Shown one piece after another: positions 1 to 40,427 of a DNA stretch of 40,427 bases (position 1 is its first letter; each line of letters begins with the position of its first letter). The notes below the pieces were generated by a model. It saw nothing but the letters and a program-made list of their open reading frames with translations, had not been told where the DNA came from and ran no database searches. Both the position numbers and the translations under genes were made by a program. Source of the stretch: a virus; IMG/VR virus record IMGVR_UViG_3300023174_000324, positions 1-40,427 of that record. The stretch is one strand, 5' to 3'.

Positions 1-166
1 AGCACCTTCAAGCGGATCTACAGTTGTAGTTAATCAATCATTCTATCAAGCACAGGGTGAAAATACAGATGCATTTATGCGTAAGGTTACACAAGCAACT
101 ATTGCCGCAGTAGGAAAAGATGCTAAAATTAATAAATCACAAATAGGAGAGAGTAGAACAATATAA
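1..166 (+). CDS. C-terminal end of a probable tail tape-measure protein (partial)
   Basis: An open frame enters from the left edge (codons start at base 2) and stops at 164-166, giving about 54 residues. The peptide is polar and helical, running from APSSGSTVVV to GESRTI. Its position directly before a string of tail and fibre genes, and the VNQSFYQ-type tail, are what one expects at the C-terminus of a tape-measure protein in long-tailed phages. The identity rests mainly on gene order, because nearly all of the protein lies outside the window. The stop overlaps the next start in a TAATG junction. Confidence 0.5.
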   Translation, partial: APSSGSTVVVNQSFYQAQGENTDAFMRKVTQATIAAVGKDAKINKSQIGESRTI

Positions 167-624
167 TGGCAATTACATTACCCGTAGGCTCAGTATTATA
201 TATTGACACATCAACAAATGACACTCCTGTCTGGACTAAATTAAGTGAGCATAATAGAGATGCCGTCAGCATTGATAACAATAGAATTGAAAAGCAACAA
301 AGAATGGCTAATGGAACATTACGTAAAATTTTTACTGCTGATAAAAAAACTATCAGCACATCTTGGAGAATGCTTCCTTCATATACTACAATGACTGTAG
401 ACGGAGGATATGGCGCAGTTGATCTTAAAACCTTTTATCTTAATAAAGGAACAGGTTCATTTAAAGTTAAAATATCATATAATGCTTCTGCTGGGAGAGA
501 TGAAATACTAACAGTTGTATTTACACAATGTAGTCATACTCTAGTAAAAAGAAATGTTAAAGAAAAAGCATCAGACACACCACAAGAATTTTGGGATATG
601 AGCATCGGCCTGGAAGAGGTATAA
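166..624 (+). CDS. minor tail protein (distal-tail position)
   Basis: This 152-residue protein has no transmembrane segment and is predicted to be mainly beta-stranded (alternating polar/hydrophobic runs in residues 60-140). It begins in a TAATG overlap with the tape-measure end and finishes in another TAATG overlap with the next large gene, so it is translationally coupled on both sides. An AGGAGA ribosome-binding site sits 14-20 bases upstream, inside the previous gene. Proteins of this size between tape measure and baseplate hub are usually distal-tail or tail-tube-fold proteins. I assign the role by position rather than by a recognised motif. Confidence 0.5.
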   Translation: MAITLPVGSVLYIDTSTNDTPVWTKLSEHNRDAVSIDNNRIEKQQRMANGTLRKIFTADKKTISTSWRMLPSYTTMTVDGGYGAVDLKTFYLNKGTGSFKVKISYNASAGRDEILTVVFTQCSHTLVKRNVKEKASDTPQEFWDMSIGLEEV

Positions 625-3600
625 TGTTAAGTAATACAATAGCATTAGACGCTATCAATAAGTCTGTATCATATACTTCAATTCCAGGTTGCTGGCTTGA
701 ATACAATATGAATGAGATTATTGATGGAACAACAATTGTTGCTTCAACAGATGTAACAACATCCTCTGGCGATGCTCTTCCTTTTCAAAAGTTATTTCCA
801 GTAAAAAGTATTATAGATCCACGTAGACCAAAAACGGCAGGAATTAAATACTTTATTATGAATAGCAGTGTTAATCAATATCCAACAATATATACAGCAT
901 CTAATGATATGACATACAGACTTTACTACCCTGGAGAAAAAACACAATATAAGTATTGGGTCAGCAAGAGAGCGTCTGGGACAAGTCTTGCTGGTTGCCT
1001 TTTAACCGTAGGATATCCTGCTGCAAAGACAGCTGCTACAAATAAAATTACTATTAAGTTTGAAACATCTCATTGTAAGCCAACAGCATGGACGGTAAAA
1101 TTAACTAACCTTTCAGGGACAGAAACAACAATTGCAACAAATACTACTGTGCCAGATTCAGGAATAGTAGATTTATACTATAACGGATCTTCTTGGTCTG
1201 CCACTCAATTTACAACTCCTTCATCCCCAGTAGGAGTGCAAACAGTTAAAGTAGAAGTTACTTCAGTAAGCGTGGCAAATGAGTACCTTGGAGTAATTGA
1301 GATTGCGGCAAAATATGTTAAAGATGTTACTGAAAGACTAGTTGGATATGACGTGAGAAAGCAATCATCAAATTCATCAGACGGAGTCACACCAGTTGGA
1401 ATGGTTACAGCAAACTCTTTAAGCCTTGATTTAAATTGCTATGACGGGTCTGGATTAATATATGATAAAACATTTGCATTTAATAAAGATAAAATTAACC
1501 TTTATAAAAATATTACAATAAGCCCATTTATTAAAATTAATGGATCAGATGCAATACCTTATGGGATTTTTTACTCAACTGAAGAATTTTCTCTTTCAGA
1601 ATTTGGTGATGTTAGCATAACTGCATTAGATGGGGCGGGTTATCTTCAAAAGATAATGGCGCCAGATATTTTAATGAGAGACTATTCTTCTCAAGCAATT
1701 ATTAGAAGATTGCTAGATAGTGTAGGTTTTACTAATTATAAATTTAATGCGGGCACAACTGATAGCTCAACAATTACACCTAAATTTTATTATACAGATA
1801 GCACAAAAACAATGTGGCAGCATATACAAGATCTTTGTAATGATACTCAAATGATTGCAGTTTTTGATGAAAGCGATATATTACAATTCTATACAAGAGA
1901 ATATATATTTGCTAATGGTACCGCAGACTTTAAATTTAGATATGCAAAAATTGGAGATAATCAACCAAATATTATTTCTTTAACAAAAACAACAGTTCCT
2001 TCAGCAAAAGCAATTAAAGTTAGATACACACCACAGCTTACATCACAATATTCATTTTCAGCAGATCCAGTATACGAATCTGGAATCATACAGCTAGGTG
2101 CAGCAGCTTTAACAAAAACATTGGACTCATCGGTGGGCGCTGGAGGATCTATATATACAGAGCCAGTATCCGTTTATGATTCAGCCGTAGATCACGTATT
2201 TTATCAAAAAGCTGGGTACCTATTAATAAATAAAGAAATTATAGAATACGATGCAATTAAATATACATATCAAGTTTATAATACAACAACAATTGCAGAA
2301 CAATGGATTACTTCTGATGTTGATATTGCAAAGTATCAGGGACAATCAGTAGCTGGAACATTTACTCCAACTGGAGAATATAGGATTAAAACTAGAAATG
2401 CTTTTAGTTTGTTAACAGCACCAGCAACACATGAAGTAAATATTGCTGCAATTAAAAACAGATGGACTACATATGTTTATGATCAGGTTGCAAAAACTTC
2501 TACTCTTGATAATTCTTTAATATCTTTAGATTCTTCCAGCTCTGAAGGATTAAGCGTTCCAAGATCTATGTTAACTGTGAACTCACGACCTGGTGCCGAG
2601 TTGGCCTATGGCCCAATTAAATATACAATATCTAGCACTAACGCAAAAGTTATTGCTACAGGATATGATAATTTTGTTGTAGCAACAAGCATGTATTTTC
2701 CAATAGCTAAAAATTCAGATGGATCCTCAACTGGAAATCAAATTTGTTCTGGAGGGATTGCAGTATGTTTAAATAGTAATAGTACCTCGGGATATATTGT
2801 TAGTGTTGAGCCGCCTCAAAGTGCAGTTAAAAGAAATTTAAAAGAGCGTTGTGTTAAAATTCTTAAAATTACCAATGGAGTTTTAACTACTATTCAAGAT
2901 GATCAAACAGATGCAAATCAATTTCAAAATATTCAAGGTGGACAACTATATAATATTCAGCTTAAGGTAAATAAAACAACATCAGGATCAGAAACATTTT
3001 TAACATTTAAATTAATGATTGATAATACTGAAATTGTAGCTATTGATAAATCTCCTTTAGATATAACAAATCGGGTGGGACTTATTGCTGGAATAGGAAC
3101 AATCAGATATGATTATTTATATACAGCTCCAATTACTTCACAACAGTTTGTTACAAAAGAAGTTTATAATCCATTAAAATCCTACCTAGGACAAAACTCA
3201 TTTCTTGTTAAAAAGTTTTCAAATTTTGTATTGGCAACATCTTCTCAAACAGAAGACATTGGATACATGGAAGAATTTGGGCCAGTTGCAAGAGAAATAT
3301 TAAAAATATCTTCACGCATAACATCTGGAGATAATGCGCCAGCAATTCCACGATACCCTGTAATTACAATGAATCCTTTTGCAACAATCATAGGTTCAAA
3401 TATAGATTCATTTTCAATGGAAGCTTATATACTAAATAACTCAGGTACATATACAATGCTAAGTGATGGAGAAACAAAATTCTTTAAAGTTATTGGAGAT
3501 AGTATTGTCAAGTCTGATTCATTTGAATATCTTGATCCTACCCTTACAGCAATAGATAAAGAAGAGCAATTTGCATTTGATTCTAATTGGATTCAAAAAG

Positions 3601-3869
3601 AAACAGAAGCAATACAACTATCAAACTTTATGAAAACCCAATGGTCTAAACAACAAGATATTTTAAATTTAGAAATATTCCCAAACCCCTTACTACAAAT
3701 TGGAGATACAGTAGAGGTCTCATATCCTAATTCTAATTTATATTCTTCAGAAGATACTTTAATTCCCGCAGGATATTCTGCTGCAAAATATGTAGTTTTA
3801 GATATAAACCACAACTGGTCGGATGGCCCTTCAACCACAATACTATGCAGGTCGATTTATGTTAGCTAA
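624..3869 (+). CDS. large tail-associated / baseplate hub-like protein
   Basis: The protein has 1081 residues when started at 624; an upstream ATG at 591 is in frame but lies inside the previous gene, and 624 forms a TAATG overlap. Residues about 250-430 (GYDV to a stretch on DGAGYLQKI and the following helices) resemble the hub part of siphoviral tail-associated proteins. Residues about 680-850 look like a concanavalin/LamG-type beta sandwich, a common carbohydrate-binding insertion. The C-terminus (about 960-1081) returns to hub-like sequence with IQLSNFM and IGDTVEVSYP. The likely role is the tail tip, joining tape measure to the fibres. Domain boundaries are by eye; the tail role is well supported by size and context. 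Confidence 0.65.
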   Translation: MLSNTIALDAINKSVSYTSIPGCWLEYNMNEIIDGTTIVASTDVTTSSGDALPFQKLFPVKSIIDPRRPKTAGIKYFIMNSSVNQYPTIYTASNDMTYRLYYPGEKTQYKYWVSKRASGTSLAGCLLTVGYPAAKTAATNKITIKFETSHCKPTAWTVKLTNLSGTETTIATNTTVPDSGIVDLYYNGSSWSATQFTTPSSPVGVQTVKVEVTSVSVANEYLGVIEIAAKYVKDVTERLVGYDVRKQSSNSSDGVTPVGMVTANSLSLDLNCYDGSGLIYDKTFAFNKDKINLYKNITISPFIKINGSDAIPYGIFYSTEEFSLSEFGDVSITALDGAGYLQKIMAPDILMRDYSSQAIIRRLLDSVGFTNYKFNAGTTDSSTITPKFYYTDSTKTMWQHIQDLCNDTQMIAVFDESDILQFYTREYIFANGTADFKFRYAKIGDNQPNIISLTKTTVPSAKAIKVRYTPQLTSQYSFSADPVYESGIIQLGAAALTKTLDSSVGAGGSIYTEPVSVYDSAVDHVFYQKAGYLLINKEIIEYDAIKYTYQVYNTTTIAEQWITSDVDIAKYQGQSVAGTFTPTGEYRIKTRNAFSLLTAPATHEVNIAAIKNRWTTYVYDQVAKTSTLDNSLISLDSSSSEGLSVPRSMLTVNSRPGAELAYGPIKYTISSTNAKVIATGYDNFVVATSMYFPIAKNSDGSSTGNQICSGGIAVCLNSNSTSGYIVSVEPPQSAVKRNLKERCVKILKITNGVLTTIQDDQTDANQFQNIQGGQLYNIQLKVNKTTSGSETFLTFKLMIDNTEIVAIDKSPLDITNRVGLIAGIGTIRYDYLYTAPITSQQFVTKEVYNPLKSYLGQNSFLVKKFSNFVLATSSQTEDIGYMEEFGPVAREILKISSRITSGDNAPAIPRYPVITMNPFATIIGSNIDSFSMEAYILNNSGTYTMLSDGETKFFKVIGDSIVKSDSFEYLDPTLTAIDKEEQFAFDSNWIQKETEAIQLSNFMKTQWSKQQDILNLEIFPNPLLQIGDTVEVSYPNSNLYSSEDTLIPAGYSAAKYVVLDINHNWSDGPSTTILCRSIYVS

Positions 3870-3871
3870 AA

Positions 3872-3880
3872 TGGTAGAAT
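3872..3880 (+). promoter_or_regulatory. extended -10 promoter for a leaderless message
   Basis: TGG followed by TAGAAT (hexamer 3875-3880) forms an extended -10. Six bases separate it from the ATG at 3887, so transcription should start on the A of that ATG. No convincing -35 is seen, and there is no Shine-Dalgarno sequence before the gene. Confidence 0.55.
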
Positions 3881-3886
3881 GTTAAT

Positions 3887-4249
3887 ATGGCAACCAATAA
3901 CCCTAAATTAAAATTATTTGAGGATGACCCTCTTGTTAAGGTCCTTAAAAAAGAACATTATGACATTGTAGATCCATTCACGTACAATATAATTGATAAT
4001 GGGGCGGGATCAGATCCAACATTTGAAGCTACATTTTCTGCAGTAGTAGGAGATGACAATCCAGATGATGAAAATACAGATCCAATTACAAACATAGAAA
4101 AATTAGATGCTCCAAATCTTGAAGATATAACTTTAATAAAATCAGAAATATATTATGATCAAAAAAAGGTTCCACACATTAGATTTATTTTTAATGTTAA
4201 AAACCATGTTGGCGATGAAGTAATAGGTGCATATGGAAAAGGAGGATAG
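3887..4249 (+). CDS. hypothetical protein in tail module
   Basis: This 120-residue acidic soluble protein has an Asp/Pro-rich middle (residues 60-85). I do not recognise a family. It lies between the hub-like gene and a minor tail gene, and has its own predicted leaderless promoter. Its separate promoter inside a structural module suggests it may be needed at another time or amount than the flanking tail proteins. Its stop is one base from the next start, behind a strong AAAGGAGGA site that belongs to the next gene. Confidence 0.6.
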   Translation: MATNNPKLKLFEDDPLVKVLKKEHYDIVDPFTYNIIDNGAGSDPTFEATFSAVVGDDNPDDENTDPITNIEKLDAPNLEDITLIKSEIYYDQKKVPHIRFIFNVKNHVGDEVIGAYGKGG

Positions 4250-4250
4250 C

Positions 4251-5198
4251 ATGAATATAAAAGGCGAATACGTATTCTATGAAAATGGTAAAGAGATTGG
4301 ACGTACCTCAAATCTTCTTACAAAATATGGAAAAAGATTTTTAACCTCTTATTTGGCAGGAGCTGTCCCATTTAACAATAAAGATATAGCAATAGGAATT
4401 GGAAATACTGCAGCATCTGCAAATAATACTCAACTAGAATTTGAATTTTATAGATCTGCAGTAAACTTAGGAAGTATTGATATTCAAACAAATGCTGGAA
4501 CTGGTGTCTCTACGTATGCTGTTGTTTATAAGACAACAATTCCCGCAGACATAGTAGGAACTATTTATGAAATAGGATTGTTTCCAACAGATACTCAAGG
4601 TAATTCAGATTATAGTAGTAAATTTATATCAACTTTTGAAAATAATTTAAATTGGCTTGATGACTCTGGGATTTCTGCCACCACCGTTACAACCCCTACG
4701 CCAAGAATAGGTAATACCTGGTTTAGCATTTCAGCAACAACTAGTTCTTCAACTAAGTATAGTTTATCAACACCATTTGACCTAACTGGATACAGCCAAA
4801 ATGATAGCCTTACATTGGCATTTAAACAACAAGATACAAATTTAGATTATGTTTTTGTTAGATTTTATAGCTCATCAACAGATTATTATGAAATGCGGTT
4901 TACAGGAGATTCATCATTATTAAATAAAGTAACCACATCATTACTAAGTAATTTATATAGTTCAGGATTTACAAGTGGATCACCAGTATCATCATCAATT
5001 ATTAAAATATCTATTGGAGCAAAAGCAAAATCTTCAGGAGCAACTACAGTTCTTCTAGATGGTCTTAGAATAAATGATGAAGATACATTTAACACATACT
5101 CATCTATAATTAGTAGATCAGTTCTATCTAGCCCAATTGCTAAATCTTATGGTAGAGAAATTGATGTAGAGTACAGAATAGGACTTTCATTCTCATGA
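4251..5198 (+). CDS. minor tail protein with C-terminal beta-sandwich
   Basis: The start at 4251 is chosen because AAAGGAGGA (4237-4245) lies at ideal distance; an in-frame ATG at 4227 is upstream of that site. The 315-residue product opens with a segment (GEYVFYENGKEIG, then NLLTKYGKRFL) typical of actinophage minor tail proteins. Its C-terminal half (about 130-290) is Ser/Thr-rich and beta-stranded with a WFSISATT to LDGLRIND pattern, like a jelly-roll or carbohydrate-binding module. It probably forms part of the tail-tip host-recognition apparatus. The stop overlaps the next ATG as ATGA. Confidence 0.6.
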   Translation: MNIKGEYVFYENGKEIGRTSNLLTKYGKRFLTSYLAGAVPFNNKDIAIGIGNTAASANNTQLEFEFYRSAVNLGSIDIQTNAGTGVSTYAVVYKTTIPADIVGTIYEIGLFPTDTQGNSDYSSKFISTFENNLNWLDDSGISATTVTTPTPRIGNTWFSISATTSSSTKYSLSTPFDLTGYSQNDSLTLAFKQQDTNLDYVFVRFYSSSTDYYEMRFTGDSSLLNKVTTSLLSNLYSSGFTSGSPVSSSIIKISIGAKAKSSGATTVLLDGLRINDEDTFNTYSSIISRSVLSSPIAKSYGREIDVEYRIGLSFS

Positions 5199-7606
5199 GA
5201 GACTACGGATTAGATGGTGGAGACTCTTCTGTATCAACACCAGATTTACAAAAAAATGTTTCTGCTGCTGCAACATCATCTTCAATTACATCTAAAGATT
5301 CATATTCAATAACAATTGAAAATTTGCCAGTTAAGCTGACTGGAAAATATAATTTTGTATTTCAATATTATTATCAAAATCCAGATAAAACTCAATCAAC
5401 ACCTATTCTAGGACCAACATCTGCAACATATTCTATTCCAGTAACTATAGAAGATTTGTCTACAGCTCCAACAAATGTAGTGGCAACTGGAGGATTTTAC
5501 TCATATCAATTAAAATGGGATCCCCCAACATTTGTTAGCTACGGAGATACAATTGTTTATGAAAGTAATAGCAATTCATTTAATTCATCTTCAAAAGTTG
5601 TTTATGTTGGCACAGCAAATCAATGTACAATTTTAACATCTGATTTACTTTCTAAGTATGTATATGTTGTTCATAGAGACATGTTTCTTGATGCTAATAA
5701 AAAAGGTACAGTTGTAGGACCCATCACAATTCAAGATCCAATTACTGTAGATACTACTGGACCAGCAGCACCATCTACAGGATCAGTAACAGCAGGAGTA
5801 GATAACTCTACAGGTGCTACAATTGGTTTTAATGCGTATGTAGATGTATCCTGGAATGCAGTTTCAGATACAACTTTACGTGGATATAGAATTAGATTTA
5901 GAGAAAATAATACTAGTAATTCGTATTCCTATGTGGACTCTCCAGGAACTGGAACATCTTTTAGGCTTAATGGTTTAGCTATAGGAACAGTTTATGAATT
6001 TGCAATTGCATCATATGATGAATTTAATAATATAAGTTCCTCATATTTTTCAATAGGAACAGCACAAGCAACAGGCACTCCATTTATTGGAAAGAATGTA
6101 ACAACTGTTGGATATTTTGGTGCTTCCGCAACTGGAGATACTGGAACATTTAAGTTTGGATATGGTGTTCAGGATAGCGGGGGGGCAAAAAGAGGTCTTG
6201 TATTTAATGCAAATAATTATTGGTATATAGACTCAGCACAATCTGCATTACTAAAAGTTGGTGGCGCAACAAGTAACTATATAAAATGGGACGGTTCAGA
6301 ACTTAAAATTAATGGAAATTTGGGCGTAGATGGTAATACAAAAATTGGTGGTAATATAGAACTATCTACATCAAATGCTTCCATATATAATGGAACAATT
6401 AATACAGCAGGCAATTTAACTGGTGATGGATTTGCATTAAATTCTACAGGACTTAAAGTTGCTAGTGGTACTAAATCTGTAACTATTGATGCCGCTAATG
6501 GACAAATTACTGCAAATGCTGGATCAATTGGAGGGTGGACTCTTGGCGATAACTTGCTTAGTAAAAATGATGCAAGATTAAGCAGCACTGGATATATTGA
6601 ATTAGGCGGAGCAGATACAGATAATATTGTTAGGCTAGATGCTGGTGATACAACCTATAGAATGTGGATTGGAAGAAATTCATCTGCAACTGCACCATTT
6701 AAAGTAAGTAAAACTGGAGTTCTTACTGCCTCGGGTGCAACAATTAATGGAACAATAAATGCTGCAGGAGGAGATTTTACTGGATATGTAACGGGTGGCA
6801 CAGCAAAATTTGGTAAAAATGTAAATAGTACAAACAGTGGTATATACATGAATTCAAATAACTACTGGTATGATGATGGAAAATTTAGCGTTGGAAGCAG
6901 TTCTAAAAATTTAATATGGGATGGAACAGCTTTATCTGTTACAGGAACAATTACTTCTTCTTCAACTGTTTATGCAACAAATATTGAAATAGGAGCAGAT
7001 ACAGATAGCTATTATTTTAAAACAAATCAAATAAGAACTGGAACAACTCGTGCGGCTTTAGGAATTAATAATATAAATATGATAAGTGCAAGCTCTGCTG
7101 GAATGCTTTCAAATTGGTATCCTTATAATAATGATGATGTTTCATTGGGAATCATAAGCCCTTATGTTCAAAGATTTAAAAATGTATATTTAGTTAATAA
7201 TCCAAATGTTTCTTCGGATATTAGGCTTAAAAAAGAAATATCTACAACTAATTTAGGATTAGATTTTATTAATTCTTTAAATCCTGTTCAATATAAATTA
7301 AAAGCAAGATCAAGAAAAAATAAAATTGATGAAAATGGCAATGTTATTTTTTATCCTGGAACAGATAAAGCTATTCCAGAATTAAATGAAGATGATCCAG
7401 GAAATAGATATCATTATGGATTTATTGCACAAGAAGTAAAAGAATCTTTAGATTTAAATGGTATTGGAGAACAAGCAGGTATTTGGGCAATTGATAATCT
7501 AGAGGATCCAGATTCAACGCAGGCATTAGTTTATTCTGAATTTATATCTCCCATAGTAAAAGCAATACAAGAATTGTCAAGTAGGCTTGACGCCCTAGAA
7601 GCATAA
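5195..7606 (+). CDS. tail fibre with fibronectin-type domains and S74 intramolecular chaperone
   Basis: The 803-residue fibre begins in an ATGA overlap. Residues about 85-290 hold two fibronectin type III-like domains (APTNVVAT with LKWDPP, then VDVSWNAVSDTTLRGYRIR). Residues about 300-650 are repetitive, Gly/Asn/Thr-rich and end-to-end beta, as in trimeric fibre shafts. The C-terminus from about 670 is a peptidase S74 chaperone: the SDIRLK motif places Ser674 and Lys679 at the spacing of the self-cleavage dyad of endosialidase-type chaperones, followed by HYGFIAQEV. The family trims itself after trimer assembly, so the mature fibre should end near residue 673. It is the best candidate for the receptor-binding fibre. 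Confidence 0.88.
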   Translation: MRDYGLDGGDSSVSTPDLQKNVSAAATSSSITSKDSYSITIENLPVKLTGKYNFVFQYYYQNPDKTQSTPILGPTSATYSIPVTIEDLSTAPTNVVATGGFYSYQLKWDPPTFVSYGDTIVYESNSNSFNSSSKVVYVGTANQCTILTSDLLSKYVYVVHRDMFLDANKKGTVVGPITIQDPITVDTTGPAAPSTGSVTAGVDNSTGATIGFNAYVDVSWNAVSDTTLRGYRIRFRENNTSNSYSYVDSPGTGTSFRLNGLAIGTVYEFAIASYDEFNNISSSYFSIGTAQATGTPFIGKNVTTVGYFGASATGDTGTFKFGYGVQDSGGAKRGLVFNANNYWYIDSAQSALLKVGGATSNYIKWDGSELKINGNLGVDGNTKIGGNIELSTSNASIYNGTINTAGNLTGDGFALNSTGLKVASGTKSVTIDAANGQITANAGSIGGWTLGDNLLSKNDARLSSTGYIELGGADTDNIVRLDAGDTTYRMWIGRNSSATAPFKVSKTGVLTASGATINGTINAAGGDFTGYVTGGTAKFGKNVNSTNSGIYMNSNNYWYDDGKFSVGSSSKNLIWDGTALSVTGTITSSSTVYATNIEIGADTDSYYFKTNQIRTGTTRAALGINNINMISASSAGMLSNWYPYNNDDVSLGIISPYVQRFKNVYLVNNPNVSSDIRLKKEISTTNLGLDFINSLNPVQYKLKARSRKNKIDENGNVIFYPGTDKAIPELNEDDPGNRYHYGFIAQEVKESLDLNGIGEQAGIWAIDNLEDPDSTQALVYSEFISPIVKAIQELSSRLDALEA

Positions 7607-7615
7607 TGGTATACT
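7587..7615 (+). promoter_or_regulatory. sigma70-type promoter inside the 3' end of the fibre gene
   Basis: TTGACG (7587-7592) and TATACT (7610-7615) are 17 bases apart, and TG at 7607-7608 makes the -10 extended. The fibre stop codon lies at 7604-7606, inside the spacer. The predicted start near 7622 leaves a short leader that contains AAGGAG for the next gene. Confidence 0.75.
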
Positions 7616-7637
7616 GTAAATATATCAAGGAGAAGAC

Positions 7638-7790
7638 ATGGAAAAAGTAGAACTAGTAATAACTGCGCTGCAACAGCGCATTGGCGAAATTGTTTCAAAT
7701 TATGAGACACAAATTGCAGTTCTTCGTGCAGAACTTACGCAACTTAATGAAGCAAGCAACCAAATTAAAAAAGATTTAAATAAGGAGTAA
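7638..7790 (+). CDS. small coiled-coil protein
   Basis: This 50-residue protein starts at an ATG 6 bases after an AAGGAG site (7627-7632). It is almost entirely helical with heptad-spaced hydrophobic residues (VELVITALQQRIGEIV, then IAVLRAELTQL). Small coiled-coil proteins at this position follow the fibre in many phages; their role is unknown. It has its own strong promoter overlapping the fibre end and probably shares a transcript with the next gene, whose start lies 4 bases after its stop. Confidence 0.7.
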   Translation: MEKVELVITALQQRIGEIVSNYETQIAVLRAELTQLNEASNQIKKDLNKE

Positions 7791-7793
7791 AAA

Positions 7794-8255
7794 ATGGCAT
7801 TTAACAATCTAACATCAATTTCAATTGGAGACGGAGATCCAGTAACCGCTGACGTATTACGTAAGATTGTTGAAAATATTAATATTATTGCAAAGGGTGA
7901 AACAGTTACTCCTGTACAAATTGAGAGCAAAACTGTTCCTGGCGGAGCAGTAATAGCTTCTAAAGGATTAAATACAACTATTGGTGGTATTATAAGCAAT
8001 AAATCATTAACTCCAACAATGAAATCATTTCCAGTAGATTTAAAAGCTTACGGGTTTACAGAAACTCCAGTTATTAATCTTACTATTGAATTTACAGCCA
8101 CATCTCAAAATGCAGCATATACACCATATGTAATTAATGCAACTAAAGATGGGTTTAGTATATGGTGTAAATCAGCTACTACTACAACTAAATCATTAAC
8201 AAATGCTAAAATTCACTACACAGCATCTGGAAATACTTCTAGTTTAACCGCATAA
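7794..8255 (+). CDS. hypothetical virion protein, possibly H-type-lectin-like
   Basis: The 153-residue protein starts behind AAGGAG at 7780-7785. The second half (about 75-150) is beta-stranded, with a PVINLTIEF strand, a VINATKDGFSIW strand and a final AKIHYTASG strand. This order resembles H-type lectin folds seen in phage tail spikes, but no diagnostic residues are visible and the match is by eye. It is the last gene of the tail module before a terminator. A small receptor-binding or decoration protein is plausible. Confidence 0.5.
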   Translation: MAFNNLTSISIGDGDPVTADVLRKIVENINIIAKGETVTPVQIESKTVPGGAVIASKGLNTTIGGIISNKSLTPTMKSFPVDLKAYGFTETPVINLTIEFTATSQNAAYTPYVINATKDGFSIWCKSATTTTKSLTNAKIHYTASGNTSSLTA

Positions 8256-8259
8256 CCTA

Positions 8260-8299
8260 TTGACAAACTAAACCAATATGTTACAATTAATGTAACATA
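8260..8299 (+). promoter_or_regulatory. promoter with palindromic operator over the -10/+1
   Basis: TTGACA (8260-8265) lies 16 bases before TACAAT (8282-8287), with TG at 8279-8280 extending the -10. A perfect inverted repeat covers the -10 and start: arms TATGTTACA (8277-8285) and TGTAACATA (8291-8299) around a 5-base centre. Transcription should start near 8294. Such an operator would let a DNA-binding repressor block the promoter. The terminator begins only about 7 bases past the predicted start. Confidence 0.7.
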
Positions 8300-8300
8300 A

Positions 8301-8324
8301 AAGTCACGTACCCGTGACTTTTTT
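8301..8324 (+). terminator. rho-independent terminator
   Basis: AAGTCACG (8301-8308) and CGTGACTT (8313-8320) form a perfect 8-bp stem with loop TACC, followed by a T run through 8324. It closes the tail operon. It also lies immediately downstream of the promoter at 8260, so it must attenuate or truncate transcripts from there. Confidence 0.85.
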
Positions 8325-8340
8325 CGTATAAAGGTAAATA

Positions 8341-9141
8341 ATGAGCAACGATTTAAAATGGATGCTATCATCCGACCAACAGTTTCCATATCAAGATGAT
8401 AAGATGATAGCCCTATGGTTTAAAGTTATGAAGTGGTTTAAGCCAGATGTTGTAGACTACCTTGGCGATACAGATGATCAAGCCTGTTATAGTAAGTACA
8501 CAGAAGGTCGATCAGCAGAGTTTTTGCAACTTCATAAGAATGATAGTAGAGATTTAATTGTACCCATGATGAGACATGAAGCTAAAGGGGCAAGAGATTT
8601 TTATACAAAAACTAGAGAGATGCTTCCAGACGCTCAGTTATTTTCAGCTTTAGGAAATCATGATGTGCGAATATTTAATTACATGGATGCTAAGCTTCCA
8701 GACTACTTAAAAGAAGTTACTCCAGAATCTTTGTGGGCTTTAGATTCTTTAGGATATGATTATATTTATTACGACTCATTGCCAAAACAAAGATTTGGAG
8801 ATGTTCACGTACACCATGGAATTTCTATTTCAGCAACAGGATCTGTTCGAAAAGACATGGAAGATCTTCAAGTTTCTTTAATTAGAGGACATTCACACAG
8901 AATTGCATCACATATGGTAACATATGAACTTAGAAACAAAGGGGCTGGAGAAACACTTCGTGGTTATGAAATTGGTCATATGTGTGATGAAAAGGGGCCA
9001 GGTATGAAATATACTCAGCATCATGATTGGCAAAAGGGATTTGCTGTAGCACACATTGTAAATGATTATCCACACATTCAAATGATACATATTGCACCAG
9101 ATTATTCTTGTGTAGTTGATGGGAAGGTATTTACTTTATAA
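8341..9141 (+). CDS. calcineurin-like metallophosphoesterase
   Basis: The 266-residue protein carries the ordered metal-binding motifs of the family: SSDQQ near residue 12, GDTDD near 42, GNHD near 104, a histidine in VHVHHG near 158, and GHSHR near 182. The first motif has DxQ where most members have DxH. Enzymes of this fold hydrolyse phosphoesters at a two-metal centre, and phage members may act on DNA ends or cyclic nucleotides. It is the first gene after the terminator, and heads the DNA-metabolism operon. The next gene starts at the last base of its stop codon. Fold assignment is firm; substrate is unknown. Confidence 0.88.
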   Translation: MSNDLKWMLSSDQQFPYQDDKMIALWFKVMKWFKPDVVDYLGDTDDQACYSKYTEGRSAEFLQLHKNDSRDLIVPMMRHEAKGARDFYTKTREMLPDAQLFSALGNHDVRIFNYMDAKLPDYLKEVTPESLWALDSLGYDYIYYDSLPKQRFGDVHVHHGISISATGSVRKDMEDLQVSLIRGHSHRIASHMVTYELRNKGAGETLRGYEIGHMCDEKGPGMKYTQHHDWQKGFAVAHIVNDYPHIQMIHIAPDYSCVVDGKVFTL

Positions 9142-9326
9142 TGTGGTGTGGAAAATGTAAAGGTAGAGTTTTTGTTGATAGAGTATTTTCTCAAAAACTA
9201 CATATGGAATTGTTTTGTATTATGTGCGGCAAACGCTGGATGTGCAATAAAGAAACGAGTGCTTTCGGAAGATGGCTAGACAAAAAAGAAACAGCAAACT
9301 TAAAAAACTACGGTATTTCTTCTTAA
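9141..9326 (+). CDS. small zinc-ribbon protein
   Basis: This 61-residue basic protein has CGKC (Cys3, Cys6) and CIMC (Cys26, Cys29) with a fifth cysteine at 35, the arrangement of a short zinc ribbon. It begins in a TAATG overlap with the phosphoesterase. The next gene starts 55 bases before its end in another frame, so the C-terminus is shared DNA. Function is unknown; nucleic-acid binding is a reasonable guess. Confidence 0.65.
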   Translation: MWCGKCKGRVFVDRVFSQKLHMELFCIMCGKRWMCNKETSAFGRWLDKKETANLKNYGISS

Positions 9327-9754
9327 ACGATAAGATACATAAGGTTATTAAGTCATCCAGATCAAAAGATGAAATAGTTGCTTGGTGCTATCCAGATAAA
9401 AAAAGAGTTATGTATTCTTATTCTCAAGTTGAAAAGTATATGGGTAAAGCTTATGCAATGAAAGATGTGTCGGCACTACTTAATAAACATACAGTTACTC
9501 TGCATGATTATATTTTGGAGGGCAAAATAAAAGCTCCTCAAAAAATATATCCTATAGGAGATCCAGATAATAAAAACTGGTCTAAGTATATGTTTAATGA
9601 AAAAGATATTCTGGAAATTCATGAGTTTATATTAGATTCAGGACACTCTGGAAATGTTCCTTCAAGAACAGAATTATTGGGGCTTCTCAAACATAATATT
9701 ATATTGTATACTAAGACAGACAGCGGATTTATACCAGTATGGAGGGCGGAGTAA
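9272..9754 (+). CDS. probable DNA-binding protein
   Basis: The product has 160 residues. The N-terminus is very basic (MARQKRNSKLKKLR). Residues about 55-100 (YSYSQVEKYMG, then VSALLNKHTVTLHDYILEGKIKAP) read like a MerR-type or winged helix-turn-helix, in which the last segment is the wing. Its long overlap with the preceding gene is unusual, but GGAAG precedes the ATG and no later methionine keeps the basic head. A role in transcription or replication control is inferred from the fold and the operon. Confidence 0.6.
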   Translation: MARQKRNSKLKKLRYFFLNDKIHKVIKSSRSKDEIVAWCYPDKKRVMYSYSQVEKYMGKAYAMKDVSALLNKHTVTLHDYILEGKIKAPQKIYPIGDPDNKNWSKYMFNEKDILEIHEFILDSGHSGNVPSRTELLGLLKHNIILYTKTDSGFIPVWRAE

Positions 9755-9864
9755 TGGCAAGTAGTCGTATTGTAATTTGCCCAATTTGTAATAAAGAATT
9801 AGAAGTAAGATCAGATTTTGCCCACATGACATTATCTAACCATACAAACAAGGAGCACAAATGA
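9754..9864 (+). CDS. tiny C2H2-type zinc-finger protein
   Basis: This 36-residue protein has CPIC (Cys9, Cys12), His25 and C-terminal histidines at 31 and 35, a minimal C2H2-like finger. It sits in a TAATG overlap at its start and an ATGA overlap at its end, so translation is coupled on both sides. Similar miniature fingers are common in actinophage operons. Function unknown. Confidence 0.6.
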   Translation: MASSRIVICPICNKELEVRSDFAHMTLSNHTNKEHK

Positions 9865-10064
9865 CAACGAGAGTTAAGGTTGATCTATCTTTTACAAGAA
9901 ATTTAGGTAACTATGAAAGCATTAAAATTGGTGTAGGAGTTGAAGATGATCTTCGAGATGGAGAAAATGTAGATACTGCTACTGAAAGAGTATATAAGTT
10001 TGTTGAAGATAAGCTTATTGAAAAAACTCGTGAGGTGGAAGAAGAATTAAAGAGTGGCAAGTGA
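9861..10064 (+). CDS. hypothetical protein, conserved-type
   Basis: The 67-residue protein has an N-terminal beta hairpin (RVKVDLSFTRNL, SIKIGVGVED) and a C-terminal charged helix (ERVYKFVEDKLIEKTREVEEEL). It begins in an ATGA overlap behind AAGGAG. I do not recognise a family. Its place before the helicase genes suggests a replication accessory role. Confidence 0.6.
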   Translation: MTTRVKVDLSFTRNLGNYESIKIGVGVEDDLRDGENVDTATERVYKFVEDKLIEKTREVEEELKSGK

Positions 10065-10371
10065 GAAAGAACCTTACGTACTGATTGGTCTATACCTATC
10101 TTTATATAAAGAGAAGTATAACAAATCACTTACTATTAATAAGTTTAGAGAAAAATGGGCTATGCACGATGTAATTGAAAGTGTAGGTTTTGAACGTGCT
10201 AAAGAACTTTTAATATATTATTTTGCTACTAACAAGCAAGGCCATCCATTAAACTTTTTTTATAATAATTTTGACAGAATTGATTCATTAAATAAAGAAA
10301 TTAAAAAAGATAAAATTAACCGAAGCATCCTGTTGGGTGAGACGAAGAAGATGGTGGAGGGCGAAGAGTGA
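10054..10371 (+). CDS. hypothetical protein before DnaB; possible helicase-loader-type
   Basis: This 105-residue, mostly helical protein starts with GTG at 10054, overlapping the previous gene by 11 bases; an AAGAGTGG-type purine run precedes it. Residues about 8-75 alternate aromatic and charged helices (YVLIGLYLSLYKEKY, then WAMHDVIESVGFERAKELLIYYF). Its end overlaps the DnaB-like helicase start in GTGA. Small helical proteins directly before a phage replicative helicase are often loaders, but I see no diagnostic motif. Confidence 0.5.
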   Translation: MASEKEPYVLIGLYLSLYKEKYNKSLTINKFREKWAMHDVIESVGFERAKELLIYYFATNKQGHPLNFFYNNFDRIDSLNKEIKKDKINRSILLGETKKMVEGEE

Positions 10372-11612
10372 ATACAGAAGCAACATTAATCTCTGCTGTA
10401 TGCAAGAACAAAGATATTAGTACCCTATTGGCGGACAACGTAGATGAATTATTTACATCACATAGAGATATTTGGGAAAGTTTAAAGGGTTATTATTACA
10501 AGTTTAAAGCAGTTCCAGAAGTTGGAGTTCTTATGGAACGCCATAAAGATTTTGAGCCAGTTGAGGCAAAAGCAGAAACTGGTTATTATTTAGACATATT
10601 AAAGAATGAGTTTATCTCAAATAAACTTAAAACAATTATTATGCGTGGAGGATCTGCCCTTAAAGAAGATGCTGCATCAAGAGTGCTTGCACAAATGCAA
10701 AGTGATCTTGCTAACCTAAGCAGATTTACAAATAACGTTCGTGATTTAGATATTATTGATGTTGAAAATGCTGCACGACATTATGAAGCAGTAAAAGAAC
10801 GCTCATCTGTAATGGGTGGTGCTCCAGGAATTCTTACTGGATTTAGCGCCATTGATAAAGCATACCCTACTGGAATGGCACCAGGACACCTTATTGTGGC
10901 TATTGGCTGGCCAGGACGTGGTAAGACATGGTTTACATCATATTTAGCATGCAAGGCTTGGGAACAAGGCTTTAAACCTATGATTGTATCTCTTGAAATG
11001 TCGCCAGAGAATATGCGTGATCGTATTTTTACAATGCTTGGCTCTGGAATATTTCGTGCAAGTGATTTATCAAAAGGTGATATTAACATAGATGATTTTC
11101 GCAACTGGGGAAATAAAAAATTTGAGGGAAAAAATAGCTTTGTATTGATTTCAAATGAAGGTGCATCAGAAGTAACACCTGCTACTATTCAAGGAAAAAT
11201 TGATCAGCATAAACCAGACTTAGTTATTTTAGATTACCACCAATTGTTTAATGATAACAAGCGTTCAAATTCTGAAGTAGAAAGAAATAGAAATGTTTCT
11301 CGTGAATTTAAAATGCTTGCGGTATCAAACAATATTCCAATTATTGATATTACTGCTGCAACAGCTGACGATGTTTCAGATCAAGACAATCCACCAATGA
11401 TGAGTCAAGTTGCTTGGTCAAAAGCAATCGAGTATGATGCTGACATGGCTATGGCTGTTCATAGATATCCACAAACTAACATGATTGAAATTGTTTCTAG
11501 AAAAAATAGACATGGTCACGATTTTAACTTTTATCTAGACTGGGATATCAATCGTGGTATCGTCAAAGAGATTTACGAGAATCCATTTCAGGATGACGCA
11601 CAAAAGAATTAA
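10368..11612 (+). CDS. dnaB: DnaB-like replicative helicase
   Basis: The 414-residue protein starts with GTG in a GTGA overlap. Residues 1-120 are the helical DnaB N-domain, shorter than in bacteria. The RecA-like motor begins near 150: Walker A GWPGRGKT (Gly180-Thr187), followed by a VSLEMSPENM segment typical of DnaB, and Walker B LVILDYHQL near 285-292. It would form the hexameric ring that unwinds the fork for the DnaE polymerase encoded downstream, working with the primase two genes on. Confidence 0.9.
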   Translation: MNTEATLISAVCKNKDISTLLADNVDELFTSHRDIWESLKGYYYKFKAVPEVGVLMERHKDFEPVEAKAETGYYLDILKNEFISNKLKTIIMRGGSALKEDAASRVLAQMQSDLANLSRFTNNVRDLDIIDVENAARHYEAVKERSSVMGGAPGILTGFSAIDKAYPTGMAPGHLIVAIGWPGRGKTWFTSYLACKAWEQGFKPMIVSLEMSPENMRDRIFTMLGSGIFRASDLSKGDINIDDFRNWGNKKFEGKNSFVLISNEGASEVTPATIQGKIDQHKPDLVILDYHQLFNDNKRSNSEVERNRNVSREFKMLAVSNNIPIIDITAATADDVSDQDNPPMMSQVAWSKAIEYDADMAMAVHRYPQTNMIEIVSRKNRHGHDFNFYLDWDINRGIVKEIYENPFQDDAQKN

Positions 11613-11892
11613 ACGATTTCAAATTGATGTAGAGTTTAATGATAATATTCAACTTATTAGCCTTAAGCCTCAATATGAAAATTTACTTACTTATGATATG
11701 AGATCAAAAGGATATGTCAGGGTTCTTGACATAGACACAGCATTTTCGGTAGAATTTACAGGCGAAACATGGAAGTTCTTAATGACAATCCATGGGGTAT
11801 ATGTAGGAAAGAAGCAGGCATGGCTATCAGAGGGTATAACGCAAGGAAAATTGATTCCACGCAATATGCGCCCAACCATATTAAGTCAATAG
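11593..11892 (+). CDS. hypothetical protein between helicase and primase
   Basis: The start at 11593 (99 residues, MTHKRIKRFQ) is preferred over an in-frame ATG at 11554, because it gives a shorter 20-base overlap with the helicase. The protein is compact, basic and mixed alpha/beta. The primase gene begins 73 bases before its end in another frame. No family recognised; position suggests a replisome accessory. Confidence 0.5.
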   Translation: MTHKRIKRFQIDVEFNDNIQLISLKPQYENLLTYDMRSKGYVRVLDIDTAFSVEFTGETWKFLMTIHGVYVGKKQAWLSEGITQGKLIPRNMRPTILSQ

Positions 11893-12818
11893 TAAAAGCT
11901 CTTGGCTTAGATGTAGTTGCGGAACCAGGTAATGAGGTTATGTTTTATTGCCCATTTCATTCTAATAGACACACTGCAAGCTGCTGCATAAATAAATCTT
12001 CAGGAGCTTGGTTATGTTTTAATCCGTCATGCGGTGAGACTGGAACATTGACAGAGTTAGTTAGAAGAGTTTTACATAAGAATGATTTTGAAGCAATTAG
12101 ATTTATTGCTGCTCAAGAACAAGAATCATTAAATAATTTTGATGAAGTTATGGCTAGTATGTTTGAAGAAAAACCAGACTTCAAAGAGTTTCCACAAGAA
12201 ACTTTAGATAAATTATATTTAAATTTGTCTTCAAGTAAAGAAGCTCAAAGTTATTTGTTATCTCGTAGCATTAATAAATCATCAATTGATTATTTTAGAT
12301 TGGGATATTCTGCTAATATGAATATGGTTATTACTCCAGTGCACAGCCCAGACGGTACACCTATTGGTTTAGTCGGCAGATCAATTGAAGGTAAGTCTTT
12401 TAAAAACAGTACCAATTTGCCAAAAAGCAAAACTTTATTTAATATACATAGATCTAAAAAAATTGGAGAGAATGTTATTGTTGTTGAATCAAACTTTGAT
12501 GCTATTAGAATACATCAGGCTGGGTTTCCAAATGTTGTTGCAACTTTAGGCGGAATCTTGTCAACGGACCAACATAAATTACTAAATAGATATTTTAATA
12601 AGATAACTGTAATGACCGACGCAGATTTGGCTGGAAGAGAGCTAGGCTTGAGTATAGCAAATAGATTAAAAAATAAAGACCTCTTGTGGGCTTCTTATGA
12701 ATATGGTAAGATATATCCACATGATGCAAAAGATGCTGGTGATATGACTGACGAAGAAATTAAAATCTGTATTAAAAATGCAGTGTCAGATATAGAATAC
12801 AGGTCTTGGACCCCATAA
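11820..12818 (+). CDS. dnaG: DnaG-type DNA primase (CHC2 zinc finger plus Toprim)
   Basis: With the start at 11820 the protein has 332 residues; an in-frame ATG at 11769 would add 17 residues and overlap the previous gene further. The zinc finger uses Cys44, His47, Cys66 and Cys71 (CPFH, then CFNPSC), a spacing slightly wider than in bacterial DnaG. A Toprim domain follows with Glu in VIVVESNFDA near 220 and the DxD of VMTDADLAGRE near 260. It lacks the C-terminal helicase-binding domain of bacterial DnaG. It would make RNA primers at the phage fork. Confidence 0.88.
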   Translation: MAIRGYNARKIDSTQYAPNHIKSIVKALGLDVVAEPGNEVMFYCPFHSNRHTASCCINKSSGAWLCFNPSCGETGTLTELVRRVLHKNDFEAIRFIAAQEQESLNNFDEVMASMFEEKPDFKEFPQETLDKLYLNLSSSKEAQSYLLSRSINKSSIDYFRLGYSANMNMVITPVHSPDGTPIGLVGRSIEGKSFKNSTNLPKSKTLFNIHRSKKIGENVIVVESNFDAIRIHQAGFPNVVATLGGILSTDQHKLLNRYFNKITVMTDADLAGRELGLSIANRLKNKDLLWASYEYGKIYPHDAKDAGDMTDEEIKICIKNAVSDIEYRSWTP

Positions 12819-12833
12819 TAAAAACAAACTAAA

Positions 12834-12850
12834 GATGGATATATACCATC
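12834..12850 (+). promoter_or_regulatory. inverted repeat upstream of the ssDNA-binding gene
   Basis: GATGG (12834-12838) and CCATC (12846-12850) flank ATATATA. The centre contains TATACC, a possible -10. The repeat lies in the only sizeable gap (12819-12871) within this part of the operon, ahead of a gene that should be strongly expressed. A regulatory role is inferred. Confidence 0.4.
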
Positions 12851-12871
12851 AACTATATGAAACGAGGAAAC

Positions 12872-13540
12872 ATGGGAATAGTAAAAGGGTTGAAAGACCT
12901 TAACAAAGTAATGGACAAGCCACAGTCTTCAGGTGGAGACGGTACAAAGGCTCGTTGGGTTAAGTTAGAGGATGCAGAAAGCGTTAAAGTTCGTTTTCTT
13001 CAAGAACTTGATCCAGACTCACCTACCTACAATGAGAAGCTAGGCCTTGGGTTTATTGCAGTAGAACACACAAATCCAAAAGACTATCGTCGCAAGGCTC
13101 TATGCACAATGGAAGACCAAGGTAAGTGCTATGGTTGCGAACAACACCGTAAGGATTACAAGGCAGGATGGAAGGGTCGTTCAAGACTTTACATTAATGT
13201 ACTTGTAGATGATGGCAAGGAAGATCCTTATGTAGGAATCTTGTCTCAAGGTTCAAGTGGAAAGACAATCACACCAACACTTATTGAGTATGCTGGAGAG
13301 ATGGGAAGCATTACTAACTTAATGTGGCGTATCAAGCGTACTGGTACAAAAACAGATACAAGTTACACAATTATCCCACTTGCAAAAGATGAAACACCAT
13401 TTGATGTTTCATCACTTGAGCTTTATCAGCTTGAGGATACAGCAGTGCGTGACATGCCATACACAGAGCAAGAAGCATTTTTTGCTGGTGAAAATGGTCA
13501 CGGCGAAGAGTCTACTTCTTCAAGTAGCGTAGACTGGTAA
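12872..13540 (+). CDS. gp32-like single-stranded DNA-binding protein
   Basis: I start at 12872 because GAGGA lies 5 bases upstream of it, and inside the alternative start at 12857. The 222-residue protein has a zinc motif Cys78-x7-Cys86-x2-Cys89-x2-His92 set in a beta-rich core, then a Ser/Glu-rich acidic tail (GHGEESTSSSS), the layout of T4 gp32-type proteins. Its codons (many CGT, GGT, CTT) look more optimised than those of neighbours, fitting a protein needed in high amounts. It would coat single strands at the fork. The gp32 assignment is by layout and context. Confidence 0.6.
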   Translation: MGIVKGLKDLNKVMDKPQSSGGDGTKARWVKLEDAESVKVRFLQELDPDSPTYNEKLGLGFIAVEHTNPKDYRRKALCTMEDQGKCYGCEQHRKDYKAGWKGRSRLYINVLVDDGKEDPYVGILSQGSSGKTITPTLIEYAGEMGSITNLMWRIKRTGTKTDTSYTIIPLAKDETPFDVSSLELYQLEDTAVRDMPYTEQEAFFAGENGHGEESTSSSSVDW

Positions 13541-13563
13541 TAGGTTAAGAGGCGGAGAGTTAA

Positions 13564-16500
13564 ATGAAATTTACACACTTACATGTGCATTCTTACTATT
13601 CTTTAATGGATGGGCTTAACTCTCCCCTTGAACTTGTTCAAGCAGCAAAAGCGGCGGGGCAAACAGCAATAGCAATTACAGATCATGGAACATTATCTTC
13701 ACATCGTGAAATGCAAATTGCATGTAAAGAAGAAGGCATAAAGCCCATACTTGGGGTAGAAGCATATATATCTCCAACAGATAGATTTGATAAGTCTTCA
13801 AAAACAGATAAATCTATTCAAGCATACAATCACATTATCCTATTAGCAAAGAATAAAAAAGGATTAGAAAACATCAATACCCTACAAGAGTTTGCTTGGA
13901 ACGAAGGATTTTATCATAAGCCAAGAATTGACAGAGAGATTTTAAATGAATACAAAGAAGGCATTATCATATTGTCTGGATGTCTTAATGGTCTTATTTC
14001 AAAATGCATTGAAAAGGGCGAGTTTAAAGAAGCAAAAATTTTACTACAAGATTTTAAGAAAAATTTTGCTGAGGATTTCTATATTGAAGTGCAGTCTCAC
14101 AATCCCCAAGAAATAAATTCAAAGCTTCTTGAATTGGCAGATGAGCTTAAAATTAAGGCGGTAGCAACAGGAGATGCTCACTTTGCTAAAGAAGAAGATA
14201 GAGTATTAGAAGAAGCAATGCTAATATTATCAACATCCCCTAAGATGGATAAAGATGCTGATTTTGAAATGTCTAGACAGATTAAAGATATTAATGAAAG
14301 ATTAAATTATCTATATCCAGACCGTAGAATATCTTTTCAAGACTATAACTTATTTATACAATCAAGGTCTGAAATTGAGGCTGACTTTAATAAGGTTGGA
14401 ATTACTCGTACTGATATATATGAAAATACTATTGAAATTACTAATAAGGTCGGTGAATACGATTTTAACAGTGGTTTAGACCTACTCCCAGTACCTAAGA
14501 CAGATGCGGATGAGAAACTGGCTCAGATGGCTTCTGAGGGCCTTAAAAGGCTAGGCCTAGCAGACTCTCAAGTATACATTGACAGGCTTGAAGAAGAACT
14601 ATCTGTAATTAAAGATAAGTCTTTTGCCTCTTATTTCTTGGTTGTTGCAGATATGATTAACTGGGCAAAAAGTAATTATATTAAGGTTGGGCCAGGCCGT
14701 GGTTCTGCGGCTGGATCTCTTGTATGCTATGCACTAGGAATTACAGATGTAGATCCAATTAAATATGATTTACTATTTTTTCGTTTTATTAATCCAGAAC
14801 GTAATGATTTTCCAGATATTGATACTGATTTTGAAGACCGTCGTCGCAAAGAGGTTAAAGATTATTTAAAGAAAAAATTTAAACATGTTGCATCTATTTC
14901 TACATACACTTACTTTAAAGATAAGGGTGTAATTAGAGATGCTGCTCGTGTGTTTATGGTTCCGCTTTCAGATGTTAATCGTGCAATGAAGTCTATTGAT
15001 ACATTTGAAGATTTTATTGACTCTCCAAATACTAAAGAGTTTAGAACTAAATACCCTGAAGTTGTGTGGCTTGCTGACAGACTACGTGGAAGAATTAGAT
15101 CCGTTGGTGTTCATGCAGCGGGCGTTGTTGTAGCAAAAGATGATCTTAGAAAGTATGCACCAGTGGAATCAAGAGCTGATGCAAGTGATTTAGTTTCAGG
15201 AAGAATTCCAGTCGTTGCATATGACATGGATACGGTTGCAGATATAGGCCTTATTAAATTAGATGCACTAGGTCTTAAAACTTTATCTGTGATCTCTGAC
15301 ACTATTGCTTCAATTAAAAAGCGTACAGGAAAAGACATAAATTTATCTGACTTAACACTTGACGATCCAGATGTTTACAAGATTTTAAGTGAAGGATATA
15401 CAAAGGGTGTATTTCAAGCGGAAGCAACTCCTTATACTAACTTACTAATCAAGATGGGTGTAGATAAGTTTGAAGATCTTGCTGCATCAAATGCTTTGGT
15501 TCGTCCAGGAGCAATGAATACTGTGGGTGCTTCTTATATTAAAAGAAAGCATGGGGATGAAGCAGTACAGTTTATTCATCCAATCATGAAGCCATTTACA
15601 GAAAATACATACGGTGTTATTATATATCAAGAGCAAGTCATGCAGGCTTGCGTACACCTAGGTGGTATGACTTGGTCAGAAGCTGACAAGGTTCGTAAAA
15701 TTATTGGAAAGAAAAAAGATGCAAAAGAATTCGACCAGTTCAAGGATCGCTTTATTGATGGGGCTTCAAAACACATTTCTAAGAAACAAGCAGAAACCCT
15801 CTGGCATACTTTTGAGGCTCATGCTGGTTATTCTTTTAACCGCTCCCATGCTGTTGCTTACTCTATGCTTAGTTATTATACTGCTTGGCTTAAGTCCTAT
15901 TATCCTCTTGAGTTCATGTTTTCAATTCTTAAAAATGAAAATGACAAAGACGCCAGAACAGAATATTTAATTGAAGCAAAAAGATTAAAGTTAAGTATTA
16001 AGCTTCCACACATTAATGAATCTGATGTATTCTTTTCTTTAAAAGGAGACTCAATTAGATTTGGTCTTGGAGAAGTAAAGTTTATTTCAGATAGTATTGC
16101 AAATAAAATTATTGAACACAGACCATTTAATTCTTATTCAGAGTTTATTGATAAAGCTTCTAAAAAGGGAAGTGGAATTAATAGTCGTGCAATAACAGCT
16201 CTTAACTCAATTGGTGGTGCCGCATTTGAAGATAATCCTAGAAATGGTAATGAGAAAGATAATTACTATGAATATTTAGGTATACCTACATTTAACCTAG
16301 AAGGAATTCCGCCACGGATTAAATCTCAAGCAAGGCCAATTGAAGAGTTTGAAGACCTTGGATCATTTGTAATGTTTGGAATGGTTAAATCAATTAAACG
16401 TGGAAATGGCTGGGCACGTATTGAGTTAGTAGATGAAACTGGATCTATTGGTTTATTTCACACAGAGCAAACTCAAATAGAAACAGGCCAGATGTATTTT

Positions 16501-16833
16501 ATTCTTGTAGGAGACAATAGAATTGCTCGTTATGTAAAAGTTAGCGATATTGATCCAAATGGATCTAATTCATTTGTAGACTACTTGTATAAAAAGCAGT
16601 ATGACCTTGAAGAAGATGAGTACATTGTAGTAGACTTTACTCCATATGTAACAAAAGCTGGCAAAACAATGAGCCACATAGTTCTTTCAAATGCACAAAA
16701 AGAATTAACTAGAGCAATTGCTTTTCCTACAATGTATAAAATGTCTTTGGCTAAAATGCGAGAAGGAATGAAATGTAAGGTTGTTCTGTCTACTTTAGAT
16801 GATGGAACTTTAATGGTAAAGGAAATAAAATGA
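13564..16833 (+). CDS. dnaE: DNA polymerase III alpha subunit (DnaE-type)
   Basis: The start follows GGAGAG. The 1089-residue protein opens with a PHP domain (HLHVHS, His5/7/9). The C-family polymerase core is clear: GPGRGSAAGSLV near 378, and the catalytic PDIDTDF with Asp418 and Asp420. The tandem helix-hairpin-helix region and an OB-fold (FVMFGMVKSI near 935) follow. It is about 70 residues shorter than bacterial DnaE and ends soon after the OB domain, so the clamp-loader-binding tail is reduced. No sliding clamp or clamp loader is encoded in the window, so host ones may be used. The end overlaps the next gene in ATGA. Confidence 0.95.
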   Translation: MKFTHLHVHSYYSLMDGLNSPLELVQAAKAAGQTAIAITDHGTLSSHREMQIACKEEGIKPILGVEAYISPTDRFDKSSKTDKSIQAYNHIILLAKNKKGLENINTLQEFAWNEGFYHKPRIDREILNEYKEGIIILSGCLNGLISKCIEKGEFKEAKILLQDFKKNFAEDFYIEVQSHNPQEINSKLLELADELKIKAVATGDAHFAKEEDRVLEEAMLILSTSPKMDKDADFEMSRQIKDINERLNYLYPDRRISFQDYNLFIQSRSEIEADFNKVGITRTDIYENTIEITNKVGEYDFNSGLDLLPVPKTDADEKLAQMASEGLKRLGLADSQVYIDRLEEELSVIKDKSFASYFLVVADMINWAKSNYIKVGPGRGSAAGSLVCYALGITDVDPIKYDLLFFRFINPERNDFPDIDTDFEDRRRKEVKDYLKKKFKHVASISTYTYFKDKGVIRDAARVFMVPLSDVNRAMKSIDTFEDFIDSPNTKEFRTKYPEVVWLADRLRGRIRSVGVHAAGVVVAKDDLRKYAPVESRADASDLVSGRIPVVAYDMDTVADIGLIKLDALGLKTLSVISDTIASIKKRTGKDINLSDLTLDDPDVYKILSEGYTKGVFQAEATPYTNLLIKMGVDKFEDLAASNALVRPGAMNTVGASYIKRKHGDEAVQFIHPIMKPFTENTYGVIIYQEQVMQACVHLGGMTWSEADKVRKIIGKKKDAKEFDQFKDRFIDGASKHISKKQAETLWHTFEAHAGYSFNRSHAVAYSMLSYYTAWLKSYYPLEFMFSILKNENDKDARTEYLIEAKRLKLSIKLPHINESDVFFSLKGDSIRFGLGEVKFISDSIANKIIEHRPFNSYSEFIDKASKKGSGINSRAITALNSIGGAAFEDNPRNGNEKDNYYEYLGIPTFNLEGIPPRIKSQARPIEEFEDLGSFVMFGMVKSIKRGNGWARIELVDETGSIGLFHTEQTQIETGQMYFILVGDNRIARYVKVSDIDPNGSNSFVDYLYKKQYDLEEDEYIVVDFTPYVTKAGKTMSHIVLSNAQKELTRAIAFPTMYKMSLAKMREGMKCKVVLSTLDDGTLMVKEIK

Positions 16834-17045
16834 CAGACGATATAGAAGGTCTTGTTACTTCAATTAGTATGAACCAAGTGTTAGTTGCTATTCTTGAAGA
16901 ACATGGAAAATTAACTGTACCAACATTAAGATTTTTAGATGCTAATGTTGATAATAAAGAATTGGTAATAGATTATGATGAGTTAGGACCGTCATTTACT
17001 TTTAGTTTAAGGGAAAAAAATGCAATCAGATCAGATTCTAACTGA
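16830..17045 (+). CDS. hypothetical protein after DnaE
   Basis: The 71-residue protein starts in an ATGA overlap with dnaE and overlaps the MazG-like gene by 26 bases. It alternates short strands (LTVPTLRFLDA, KELVIDYDEL, SFTFSLRE). No family recognised. Tight coupling suggests co-expression with the polymerase. Confidence 0.6.
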   Translation: MTDDIEGLVTSISMNQVLVAILEEHGKLTVPTLRFLDANVDNKELVIDYDELGPSFTFSLREKNAIRSDSN

Positions 17046-17367
17046 GTATGGACTAGACGCTTTATCTGCAATGCTTCATGAGATTGCAATAGAAAAAGGA
17101 TTTTGGGATGGAGATTATAATCATGACAAGATTGGAAATAAATTAGCTTTAGTACATTCAGAAGTAACTGAAGTTTTAGAAGCTATAAGAAAATCAAAAG
17201 GAAGCGAAAGCATTGTAGAAGAAATTGCCGATGTAATAATTAGACTACTTGATGTTTATGCTGCAATGAGAAATGAAGAGCAGGTATTACATAGCCTAGA
17301 TGAAATTCTAGAAAAGAAAATTAATATAAATAAAGAGCGTCAAAGACTTCACGGCAATTTATTTTAA
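17020..17367 (+). CDS. MazG-like nucleotide pyrophosphohydrolase
   Basis: The 115-residue all-helical protein has the metal-binding pattern of the family: Glu48 and Glu51 (SEVTEVLEA), then Glu68 and Asp71 (EEIADVIIRLLD), and a basic tail KININKERQ. MazG-type enzymes cleave NTPs or dNTPs to monophosphates, and in phages may adjust nucleotide pools or alarmone levels. It lies between the DNA polymerase and recA. Confidence 0.85.
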   Translation: MQSDQILTEYGLDALSAMLHEIAIEKGFWDGDYNHDKIGNKLALVHSEVTEVLEAIRKSKGSESIVEEIADVIIRLLDVYAAMRNEEQVLHSLDEILEKKININKERQRLHGNLF

Positions 17368-17376
17368 TGCTATACT
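17348..17376 (+). promoter_or_regulatory. promoter for recA
   Basis: TTCACG (17348-17353) and TATACT (17371-17376) are 17 bases apart, with TG at 17368-17369. The start is predicted near 17383, leaving a leader of about 14 bases with the purine-rich AAAGAAAGAG before the recA ATG. Confidence 0.6.
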
Positions 17377-17396
17377 ATAGTAAAGAAAGAGTTTAA

Positions 17397-18401
17397 ATGA
17401 CAATAGAAATAGATGGCATTTTAGCCAAACTAGATCCAAAAACACGAGCAAGAGTTCAATCTGCACAGGATGTACAAGTTGAAAAACAGATTACACCCAG
17501 TATTGGATTAAACTTTGCGTTACGTGGAGGTTTGGGTTACGGTAGACAAGTACTAGTATGGGGAAATAAATCTGCTGGTAAGTCTTCTTTTTGCCTACAG
17601 ATGATTGCTCTTGCACAAAAAGAAGGAAAAACATGCGCTTGGATTGATGCAGAGGCCTCATACGACCAGTCTTGGGCAGAGAAGCTAGGAGTAGACTCTT
17701 CTTCTCTTATTTACTCTCCAGCAAAAACTGTTAATGACATGGTTGATGTTGCTACTAAACTAATGGATGCAGGTGTTGATATGATTGTAGTAGATTCAAT
17801 TTCAGCATTACTACCTGCAATTTATTTTGAAAAAGACGGAAATGAAATGAAAGATTTGCAAGATACTAAGCAAATCGGCGCTGAAGCAAAGGATATGACC
17901 CACGCAGTCAAAATGTTAAATTATGCAAACAAAAACACACTACTTGTTCTCATCTCACAACAACGAAATCAATTTGGATCTATGCATGCTAGTCACATCC
18001 CCACAGGTGGCATGGCTGTCAAGTTCTTTTCATCCACTGTCATTAAGCTCTGGTCGTCTGAAGCTGAGGCGAATGCTATTAAAGCTGGCATTAAAGTTGG
18101 CGACAAAATCATTGAACAAAGAGTTGGCAGGCCAGTTAACTGGATTATTGATTACAACAAACTCGGCCCCCCAAATCTATCGGGACAGTACGACTTTTAT
18201 TACCAAGGGGATGTTCTTGGTGTAGATTCTGTTGGAGAAACTTTAGATGTTGCAGAAATGTGTGGCATTATAGAAAAAGGTGGAGCATGGTATACAGTAA
18301 ATGGAGAACGTTTTCAAGGACGTGCAAAGGCTGTAGCATATTTAAAGGAAAATCAAAATGTTGTAGACAAATTAATAGGAGAGATAAATGCCAAACATTA
18401 A
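17397..18401 (+). CDS. recA: RecA/UvsX-type recombinase
   Basis: The 334-residue protein has the RecA core: Walker A GNKSAGKS (Gly56-Ser63), Walker B IVVDSISALLP near 126-136, and the QQRN stretch near 186 before the DNA-binding loop (GGMAVKFFSS). The order IGLNFALRGGLGYGR before Walker A is typical. It would pair strands in phage recombination and repair, with the SSBs and the Cas4-like nuclease encoded nearby. It has its own promoter. Its last 14 bases overlap the next gene. Confidence 0.92.
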   Translation: MTIEIDGILAKLDPKTRARVQSAQDVQVEKQITPSIGLNFALRGGLGYGRQVLVWGNKSAGKSSFCLQMIALAQKEGKTCAWIDAEASYDQSWAEKLGVDSSSLIYSPAKTVNDMVDVATKLMDAGVDMIVVDSISALLPAIYFEKDGNEMKDLQDTKQIGAEAKDMTHAVKMLNYANKNTLLVLISQQRNQFGSMHASHIPTGGMAVKFFSSTVIKLWSSEAEANAIKAGIKVGDKIIEQRVGRPVNWIIDYNKLGPPNLSGQYDFYYQGDVLGVDSVGETLDVAEMCGIIEKGGAWYTVNGERFQGRAKAVAYLKENQNVVDKLIGEINAKH

Positions 18402-18576
18402 TGAGTTTCTTAATAAGCCAGAAAAAATATTTCCTTCAGAACTTGAAAAAATAGGTGGAACAAAACCTTGTAATAAATGTGAAAAAGATTCAGAAGAATA
18501 TTTTTGGGATGCAATAAATATGACTATATCTTGGGAATGCCCCAACGGTCATAAAAACTCATACGTGGTTGGATAA
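18388..18576 (+). CDS. small zinc-ribbon protein
   Basis: This 62-residue protein has Cys28 and Cys31 (CNKC) and Cys51 with His55 (CPNGH), a one-finger ribbon. It starts inside the recA end, behind AGGAGA at 18377-18382, and its stop touches the next ATG in TAATG. Function unknown. Confidence 0.6.
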   Translation: MPNINEFLNKPEKIFPSELEKIGGTKPCNKCEKDSEEYFWDAINMTISWECPNGHKNSYVVG

Positions 18577-18884
18577 TGTCAGAAAGATCAGAGGTTAAAC
18601 GTGATGGTGCTAAAGCTCAAAAAAATAGTGGGCGTGGTGACTATCAAAAAGGTGATGCTAAGTGGAATCAGTTCCTAGTGGATTACAAAGAAGCAAAAGC
18701 ATCATTTAATTTAAATAAAGATGTATGGGCTAAAATCTGTACAGATACTTTTAAGGTAAGCAGAGATATGCATCCTGCACTTAAAATAATTATCGGTGAG
18801 GATTCCAAGGTTCGTCTTGGAATCATTGAGTGGTCTATCTTGGAAGATTTGATCACATTTTGGGAGGAAAATAAAAATGGCTAA
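18576..18884 (+). CDS. hypothetical protein between recA and ssb
   Basis: The 102-residue protein has a disordered basic head (residues 1-25) followed by helices (WNQFLVDYKEAKASF, VWAKICTDTFKVSR, GIIEWSILEDLITFWEE). No family recognised. It begins in a TAATG overlap and its end overlaps ssb by 8 bases, so a recombination accessory role is a guess from context only. Confidence 0.6.
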   Translation: MSERSEVKRDGAKAQKNSGRGDYQKGDAKWNQFLVDYKEAKASFNLNKDVWAKICTDTFKVSRDMHPALKIIIGEDSKVRLGIIEWSILEDLITFWEENKNG

Positions 18885-19269
18885 TCCAATTATTACAATT
18901 GTTGGCAGAGTTGGAAGTGAACCAGAAGCAGTAGGATCAAATGGCCTTCGCTTTAGAGTTGCAACTAATGATCGTGTTAAGAATGATGCAACTGGAGAAT
19001 GGGAAGACAAAAATACATCTTGGTGGACAATAAAAGCTTGGCGCACACTTGCTGCACAGTCAAAGACTGTAATTAAAAAAGGCATGGAAGTTATTATTGT
19101 TGGAAAAATTTATGAAGAAAACTGGACAGATAAAGATGGCGTTAAAAGAAGTTCTTATGAAATTAATGCTGAATCAATTTCTGTTACAGCATACACTTTA
19201 TCTAAAGATAAAACACCAAATAATGACCAGTTCCCATCATATAAAACTTACGCAGAAGTTCCTTTCTAA
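18877..19269 (+). CDS. ssb: bacterial-type single-stranded DNA-binding protein
   Basis: The 130-residue protein is an SSB OB-fold: ITIVGRVGSEPE at the start, WWTIKAWRTLAAQ in the centre, KGMEVIIVGKIYEE, and SYEINAESI. The tail is short and ends EVPF, a reduced version of the acidic DDDIPF-type tip that recruits partner proteins. It lies seven genes after recA's operon start and overlaps its neighbours on both sides. A second, gp32-like ssDNA-binding protein is encoded at 12872. Confidence 0.92.
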   Translation: MANPIITIVGRVGSEPEAVGSNGLRFRVATNDRVKNDATGEWEDKNTSWWTIKAWRTLAAQSKTVIKKGMEVIIVGKIYEENWTDKDGVKRSSYEINAESISVTAYTLSKDKTPNNDQFPSYKTYAEVPF

Positions 19270-19424
19270 TGAAAGAAATTTTTATGACAACAATTACAGG
19301 AATGGGAGTTGGCGTAGTTTTTGCGTTATTTAAACTACCAGTTCCTGCGCCACCAGTATTTGCTGGACTTATGGGTATATTTGGATTGTGGTTAGGTTAT
19401 GGCTTAGTGGGAAGGTTTATTTAA
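19269..19424 (+). CDS. XapX-domain small membrane protein
   Basis: This 51-residue protein has two hydrophobic helices joined by LPVPAPP. The pattern GMGVGVVFALF, then PAPPVFAGLMGIFGLWLGY, is the XapX domain of small bacterial membrane proteins of unknown function. It starts and ends in TAATG overlaps between ssb and the next gene, an odd setting for a membrane protein. Family match is by motif reading. Confidence 0.7.
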   Translation: MKEIFMTTITGMGVGVVFALFKLPVPAPPVFAGLMGIFGLWLGYGLVGRFI

Positions 19425-19762
19425 TGCCTGAAGATAAAAATACACTTGAATTAATTAGCAATATTACTGAGTTTAATGATCTACATGATTTCATGAAAGA
19501 TGAGCATTTAGACAAGGCTTTGGCTATTGTGGTAAAATTGTTAATGAATCCAGATGTTCCTTCAGCTAAGGCACCACATTTAATTATGGAGCTTCAAGCA
19601 ATGTCAACCAAATTTGCAGTTCTTGCATCTGTATATTCTACAATTGCTAAGGATAAAGCGGGAACAGAAAACAATAATAAAAAGAACATTTATTATTCAG
19701 TAAAAGAGTCCATAGACAAATTAGTAGATGCGCTTAAATATGTTGTGAGGTATAACTCCTAA
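19424..19762 (+). CDS. hypothetical helical protein before the Cas4-like nuclease
   Basis: I use the ATG at 19424 (112 residues), which makes a TAATG overlap, not the in-frame upstream codon at 19388 inside the previous gene. The protein is all-helical with LIMELQAMSTKFAVLASVYSTI and a C-terminal KESIDKLVDALKYVV. Helical partners of this size often precede phage RecB/Cas4-like nucleases, but I recognise no family. The nuclease gene starts directly after its stop. Confidence 0.6.
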   Translation: MPEDKNTLELISNITEFNDLHDFMKDEHLDKALAIVVKLLMNPDVPSAKAPHLIMELQAMSTKFAVLASVYSTIAKDKAGTENNNKKNIYYSVKESIDKLVDALKYVVRYNS

Positions 19763-20554
19763 ATGGGTAGAGATATAGTAAAAAATCTTAAGTTTAAGAA
19801 GCACACAGGTAAATTTTTTGATCCTGAATTATTTGCTCAATTGCTTGATGAGTCATATCGAAATACAAAACGTGCAGACGGAGAGATGACAAAAAAATCA
19901 TTTAGCCCAAGCTCGCTTGGATATGGGCATGGCACATGTCCAAGATATTGGTATATGGCTTTCTCTGGCGCAATGTTCATTGATGATAATGATGCAGTTG
20001 CAATTGCTAATATGGCACAGGGAACGCAGGCACACGAAAGACTTCAAAAACTTATCTCTACTATGCCTCAATTTAAAATGGAAGAAGAAGAGATTCTTAA
20101 TGAGTATCCACCTATCAGAGGGTTTATAGACTTAATTATGGAGTACGATGGTGAAACTGTAATTGGTGAAATCAAAACGGCTAAACAAGAAGTGTGGGAT
20201 ACAAGACAGTCTGAGATGAAACCTACTGCTAATCACATGCTTCAACTTCTAACATATATGAAGCTAAAGAATGCCAAGGAAGGATTCTTCTTATATGAGA
20301 ATAAAAATACTCAGGAGATTCTTGTAATTCCAATTTCAATGAATGAAAGAAATACAAAGATTATTGAAGATACATTCCTTTGGATGTGTGAAGTCTGGGA
20401 TAATTTTAAAGATGGTGATCTTCCAATGAGACCTGCAGGTGCTACTAAATCAAAGATGCCTTGTACATATTGTCCAGTCAAAAAAGAATGTTACTCTAAA
20501 GACACACCACTTGGCACAGTTCAAATTGAAAAATTTGAGGTTCCTTCTGTATGA
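19763..20554 (+). CDS. Cas4/RecB-like PD-(D/E)XK nuclease with Fe-S cysteines
   Basis: The 263-residue protein has all nuclease motifs: His91 (AHERL), Asp123 (GFIDLI), Glu136-x-Lys138 (GEIKT) and Gln161. Four cysteines in the Cas4/AddB arrangement, Cys59 and then Cys234, Cys237 and Cys243 (CTYCPVKKEC), would bind a 4Fe-4S cluster. It is a probable 5'-3' or end-processing exonuclease for recombination with RecA and SSB. No CRISPR array is present, so it is a recombination enzyme rather than an adaptation protein. Confidence 0.88.
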   Translation: MGRDIVKNLKFKKHTGKFFDPELFAQLLDESYRNTKRADGEMTKKSFSPSSLGYGHGTCPRYWYMAFSGAMFIDDNDAVAIANMAQGTQAHERLQKLISTMPQFKMEEEEILNEYPPIRGFIDLIMEYDGETVIGEIKTAKQEVWDTRQSEMKPTANHMLQLLTYMKLKNAKEGFFLYENKNTQEILVIPISMNERNTKIIEDTFLWMCEVWDNFKDGDLPMRPAGATKSKMPCTYCPVKKECYSKDTPLGTVQIEKFEVPSV

Positions 20555-20829
20555 TCTGTGCTAATTCGGAATGTAAAAAAAATTTTACTCCAAAAACACA
20601 TAATCAAAAGTATTGCACTGATGAATGTTGCCGAATTGCTACTAATCGTAGAATTATGGAAAAATATTATGAACGTAAGGCTATTAAAAATGGAGCATTG
20701 CGTCCATGTCGTAGATGTAAAAATCAATTAAGCAGATATAACAAAGGTGATTTTTGTGCAACTTGTGAAAAAAATATAAACCTTGAAAACAAAAGCAAAC
20801 TTTTTAGGATGATAGATGACATTAGCTAG
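20551..20829 (+). CDS. protein with two zinc knots
   Basis: The 92-residue basic protein starts in an ATGA overlap. Its first knot uses Cys3, Cys8, Cys22 and Cys26 (with NQKYCTDECC), a pattern found in many phage and bacterial small DNA-associated proteins. The second uses Cys53, Cys56, Cys69 and Cys72 (CRRC, CATC). It overlaps the RuvC-like gene by 14 bases. Nucleic-acid binding is likely, precise role unknown. Confidence 0.65.
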   Translation: MICANSECKKNFTPKTHNQKYCTDECCRIATNRRIMEKYYERKAIKNGALRPCRRCKNQLSRYNKGDFCATCEKNINLENKSKLFRMIDDIS

Positions 20830-21382
20830 TTTAAAAAAGACTCAAGCAAATAGAGTGTTAGGAATAGATGCCTCTACTAACTCTATTGCTTTTTGTTTAA
20901 TGGAAAATGATGTCCCGTTAAAATGGGGTAAGATTAATTTAACAGGCAACGACATATATGAAAAGATTCATGACGCTAAAATCAAGATGGCTTCAATGCT
21001 AGATGAACTTAAATCAGATTATATTGTTGTTGAGGGTGCAGTATTTGTAAAGTCTGCAGATGCTGTAATTAAACTATCATATGTCTATGGGGTTGTTATT
21101 GCAGAACTAATGTCCACTGGAGCAAAAGTTATAACCATATCCCCTTCGTCTTGGCAGGCATACATAGGAAACAAGAACCCTACAAAAGAAGAGAAAGCGG
21201 CTATCAGAGCAAAGAATCCAGGATACGCAGACTCTTGGTATCAAAACCAATTACGCAATATGCGTAAACAAAGAACAGTAGATTATTTTAATAAAAAATA
21301 TAACTTGGCATTAACAGATTTTGATGTGTCAGATTCATTTGGAATTGCACATTATTCAAATAGTATATTGACAGAACGATGA
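20816..21382 (+). CDS. ruvC: RuvC-like Holliday junction resolvase
   Basis: The 188-residue protein shows the RNase H-fold acidic residues in order: Asp18 in VLGIDAST, Glu73 in YIVVEGAVF, and Asp172 in DVSDSFGIAHY. The SPSSWQAYIG segment and the basic NMRKQRTVDYF helix fit RuvC and phage resolvases. It would resolve branched DNA made by recombination before packaging. It ends in an ATGA overlap with a tiny helix-turn-helix gene. Confidence 0.85.
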   Translation: MTLASLKKTQANRVLGIDASTNSIAFCLMENDVPLKWGKINLTGNDIYEKIHDAKIKMASMLDELKSDYIVVEGAVFVKSADAVIKLSYVYGVVIAELMSTGAKVITISPSSWQAYIGNKNPTKEEKAAIRAKNPGYADSWYQNQLRNMRKQRTVDYFNKKYNLALTDFDVSDSFGIAHYSNSILTER

Positions 21383-21525
21383 AATACTATCAAAGTAAAG
21401 AGTGGCTACATCGTAGATATGTTTTGCAAAAAAAGACAGTCACAGAAATAGCTAAAGAATGTAATGTCTCTGCTATGACTATACAGAGATACTTAGATCA
21501 GTTTGGGTTAATTAAGAAAAGATGA
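21379..21525 (+). CDS. tiny helix-turn-helix protein
   Basis: This 48-residue protein is essentially one helix-turn-helix: TVTEIAKECNVSAMTIQRYL (residues 20-39), flanked by basic residues. It sits in ATGA overlaps with ruvC before it and the glycosyltransferase after it. It could be a repressor for one of the palindromic operators in this window, or a DNA-binding partner of the resolvase. Confidence 0.7.
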   Translation: MKYYQSKEWLHRRYVLQKKTVTEIAKECNVSAMTIQRYLDQFGLIKKR

Positions 21526-22217
21526 AGTTCTCACATAAGGTTTTTCATATTGAAGGTAATGAAGAAAGATATTCTAAGGTAAAGTCTATAAATGACTACC
21601 TACATTCATACTCAAAGCTTTTAATAACTCCAACAATTAAAATATCTTCTATTGAAGAATATACTGAGTTTTTAAAAAATAACCCAAGCTTTGTGCCAGA
21701 TCCATATGGATATAGTCTTCATGGTGAACAGGGCTGGAGGTATGGAGAGATAGGAATTTGGGCAAGCAATTGGACTGCATGGCGTAACTTCCTTGAGTCA
21801 GACTCAGACTACTTAATTCTTATGGAAGACGACATTGTATATTCAGATGGATTTATGGATATGATTATTAATTATATGAGACAGCTTCCAGAAAATTGGG
21901 ATGCCTTTCATGCTTTTTCTCCAGCAGATCAGTTTGGTAAATACAATCATTCTCATGATATTGATGCAGATGATGTATGTAGGTGCTATCAGGACTGGTC
22001 TTGCTTATGTTATATTATAACAAAGGCGGGTGCTCAAAAGCTTATTGATAACTCTAATAGATTTAATCTTCCGTTAGACTGGTATATGTTTAGGCAACAG
22101 CATATATTTAACACTTACACAATTAAACCATCATCAGAATTTCCATGTACATTGTTGCCAACTGAATCAACATTTCAAACTAAACAGAAAAGAGAAATAA
22201 TAAATGGGATACTCTAA
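21522..22217 (+). CDS. glycosyltransferase, family 25-like
   Basis: The 231-residue protein has the family 25 layout: KVFHIEGNEERYSKV at the start, GEIGIWASNWTAWRNF in the centre, and the metal/nucleotide-sugar motif LMEDD (residues 100-104). YIITKAGAQKLID near 165 is the usual following segment. It would transfer a sugar from a nucleotide-sugar donor. It opens a four-gene modification cassette, starting in an ATGA overlap with the helix-turn-helix gene. Confidence 0.82.
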   Translation: MKFSHKVFHIEGNEERYSKVKSINDYLHSYSKLLITPTIKISSIEEYTEFLKNNPSFVPDPYGYSLHGEQGWRYGEIGIWASNWTAWRNFLESDSDYLILMEDDIVYSDGFMDMIINYMRQLPENWDAFHAFSPADQFGKYNHSHDIDADDVCRCYQDWSCLCYIITKAGAQKLIDNSNRFNLPLDWYMFRQQHIFNTYTIKPSSEFPCTLLPTESTFQTKQKREIINGIL

Positions 22218-22728
22218 TCCAGAAAACAAGCCATGGGCACAGCAAAAAATAATTGAGTTAAAGCCAACAACCGTGCTCGATGTAGGAGCTGGCCAGGGAA
22301 CCTATTTAAACTTAATCAGAGATGGTTTGGGTACTGGAGTAATAGTTAATGCAGTAGAAGTATGGCAACCATACATAGATCAGTTTAATCTTTTAAACAG
22401 ATACGATAATCTGTTCCCAATTGATGTCAGAGAGATAACTAACTTTGGATACGACCTTGTAATACTTGGAGATGTGCTTGAGCATATGTCAGAATCTGAT
22501 GCATTAATTTTATGGGAAAGAATCTCAAAGCAAGCAAAATACGCAATGATATCTATTCCTATTATTCATTATCATCAAGATGCAATTAATGGCAACCCAT
22601 ATGAAGTACATGTCGAAGAAGATTGGACAGTTGAAAGAGTATTAGAAAAATTTAGTCACATAGTAGAGCATAAAAAGTTTGAAGTGACTGGAACATTTAT
22701 TGCAAAGTTTGATAATGACAATTCCTAA
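22204..22728 (+). CDS. class I SAM-dependent methyltransferase
   Basis: The 174-residue protein carries motif I VLDVGAGQG (residues 24-32) and the post-motif LVILGDVLEHM near 90. It lacks the NPPY/DPPY catalytic motif of adenine or cytosine-N4 methyltransferases and the PC motif of cytosine-C5 enzymes. It is therefore more likely to act on a sugar, small molecule or protein. It overlaps glycosyltransferase genes on both sides, which suggests it methylates their product. Confidence 0.82.
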   Translation: MGYSNPENKPWAQQKIIELKPTTVLDVGAGQGTYLNLIRDGLGTGVIVNAVEVWQPYIDQFNLLNRYDNLFPIDVREITNFGYDLVILGDVLEHMSESDALILWERISKQAKYAMISIPIIHYHQDAINGNPYEVHVEEDWTVERVLEKFSHIVEHKKFEVTGTFIAKFDNDNS

Positions 22729-23434
22729 AATTATTTGGCAAACTTATAAAGATCCATACAATAGTTTAACAGGCTACATGTACGATTCTATTCAGACTTG
22801 GCGTGATCTAAATCCAGATTATGAACATAGATACATGGACGATCTGCAGGCTGGTGATTTTCTATTAAATGAATATGGTCAGGAATGGTATGATATATTT
22901 ATAAACCTTCCAGTCGGTGTCATGCGTGGAGACCTCTGGAGATACATGGTCATATATAAGTATGGTGGAGTATATACTGATTTAGATACAGAATGCCTAT
23001 TACCTATATCAACATGGATGCTAGAAGATAAAGATTTTATTGTATGCCCAGAAACAAATGAACATTTTTGTCAGTGGACATTTGCCTCATCTGCAGGTAA
23101 TCCAATTTTAAAATCAGTATTAGATTTAATTAAAGATAGACTATTAAGCCCAGAATATGGATCCCCGCATTTTGTGCATACTCATACTGGCCCAGCTATA
23201 TGGACTGATGGAATTAATAAAGCTTTGGCATTAAATGTAGATAATTTAATTAGTGACTACCTATTGTTAAATTCTTCTGATAATGCTAAACTGTATAAAT
23301 TCCATTGCTATGGCGGAGAACAGTGGCGCATTTTTCATTTTGAATCAGTAAAGCATATTTATGGTAGTCAAAAATGGAATGATGGAAATTACGTACAATG
23401 GATTGAAGACCCAATAGTGAAAGGTACTAGATAA
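22715..23434 (+). CDS. glycosyltransferase, family 32 (OCH1-like, DxD)
   Basis: The ATG at 22715 is chosen over an upstream TTG at 22700; it gives 239 residues starting MTIPKIIWQTYKDP, the classic opening. The donor-binding region follows: RGDLWRYMVIYKYGGVYTDLDTEC, in which DLD is at residues 89-91. These enzymes add hexoses to glycans. The gene overlaps the methyltransferase by 14 bases and ends in a TAATG overlap with the DUF1599-like gene. Confidence 0.85.
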   Translation: MTIPKIIWQTYKDPYNSLTGYMYDSIQTWRDLNPDYEHRYMDDLQAGDFLLNEYGQEWYDIFINLPVGVMRGDLWRYMVIYKYGGVYTDLDTECLLPISTWMLEDKDFIVCPETNEHFCQWTFASSAGNPILKSVLDLIKDRLLSPEYGSPHFVHTHTGPAIWTDGINKALALNVDNLISDYLLLNSSDNAKLYKFHCYGGEQWRIFHFESVKHIYGSQKWNDGNYVQWIEDPIVKGTR

Positions 23435-23775
23435 TGGCGGGATACCCAGAAAAAGAAAACGGTTATCAGATGTGGGTAACTGATCTTCAATTAATGGCAA
23501 CAGATGCACCATCAGGACATAAGATTATTAGAGAGTGTCTTGAAATTGCAGAGATGTTAATTAATAAAAATATATCGTATGGAGACTCAGCACTTAGTCC
23601 AATTCGTATATTTTCTCAGGCGGATAACCAAGAACAAATTAAAATTCGCATTGATGATAAGATTAATAGAATAAAAAATGGTTCAGGTTTTGCTGGAGAT
23701 AATGATATTGATGACATGATTGGTTACTTAATCTTACTTAAAATTGCTAAGAAACTTGCTATTTTAGTTGACTAG
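23434..23775 (+). CDS. DUF1599-like / nucleotide-modification-associated protein
   Basis: The 113-residue protein has the DUF1599 pattern: LINKNISYGDSAL near 43-55, then IKIRIDDKINRIKNG, then DDMIGYLILLKIAKKL. This small helical domain is associated by genome context with phage base-modification systems. Here it follows two glycosyltransferases and a methyltransferase in a coupled operon. The domain call is by motif reading. Confidence 0.7.
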   Translation: MAGYPEKENGYQMWVTDLQLMATDAPSGHKIIRECLEIAEMLINKNISYGDSALSPIRIFSQADNQEQIKIRIDDKINRIKNGSGFAGDNDIDDMIGYLILLKIAKKLAILVD

Positions 23776-23784
23776 AAGTATAAT
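23756..23784 (+). promoter_or_regulatory. promoter for the terminase genes (leaderless)
   Basis: TTGCTA (23756-23761) and TATAAT (23779-23784) are 17 bases apart. Six bases separate the -10 from the ATG at 23791, so the message should start at that ATG. The promoter overlaps the end of the previous gene. Confidence 0.7.
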
Positions 23785-23790
23785 ATATTA

Positions 23791-24327
23791 ATGAGCGAAA
23801 TAGAATTGTCAGAGCATTTTGACAGAATGAATAGGGTTGTTGAAGAACTTCTAAAGGGAAGTACGCCCACTCAGATCGCCACAATTACGGGTATCCAGCG
23901 CAAAGAAGTATTAGAATTAATTGACGACTGGAAAGACGTTGTGCATAATGATAGTAATATTAGAGATCGTGCCAGAGAAGCCATCTCAGGGGCTGATCAA
24001 CACTATGCCATGCTTATCAAAGAAGCGTGGAAAACAGTAGAAGATGCAGACACCTCTGGACAATTAGGCATTAAATCTGGTGCATTAAAACTTATTGCAG
24101 ATATTGAGACTAAAAGAATTGCTATGTTGCAGTCTATTGGCGTATTAGAAAATAATGAAATTGCTGCACAAATTGCAGAAACAGAACGCAAGCAAGATAT
24201 ACTTGTTAAAATTTTAAAGGAAACTACATCAACATGCCCTAAGTGTAAGATGGAAGTTGCAAAGAGGCTATCTCAGATTACTGGAATAATCGAGTCAGTA
24301 CCAGTAGAGGAAGCCGATGTCGTTTGA
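23791..24327 (+). CDS. terS: probable small terminase subunit
   Basis: The 178-residue protein has an N-terminal helix-turn-helix (LLKGSTPTQIATITGIQRKEVLELI, residues 20-45), a central helical part and a C-terminal segment with CPKC (near 150). It overlaps the large terminase start by 11 bases. DNA-recognition domain, size and position all fit TerS, which selects phage DNA for packaging. It has its own predicted leaderless promoter. Confidence 0.75.
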   Translation: MSEIELSEHFDRMNRVVEELLKGSTPTQIATITGIQRKEVLELIDDWKDVVHNDSNIRDRAREAISGADQHYAMLIKEAWKTVEDADTSGQLGIKSGALKLIADIETKRIAMLQSIGVLENNEIAAQIAETERKQDILVKILKETTSTCPKCKMEVAKRLSQITGIIESVPVEEADVV

Positions 24328-26119
24328 TTTTAGTGACCTCATCGATATGCTTGATGGAGAGGAGTTCGATGAAAAACCAGTCGATCTTAAAACGTTTGTT
24401 AGAAGTCCAGAATACCTTGGGCTTCCAGAGCTTTCTGACTACCAGTACACGCTTATCGAAAAAAGCTCCCAAATTTATAAAGAGTCAACCCTTATTAAAC
24501 TCTTTGGAGAAGAAGAAGGAAGAATAAGATTTAAGCAAACTGCTAATGAAGTGGTTGCTCAATTAGGAAAAGGTTCTGGAAAAGATTATTGCTCAACTAT
24601 TGCAGTATCATATATAGTATATTTACTATTGTGCCTTAAGGACCCAGCCACATATTATGGTAAACCTCCAGGAGATAGCATTGATATTATTAACATTGCT
24701 ATTAACTCTCAACAGGCAAGCAACGTGTTCTTTAAGGGATTTAAGACACGCATTGATAAATCTCCTTGGTTTGCTGGAAAGTATAATGACAAAGCTTCAG
24801 AAGTTAAATTTGATAAGGCTATTACAGTACACTCAGGTCACTCAGAGCGTGAAGCATGGGAAGGATATAACGTAATTGTAGTTATCCTTGATGAAATTTC
24901 AGGATTTGCAATTGATAATACAACTGGGCATGAGCAAGCAAAAACAGGTGCAGCTATATATGATATGTACCGTGCATCTGTAGACTCTCGTTTTCCAGAC
25001 TTTGGCAAAGTAATATTATTGTCATTTCCAAGATACAAGAATGATTATATCCAACAGAGATACAATGCAGTTGTGGCGGAAAAAGAAACTATTATTCGTG
25101 ATTATAAGTTTAAGATGGATGAAGATCTACCAGATGATACGCAGGGAAATGAGTTTAGTGTTGAATGGGAAGAAGATCATATTATTTCATACAAGATTCC
25201 CAGAGTATATGCTCTTAAAAGACCTACTTGGGAAGTTAACCCAGTTAGAAAGATTGATGATTTTAAAGTAGCATTCTTTACTAACCCTTTGGATGCTTTA
25301 TCTAGATTTGCATGTATGCCACCTGATGCTGTTGATGCATTTTTTAAATCAAGAGAAAAGATTGAGAAGTCTTTTAATAAAGGGCATCTTGCTGTAGATA
25401 ATTTTGGCAGACTTGAAGACTGGTTTATACCAGATCCAGATAAAGAATATTTTTTGCACGTAGATTTAGCTCAGAAGCATGACCATTGTGCAGTAGCAAT
25501 GGGGCATGTAAATAAATGGGTTAATGTTAAGGTTACTGATACTTATTCTCAGCCAGCACCAATTGTTGAGATAGACGCAGTAAGATTTTGGACACCAACA
25601 AAAGATAAGTCTGTAGATTTTACCGAAGTAAAAGATTATATTCTTTCATTAAAAACACGAGGATTTAAAATTCGTGTATGCACCTTTGACAGATGGAACT
25701 CTCACGATATGATGCAACAATTAAAACAATACGGAATCAATACAGAGATTCTGTCTGTTTCTAAAAAACATTATGATGATATGGCAATGATTGTTGCGGA
25801 AGAAAGATTGTCTGGCCCACATATACAGTTACTTATTGATGAATTGCTACAACTTAAAATAATGAGAGACAGGGTTGACCACCCAAGAAAAGGTTCAAAA
25901 GATTTGGCGGACGCAGTTTGTGGAGCTATTTATAATGCTATTAGCAGAAGTAAATTTGATACAAACGAAGAAATAAATATACATACATATGAGTCTATGA
26001 GTTATGACAATGATTTTGGAACGGATGCTGATGGAGAAACTAGCTCATACAATATGATTAGGGCACCAAGAATGCCAGAAAACTTACGAGATGCAATGGA
26101 CAGGATGACAATAATATGA
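24317..26119 (+). CDS. terL: large terminase subunit
   Basis: The 600-residue packaging motor has an ATPase domain with a P-loop at 84-90 (GKGSGKD), Walker B IVVILDEISG (Asp192, Glu193), and a nuclease domain with acidic residues in LHVDLAQKHDH (about 382), CTFDRWNSHD and DLADAVCGA. The P-loop has Asp where Ser or Thr normally follows the lysine. It would cut and translocate DNA into the head. The portal gene, normally next, is not adjacent here. Its last bases overlap the next gene in ATGA. Confidence 0.92.
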   Translation: MSFDFSDLIDMLDGEEFDEKPVDLKTFVRSPEYLGLPELSDYQYTLIEKSSQIYKESTLIKLFGEEEGRIRFKQTANEVVAQLGKGSGKDYCSTIAVSYIVYLLLCLKDPATYYGKPPGDSIDIINIAINSQQASNVFFKGFKTRIDKSPWFAGKYNDKASEVKFDKAITVHSGHSEREAWEGYNVIVVILDEISGFAIDNTTGHEQAKTGAAIYDMYRASVDSRFPDFGKVILLSFPRYKNDYIQQRYNAVVAEKETIIRDYKFKMDEDLPDDTQGNEFSVEWEEDHIISYKIPRVYALKRPTWEVNPVRKIDDFKVAFFTNPLDALSRFACMPPDAVDAFFKSREKIEKSFNKGHLAVDNFGRLEDWFIPDPDKEYFLHVDLAQKHDHCAVAMGHVNKWVNVKVTDTYSQPAPIVEIDAVRFWTPTKDKSVDFTEVKDYILSLKTRGFKIRVCTFDRWNSHDMMQQLKQYGINTEILSVSKKHYDDMAMIVAEERLSGPHIQLLIDELLQLKIMRDRVDHPRKGSKDLADAVCGAIYNAISRSKFDTNEEINIHTYESMSYDNDFGTDADGETSSYNMIRAPRMPENLRDAMDRMTII

Positions 26120-26364
26120 GTACTTATCAAGAAAAAGCTAAAGAATGTAAATGTTGCGGTAAGCATGTTCCACTTCCAACTGTACTAAAAGAGTATAATG
26201 AAATAGTTTTATGCCCAACTACATTTACCAATGTAATTGAATATAAAAGAATTTGGATTGCTGCAGGTCATAGACCAATGGGTAATATTAGAAAACATTT
26301 TTCAGAATATGTACAGCAAATAGTAGAAGAAACTATTGACAAAAATGAAGACGGCACGTTATAA
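26116..26364 (+). CDS. hypothetical cysteine-containing protein after terL
   Basis: The 82-residue protein begins in an ATGA overlap. Cys11, Cys13, Cys14, His17 and Cys33 could form a small metal site. The second half is helical (IRKHFSEYVQQIVEETI). No family recognised. The stop codon lies inside the -10 of the following tRNA promoter. Confidence 0.6.
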   Translation: MSTYQEKAKECKCCGKHVPLPTVLKEYNEIVLCPTTFTNVIEYKRIWIAAGHRPMGNIRKHFSEYVQQIVEETIDKNEDGTL

Positions 26365-26365
26365 T
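26336..26365 (+). promoter_or_regulatory. consensus promoter for tRNA-CAT
   Basis: TTGACA (26336-26341) and TATAAT (26360-26365) are 18 bases apart. The predicted start, near 26372, lies a few bases before the tRNA. The promoter is inside the end of the preceding gene. Confidence 0.75.
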
Positions 26366-26375
26366 ATACAACTAA

Positions 26376-26449
26376 GCAACAATAGCTTAGTTGGTTAAAG
26401 CCCCGAACTCATAATTCGGTAATCGTAGGTTCAAGTCCTACTTGTTGCA
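26376..26449 (+). tRNA. tRNA with anticodon CAT (Met elongator or Ile2)
   Basis: Acceptor arms GCAACAA (26376-26382) and TTGTTGC (26442-26448) pair fully, with discriminator A. The anticodon stem CCGAA/TTCGG holds loop CTCATAA, anticodon CAT at 26410-26412. The T arm is GTAGG TTCAAGT CCTAC. Pairing at 1-72 is G-C, so it is not an initiator tRNA. A CAT anticodon can be elongator Met or, after lysidine modification, Ile for AUA, a frequent codon here. CCA is not encoded. Confidence 0.88.
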
Positions 26450-26461
26450 CAAGGAGATAAC

Positions 26462-26773
26462 ATGAATGATGATGATAAATTAGCAATGTATTTGGAAATG
26501 GGTGCAGTTGAATTATCAGGCATGGATGAGCATGGAGAATTTATTTTTCAAATTACAGAAAAAGCAAAAGATATAGCACCAGAACTTTGGGCAGCTCATC
26601 AAGAACATGTTGATAGATCTTTAATTGAAATGTATGAGGCTGGACTTATTAATATTTCATATAATGACAATCTTGAAGCAATAATTGAAATTTCAGAAGA
26701 GGGACATAAAATGGCTAAAGAATTAGGATTAATAGAAGTAAATATGCATGAAGAAGATATTCCAAATGATTAA
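26462..26773 (+). CDS. hypothetical acidic protein between tRNA genes
   Basis: The 103-residue strongly acidic protein starts 7 bases after AAGGAG (26451-26455), placed directly behind the first tRNA. It reads as a winged-helix-like fold: EKAKDIAPELWAAHQEHVDRSLIEMYEAGLINI, then a LEAIIEISEEGHKMAKELGLI end. No family recognised. Its position suggests co-transcription with the tRNAs. Confidence 0.65.
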   Translation: MNDDDKLAMYLEMGAVELSGMDEHGEFIFQITEKAKDIAPELWAAHQEHVDRSLIEMYEAGLINISYNDNLEAIIEISEEGHKMAKELGLIEVNMHEEDIPND

Positions 26774-26775
26774 AT

Positions 26776-26847
26776 GCCCTTATAGCTCAGCGGAAGAGCA
26801 AACGGTTTCTACCCGTTAGGCCAGGAGTTCGAATCTCTTTAAGGGCG
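26776..26847 (+). tRNA. tRNA-Arg(TCT)
   Basis: Acceptor GCCCTTA (26776-26782) pairs with TAAGGGC (26840-26846), discriminator G. The anticodon arm AACGG TTTCTAC CCGTT gives TCT, reading AGA, which is by far the commonest arginine codon in this window. CCA is not encoded. Confidence 0.9.
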
Positions 26848-26851
26848 CAAT

Positions 26852-26925
26852 GCGGATGTTGCATATTGGTAGTGCCTCTGCCTTCCAAGCAGAAGGGGTG
26901 AGTTCGATTCTCATCATCCGCTCCA
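26852..26925 (+). tRNA. tRNA-Gly(TCC)
   Basis: Acceptor GCGGATG (26852-26858) pairs with CATCCGC (26915-26921), discriminator T, and CCA is encoded at 26923-26925. The loop CTTCCAA gives anticodon TCC, reading GGA, the dominant glycine codon here. Confidence 0.9.
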
Positions 26926-26926
26926 G

Positions 26927-26997
26927 TTTCCACTCGTCCAACGGCAGGACATCGCCCTTTGGAGGCGAGAATCGTGGTTCGAATCCATGGTGGAAAG
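26927..26997 (+). tRNA. tRNA-Gln(TTG)
   Basis: Acceptor TTTCCAC (26927-26933) pairs with GTGGAAA (26990-26996), discriminator G as usual for Gln. Anticodon stem TCGCC/GGCGA holds loop CTTTGGA, anticodon TTG, reading CAA. It follows tRNA-Gly by one base. CCA is not encoded. Confidence 0.88.
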
Positions 26998-27011
26998 CTG
27001 AATAACAGAAA

Positions 27012-27020
27012 TGGTATACT
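27012..27020 (+). promoter_or_regulatory. extended -10 promoter for dps (leaderless)
   Basis: TGG-TATACT (hexamer 27015-27020) is followed by six bases and the ATG at 27027. A second TATAAT lies within those bases. No Shine-Dalgarno sequence precedes the gene. Confidence 0.65.
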
Positions 27021-27026
27021 TATAAT

Positions 27027-27470
27027 ATGGATCTATTAAATAAACTTAAACAATTACAGTCTAATGCTTTTGTATTTTATACAAAAACACACGGCTATCA
27101 CTGGAATGTAGAAGGAATTTTGTTTAAACAACTTCACGCATTTTTTCAAGAAATTTATGAAGATGTATTTGAATCAATCGATACTTATGCAGAATGGTCA
27201 AGAAAACTTGGCAGCCTTGCACCATTTCAAATTGATGAAATCTTGCAGGCTTCAAATGTAAAGTATGATTTCCCAACTACATCCCCAATGGAAATGATTC
27301 GTAATTTACTTGATTCCAATAATCAAATAATTAAAGATTTAAAAGATGGTTTTGATATGGCAAATGCTGCAAATGAACAGGGTCTTGCAAACTTTATTGC
27401 AGAAAGAATTGATCAACATCAGTTCTGGTCATGGCAACTTTCATCATCATTAAAAACATCTGTAAATTAA
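27027..27470 (+). CDS. dps: Dps-like ferritin-fold protein
   Basis: The 147-residue four-helix protein has His25, His37, Asp52 and Glu56. Their spacing matches the inter-subunit ferroxidase site of E. coli Dps (His51, His63, Asp78, Glu82), within the family stretch THGYHWNVEG. There is no basic N-terminal tail, so direct DNA binding is not expected; iron storage and peroxide protection are. It is a cytoplasmic dodecamer in known members. It has its own leaderless promoter just after the tRNA cluster. Carriage by a phage may protect the host or DNA during infection. Confidence 0.88.
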   Translation: MDLLNKLKQLQSNAFVFYTKTHGYHWNVEGILFKQLHAFFQEIYEDVFESIDTYAEWSRKLGSLAPFQIDEILQASNVKYDFPTTSPMEMIRNLLDSNNQIIKDLKDGFDMANAANEQGLANFIAERIDQHQFWSWQLSSSLKTSVN

Positions 27471-27480
27471 GGAGAATAAA

Positions 27481-28092
27481 ATGGCAACAAAAGGAAGTTT
27501 AGAAGCAATCATTGAGGTTGCAAAAAAAGAAGTTGGAACCATTGAGGGTCCAAAAGATAATGAGACAAAGTACGGAGCATGGATGAAAGTAAACTTTCAA
27601 CCTTGGTGCCAGTCTTTTGTTTCTTGGTGTGCAATGACAGCAGGTGTTGCAAAGTTTCCTAAGTCTGCATCGACAGTTGCAGCATCAGATCAATTTAAAA
27701 AAGAAGGACGATGGTCAGATGCACGCAACGACGATCCTCAAGCTGGAGACTGGATTTATTTTGATTTTCCAGATGACGGTGTAAATCGTATTTCGCATGT
27801 TGGTCTTTGCATTAAAAATAATGGCGATGGAACAATTCAAGTTATTGAAGGAAACACATCTGGAACTGCAAAGGGAGATCAACGAAACGGTGGAATGTGC
27901 GTTGAAAAAACTCGTGGGTACGTAAAAGATAACAAAAAGAAGTTACTTAATGCTGTTGTAGGATGGGGACGACCAGTATATGCTGGAGAAGAAGATGCAC
28001 CTCTTTTAAATAAATTAGCTCCCGCTCCTGTTAAAAAGGCAACAGATTCAAAGCCAGTAGCAAAAAAAGTAGCTCCTAAGAAGACTAAGTAA
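27481..28092 (+). CDS. CHAP-domain endolysin
   Basis: The 203-residue protein starts behind AAGGAG (27470-27475). Its CHAP/NlpC-like core has Cys43 (PWCQSFVSWC), His106 (RISHVGLC) and Glu123 or Asn125 (VIEGNTSG) as catalytic residues, so it should cut peptidoglycan peptide bonds. The C-terminus (170-203) is a Lys/Pro/Ala-rich tail (VKKATDSKPVAKKVAPKK) that may bind the wall or nucleic acid. There is no signal peptide, so a holin is needed. Candidate holins lie at 31399 and 31569. Confidence 0.88.
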   Translation: MATKGSLEAIIEVAKKEVGTIEGPKDNETKYGAWMKVNFQPWCQSFVSWCAMTAGVAKFPKSASTVAASDQFKKEGRWSDARNDDPQAGDWIYFDFPDDGVNRISHVGLCIKNNGDGTIQVIEGNTSGTAKGDQRNGGMCVEKTRGYVKDNKKKLLNAVVGWGRPVYAGEEDAPLLNKLAPAPVKKATDSKPVAKKVAPKKTK

Positions 28093-28496
28093 TGTACGAA
28101 TACCACGTTAAAAAAGTAACTAATGTAGTAGACGGAGATACAATAGACGTAGAAATTGATCTAGGCTTTGACATATCATTTAGTTCAAGAGTAAGACTGG
28201 CTGGAATTGATACTCCAGAAAGTAGAACTACAAATAAAGCGGAAAAAGTTCTAGGGCTAGAAGCTAAAGAGTATGTTAAGTCTAAGATTAAAGACGCTAA
28301 AGAAGTTGTCATTAAAACAGAAAAAATGGACTCATCAGAAAAATATGGACGTATCCTTGGTTGGGTATTTTTAGATGGTTCTAAGATTTCTATTAATGAA
28401 CAAATGATTGCTGATGGATATGCCTGGGGATACCTTGGGGATACCAAGGTAAAAGACTTTGAAGCACTTGCAAAAGTAAGGGCTAAAAAGAAGTAG
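28092..28496 (+). CDS. staphylococcal-nuclease-like (SNase/thermonuclease) protein
   Basis: The 134-residue protein begins in a TAATG overlap with the endolysin. Catalytic residues fall at the very numbers of the classic enzyme: Arg35, Asp40 and Glu43 in VRLAGIDTPE, and Arg87 in YGRILG, with DGDT at 14-17. It has no signal peptide, unlike the secreted staphylococcal enzyme. In an infected cell it could degrade host DNA or RNA, or scavenge nucleic acid at lysis. Calcium-dependent DNA/RNA cleavage is known for the family. Confidence 0.9.
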   Translation: MYEYHVKKVTNVVDGDTIDVEIDLGFDISFSSRVRLAGIDTPESRTTNKAEKVLGLEAKEYVKSKIKDAKEVVIKTEKMDSSEKYGRILGWVFLDGSKISINEQMIADGYAWGYLGDTKVKDFEALAKVRAKKK

Positions 28497-28557
28497 ACAA
28501 TCTAGAAATATTTTGCTATAATAATATATGGATCGCTCATTAGAGGGTCCATATATT
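28494..28557 (+). promoter_or_regulatory. hsp20 promoter with inverted repeat at the start site
   Basis: TAGACA (28494-28499) and TATAAT (28517-28522) are 17 bases apart, with TG at 28514-28515. A perfect 10-bp inverted repeat follows immediately: AATATATGGA (28523-28532) and TCCATATATT (28548-28557), extendable by two pairs. The predicted start (about 28529) lies inside the left arm. It may be an operator, and the transcribed part can still fold a 5' hairpin. Confidence 0.65.
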
Positions 28558-28584
28558 AATTTATTCGCTTGAAAGGGGAATATA

Positions 28585-29070
28585 ATGGTAACAACAACTC
28601 TGGATTTTTTTAATGATCCATTTTTCATTGGCTTTGATCGCCAAATTAAAGATCTACAAAATATAAATAGAAATACATCAAACTATCCACCTCATAATAT
28701 CTCTAAGGTTACAGGCTCAGACGATATGTATGTTATTGAGCTTGCTTTAGCAGGATTTAATAAAGAGGACATTGAAGTAGAACAAGATAAAAATGTACTA
28801 ACAATTAAAGGTGCTTCTCATGAAGACCCTCTTAAAGAATATATTTATAAGGGAATTGGAGCACGTTCATTTGTTAAAACATTTTCGCTTGCAGAATACG
28901 TAAAGGTTAATTCTGTAATTATTTCAAACGGAATCTTAATGGTAGGACTAACTAAGTTCATTCCAGAAAGTGAAAGACCAGTTAAGTTTGATATTCATGA
29001 CTTTGATGAAATAGAAGGATTTGAAGATCTTAGAGATACTGAAGTAAAAACAAAAAGAACAAAGAAATAG
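28585..29070 (+). CDS. hsp20: Hsp20-type small heat-shock protein
   Basis: The 161-residue protein starts behind GAAAGGGG. Residues about 45-130 form an alpha-crystallin domain: YVIELALAGFNKEDIEVEQ, VLTIKGASHE, and the late GILMVGLTK, where GIL is the usual A-x-x-x-G-[I/V]-L-type strand. The tail is charged (EDLRDTEVKTKRTKK). Small heat-shock proteins hold unfolded proteins for refolding; phage versions have been proposed to aid virion assembly. It has an individual promoter with an unusual palindrome. Confidence 0.9.
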   Translation: MVTTTLDFFNDPFFIGFDRQIKDLQNINRNTSNYPPHNISKVTGSDDMYVIELALAGFNKEDIEVEQDKNVLTIKGASHEDPLKEYIYKGIGARSFVKTFSLAEYVKVNSVIISNGILMVGLTKFIPESERPVKFDIHDFDEIEGFEDLRDTEVKTKRTKK

Positions 29071-29158
29071 TATAATAGAAATCTGCACCCCGTCACTGGG
29101 GAGTCGCAGATAGCGGGCCGCTACCCGCAGGATGGACCTGAGTATGTCCGCAAACTGC
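29071..29158 (+). ncRNA. GC-rich structured leader RNA upstream of the FmdB-like gene
   Basis: A TATAAT (29071-29076) is followed by about 80 bases of which I count 50 as G or C, in a genome near one third GC. P1 pairs ATCTGC (29081-29086) with GCAGAT (29106-29111); inside it CCCC (29088-29091) pairs GGGG (29098-29101). P3 pairs GCGGG (29113-29117) with CCCGC (29124-29128). P4 pairs GGAC (29134-29137) with GTCC (29146-29149). TAGCGG-G-CCGCTA (29111-29123) gives an alternative to P1/P3. The region precedes a start codon with AAAGGA, so a riboswitch-like leader is plausible. No known class recognised. Confidence 0.6.
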
Positions 29159-29181
29159 TCACTAACATTAAAGGATACACA

Positions 29182-29370
29182 ATGCCAGTATATGAATATA
29201 AGTGCACTGAAGATGATGCACATGCAACAATGTCAGTACACAGATCAATAATGGACGATGATCCAGGTTACACATGTGTTGAATGTGAATCAGAAATGAC
29301 TAGACACTTTACTCCTTTTGGAATTCAGTTTAAAGGCAATGGGTTTTACAAAACAGATAATCCTAAGTAA
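29182..29370 (+). CDS. FmdB-family zinc-ribbon protein
   Basis: This 62-residue protein has the family opening MPVYEYKC and the end GNGFYKTDN. The second knuckle CVEC (Cys32, Cys35) is intact, but the first has Cys8 followed by Asp at position 11 where the second cysteine is expected; His14 could substitute. FmdB-like proteins are putative regulators of unknown mechanism. The gene lies behind a long structured leader, unlike any other gene in the window. Confidence 0.8.
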   Translation: MPVYEYKCTEDDAHATMSVHRSIMDDDPGYTCVECESEMTRHFTPFGIQFKGNGFYKTDNPK

Positions 29371-29386
29371 TTTAAAACAACATTCT

Positions 29387-29426
29387 GATATAATTACTAA
29401 GTAAACAAAAATATTGTTTTACTTAG
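29387..29426 (+). promoter_or_regulatory. promoter and 5' hairpin for the lectin gene
   Basis: TG-A-TATAAT (hexamer 29389-29394) is an extended -10. An inverted repeat CTAAGTAAA (29397-29405) / TTTACTTAG (29418-29426) covers the predicted start near 29401. Its right arm runs into the AGGAGA ribosome-binding site (29425-29430). Confidence 0.6.
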
Positions 29427-29437
29427 GAGATACCTAG

Positions 29438-31402
29438 TTGACTAGAAAGTTAAGAATATTTTGCGCCTTCCTGCTTGCTACAGGTTGGCTTTTTGCTATA
29501 CCAGCTGATTCTAGCGGGGCAACATCAGAAATATCTGCTACAGTTTCAGAAGGAGAAGTGCTTACACTGTCTGCTCCATCTGGTTTTAAAATTGATCGTG
29601 TATTATTTGCCTCATATGGAACACCAGTAAATTATACAATTGGAAGATGTCATGCAATAAACTCTATATCTATTGTAGAGGCGGCTATCAAAAATGAATC
29701 ATTAACTATTTCAGCTACAAATGGTGTCTTTGGAGATCCATGCGGTGGAACACGTAAATCTTTGTCGGTTACATTATCAATTCAAGAATTACAAATATCT
29801 CCAGTTAACCCAACCTCAGAATTAATTACAATTGGTGCACCAAGAAATCTATCCGTAGTAGATGGATCAACATCAACAGTGCTATCTTGGGATTCTCCAA
29901 ATAGTGGCACAAGACAGCCAGAAAGATATGCAATTAGTTTTAACTGTGATAAATGCAATGGTTGGGGTATTGCTACAGGTAATGTTGGAGATTCTAATGC
30001 TTTAAATACAAATATAACTATTAGTCATTCGTTGCTTGAAAGTTTAATGCCAAGCGGAACAATATGGTCATTTCATATTAGATCAGATAATGATACATTA
30101 CATTTATACTCTGAGAATTCAAATGTAGTAACAATTAAAATAGGTAAAACTTCAGAAGAATTAGCTAAAGAACAATCTGTGATATTAGCAGAACAACAAA
30201 GATTAGCAGCAATTATTGCAGCAGAAAAAGCAAAACTTGAAGCAGAAGCTGCAGCAAAACTAGCAGCAGAATTAGCAGCTAAAGCAGAAGCAGATCGATT
30301 ATCTGCAATTGAAGCAGCAAAAGTACAAGCAGAAAAAGATAAGTTAGCAGCAGAAGCCGCAGCATTGGCTGAACAACAAAGATTAGCAGCAGAATCTGCT
30401 GCTAAGAAAGCAGAAGAAGATCGCATCGCTGCAGAATTGGCTGCTGCTAAAGCAGAAGAGGAAAGATTAGCAGCAGAAGCTGCTGCTAAGAAAGCAGAAG
30501 AAGATCGCATCGCTGCAGAATTGGCTGCTGCTAAAGCAGAAGAGGAAAGATTAGCAGCAGAAGCTGCTGCTAAGAAAGCAGAAGAAGATCGCATCGCTGC
30601 AGAATTGGCTGCTGCTAAAGCAGAAGAGGAAAGATTAGCAGCAGAAGCTGCTGCTAAGAAAGCAGAAGAAGAAGCTAAATTAGCAGAAGAGGCTAGACTA
30701 AAGTCTGAGGCGGAAGCAAAGGCAAAGGCAGAAGAAGATGCTAGACTTGAAGCAGAAAAAATTAAAGCGGAGCAAGAAAAATTAGCAGCTGAAAAAGCGG
30801 CAAAAGAAAAAGAAATAAAAGATCTAAAGGCTAAAGAAGATGCTCGTATAGCTGAAGAAAAAGCAATACAGGCAGAAAAAGACAAAGCTTTATCTGATGC
30901 ACAAAAAGCAGCAGAATCTGGTAAAGAATTAAATAAAGAAGAAAAAGCTGCAGTTGCAGAAATATTAATTGAAAAAGCATTAGAATCTGGTCAAACAATT
31001 ACTGCATCACAAATTGCATCCTCTGGTATTGAGTATAAAGATTTACCTCCAGATACACCAGTTGAAGTCAGAACTTCAGAAAGTGGTGAAGCATTAGTTA
31101 TTACTGCAGAAGTTGCAGCTAACGTAGCAATGGTAACAGATGCTGGAGCACTGTTAGACGCAGTATTTACAGACCCAGGAGCGGCACTACAAGCTCTTGG
31201 AAGCATTGGTGCAGATATGACACCAGGAGAAAGAGAAGAAGCAACAAAAATGGTTGTGGCTACAGTAGTAGCAACAGGTGCAGCAATGAATGCAGTTGCT
31301 GCAGCAACACCCACTGGAGGATCAACAAGAAATAATTCTGGAGGATCAAGTGGAGGAGGAGCTTCTAGCGAATCCAAGGGAGTAAGAAGGAGAAAACCAT
31401 GA
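29438..31402 (+). CDS. secreted SUEL-type lectin with long coiled coil
   Basis: The 654-residue protein starts at TTG, 7 bases after AGGAGA. Residues 1-28 are a signal peptide (basic head, FCAFLLATGWLFAI core). Residues about 36-116 match a galactose/rhamnose-binding (SUEL) lectin: FASYGTP, CHA with Cys71, and FGDPCGGTRKSL with Cys102, though most of the usual cysteines are absent. A fibronectin-like domain follows (LSVVDGSTSTVLSWDSP, about 133-232). Residues about 235-500 are an Ala/Glu/Lys coiled coil containing three identical 28-residue repeats. The C-terminal 150 residues end in a Gly/Ser linker and VRRRKP. It should be exported and bind sugars at the cell surface. Confidence 0.75.
   Translation: MTRKLRIFCAFLLATGWLFAIPADSSGATSEISATVSEGEVLTLSAPSGFKIDRVLFASYGTPVNYTIGRCHAINSISIVEAAIKNESLTISATNGVFGDPCGGTRKSLSVTLSIQELQISPVNPTSELITIGAPRNLSVVDGSTSTVLSWDSPNSGTRQPERYAISFNCDKCNGWGIATGNVGDSNALNTNITISHSLLESLMPSGTIWSFHIRSDNDTLHLYSENSNVVTIKIGKTSEELAKEQSVILAEQQRLAAIIAAEKAKLEAEAAAKLAAELAAKAEADRLSAIEAAKVQAEKDKLAAEAAALAEQQRLAAESAAKKAEEDRIAAELAAAKAEEERLAAEAAAKKAEEDRIAAELAAAKAEEERLAAEAAAKKAEEDRIAAELAAAKAEEERLAAEAAAKKAEEEAKLAEEARLKSEAEAKAKAEEDARLEAEKIKAEQEKLAAEKAAKEKEIKDLKAKEDARIAEEKAIQAEKDKALSDAQKAAESGKELNKEEKAAVAEILIEKALESGQTITASQIASSGIEYKDLPPDTPVEVRTSESGEALVITAEVAANVAMVTDAGALLDAVFTDPGAALQALGSIGADMTPGEREEATKMVVATVVATGAAMNAVAAATPTGGSTRNNSGGSSGGGASSESKGVRRRKP
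30404..30655 (+). repeat. three identical 84-bp in-frame tandem repeats
   Basis: Units at 30404-30487, 30488-30571 and 30572-30655 are identical by my reading, and a fourth starts and diverges after about 17 bases. Each encodes 28 residues starting KKAEEDRIAAEL, exactly four heptads, so copy changes keep frame and coiled-coil register. Confidence 0.92.
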
Positions 31403-31566
31403 TAAAAATATTAAAAGATATGGCTGATCAATTGTGGACACTCTTAGGTATGTTTATTGCCTGGGTTGTTCTAGATGGAAGTGCAAAAACAATTGTAGGA
31501 TATGCAATCATTGCAACATTTATTGTATGGGCAGTTTCATATCCAATTAGAAATCGAGAGGAATAA
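31399..31566 (+). CDS. small membrane protein, holin candidate
   Basis: The 55-residue protein starts in an ATGA overlap with the lectin gene. It has two hydrophobic helices (LWTLLGMFIAWVVL, and IVGYAIIATFIVWAVSY) separated by a short loop, and a charged C-terminus (RNREE), which is a small two-span holin layout. The endolysin lies 3.3 kb upstream, so the pairing is by elimination. Confidence 0.6.
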   Translation: MIKILKDMADQLWTLLGMFIAWVVLDGSAKTIVGYAIIATFIVWAVSYPIRNREE

Positions 31567-31568
31567 TA

Positions 31569-31859
31569 ATGGCTAAAGCATATATTGAAAAACCAACACA
31601 TGTTGGAGGAGGCGCAATTGCAAGTATTAATAATATTTTAGCTAGAATTGTAGCAGTATTTGCAGCGTCTGGATTATCTGTAATTGGAGCAGGTGCAGTT
31701 GTAGGTATTAGCACAGCAAAAGCAGTCGTATTGGCTGGAACACTTGGAGTAGCAACAGTAGTTGAAAAGCTTGCTCGTGGGTTTTTAGATGATGGTAAAT
31801 TAACTGTAACAGAAATTAATGCAGCATTTACAGCAGTAGATAAAAAAGCTGCAAAGTGA
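31569..31859 (+). CDS. membrane protein, second holin candidate
   Basis: The 96-residue protein has a soluble head (MAKAYIEKPTHVGGG), two hydrophobic Ala/Val/Gly-rich spans (about 24-45 and 50-66), and a soluble tail (GKLTVTEINAAFTAVDKKA). It starts 3 bases after the previous stop. Such a layout is frequent in actinophage holins. Its TGA stop supplies the TG of the extended -10 for the next gene. Confidence 0.6.
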   Translation: MAKAYIEKPTHVGGGAIASINNILARIVAVFAASGLSVIGAGAVVGISTAKAVVLAGTLGVATVVEKLARGFLDDGKLTVTEINAAFTAVDKKAAK

Positions 31860-31865
31860 TATAAT
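31857..31865 (+). promoter_or_regulatory. extended -10 promoter sharing a stop codon (leaderless)
   Basis: TGA (31857-31859) ends the upstream gene and, with TATAAT (31860-31865), forms TGA-TATAAT. Six bases later comes the ATG at 31872. Confidence 0.65.
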
Positions 31866-31871
31866 TAGACT

Positions 31872-32021
31872 ATGAACACCTATAAAGTTAAAATGGATGT
31901 AGAGTTAGAGGTAACAGCCTTTAATGAGACAGACGCCAGAGACTACGTTGGTGATATATTTAACATAGACGATGAAATTAAAAAGGTTAATATAGTCAAA
32001 ATAACAGAAAAAAATAAATAA
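31872..32021 (+). CDS. small hypothetical protein
   Basis: The 49-residue acidic protein has a beta-alpha-beta pattern (YKVKMDVELEVTAF, ETDARDYVGDIF, VNIVKITEK). It resembles small phage proteins of unknown role that take the shape of a ferredoxin-like half fold. Its message should be leaderless. Confidence 0.65.
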   Translation: MNTYKVKMDVELEVTAFNETDARDYVGDIFNIDDEIKKVNIVKITEKNK

Positions 32022-32025
32022 ACCA

Positions 32026-32073
32026 TTGACAGAGCCGCAGTTTTTGCTGTATAATAATACACAGAGACTGCGG
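32026..32073 (+). promoter_or_regulatory. tRNA-Asn promoter with 7-bp inverted repeat
   Basis: TTGACA (32026-32031) and TATAAT (32050-32055) are 18 bases apart. CCGCAGT (32035-32041) and ACTGCGG (32067-32073) form an inverted repeat flanking the -10 and the start site. As the left arm is upstream of the start, this is a DNA feature, perhaps an operator. Confidence 0.7.
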
Positions 32074-32087
32074 TTTCTGCTTTTTGA

Positions 32088-32159
32088 TGGTCTGTAATTC
32101 AATGGTAGAATGCCGAACTGTTAATTCGGACGCAGCAAGATCGATACTTGCCAGACCAG
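32088..32159 (+). tRNA. tRNA-Asn(GTT)
   Basis: Acceptor TGGTCTG (32088-32094) pairs with CAGACCA (32152-32158), discriminator G. Anticodon stem CCGAA/TTCGG holds loop CTGTTAA, anticodon GTT. It stands apart from the other four tRNAs and has its own promoter. CCA is not encoded. Confidence 0.9.
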
Positions 32160-32195
32160 CAAAAAATCTAGGCGGACTTACTAGATAGGAAAGAA

Positions 32196-32429
32196 ATGCT
32201 TTATCTTACACTCAAAGGTGTAGAGGTCTTTATAGAAAGATCTAAAACAAAAAGTCAAGAATCATATTGGGATAACTACGATTTACTAATATGGAAACAA
32301 AATCCAGGCGGCTTTACTAATCTAAAGGGAATGTTTAGAAAAGATCAGTGGGGCGTTACAGAAAGAATTGCTGTTAACGAACAAGGTATCTGGAAGCTGC
32401 CAAGCAAATATGTCAAACATTTTAAATGA
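32196..32429 (+). CDS. small hypothetical protein
   Basis: The 77-residue basic protein starts behind AGGAAAG. It is aromatic-rich (SYWDNYDLLIWKQNPGG, KDQWGVTERI) and probably all-beta. It may use the tRNA-Asn promoter by read-through. The whiB-like gene begins 20 bases before its end. No family recognised. Confidence 0.6.
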   Translation: MLYLTLKGVEVFIERSKTKSQESYWDNYDLLIWKQNPGGFTNLKGMFRKDQWGVTERIAVNEQGIWKLPSKYVKHFK

Positions 32430-32727
32430 ATTAGGTGTAGATGAAGATGATTTAGATTGGTTCCACCTTGGAATTTGTAGAGGTATGGATACAAATCTAT
32501 TTTATGATAAATATGAAGCCGATGTAAATATAGCAAAAAGTATTGATGAGGCTTGTTTTAGTTGTCCAGTATCAAAGATGTGTTATCAAGCTGGTGTAGA
32601 AAATGATGAGCAAGGAGTATGGGGAGGAATTTATTTAAATTCTGGATCCATTGATAAAACAAGAAATTTACACAAAACACCAGAAGTTTGGAAAAAGATT
32701 AGGATTAAAAATGGAATTTATAAATAA
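32410..32727 (+). CDS. whiB: WhiB-family iron-sulphur regulator
   Basis: Started at 32410 the protein has 105 residues. Cys23, Cys49, Cys52 and Cys58 (GIC, ACFSC, KMC) give the C-x25-C-x2-C-x5-C cluster-binding pattern, followed by GVWGG (residues 69-73) and a basic tail, the defining WhiB features. WhiB-like proteins bind a 4Fe-4S cluster and the housekeeping sigma factor, and are restricted to actinobacteria and their phages. It could retune host transcription or recognise phage promoters. An upstream in-frame start at 32368 lies inside the preceding gene. Confidence 0.9.
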   Translation: MSNILNELGVDEDDLDWFHLGICRGMDTNLFYDKYEADVNIAKSIDEACFSCPVSKMCYQAGVENDEQGVWGGIYLNSGSIDKTRNLHKTPEVWKKIRIKNGIYK

Positions 32728-33040
32728 AGATAAAGACCATTTTAAATATGGTGTAAATGAGTGGACAGGAGAACCAAATAAACCTGTTTTTTATACACCA
32801 GAGATGGCAAAAAGAATTAGAGATATTAAAAAGCCCGATATTCATTTACAAATGGATATAGTTAGGTACCCAGATTTTTTAACAATAAGACTATATGAAG
32901 ATAATTTTTTACAATACGAAGGTATTAAAAAAGAAATGGTAATTGATTACGTTGGAAAAGTTAAAAAGTTAATCGAATCTTACGGAGTAAGGTGCGAATT
33001 AGAGGGGGTACCAAGTGCGAGAATACTACGAAATAATTAA
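32711..33040 (+). CDS. hypothetical protein after whiB
   Basis: The ATG at 32711 is preferred (109 residues), giving a 17-base overlap with whiB; an in-frame codon at 32651 lies deep inside whiB. The second half has strands and a helix (MDIVRYPDFLTIRLYEDNFLQYEG, then VIDYVGKVKKLIESYG). No family recognised. Confidence 0.6.
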   Translation: MEFINKDKDHFKYGVNEWTGEPNKPVFYTPEMAKRIRDIKKPDIHLQMDIVRYPDFLTIRLYEDNFLQYEGIKKEMVIDYVGKVKKLIESYGVRCELEGVPSARILRNN

Positions 33041-33212
33041 GATCGTGTTCATTCATGCTGAAAGAGTATATGGCTCAGTAGAAAGCTTGGGCCTATATGC
33101 ATCAAAAGTTAAATACCAAAAAGATGGTATTGAAATAGAAGAAGTGTTAGAAAATGATGAATTTACCATAATGGATGAAATTGTTTTTGAACACATAGAG
33201 GAATCTAATTAA
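33015..33212 (+). CDS. small acidic hypothetical protein
   Basis: The 65-residue protein starts with GTG at 33015 behind a GAGGGGG site (33002-33008). It overlaps the previous gene by 26 bases and ends in a TAATG overlap. No motif is seen beyond an acidic C-terminal half. Confidence 0.55.
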   Translation: MREYYEIIKIVFIHAERVYGSVESLGLYASKVKYQKDGIEIEEVLENDEFTIMDEIVFEHIEESN

Positions 33213-33448
33213 TGGAAAAAATACTATGTTACTCATGTAACAAGACTAAGAACAAGCTAAACGTAAGAAAATCAATTTTAATTCCAATTAACTTATTAAT
33301 GTGTGAGACATGCATATCATCTAAGTTTGAGCCTAGATGGGTAGTAATTTTAGCAGGCAGGCAATTAGGATCAGATGCAGTTAAAGAGTTTATTATTAAA
33401 AAGAAATATATAGGAAATGAAATTGCAGCCTCTGAACTGCTTGTTTAA
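33212..33448 (+). CDS. small zinc-ribbon protein
   Basis: The 78-residue protein has CYSC (Cys6, Cys9) and CETC (Cys31, Cys34), a complete small ribbon, then a helical tail (SDAVKEFIIKKKYIG). Starts in a TAATG overlap. Function unknown. Confidence 0.65.
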   Translation: MEKILCYSCNKTKNKLNVRKSILIPINLLMCETCISSKFEPRWVVILAGRQLGSDAVKEFIIKKKYIGNEIAASELLV

Positions 33449-33473
33449 TTAAGTATTAGCACTAAATTTAGGG

Positions 33474-33479
33474 TATAAT
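33474..33479 (+). promoter_or_regulatory. -10 element for the membrane coiled-coil gene
   Basis: TATAAT at 33474-33479 lies 9 bases before the ATG at 33489, so the leader would be about 3 bases. It is the one short-leader case in this region that departs from the six-base spacing. Confidence 0.5.
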
Positions 33480-33488
33480 TAAACTATT

Positions 33489-33788
33489 ATGACCCTGGAT
33501 GCCAACTCTGTAATTATTGTAATTATCGCTTCAATATTGAGCGGTATGGGAACAGCCTTGGTATCTGGCATCAAAGAATCTAAAAGAGAAAAAGCTAGGC
33601 TTGTTGAGCGTGAACAAGACTTGCTTAAAATGGATTTAAAAGATCTTGAAATTAAATTATATAAATTAGAAAAGGATTTATCAGAATGGCGAGATAAATA
33701 CTACAGTGCTTTGCAAGAGTTAATTGAAGTCAAGGCTGAGCTTGAAGAAACTTTAATTAAATTAACCCATATAGGCCTTCACGAATAG
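33489..33788 (+). CDS. membrane-anchored coiled-coil protein
   Basis: The 99-residue protein has one N-terminal span (VIIVIIASILSGMGTALVSGI, residues 8-27) and then a long charged coiled coil to the end (LEIKLYKLEKDLSEW, ELIEVKAELEETLIKL). This topology is that of spanin-like or superinfection-exclusion proteins, but in an actinobacterial host without a classical outer membrane a spanin is uncertain. Confidence 0.65.
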   Translation: MTLDANSVIIVIIASILSGMGTALVSGIKESKREKARLVEREQDLLKMDLKDLEIKLYKLEKDLSEWRDKYYSALQELIEVKAELEETLIKLTHIGLHE

Positions 33789-33814
33789 ACTTTCGAATTT
33801 ATATTTAGTATACT
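33786..33814 (+). promoter_or_regulatory. promoter for the Ntn hydrolase (leaderless)
   Basis: TATACT (33809-33814) has a weak TAGACT -35 (33786-33791) at 17 bases. Six bases separate it from the ATG at 33821. Confidence 0.6.
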
Positions 33815-33820
33815 AGGATT

Positions 33821-34378
33821 ATGACCTGTATAGTAGCAATAGCTCAAAATGGTGTAGTCTATATGGCATCAGATCATGCCGCCTCAGATGATAAAACTGG
33901 TTGGATACTTGCTAGAAAAGAACCTAAAGTATTTAAAGTAGGACAATATGGAATTGCATTTACAGATTCATTTCGAATGGGACAAATTCTTCAATATTCA
34001 TGGACCCCACCAAAATATACTCCAACAAAAACTAACTCAGGATTAGATAAATTTATGAGAACTAAATTTATTGATTCTGTAAAGCAAGCATTTAAAGATA
34101 ACGGATATGGCTCTATTGGATCTTCATCAGAAGAAGACACAGGCGGAATTTTTATAGTTGGTGTATGCGGAAGAGTTTTTACAATTGATGAAGACTTTCA
34201 CGTAGGTGAAAATATTGTAAACTATATGGCGGAAGGAAGCGGCGGACAGATAGCCCTTGGTGCTTTATACGCTACAAAAAATCAAAAGAATCCACGCTTA
34301 CGCTTAAAAGCAGCATTAGAAGCAGCATCAGAATTTAATATGAGTGTATCTGCCCCCTATACATATATCCAAGTATAA
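33821..34378 (+). CDS. HslV/proteasome-beta-like Ntn hydrolase
   Basis: The 185-residue protein begins MTCIVAIAQNG. After removal of Met, Thr1 would be the nucleophile, and Asp17 (VYMASD) falls exactly at the catalytic position of HslV and proteasome beta subunits. A lysine in EPKVFKV (35 of the mature form) aligns with catalytic Lys33, given a two-residue insertion. GSGGQIALGALYA (about 145-157) is the conserved late motif. No propeptide is present, as in HslV. Family members are barrel proteases fed by an ATPase ring; no HslU or Mpa is encoded here, so a host unfoldase or independent peptidase action is needed. Confidence 0.85.
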   Translation: MTCIVAIAQNGVVYMASDHAASDDKTGWILARKEPKVFKVGQYGIAFTDSFRMGQILQYSWTPPKYTPTKTNSGLDKFMRTKFIDSVKQAFKDNGYGSIGSSSEEDTGGIFIVGVCGRVFTIDEDFHVGENIVNYMAEGSGGQIALGALYATKNQKNPRLRLKAALEAASEFNMSVSAPYTYIQV

Positions 34379-34386
34379 GGTATAAT
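34358..34386 (+). promoter_or_regulatory. promoter for the membrane zinc-ribbon gene (leaderless)
   Basis: TATAAT (34381-34386) has a weak TATACA -35 (34358-34363) at 17 bases. It begins 3 bases after the previous stop. Six bases then lead to the ATG at 34393. Confidence 0.6.
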
Positions 34387-34392
34387 AGAACT

Positions 34393-34746
34393 ATGAAGTG
34401 GCTCATAGTAATTATACTTGCATTAGTAGTATATCGCTGGGCATTAAAAATTAAAAAAAATGTAAATTTATTTTTAGAAAACTATGAAATTGCAATTATA
34501 GATAAAGAAGATGTAGAACGACAAGGAACACATACTGATGATATACTACAACTTCGTCCAGAAACATATGACAAGTCTATTGATTTAAGAGGCACTCCAA
34601 CGCACCTATGTCCATGTGGATCAAATATATGGAGTCTTAAGGTTATTTTTGAAGATTTTGAAATTGCCACATACTTCCTAGATATGGAATGTGTCAGTTG
34701 TGGTAGTGTTGCTACGGCACCTACCCCCGTAGATAGAAAGGAATAA
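34393..34746 (+). CDS. membrane-anchored zinc-ribbon protein
   Basis: The 117-residue protein has an N-terminal span (WLIVIILALVVYRWAL, residues 3-18) and a soluble domain with CPC (Cys73, Cys75) and CVSC (Cys100, Cys103), a likely zinc site. The domain would face the cytoplasm or the exterior depending on the basic KIKK stretch after the span, which favours a cytoplasmic domain. No family recognised. Confidence 0.65.
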   Translation: MKWLIVIILALVVYRWALKIKKNVNLFLENYEIAIIDKEDVERQGTHTDDILQLRPETYDKSIDLRGTPTHLCPCGSNIWSLKVIFEDFEIATYFLDMECVSCGSVATAPTPVDRKE

Positions 34747-34748
34747 AT

Positions 34749-34928
34749 ATGAGAAAATCTGAAAGACTAAGGTTGCTAGAAATGCAAGTAGTTAGACTTG
34801 AAATGTTAGTTGAACTGTATACACAAACCTTAACTAATCTATTAGAATCTCAGGGTATGCAATCGCCTACCCAGTTGGATGCTGGCAAATGGTATCAAGC
34901 TAAATTAAATAAACTAGACAACGAATAG
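34749..34928 (+). CDS. small coiled-coil protein
   Basis: The 59-residue protein starts behind AAAGGA, 3 bases after the previous stop. Its first half is a heptad helix (ERLRLLEMQVVRLEMLVELYTQ), resembling the small coiled-coil protein at 7638 in style only. Function unknown. Confidence 0.65.
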   Translation: MRKSERLRLLEMQVVRLEMLVELYTQTLTNLLESQGMQSPTQLDAGKWYQAKLNKLDNE

Positions 34929-34930
34929 AC

Positions 34931-34960
34931 TATTGACAATCTGTCAATATTTAGTAGAAT
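34931..34960 (+). promoter_or_regulatory. promoter with palindrome over the -35 (leaderless)
   Basis: TTGACA (34933-34938) and TAGAAT (34955-34960) are 16 bases apart; six bases lead to the ATG at 34967. An 8-bp perfect inverted repeat covers the -35: TATTGACA (34931-34938) and TGTCAATA (34942-34949) around ATC. This is a strong operator candidate. Confidence 0.7.
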
Positions 34961-34966
34961 AATACT

Positions 34967-35185
34967 ATGGATAATAAATTAACAGTTCTTGAAGAAATAA
35001 TTAAAGAAATTGGTGAAGAGTTATATCAAAAGTGGTATAACGGTCTTGCAATTGAAGATAGAACAGAAGAAACTTCAAAAGCAATGTCAACAAATGCTGG
35101 AGAAACTGCAGTATGGGTTATTCAAACATTTATGAATAAGTTTAATGCAGCAGCAGAAGAATTAAAGCCTAATGATAGTAACTGA
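34967..35185 (+). CDS. hypothetical protein before thioredoxin
   Basis: The 72-residue acidic helical protein (LTVLEEIIKEIGEELYQKW, AVWVIQTFMNKFNAAAEEL) overlaps thioredoxin by 14 bases and is controlled by a promoter with an operator-like palindrome. No family recognised. Confidence 0.65.
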   Translation: MDNKLTVLEEIIKEIGEELYQKWYNGLAIEDRTEETSKAMSTNAGETAVWVIQTFMNKFNAAAEELKPNDSN

Positions 35186-35474
35186 TGAAAGCTTTAATGA
35201 AGTTATTACATCTAATGGTTTAGTTCTTATAGATTTTTGGGCGGAATGGTGTGGACCTTGTAAAAAAGTATCGCCAATTTTAGACGAGATATCAAAAGAA
35301 CATGGAATACTTGTTGGTAAATTAAATATTGATGATAATCCATTAAAAACTGTTGAATATTCAGTATCTTCTATACCTACTATGATTTTATTTGAAGATG
35401 GTGTTGCAATTAAAACAATTATTGGAGCAAAACCAAAGCATAAAATGCTTGAGGAGTTGTCAGAATGGTTTTAG
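35172..35474 (+). CDS. trxA: thioredoxin
   Basis: The 100-residue protein has the complete fold order with the redox-active WCGPC (Cys27, Cys30), the VLIDFWAEW strand, the SIPTMILFEDG cis-proline segment (near 68-78) and a C-terminal helix. It is a cytoplasmic dithiol reductant that could feed ribonucleotide reductase or act as a processivity partner, as host thioredoxin does for T7 polymerase. It overlaps both neighbours. Confidence 0.95.
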   Translation: MIVTDESFNEVITSNGLVLIDFWAEWCGPCKKVSPILDEISKEHGILVGKLNIDDNPLKTVEYSVSSIPTMILFEDGVAIKTIIGAKPKHKMLEELSEWF

Positions 35475-35665
35475 AATTTAATTCAGAAGATTCTAATCAT
35501 TTGGAGTTTGAGATATGGCTTAAAAATGGTTATGATCGTGGGTGGGTATCAGATGTATTTTGTGATACTCATGACGGCCCACCAATGTCAGATGCAGAAA
35601 TGCAAGAATGGGAAGAAGGCGGAGACCCATGTTCGTTTCATGTAAAAATACATGAATTACACTAA
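35465..35665 (+). CDS. small acidic hypothetical protein
   Basis: The 66-residue protein is rich in Asp, Glu and Trp (MSDAEMQEWEEGGDPC) with Cys33, Cys56 and histidines. It overlaps thioredoxin by 10 bases. It could be a redox partner, but no family is recognised. Confidence 0.6.
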   Translation: MVLEFNSEDSNHLEFEIWLKNGYDRGWVSDVFCDTHDGPPMSDAEMQEWEEGGDPCSFHVKIHELH

Positions 35666-35688
35666 GTTTCTGATTTATTTTAAATCAG
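35658..35688 (+). promoter_or_regulatory. possible weak promoter with 5' stem-loop
   Basis: TACACT (35658-35663) is a possible -10. CTGATTT (35670-35676) and AAATCAG (35682-35688) form a stem whose first base is the predicted start. No -35 is clear. The hairpin precedes AAGGAG of the surface-protein gene. It might instead be a weak terminator for the previous unit. Confidence 0.4.
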
Positions 35689-35706
35689 ATTTAAATAAGG
35701 AGAATA

Positions 35707-36765
35707 ATGAATTCATTTAAGAAAATCTCAATTGCTATCGCTGCAGCCCTAGCATTTGTTGGAATTTCTGTAGCACCATCTTCGGCAGCACCACTTGCCG
35801 TTACGGTTGCATCAGTTAATAACACAACAACTTACGCAGCACCCGCAACAGTTGCAGTACCATCGGCAAACCAGATCACATCTGGAACATCTTTGTCTAT
35901 TGTAGCAACAGCAGATACTGGAACAACAGTATCTTTTACTGCATCATCAACAGTTAAGTTGGTTACAGCACTAAATACAACATCTCCAGCAACAGTAACA
36001 ACTGCTTCTGGGACATCTTCATACACAGCAACATCTGCTGGTACAGCTATTACTGTTTATGCATATACAACTTCAGCAACAGTTGGATCAGTAACTGTTG
36101 TAAATGGTGCGTATTCAACAATTGTTTATATTCAAGGAACAGCAGGTCCAGCATATAATGTTGCACTTTCAGTACCTTCTGCAACAGCAGTTGGAACTGT
36201 TCCAACAATTACAGCATTGGCTACAGATGTATTTGGAAATCCAGTTGCCTCAGAGCCCATTATGGTTACTTTAGTTGGAACAGCATTTGCTGATTCTTCT
36301 ATTACAAAAACGCTCACAACCTCAGCAGTTACATCTGCAGTAGGTGTAACTCCAGTAACAGTGTTTGGTTCTAAAACAGAAGCACTTGCTACAGCAGTTA
36401 CGGGAGAAATAACAGTAGTTGCAACTGGAGCTAATTCAGCAACAGCAGTAACAGGTCTTGCTGCTCCAGTTAAGTCAGCAATTTCTAAGTTCACAGTATC
36501 TGATCTTGCTGGTCAGATTGCTTTGCTTAAGGCAGAACTAGCATCAGAAAAGTCTGGTCGTGCAACAGATAAGGTTGCAGCAGATAAAGCACTTTCAGAT
36601 GCAAAGATTGCATCAGATAAAGCAATTGCAGATGCAAAGGCAACATCTGTAACAATTCAAGCAGCAGCAGATCTTGCTAAGGCTACTTACATTGCAGAGT
36701 ATAATGCTTTAGCAAAGAAGTGGAATACAAAGAATCCAAAGGCTAAAGTATCATTAAAGAAGTAA
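35707..36765 (+). CDS. secreted Ig-like surface protein
   Basis: The 352-residue protein has a textbook Sec signal peptide (MNSFKKISIAIAAALAFVGI, cleavage likely after APSSAA near 28). The mature part is Ala/Thr/Val/Ser-rich and beta-stranded, with a bacterial Ig-like (Big1-type) segment near 158-250 (PTITALATDVFGNPVASEPIMVTL), then a coiled-coil stretch (about 267-325) and a basic tail (KKWNTKNPKAKVSLKK). Composition and signal peptide look like actinobacterial surface proteins and unlike the phage genes around it. It starts behind AAGGAG and has a strong terminator after it. It may coat the infected cell, or decorate virions if exported first. Confidence 0.75.
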   Translation: MNSFKKISIAIAAALAFVGISVAPSSAAPLAVTVASVNNTTTYAAPATVAVPSANQITSGTSLSIVATADTGTTVSFTASSTVKLVTALNTTSPATVTTASGTSSYTATSAGTAITVYAYTTSATVGSVTVVNGAYSTIVYIQGTAGPAYNVALSVPSATAVGTVPTITALATDVFGNPVASEPIMVTLVGTAFADSSITKTLTTSAVTSAVGVTPVTVFGSKTEALATAVTGEITVVATGANSATAVTGLAAPVKSAISKFTVSDLAGQIALLKAELASEKSGRATDKVAADKALSDAKIASDKAIADAKATSVTIQAAADLAKATYIAEYNALAKKWNTKNPKAKVSLKK

Positions 36766-36780
36766 TTCTTTAAATTAAAA

Positions 36781-36809
36781 GGGGCAGGACTAAAAGTCTT
36801 GCCCCTTTA
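36781..36809 (+). terminator. rho-independent terminator
   Basis: GGGGCAGGACT (36781-36791) and AGTCTTGCCCC (36795-36805) form an 11-bp stem with one G-T pair and a 3-base loop, followed by TTTATCTT. It isolates the surface-protein gene from those downstream. Confidence 0.88.
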
Positions 36810-36818
36810 TCTTATAAA

Positions 36819-36827
36819 TGATAGAAT
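36819..36827 (+). promoter_or_regulatory. extended -10 promoter (leaderless)
   Basis: TGA-TAGAAT (hexamer 36822-36827) lies six bases before the ATG at 36834, directly after the terminator. Confidence 0.6.
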
Positions 36828-36833
36828 GAGTTT

Positions 36834-36977
36834 ATGGATAATCTTACAGAGTACTTACATGAAAAACATAGAAAAAAGATTGCGGATGAAATAAGATATT
36901 TAGAATTGCCTCCAGAGTGGAGACCACACGAAGTTATAAGATATATAGTTAGGATAATAGAAAAAAACAATGGGTAA
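36834..36977 (+). CDS. small charged protein
   Basis: The 47-residue protein is helical and highly charged (LHEKHRKKIADEIRYLELPPEW, then VIRYIVRIIEK). It overlaps the next start by 8 bases. Function unknown. Confidence 0.6.
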   Translation: MDNLTEYLHEKHRKKIADEIRYLELPPEWRPHEVIRYIVRIIEKNNG

Positions 36978-37113
36978 ACACCACGATAAAATTAAAAAAG
37001 CATTAGAACAAAGAATTGCAGCAACTCCAAACGGTGCAGGGTATAAAAAACCTGGCTCAATGAATAAAAAAAAGACAGGATACCGTGGCCAAACAGCCAA
37101 AGGATCTAAATAA
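36970..37113 (+). CDS. small basic protein
   Basis: This 47-residue, Lys/Gly-rich protein (MNKKKTGYRGQTAKGSK at the end) may bind nucleic acid or be a small virion component. It ends in a TAATG overlap. No family recognised. Confidence 0.6.
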   Translation: MGKHHDKIKKALEQRIAATPNGAGYKKPGSMNKKKTGYRGQTAKGSK

Positions 37114-37235
37114 TGTTTGGTGAAATTTGTGAATGGGGTGAATGTAAAAATAAATCTACCAGAATAGCCGCTAAGCCAGAAGGCGGCATAATAGATATTT
37201 GCGACCATTGCTGGCATCAATATTATAGATCCTAA
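37113..37235 (+). CDS. tiny zinc-finger-like protein
   Basis: The 40-residue protein has Cys6, Cys11, Cys30 and Cys33 (ICEWGEC, CDHCWH), a miniature metal site. It starts in a TAATG overlap. Function unknown. Confidence 0.6.
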   Translation: MFGEICEWGECKNKSTRIAAKPEGGIIDICDHCWHQYYRS

Positions 37236-37244
37236 TCAACTAAA

Positions 37245-37284
37245 TGCTATAATAGACTCATAGATGGATTTCTAGACCCATCTA
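37245..37284 (+). promoter_or_regulatory. extended -10 promoter with stem-loop at the start site
   Basis: TGC-TATAAT (hexamer 37248-37253) predicts a start at about 37260. TAGATGG (37261-37267) and CCATCTA (37278-37284) form a 7-bp stem beginning at the second transcribed base. The leader then carries AGGAG for the gene at 37309. Confidence 0.65.
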
Positions 37285-37308
37285 AATACAACCTATAGGA
37301 GTAATAAA

Positions 37309-37527
37309 ATGACAGACGGAATTAACTTGGACGGTTTCTCAGCAAATCGAAATCCAGCGGGAACAAATGATATTAATGCATCAGGTGACTATTCACCAGC
37401 AACAGGATCATTTCCTGCAGCACAGGATATGTCTTCACAAGGAAATGCAGGATTAAATGGAGAAGGATCTTCAGGATCACTTCCAATTTCAGGTCCAGAT
37501 GAGTCAGACATGATTGGAATGAATTAA
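37309..37527 (+). CDS. disordered Gly/Ser/Asn-rich protein
   Basis: The 72-residue acidic protein has almost no hydrophobic core (NASGDYSPATGSFPAAQDMS) and is predicted disordered. It starts behind ATAGGAG (37295-37301). It leads the group of tiny cysteine-motif genes. Function unknown. Confidence 0.6.
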   Translation: MTDGINLDGFSANRNPAGTNDINASGDYSPATGSFPAAQDMSSQGNAGLNGEGSSGSLPISGPDESDMIGMN

Positions 37528-37529
37528 TA

Positions 37530-37661
37530 ATGTGTGATATGTGTGGTTGTGGCAGCCAAGACTTTATGGGAGTTTCAATGAAACGTCCTGAAGATATGAC
37601 ATTGATGATGGGTCAAGCAGATATTAATGTTGTTAATGAAAATAATAAGGAGAACATGTAA
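37530..37661 (+). CDS. tiny MCxxCGCG protein (copy 1)
   Basis: The 43-residue protein opens MCDMCGCG, with Cys2, Cys5 and Cys7 at the very N-terminus, and then is Met-rich and disordered. It starts 3 bases after the previous stop. A nearly identical opening occurs in the next gene, so the two look like paralogues. Confidence 0.65.
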   Translation: MCDMCGCGSQDFMGVSMKRPEDMTLMMGQADINVVNENNKENM

Positions 37662-37663
37662 TT

Positions 37664-37813
37664 ATGTGTGACGTATGCGGATGTGGAGCTTTAGGAAGCT
37701 CAACTGGTATTGTTCCAGTTACAATTACAGATGTTTCAAGAGATGGTGAATCAGGTCTAACTTTAGACATGACTTCAACACCAGAGCAGACAAGACAATT
37801 CATTAATGAGTAA
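37664..37813 (+). CDS. tiny MCxxCGCG protein (copy 2)
   Basis: The 49-residue protein opens MCDVCGCG. After the cysteine head it has a short strand-rich middle (GIVPVTITDVS) and an acidic tail. Behind AAGGAG (37646-37651). The next gene starts inside its last codons. Confidence 0.65.
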   Translation: MCDVCGCGALGSSTGIVPVTITDVSRDGESGLTLDMTSTPEQTRQFINE

Positions 37814-38018
37814 TTTTACAAAAGATGATGGTACTGGAATGACGCCACCACCAGCAGCAGGATCTGCTTCTGGTGCGGTAACAAGTCGTGAAGCTACAAG
37901 AAAATATCCAAAGCAAGGTGTTAAGCCAAGAATGAAGATAGATATAAATAGTCACGGTATACGTAGAGAAACTTCTTTGGACCCAAAACCTAAGAAGACA
38001 AGACCAAAGAAGGTCTAA
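37806..38018 (+). CDS. small basic proline/lysine-rich protein
   Basis: The 70-residue protein starts in an 8-base overlap. It begins with a Gly/Pro/Ala linker (GMTPPPAAGSASG) and ends strongly basic (DPKPKKTRPKKV), suggesting nucleic-acid binding. Function unknown. Confidence 0.6.
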   Translation: MSNFTKDDGTGMTPPPAAGSASGAVTSREATRKYPKQGVKPRMKIDINSHGIRRETSLDPKPKKTRPKKV

Positions 38019-38029
38019 CTATATATTGA

Positions 38030-38060
38030 ATATGGCCCCGTAACTGGGGCTATATTTATT
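38030..38060 (+). terminator. rho-independent terminator
   Basis: ATATGGCCCC and GGGGCTATAT pair around the loop GTAACT (38040-38045), with CCCC at 38036-38039 and GGGG at 38046-38049, followed by TTTATTT. The core stem and loop nearly repeat the hairpin at 29088-29101. Confidence 0.75.
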
Positions 38061-38071
38061 TAAGGATAATT

Positions 38072-38158
38072 ATGTGTAAAGAATGCGGGAACTGTTCAAA
38101 AGAACATTCAAGAACTATAGATGATGCTATAGATGAAACTCTTGACTCTCCCATATAA
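38072..38158 (+). CDS. tiny MCxxCGxC protein (copy 3)
   Basis: The 28-residue product opens MCKECGNC, with cysteines at 2, 5 and 8, and has an acidic tail (DDAIDETLDS). It follows AAGGA. Alone this would be too short to trust; the shared head with the genes at 37530 and 37664 supports it. The next promoter's -35 lies inside it. Confidence 0.5.
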   Translation: MCKECGNCSKEHSRTIDDAIDETLDSPI

Positions 38159-38170
38159 ATATTATATAAT
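38142..38170 (+). promoter_or_regulatory. consensus promoter (leaderless)
   Basis: TTGACT (38142-38147) and TATAAT (38165-38170) are 17 bases apart, and six bases lead to the ATG at 38177. Confidence 0.75.
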
Positions 38171-38176
38171 TAAAGA

Positions 38177-38281
38177 ATGAAAGAGCCTAAGATAATGAAG
38201 ATGGATTGGCGGTCATTAGGATATTGGCCAGTATATAAAGATGGAAAGCTTACATGGGAAAAGGATCCAGAAAATGATTGA
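38177..38281 (+). CDS. tiny hypothetical protein
   Basis: The 34-residue aromatic protein (MDWRSLGYWPVYKDGKLTW) is supported by a consensus leaderless promoter and an 8-base overlap with the next gene. Function unknown. Confidence 0.55.
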   Translation: MKEPKIMKMDWRSLGYWPVYKDGKLTWEKDPEND

Positions 38282-38552
38282 TTGGTTAGTTAATAGAATT
38301 TTTAGGTGGGATCCACTTCGCAAAGCTATCTTTGATGAAGTAAGACTATATCAATCTATAGATAAAGCTATGTGGGAACATGATCGTCTATATCCAACTA
38401 ATCTAACTTGGTCCGAAGGAAATAGATGGTATGGTTGGACATATAACCCTCAACTAAAACGTTACTATTTTGACGATATTGGTAATGAATCCTTAATGGG
38501 TCTATGGGAAGATCAATGGCTTAAAGAAGCTGATGAAGGTCTTTTAAAATAG
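38274..38552 (+). CDS. hypothetical aromatic-rich protein
   Basis: The start at 38274 (92 residues) gives an 8-base overlap and is preferred over an upstream in-frame ATG at 38241. The protein is Trp/Tyr-rich (WSEGNRWYGWTYNPQLKRYYF), like small phage proteins with a compact beta core. Function unknown. Confidence 0.6.
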   Translation: MIDWLVNRIFRWDPLRKAIFDEVRLYQSIDKAMWEHDRLYPTNLTWSEGNRWYGWTYNPQLKRYYFDDIGNESLMGLWEDQWLKEADEGLLK

Positions 38553-38556
38553 TAAA

Positions 38557-38565
38557 TGCTATAAT
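38557..38565 (+). promoter_or_regulatory. extended -10 promoter (leaderless)
   Basis: TGC-TATAAT (hexamer 38560-38565) lies six bases before the ATG at 38572. No -35 is evident. Confidence 0.65.
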
Positions 38566-38571
38566 AGACTA

Positions 38572-39570
38572 ATGAGCGAAAAAACAGGATATAAACCAAC
38601 TTCAGGAATGCAATCTGCTGCACGTAGAGCAATTAAGCTTAAAGAAGATGGCAAAGCTAAAGGAGCAGGAACGGCTGTAGGTTGGACAAGAGCTGGTCAG
38701 TTAGCAAGAGGCGAAACATTAAGCCTTTCTACTGTTAAAAGAATGTACTCATTCTTCTCTCGTCATGAAGTAGATAAGCAAGGCAAAGATTGGGATAACG
38801 CAGAAAATCCATCAAATGGAAAGATAATGTGGCTAGCTTGGGGCGGGGATGCAGGATTCTCTTGGTCTCGTAAAATAGTTAATAGGGAGAAAACAATGAA
38901 AAAGAATTTAGAACTAAATGAGATCGTAGAAGAGATTAAAGATATGTTTGATGATGTCGTTAATCCAATTACTAAAACAGTTACAGTTGAAGTTGAAGAA
39001 GATAATATGGCAGAAGATACACAAGATACTGCAGGATGCGATTGTGCAGGTTGCATGGAGTGTAAAGCAAACGGCGGATGCGATATGAAGAAGTGCCAAG
39101 GACATAATGGCATGAAAAAAGTAGAAGATTTAGATAAAGCTAAAGATAAATATGATGGTGTAATTGAACCTAGAAAAGGTGAGCCAGCAGATAAAGAACT
39201 ATATTCTAGAATAATTTCTGAAGCAAAAAGAAAATTTGATGTATATCCATCTGCATATGCAAATGGGTGGGTAGTACAAGAATATAAGAGACGTGGGGGA
39301 ACTTATAAAGTATCTAAAGATATCTTTGAAGGATCATTTGACCCATATGCCTTGGTAAAACGTAAGTTTAGTGCTGAATCAAGAAGAAGAATGGCAAATG
39401 CTGGTAATGCAATGCCAGACGGATCTTACCCAATAGGTAATAAAGATGACCTAATGAATGCTATTCGTTCATGGGGACGTGGCGGATCAGATCCAAAAGT
39501 TAAAGCACATATTAAGCGTCGTGCAAAAGAGCTAGGCGCAGAGGACATGATTCCAGATAATTGGAAGTAA
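38572..39570 (+). CDS. multidomain phage protein with internal start
   Basis: The 332-residue protein has three parts. Residues 1-105 (YKPTSGMQSAARRAIKLKEDG, GKIMWLAWGGDAGFSWSRK) are of a type found in phage structural or morphogenesis proteins. Residues about 150-180 are a Cys cluster (Cys156, 158, 161, 164, 170, 175, His178). Residues about 195-245 (DVYPSAYANGWVVQEYKRRGG) and 265-332 (AMPDGSYPIGNKDDLMNAI, IKRRAKELGA) match widespread phage modules seen in capsid and protease regions. An internal in-frame ATG at 38896 follows AGGGAGA (38884-38890), so a 224-residue shorter form is likely. Domain names are not certain; a head-related role is inferred. Confidence 0.6.
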   Translation: MSEKTGYKPTSGMQSAARRAIKLKEDGKAKGAGTAVGWTRAGQLARGETLSLSTVKRMYSFFSRHEVDKQGKDWDNAENPSNGKIMWLAWGGDAGFSWSRKIVNREKTMKKNLELNEIVEEIKDMFDDVVNPITKTVTVEVEEDNMAEDTQDTAGCDCAGCMECKANGGCDMKKCQGHNGMKKVEDLDKAKDKYDGVIEPRKGEPADKELYSRIISEAKRKFDVYPSAYANGWVVQEYKRRGGTYKVSKDIFEGSFDPYALVKRKFSAESRRRMANAGNAMPDGSYPIGNKDDLMNAIRSWGRGGSDPKVKAHIKRRAKELGAEDMIPDNWK

Positions 39571-39702
39571 ATGGGTATCCTAGATAACCTAGAGGCCTAT
39601 ATGGACCTACAGGAGCCCTACAAGGTAGCCTGTAGCAAATGTCATAAACTATTTATTAAGTCTACAGATGAACCTTTTATATGTTTATTATGTTCACAAT
39701 AA
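39571..39702 (+). CDS. tiny zinc-ribbon protein
   Basis: The 43-residue protein starts directly after the previous stop and has CSKC (Cys21, Cys24) and CLLC (Cys38, Cys41). Function unknown. Confidence 0.6.
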   Translation: MGILDNLEAYMDLQEPYKVACSKCHKLFIKSTDEPFICLLCSQ

Positions 39703-39714
39703 GTTTAATATAAC

Positions 39715-39729
39715 TCGCAATTAGTGCGA
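39715..39729 (+). promoter_or_regulatory. inverted repeat in the gap before 39795
   Basis: TCGCA (39715-39719) and TGCGA (39725-39729) flank ATTAG, upstream of the promoter at 39760. A regulatory site is possible. The remaining bases to 39759 are purine-rich and show nothing else. Confidence 0.4.
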
Positions 39730-39759
39730 ACGAAAAGTGCGGCGGAAAGAAGAACCCTA

Positions 39760-39788
39760 TTGACGGAACCCGTCGTATATATTATACT
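39760..39788 (+). promoter_or_regulatory. consensus promoter with palindromic spacer (leaderless)
   Basis: TTGACG (39760-39765) and TATACT (39783-39788) are 17 bases apart; six bases lead to the ATG at 39795. GACGG (39762-39766) and CCGTC (39770-39774) form an inverted repeat over the -35. Confidence 0.72.
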
Positions 39789-39794
39789 TAGGGC

Positions 39795-40004
39795 ATGATT
39801 CAAAGTTTAGAGATACCTGATCCATTTGCCACCTTTGTAGCAAACAAATATGCTAAATTAGGTGGTCTCAAATATGACTTCTTTGCTAAAGAATGGTATC
39901 TAAAAGCAGCTTGCTGTGGGGAAGAACTTTATGCTCCCAATAGAAAGACTATGACTAAAATCAGACTTTATCATACTCGTAATGAATGTATGGGCGGATA
40001 TTAA
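39795..40004 (+). CDS. small hypothetical protein
   Basis: The 69-residue protein has Cys39, Cys40, His59 or Cys64 as possible metal ligands (AACCGEELYAPN, RNECMGGY). It has a consensus leaderless promoter and ends in a TAATG overlap. No family recognised. Confidence 0.6.
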   Translation: MIQSLEIPDPFATFVANKYAKLGGLKYDFFAKEWYLKAACCGEELYAPNRKTMTKIRLYHTRNECMGGY

Positions 40005-40219
40005 TGTTATTTCATGAGATAGAAGAATATGTTCCTAAATTCAAAGCGGGACCTAATAATGGGAGAAACCCTAATAGACTTGAAACAAACTTTAGACTTG
40101 ATCCTATGCCCTTTAAATGGACTATATATAAGCACGGAGAGATAGCCACATATGGCTATTGCCATAGCAGAGGGCAGGCGGAAGAGATAATAACAAGAGA
40201 GCTAAGGCTTAGATCATAA
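40004..40219 (+). CDS. small hypothetical protein
   Basis: The start at 40004 (71 residues) makes a TAATG overlap; an in-frame ATG at 39986 is possible. The C-terminal half (FKWTIYKHGEIATYGYCHSRGQAEEI) has a strand-strand-helix pattern seen in many tiny phage proteins. Function unknown. Confidence 0.55.
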   Translation: MLFHEIEEYVPKFKAGPNNGRNPNRLETNFRLDPMPFKWTIYKHGEIATYGYCHSRGQAEEIITRELRLRS

Positions 40220-40427
40220 TGGCATATAGCAGATTCTATGATAGCGATATATACATATACCCTAGCGTATTTGGATGGATTGAATGTTCTGGATGTTTTC
40301 TAAACACATCTCCAGATGAAGATACTATATTTAAGTCTGAACGTATACATGATGATAAGACTCTATTAATGCATATGCTACAACATAGAATATCTGGACA
40401 TAATATACCAGATGGTTTGGAAGCAAA
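40219..40427 (+). CDS. zinc-finger-like protein (partial, runs off the window)
   Basis: The frame opens at a TAATG overlap and stays open for 69 residues to the right edge. It has CSGC (Cys23, Cys26) and a later HMLQHRISGH group (histidines near 51-60), the usual C2H2-like pattern of an actinophage small protein. Length and function are unknown. Confidence 0.6.
   Translation, partial: MAYSRFYDSDIYIYPSVFGWIECSGCFLNTSPDEDTIFKSERIHDDKTLLMHMLQHRISGHNIPDGLEA

Follow-up and report, generated by a model that had tools for sequence, protein, structure and literature searches.

An AAH-type proteasome-like peptidase encoded by a clade of freshwater phages that probably infect Actinobacteria

In 2021 Fuchs, Alva and Lupas described 22 new proteasome homologs, and two of the families in their survey, PPH and AAH, were known in phages (PMC8665760). 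AAH proteins were abundant in Actinobacteria and Alphaproteobacteria and also occurred in phages, and the authors stated that no Actinobacteria-specific phage encoding an AAH could be found (PMC8665760). The nearest relative of AAH with a solved structure is BPH (PDB 5ovs, 5ovt, 5ovu), which forms tetradecameric rings, has its start methionine removed so that Thr1 is exposed, binds epoxomicin covalently at Thr1 and has no known partner unfoldase; its authors had to account for a lack of activity toward model substrates (PMC5777263). AAH is catalogued in both bacteria and phages (PHROG 1040), and the proteasome-family proteins of phages are uncharacterized.

Here we describe an AAH-type gene in a 40,427-nucleotide stretch of viral DNA (IMG/VR record IMGVR_UViG_3300023174_000324; hereafter, the window), whose features are collected in Table 1. 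What is new is the presence of AAH in a large, WhiB-bearing, Stanwilliamsviridae-related clade of freshwater phages that are probably actinophages, which fills the gap left by the 2021 survey. Hundreds of freshwater contigs, probably from actinophages, carry such a gene under strong purifying selection.

Table 1. Features of the peptidase gene and its surroundings in the window
Feature	Position	Strand	Evidence
Hsp20 small heat-shock protein, a proteostasis gene that precedes the peptidase by about 5 kb	28585..29070	+	
WhiB-like regulator, actinophage marker	32368..32727	+	annotation
In-frame TAG stop, excludes an N-terminal propeptide	33806..33808	+	sequence
-10 hexamer TATACT; predicted to place the transcription start at the ATG or next to it	33809..33814	+	89/89 phage-clade relatives; window-wide enrichment p=3e-10
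AAH-type proteasome-like (Ntn, threonine) peptidase, 185 aa	33821..34378	+	ATG start; profile, alignment, fold
Catalytic Thr1 codon (residue 2 before Met removal)	33824..33826	+	invariant except one Ser
Asp17 codon (residue 18)	33872..33874	+	invariant
Catalytic Lys codon, mature Lys35, equivalent of proteasome Lys33	33926..33928	+	invariant
Ala codon, column aligned with oxyanion Gly47 of the proteasome (HslV Gly45)	33956..33958	+	Gly in most relatives
G-S-G motif, with the Ser corresponding to proteasome Ser129	34235..34243	+	sequence, alignment
Thioredoxin-like protein; its synteny with the peptidase is kept in most relatives	35172..35474	+	synteny

Catalytic residues, fold and family

The peptidase is a proteasome-family (Ntn) protein. 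PHROG 1040, "peptidase HslV family," matches it over its full length (E=3.2e-20), and its relatives comprise 198 phage records at ≥80% coverage and hundreds of sequences in IMG/VR, so the homology is far beyond chance, while the match to the Pfam Proteasome model is sub-threshold (15 bits, cut-off 22.4). Without its initiator methionine the protein begins T1-C-I-V; in this mature numbering D17 lies within "MASD" and Lys35 within "EPKVF," and the sequence "EGSGGQIALGA" occupies residues 138-148 of the peptidase. The original prediction had proposed a proteasome-type Ntn protease with Thr1, Asp17 and a lysine near residue 35, and had named the loss of Thr1 or Lys in close homologs as the observation that would count against it. 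The triad is intact and the lysine is Lys35; each of the three residues is present in 81/81 sequences (the query plus the 80 IMG/VR relatives closest to it), none having been lost. Conservation extends to distant phage loci, where Thr1 is found in 97 of 98 (the other has Ser) and Asp and Lys in all 98, and to cellular genome loci, where all three are present in 80/80. The median dN/dS relative to close relatives was 0.039, with dS near saturation, and by this comparison of sequences the gene is under strong purifying selection. Thr1 is very likely to be a chemically competent nucleophile. Of the second proteasome triad (Ser129/Asp166) only half is kept. The window has the Ser, although the family more often carries Cys there, and the Asp166 column shows no conservation.

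The single-chain AlphaFold model of the peptidase (pLDDT 94.8, pTM 0.90) contains all four helices, H1, H2, H3 and H4, with an H2 of 19 residues (75-93). Its best matches among PDB folds were BPH (E 2e-11, TM 0.72-0.78), followed by HslV and then the β subunits of 20S proteasomes, and BPH was also the top match of a profile search against PDB sequences (E 9e-6). The model is a proteasome-like β fold with equivalents of Thr1, Asp17 and Lys33, and it is compact, having H1-H4 but neither large insertions nor an S12/H5 extension at the C-terminus when compared with the published description of AAH (PMC8665760). There is no propeptide, the start is conserved, and the cellular spread is mainly in Actinobacteria and Alphaproteobacteria (71 of the 80 cellular loci kept). 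Because of its fold, its length of 185 aa, the presence of both H1 and H2, BPH as nearest solved relative and this cellular distribution, we assign the peptidase to AAH, within group I (BPH/HslV-like), an assignment made by matching it to the published description. It shares with AAH/PHROG 1040 a subunit of about 180 aa, Thr1/Asp17/Lys, the lack of a propeptide, H1-H4, BPH as closest solved structure, an occurrence in Actinobacteria, Alphaproteobacteria and phages, and the absence of a partner unfoldase. The clade of the window phage differs from other AAH in being a separate branch (support 100) that is not nested in cellular actinobacterial AAH, in having two extra residues before the catalytic Lys and a longer, basic H1-H2 linker (15 residues with a net charge of +2, versus about -1 in cellular relatives), in its Ala at the oxyanion column, in its leaderless promoter and in its actinophage carrier, which was absent from the 2021 survey.

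How does the peptidase compare with the better known members of the family? With BPH it shares the best fold and profile match, the lack of an unfoldase and an exposure of Thr1 by Met removal (shown in BPH and presumed here), whereas identity is only 18-20% and the acidic pore loop of BPH is not found as such. HslV (ClpQ) is alike in fold and triad, at 17-20% identity, but its HslU-type AAA_2 partner is missing in the 10 long phage relatives. The name HslV in its strict sense, which the original prediction used, was rejected: BPH is nearer by both fold and profile, at 18-20% identity, the protein fits AAH, the HslV models NCBIfam TIGR03692 and NF003964 gave no match to the window protein at E up to 1, and no AAA_2 protein was found in 10 long relatives. 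PPH is likewise phage-encoded and proteasome-like (PMC8665760), but it has about 140 residues and lacks H2, whereas the peptidase has 185 residues and a 19-residue H2, and PPH was rejected on these grounds.

Connectase shows that Thr1 of a proteasome-family protein can ligate (PMC8665760), and the peptidase might similarly be a transpeptidase or ligase whose Thr1 acyl-enzyme joins proteins rather than degrading them. The lack of an unfoldase fits such a role, as does the unconserved Asp166 column, since Asp166 aids efficient proteolysis in proteasomes (PMC4792962). However, H1 and H2, missing from connectase, are both in the model, whereas the two helices that connectase inserts between S3 and S4 are not, so the protein falls outside the connectase class. 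The nearest solved relatives, BPH and HslV, form rings, and we regard ligation as quite improbable.

A 20S-type β subunit was also rejected. The score against the PrcB model TIGR03690 was 13.6 (cut-off 191.9), that against Pfam was below threshold as given above, and the window gave only one weak match, whereas a β subunit would need a partner α subunit. A further suggestion of the original prediction was that the phage protein could mix with host proteasome rings and poison them. In a broader form, it would exploit or interfere with host proteolysis by joining PrcB rings or by docking on one of the host's own AAA+ unfoldases, for instance Mpa. AAH-bearing actinobacterial genomes do have proteasome subunits as well, but identity to Mycobacterium tuberculosis PrcB is just 14-16%, BPH is nearer, and phages that infect Gammaproteobacteria and Firmicutes, groups that generally lack a 20S proteasome, have relatives of the peptidase too. 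Such interference now seems highly improbable. In the literature searched there was no report on a proteasome in Nanopelagicales, and a PADLOC defense search gave no match for the peptidase.

Start of the gene and its expression

That the protein has no propeptide and a leaderless start had been proposed from the sequence, and both proposals stood up. A TAG lies in frame 15 nt upstream of the ATG with no start codon between them, and therefore there is no propeptide. The hexamer TATACT sits 6 nt before the ATG. All phage-clade copies (89/89) have TATACT or TACAAT at a distance of 6-7 nt from the ATG, whereas none of the distant relatives does (0/71); in 57 of the latter a Shine-Dalgarno-like motif takes its place. 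The same spacing is enriched across the window: a -10 hexamer is so placed at 10 of 52 gene starts but at just 7 of 1050 ATGs elsewhere (odds ratio 35, p=3e-10). Since the hexamer is kept in all 89 copies and its spacing is enriched at the gene starts of the window, the peptidase mRNA is very probably leaderless. The ten starts with a hexamer exactly 6 nt before the ATG are at window positions 3887, 23791, 27027, 31872, 33821, 34393, 34967, 36834, 38572 and 39795, several of them with an AAATG/TGN extension, and it appears from this pattern that many genes of the phage are expressed from single-gene leaderless promoters. Met-Thr is a good substrate of methionine aminopeptidase, and removal of the initiator methionine from the peptidase is highly likely to occur.

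Elsewhere among the relatives, the annotated start of the peptidase of Moorella phage MTATph1 (L082:4001-4558) is at 4043, 14 codons downstream of a TTG that gives the catalytic Thr, and that gene has probably been annotated too short. In Vibrio phages 2.058.O (L089:1498-1995) and V6Aob (L098:1283-1771) the peptidase has a gene for a polypeptide deformylase no more than two genes away, and the deformylase might help to expose the N-terminal Thr.

The oxyanion column

Gly47 of the proteasome has been described as a strictly conserved oxyanion-hole residue (PMC4792962). In the column of proteasome Gly47 and HslV Gly45, position 46, the window and all 80 close relatives have Ala. Conservation of Gly46 was judged on 18 reference phages and 76 genome loci, and all of them have Gly (18/18 and 76/76); the IMG/VR loci L100-L179 had been chosen by a pattern requiring Gly at position 46 and were left out of the count for that reason. 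The Ala form is present in at least 119 contigs, and the 80 inspected are all relatives of the query, one of them at 55% identity. A relative 80% identical to the query carries Gly, and Gly and Ala alternate on the tree and within the phage clade, with at least three changes when counted by eye.

Does this substitution mean that the protein is a catalytically weakened or dead paralog that acts as a binding protein? The Ala and the unconserved Asp166 column would both fit such a protein, but Thr1, Asp17 and Lys are invariant, dN/dS is about 0.04, and the BPH of T. denitrificans has Ala at the same aligned column and is still labeled by epoxomicin at Thr1 (PMC5777263). In BPH itself, the oxyanion role was assigned by its authors to Gly-50, which lies three residues further along (PMC5777263). 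In view of the BPH Ala and the alternation of Gly and Ala, a dead enzyme was dropped as the main reading of Ala46, and we hold a paralog with impaired catalysis to be rather improbable. Ala46 is best read as a tolerated variant in an aligned column, the oxyanion residue of BPH having been placed elsewhere.

The phage, its relatives and possible functions of the peptidase

WhiB has been used as an actinophage marker (PMC6802176), and we mark the phage of the window as an actinophage because it encodes a WhiB-like regulator; it and its freshwater clade probably infect Actinobacteria. Its DNA polymerase is 57% identical to those of Streptomyces phages BillNye and Circinus, and the window shares tail-to-replication synteny with BillNye, a member of the Stanwilliamsviridae. 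No close relative was present in the phage collection, the relatives being IMG/VR contigs of up to 116 kb, in nearly all of which WhiB, thioredoxin and other neighbors are syntenic. Matches of the phage tRNAs were weak and spread over the phylum, and no host was called from them. In the tree, the clade of the window forms a separate, well supported branch outside cellular actinobacterial AAH, and because it is not nested there the tree does not indicate a recent capture from a cellular actinobacterial AAH gene. The window also encodes a 654-aa protein (29438-31402) whose N-terminal stretch is signal-like; it has a long repeat region of Ala, Glu and Lys, and its match to a SUEL-type lectin domain falls just under the cut-off.

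What might the peptidase do? The original prediction of a phage-encoded enzyme without a phage unfoldase agrees with our searches, as AAA_2 was found in 0/10 long relatives (104-116 kb), whose sub-threshold AAA matches include a small P-loop kinase-like protein. Given the rings of BPH, its binding of epoxomicin and the lack of an unfoldase, an ATP-independent barrel peptidase can be proposed by analogy. An mRNA starting at or beside the AUG would be translated leaderless, host methionine aminopeptidase would remove Met and expose Thr1, and Lys35 and Asp17 would activate it; the subunits would most likely form a BPH-like double ring, which may hydrolyze, in the infected cell, either polypeptides that are short or unfolded or a single particular protein of the host or the phage. 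Hydrolysis would proceed without ATP and without a dedicated unfoldase, and the peptidase would not be the capsid-maturation protease. No AAH protein is known to be active. We consider it likely that the peptidase assembles into rings, and peptide hydrolysis is likely to be its natural reaction; on balance we favor a role inside the cell over one in the virion, and, by analogy with BPH, a self-assembling, ATP-independent threonine peptidase of AAH type acting in the infected cell is our preferred, probable reading.

A role in the virion had been raised earlier in the form of virion-protein processing, and the peptidase could be a morphogenesis protease that cleaves head, portal or scaffold proteins during assembly. 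The record OX376640.1 (L383), titled LanE43-AprE7, contains a more distant homolog with the same residues directly after the portal gene, and a cultured phage of "Ca. Planktophila" goes by that name (PMC10202952). Of 71 distant relatives in phages or proviruses, 26 have TerL or portal within 5 kb of the gene, several of them right next to it, and ten of these calls were confirmed with PHROGs. However, this enrichment is slight (26 seen versus about 18.6 expected, P about 0.03 under a crude model), large phages carry the peptidase in nucleotide-metabolism regions, and in the window its surroundings include WhiB and thioredoxin, with no head genes found nearby. Moreover, each of the 10 long relatives has a gene for a conventional head-maturation protease like that of the Stanwilliamsviridae (45-49% identical to BillNye gp209), and therefore the peptidase is not needed for classical capsid maturation. 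For the clade of the window we regard a morphogenesis protease as unlikely.

A narrower version of the intracellular peptidase is conceivable, though speculative and in our estimate unlikely: a leaderless phage mini-proteasome without an ATPase partner that eliminates a single particular host protein, such as a regulator or a defense factor, during infection of freshwater Actinobacteria. If true, it would become the first characterized viral protease of the proteasome family. Since a cultured "Ca. Planktophila" phage carries a distant homolog, the role of a proteasome-like enzyme that lacks an unfoldase is testable in a real phage-host pair. OX376640.1 is filed as "Caudovirales sp. ct2KA10" without annotation, which makes its proteasome homolog invisible in databases. 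Aeromonas phage 2L372X (L096) has two adjacent genes annotated as HslV family peptidase, and this pair possibly forms a two-subunit particle.

Among cellular AAH we found no convincing conserved neighbors, as the clusters obtained consisted of overlapping AAH reading frames and common SDR enzymes. Nineteen of the 24 AAH-bearing plasmid records (which include NC_010627.1, NZ_CP032696.1 and NC_020061.1) belong to Rhizobium, Sinorhizobium, Mesorhizobium and Paraburkholderia and measure 440-950 kb, many of them coming from legumes, and in R. jaguaris the AAH gene is about 8 kb from nifH and nodD2. Many Frankia copies are also present among the cellular relatives. The legume-associated plasmids, the proximity to nifH and nodD2 and the Frankia copies suggest that cellular AAH is linked to nitrogen-fixing root symbionts. 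In one Rhizobium group, comprising two strains of R. lusitanum, R. leucaenae and R. freirei (L217, L219, L221, L222), an in-frame TAG follows AAH residue 38 in all four sequences, and AAH is apparently a nonsense allele there.
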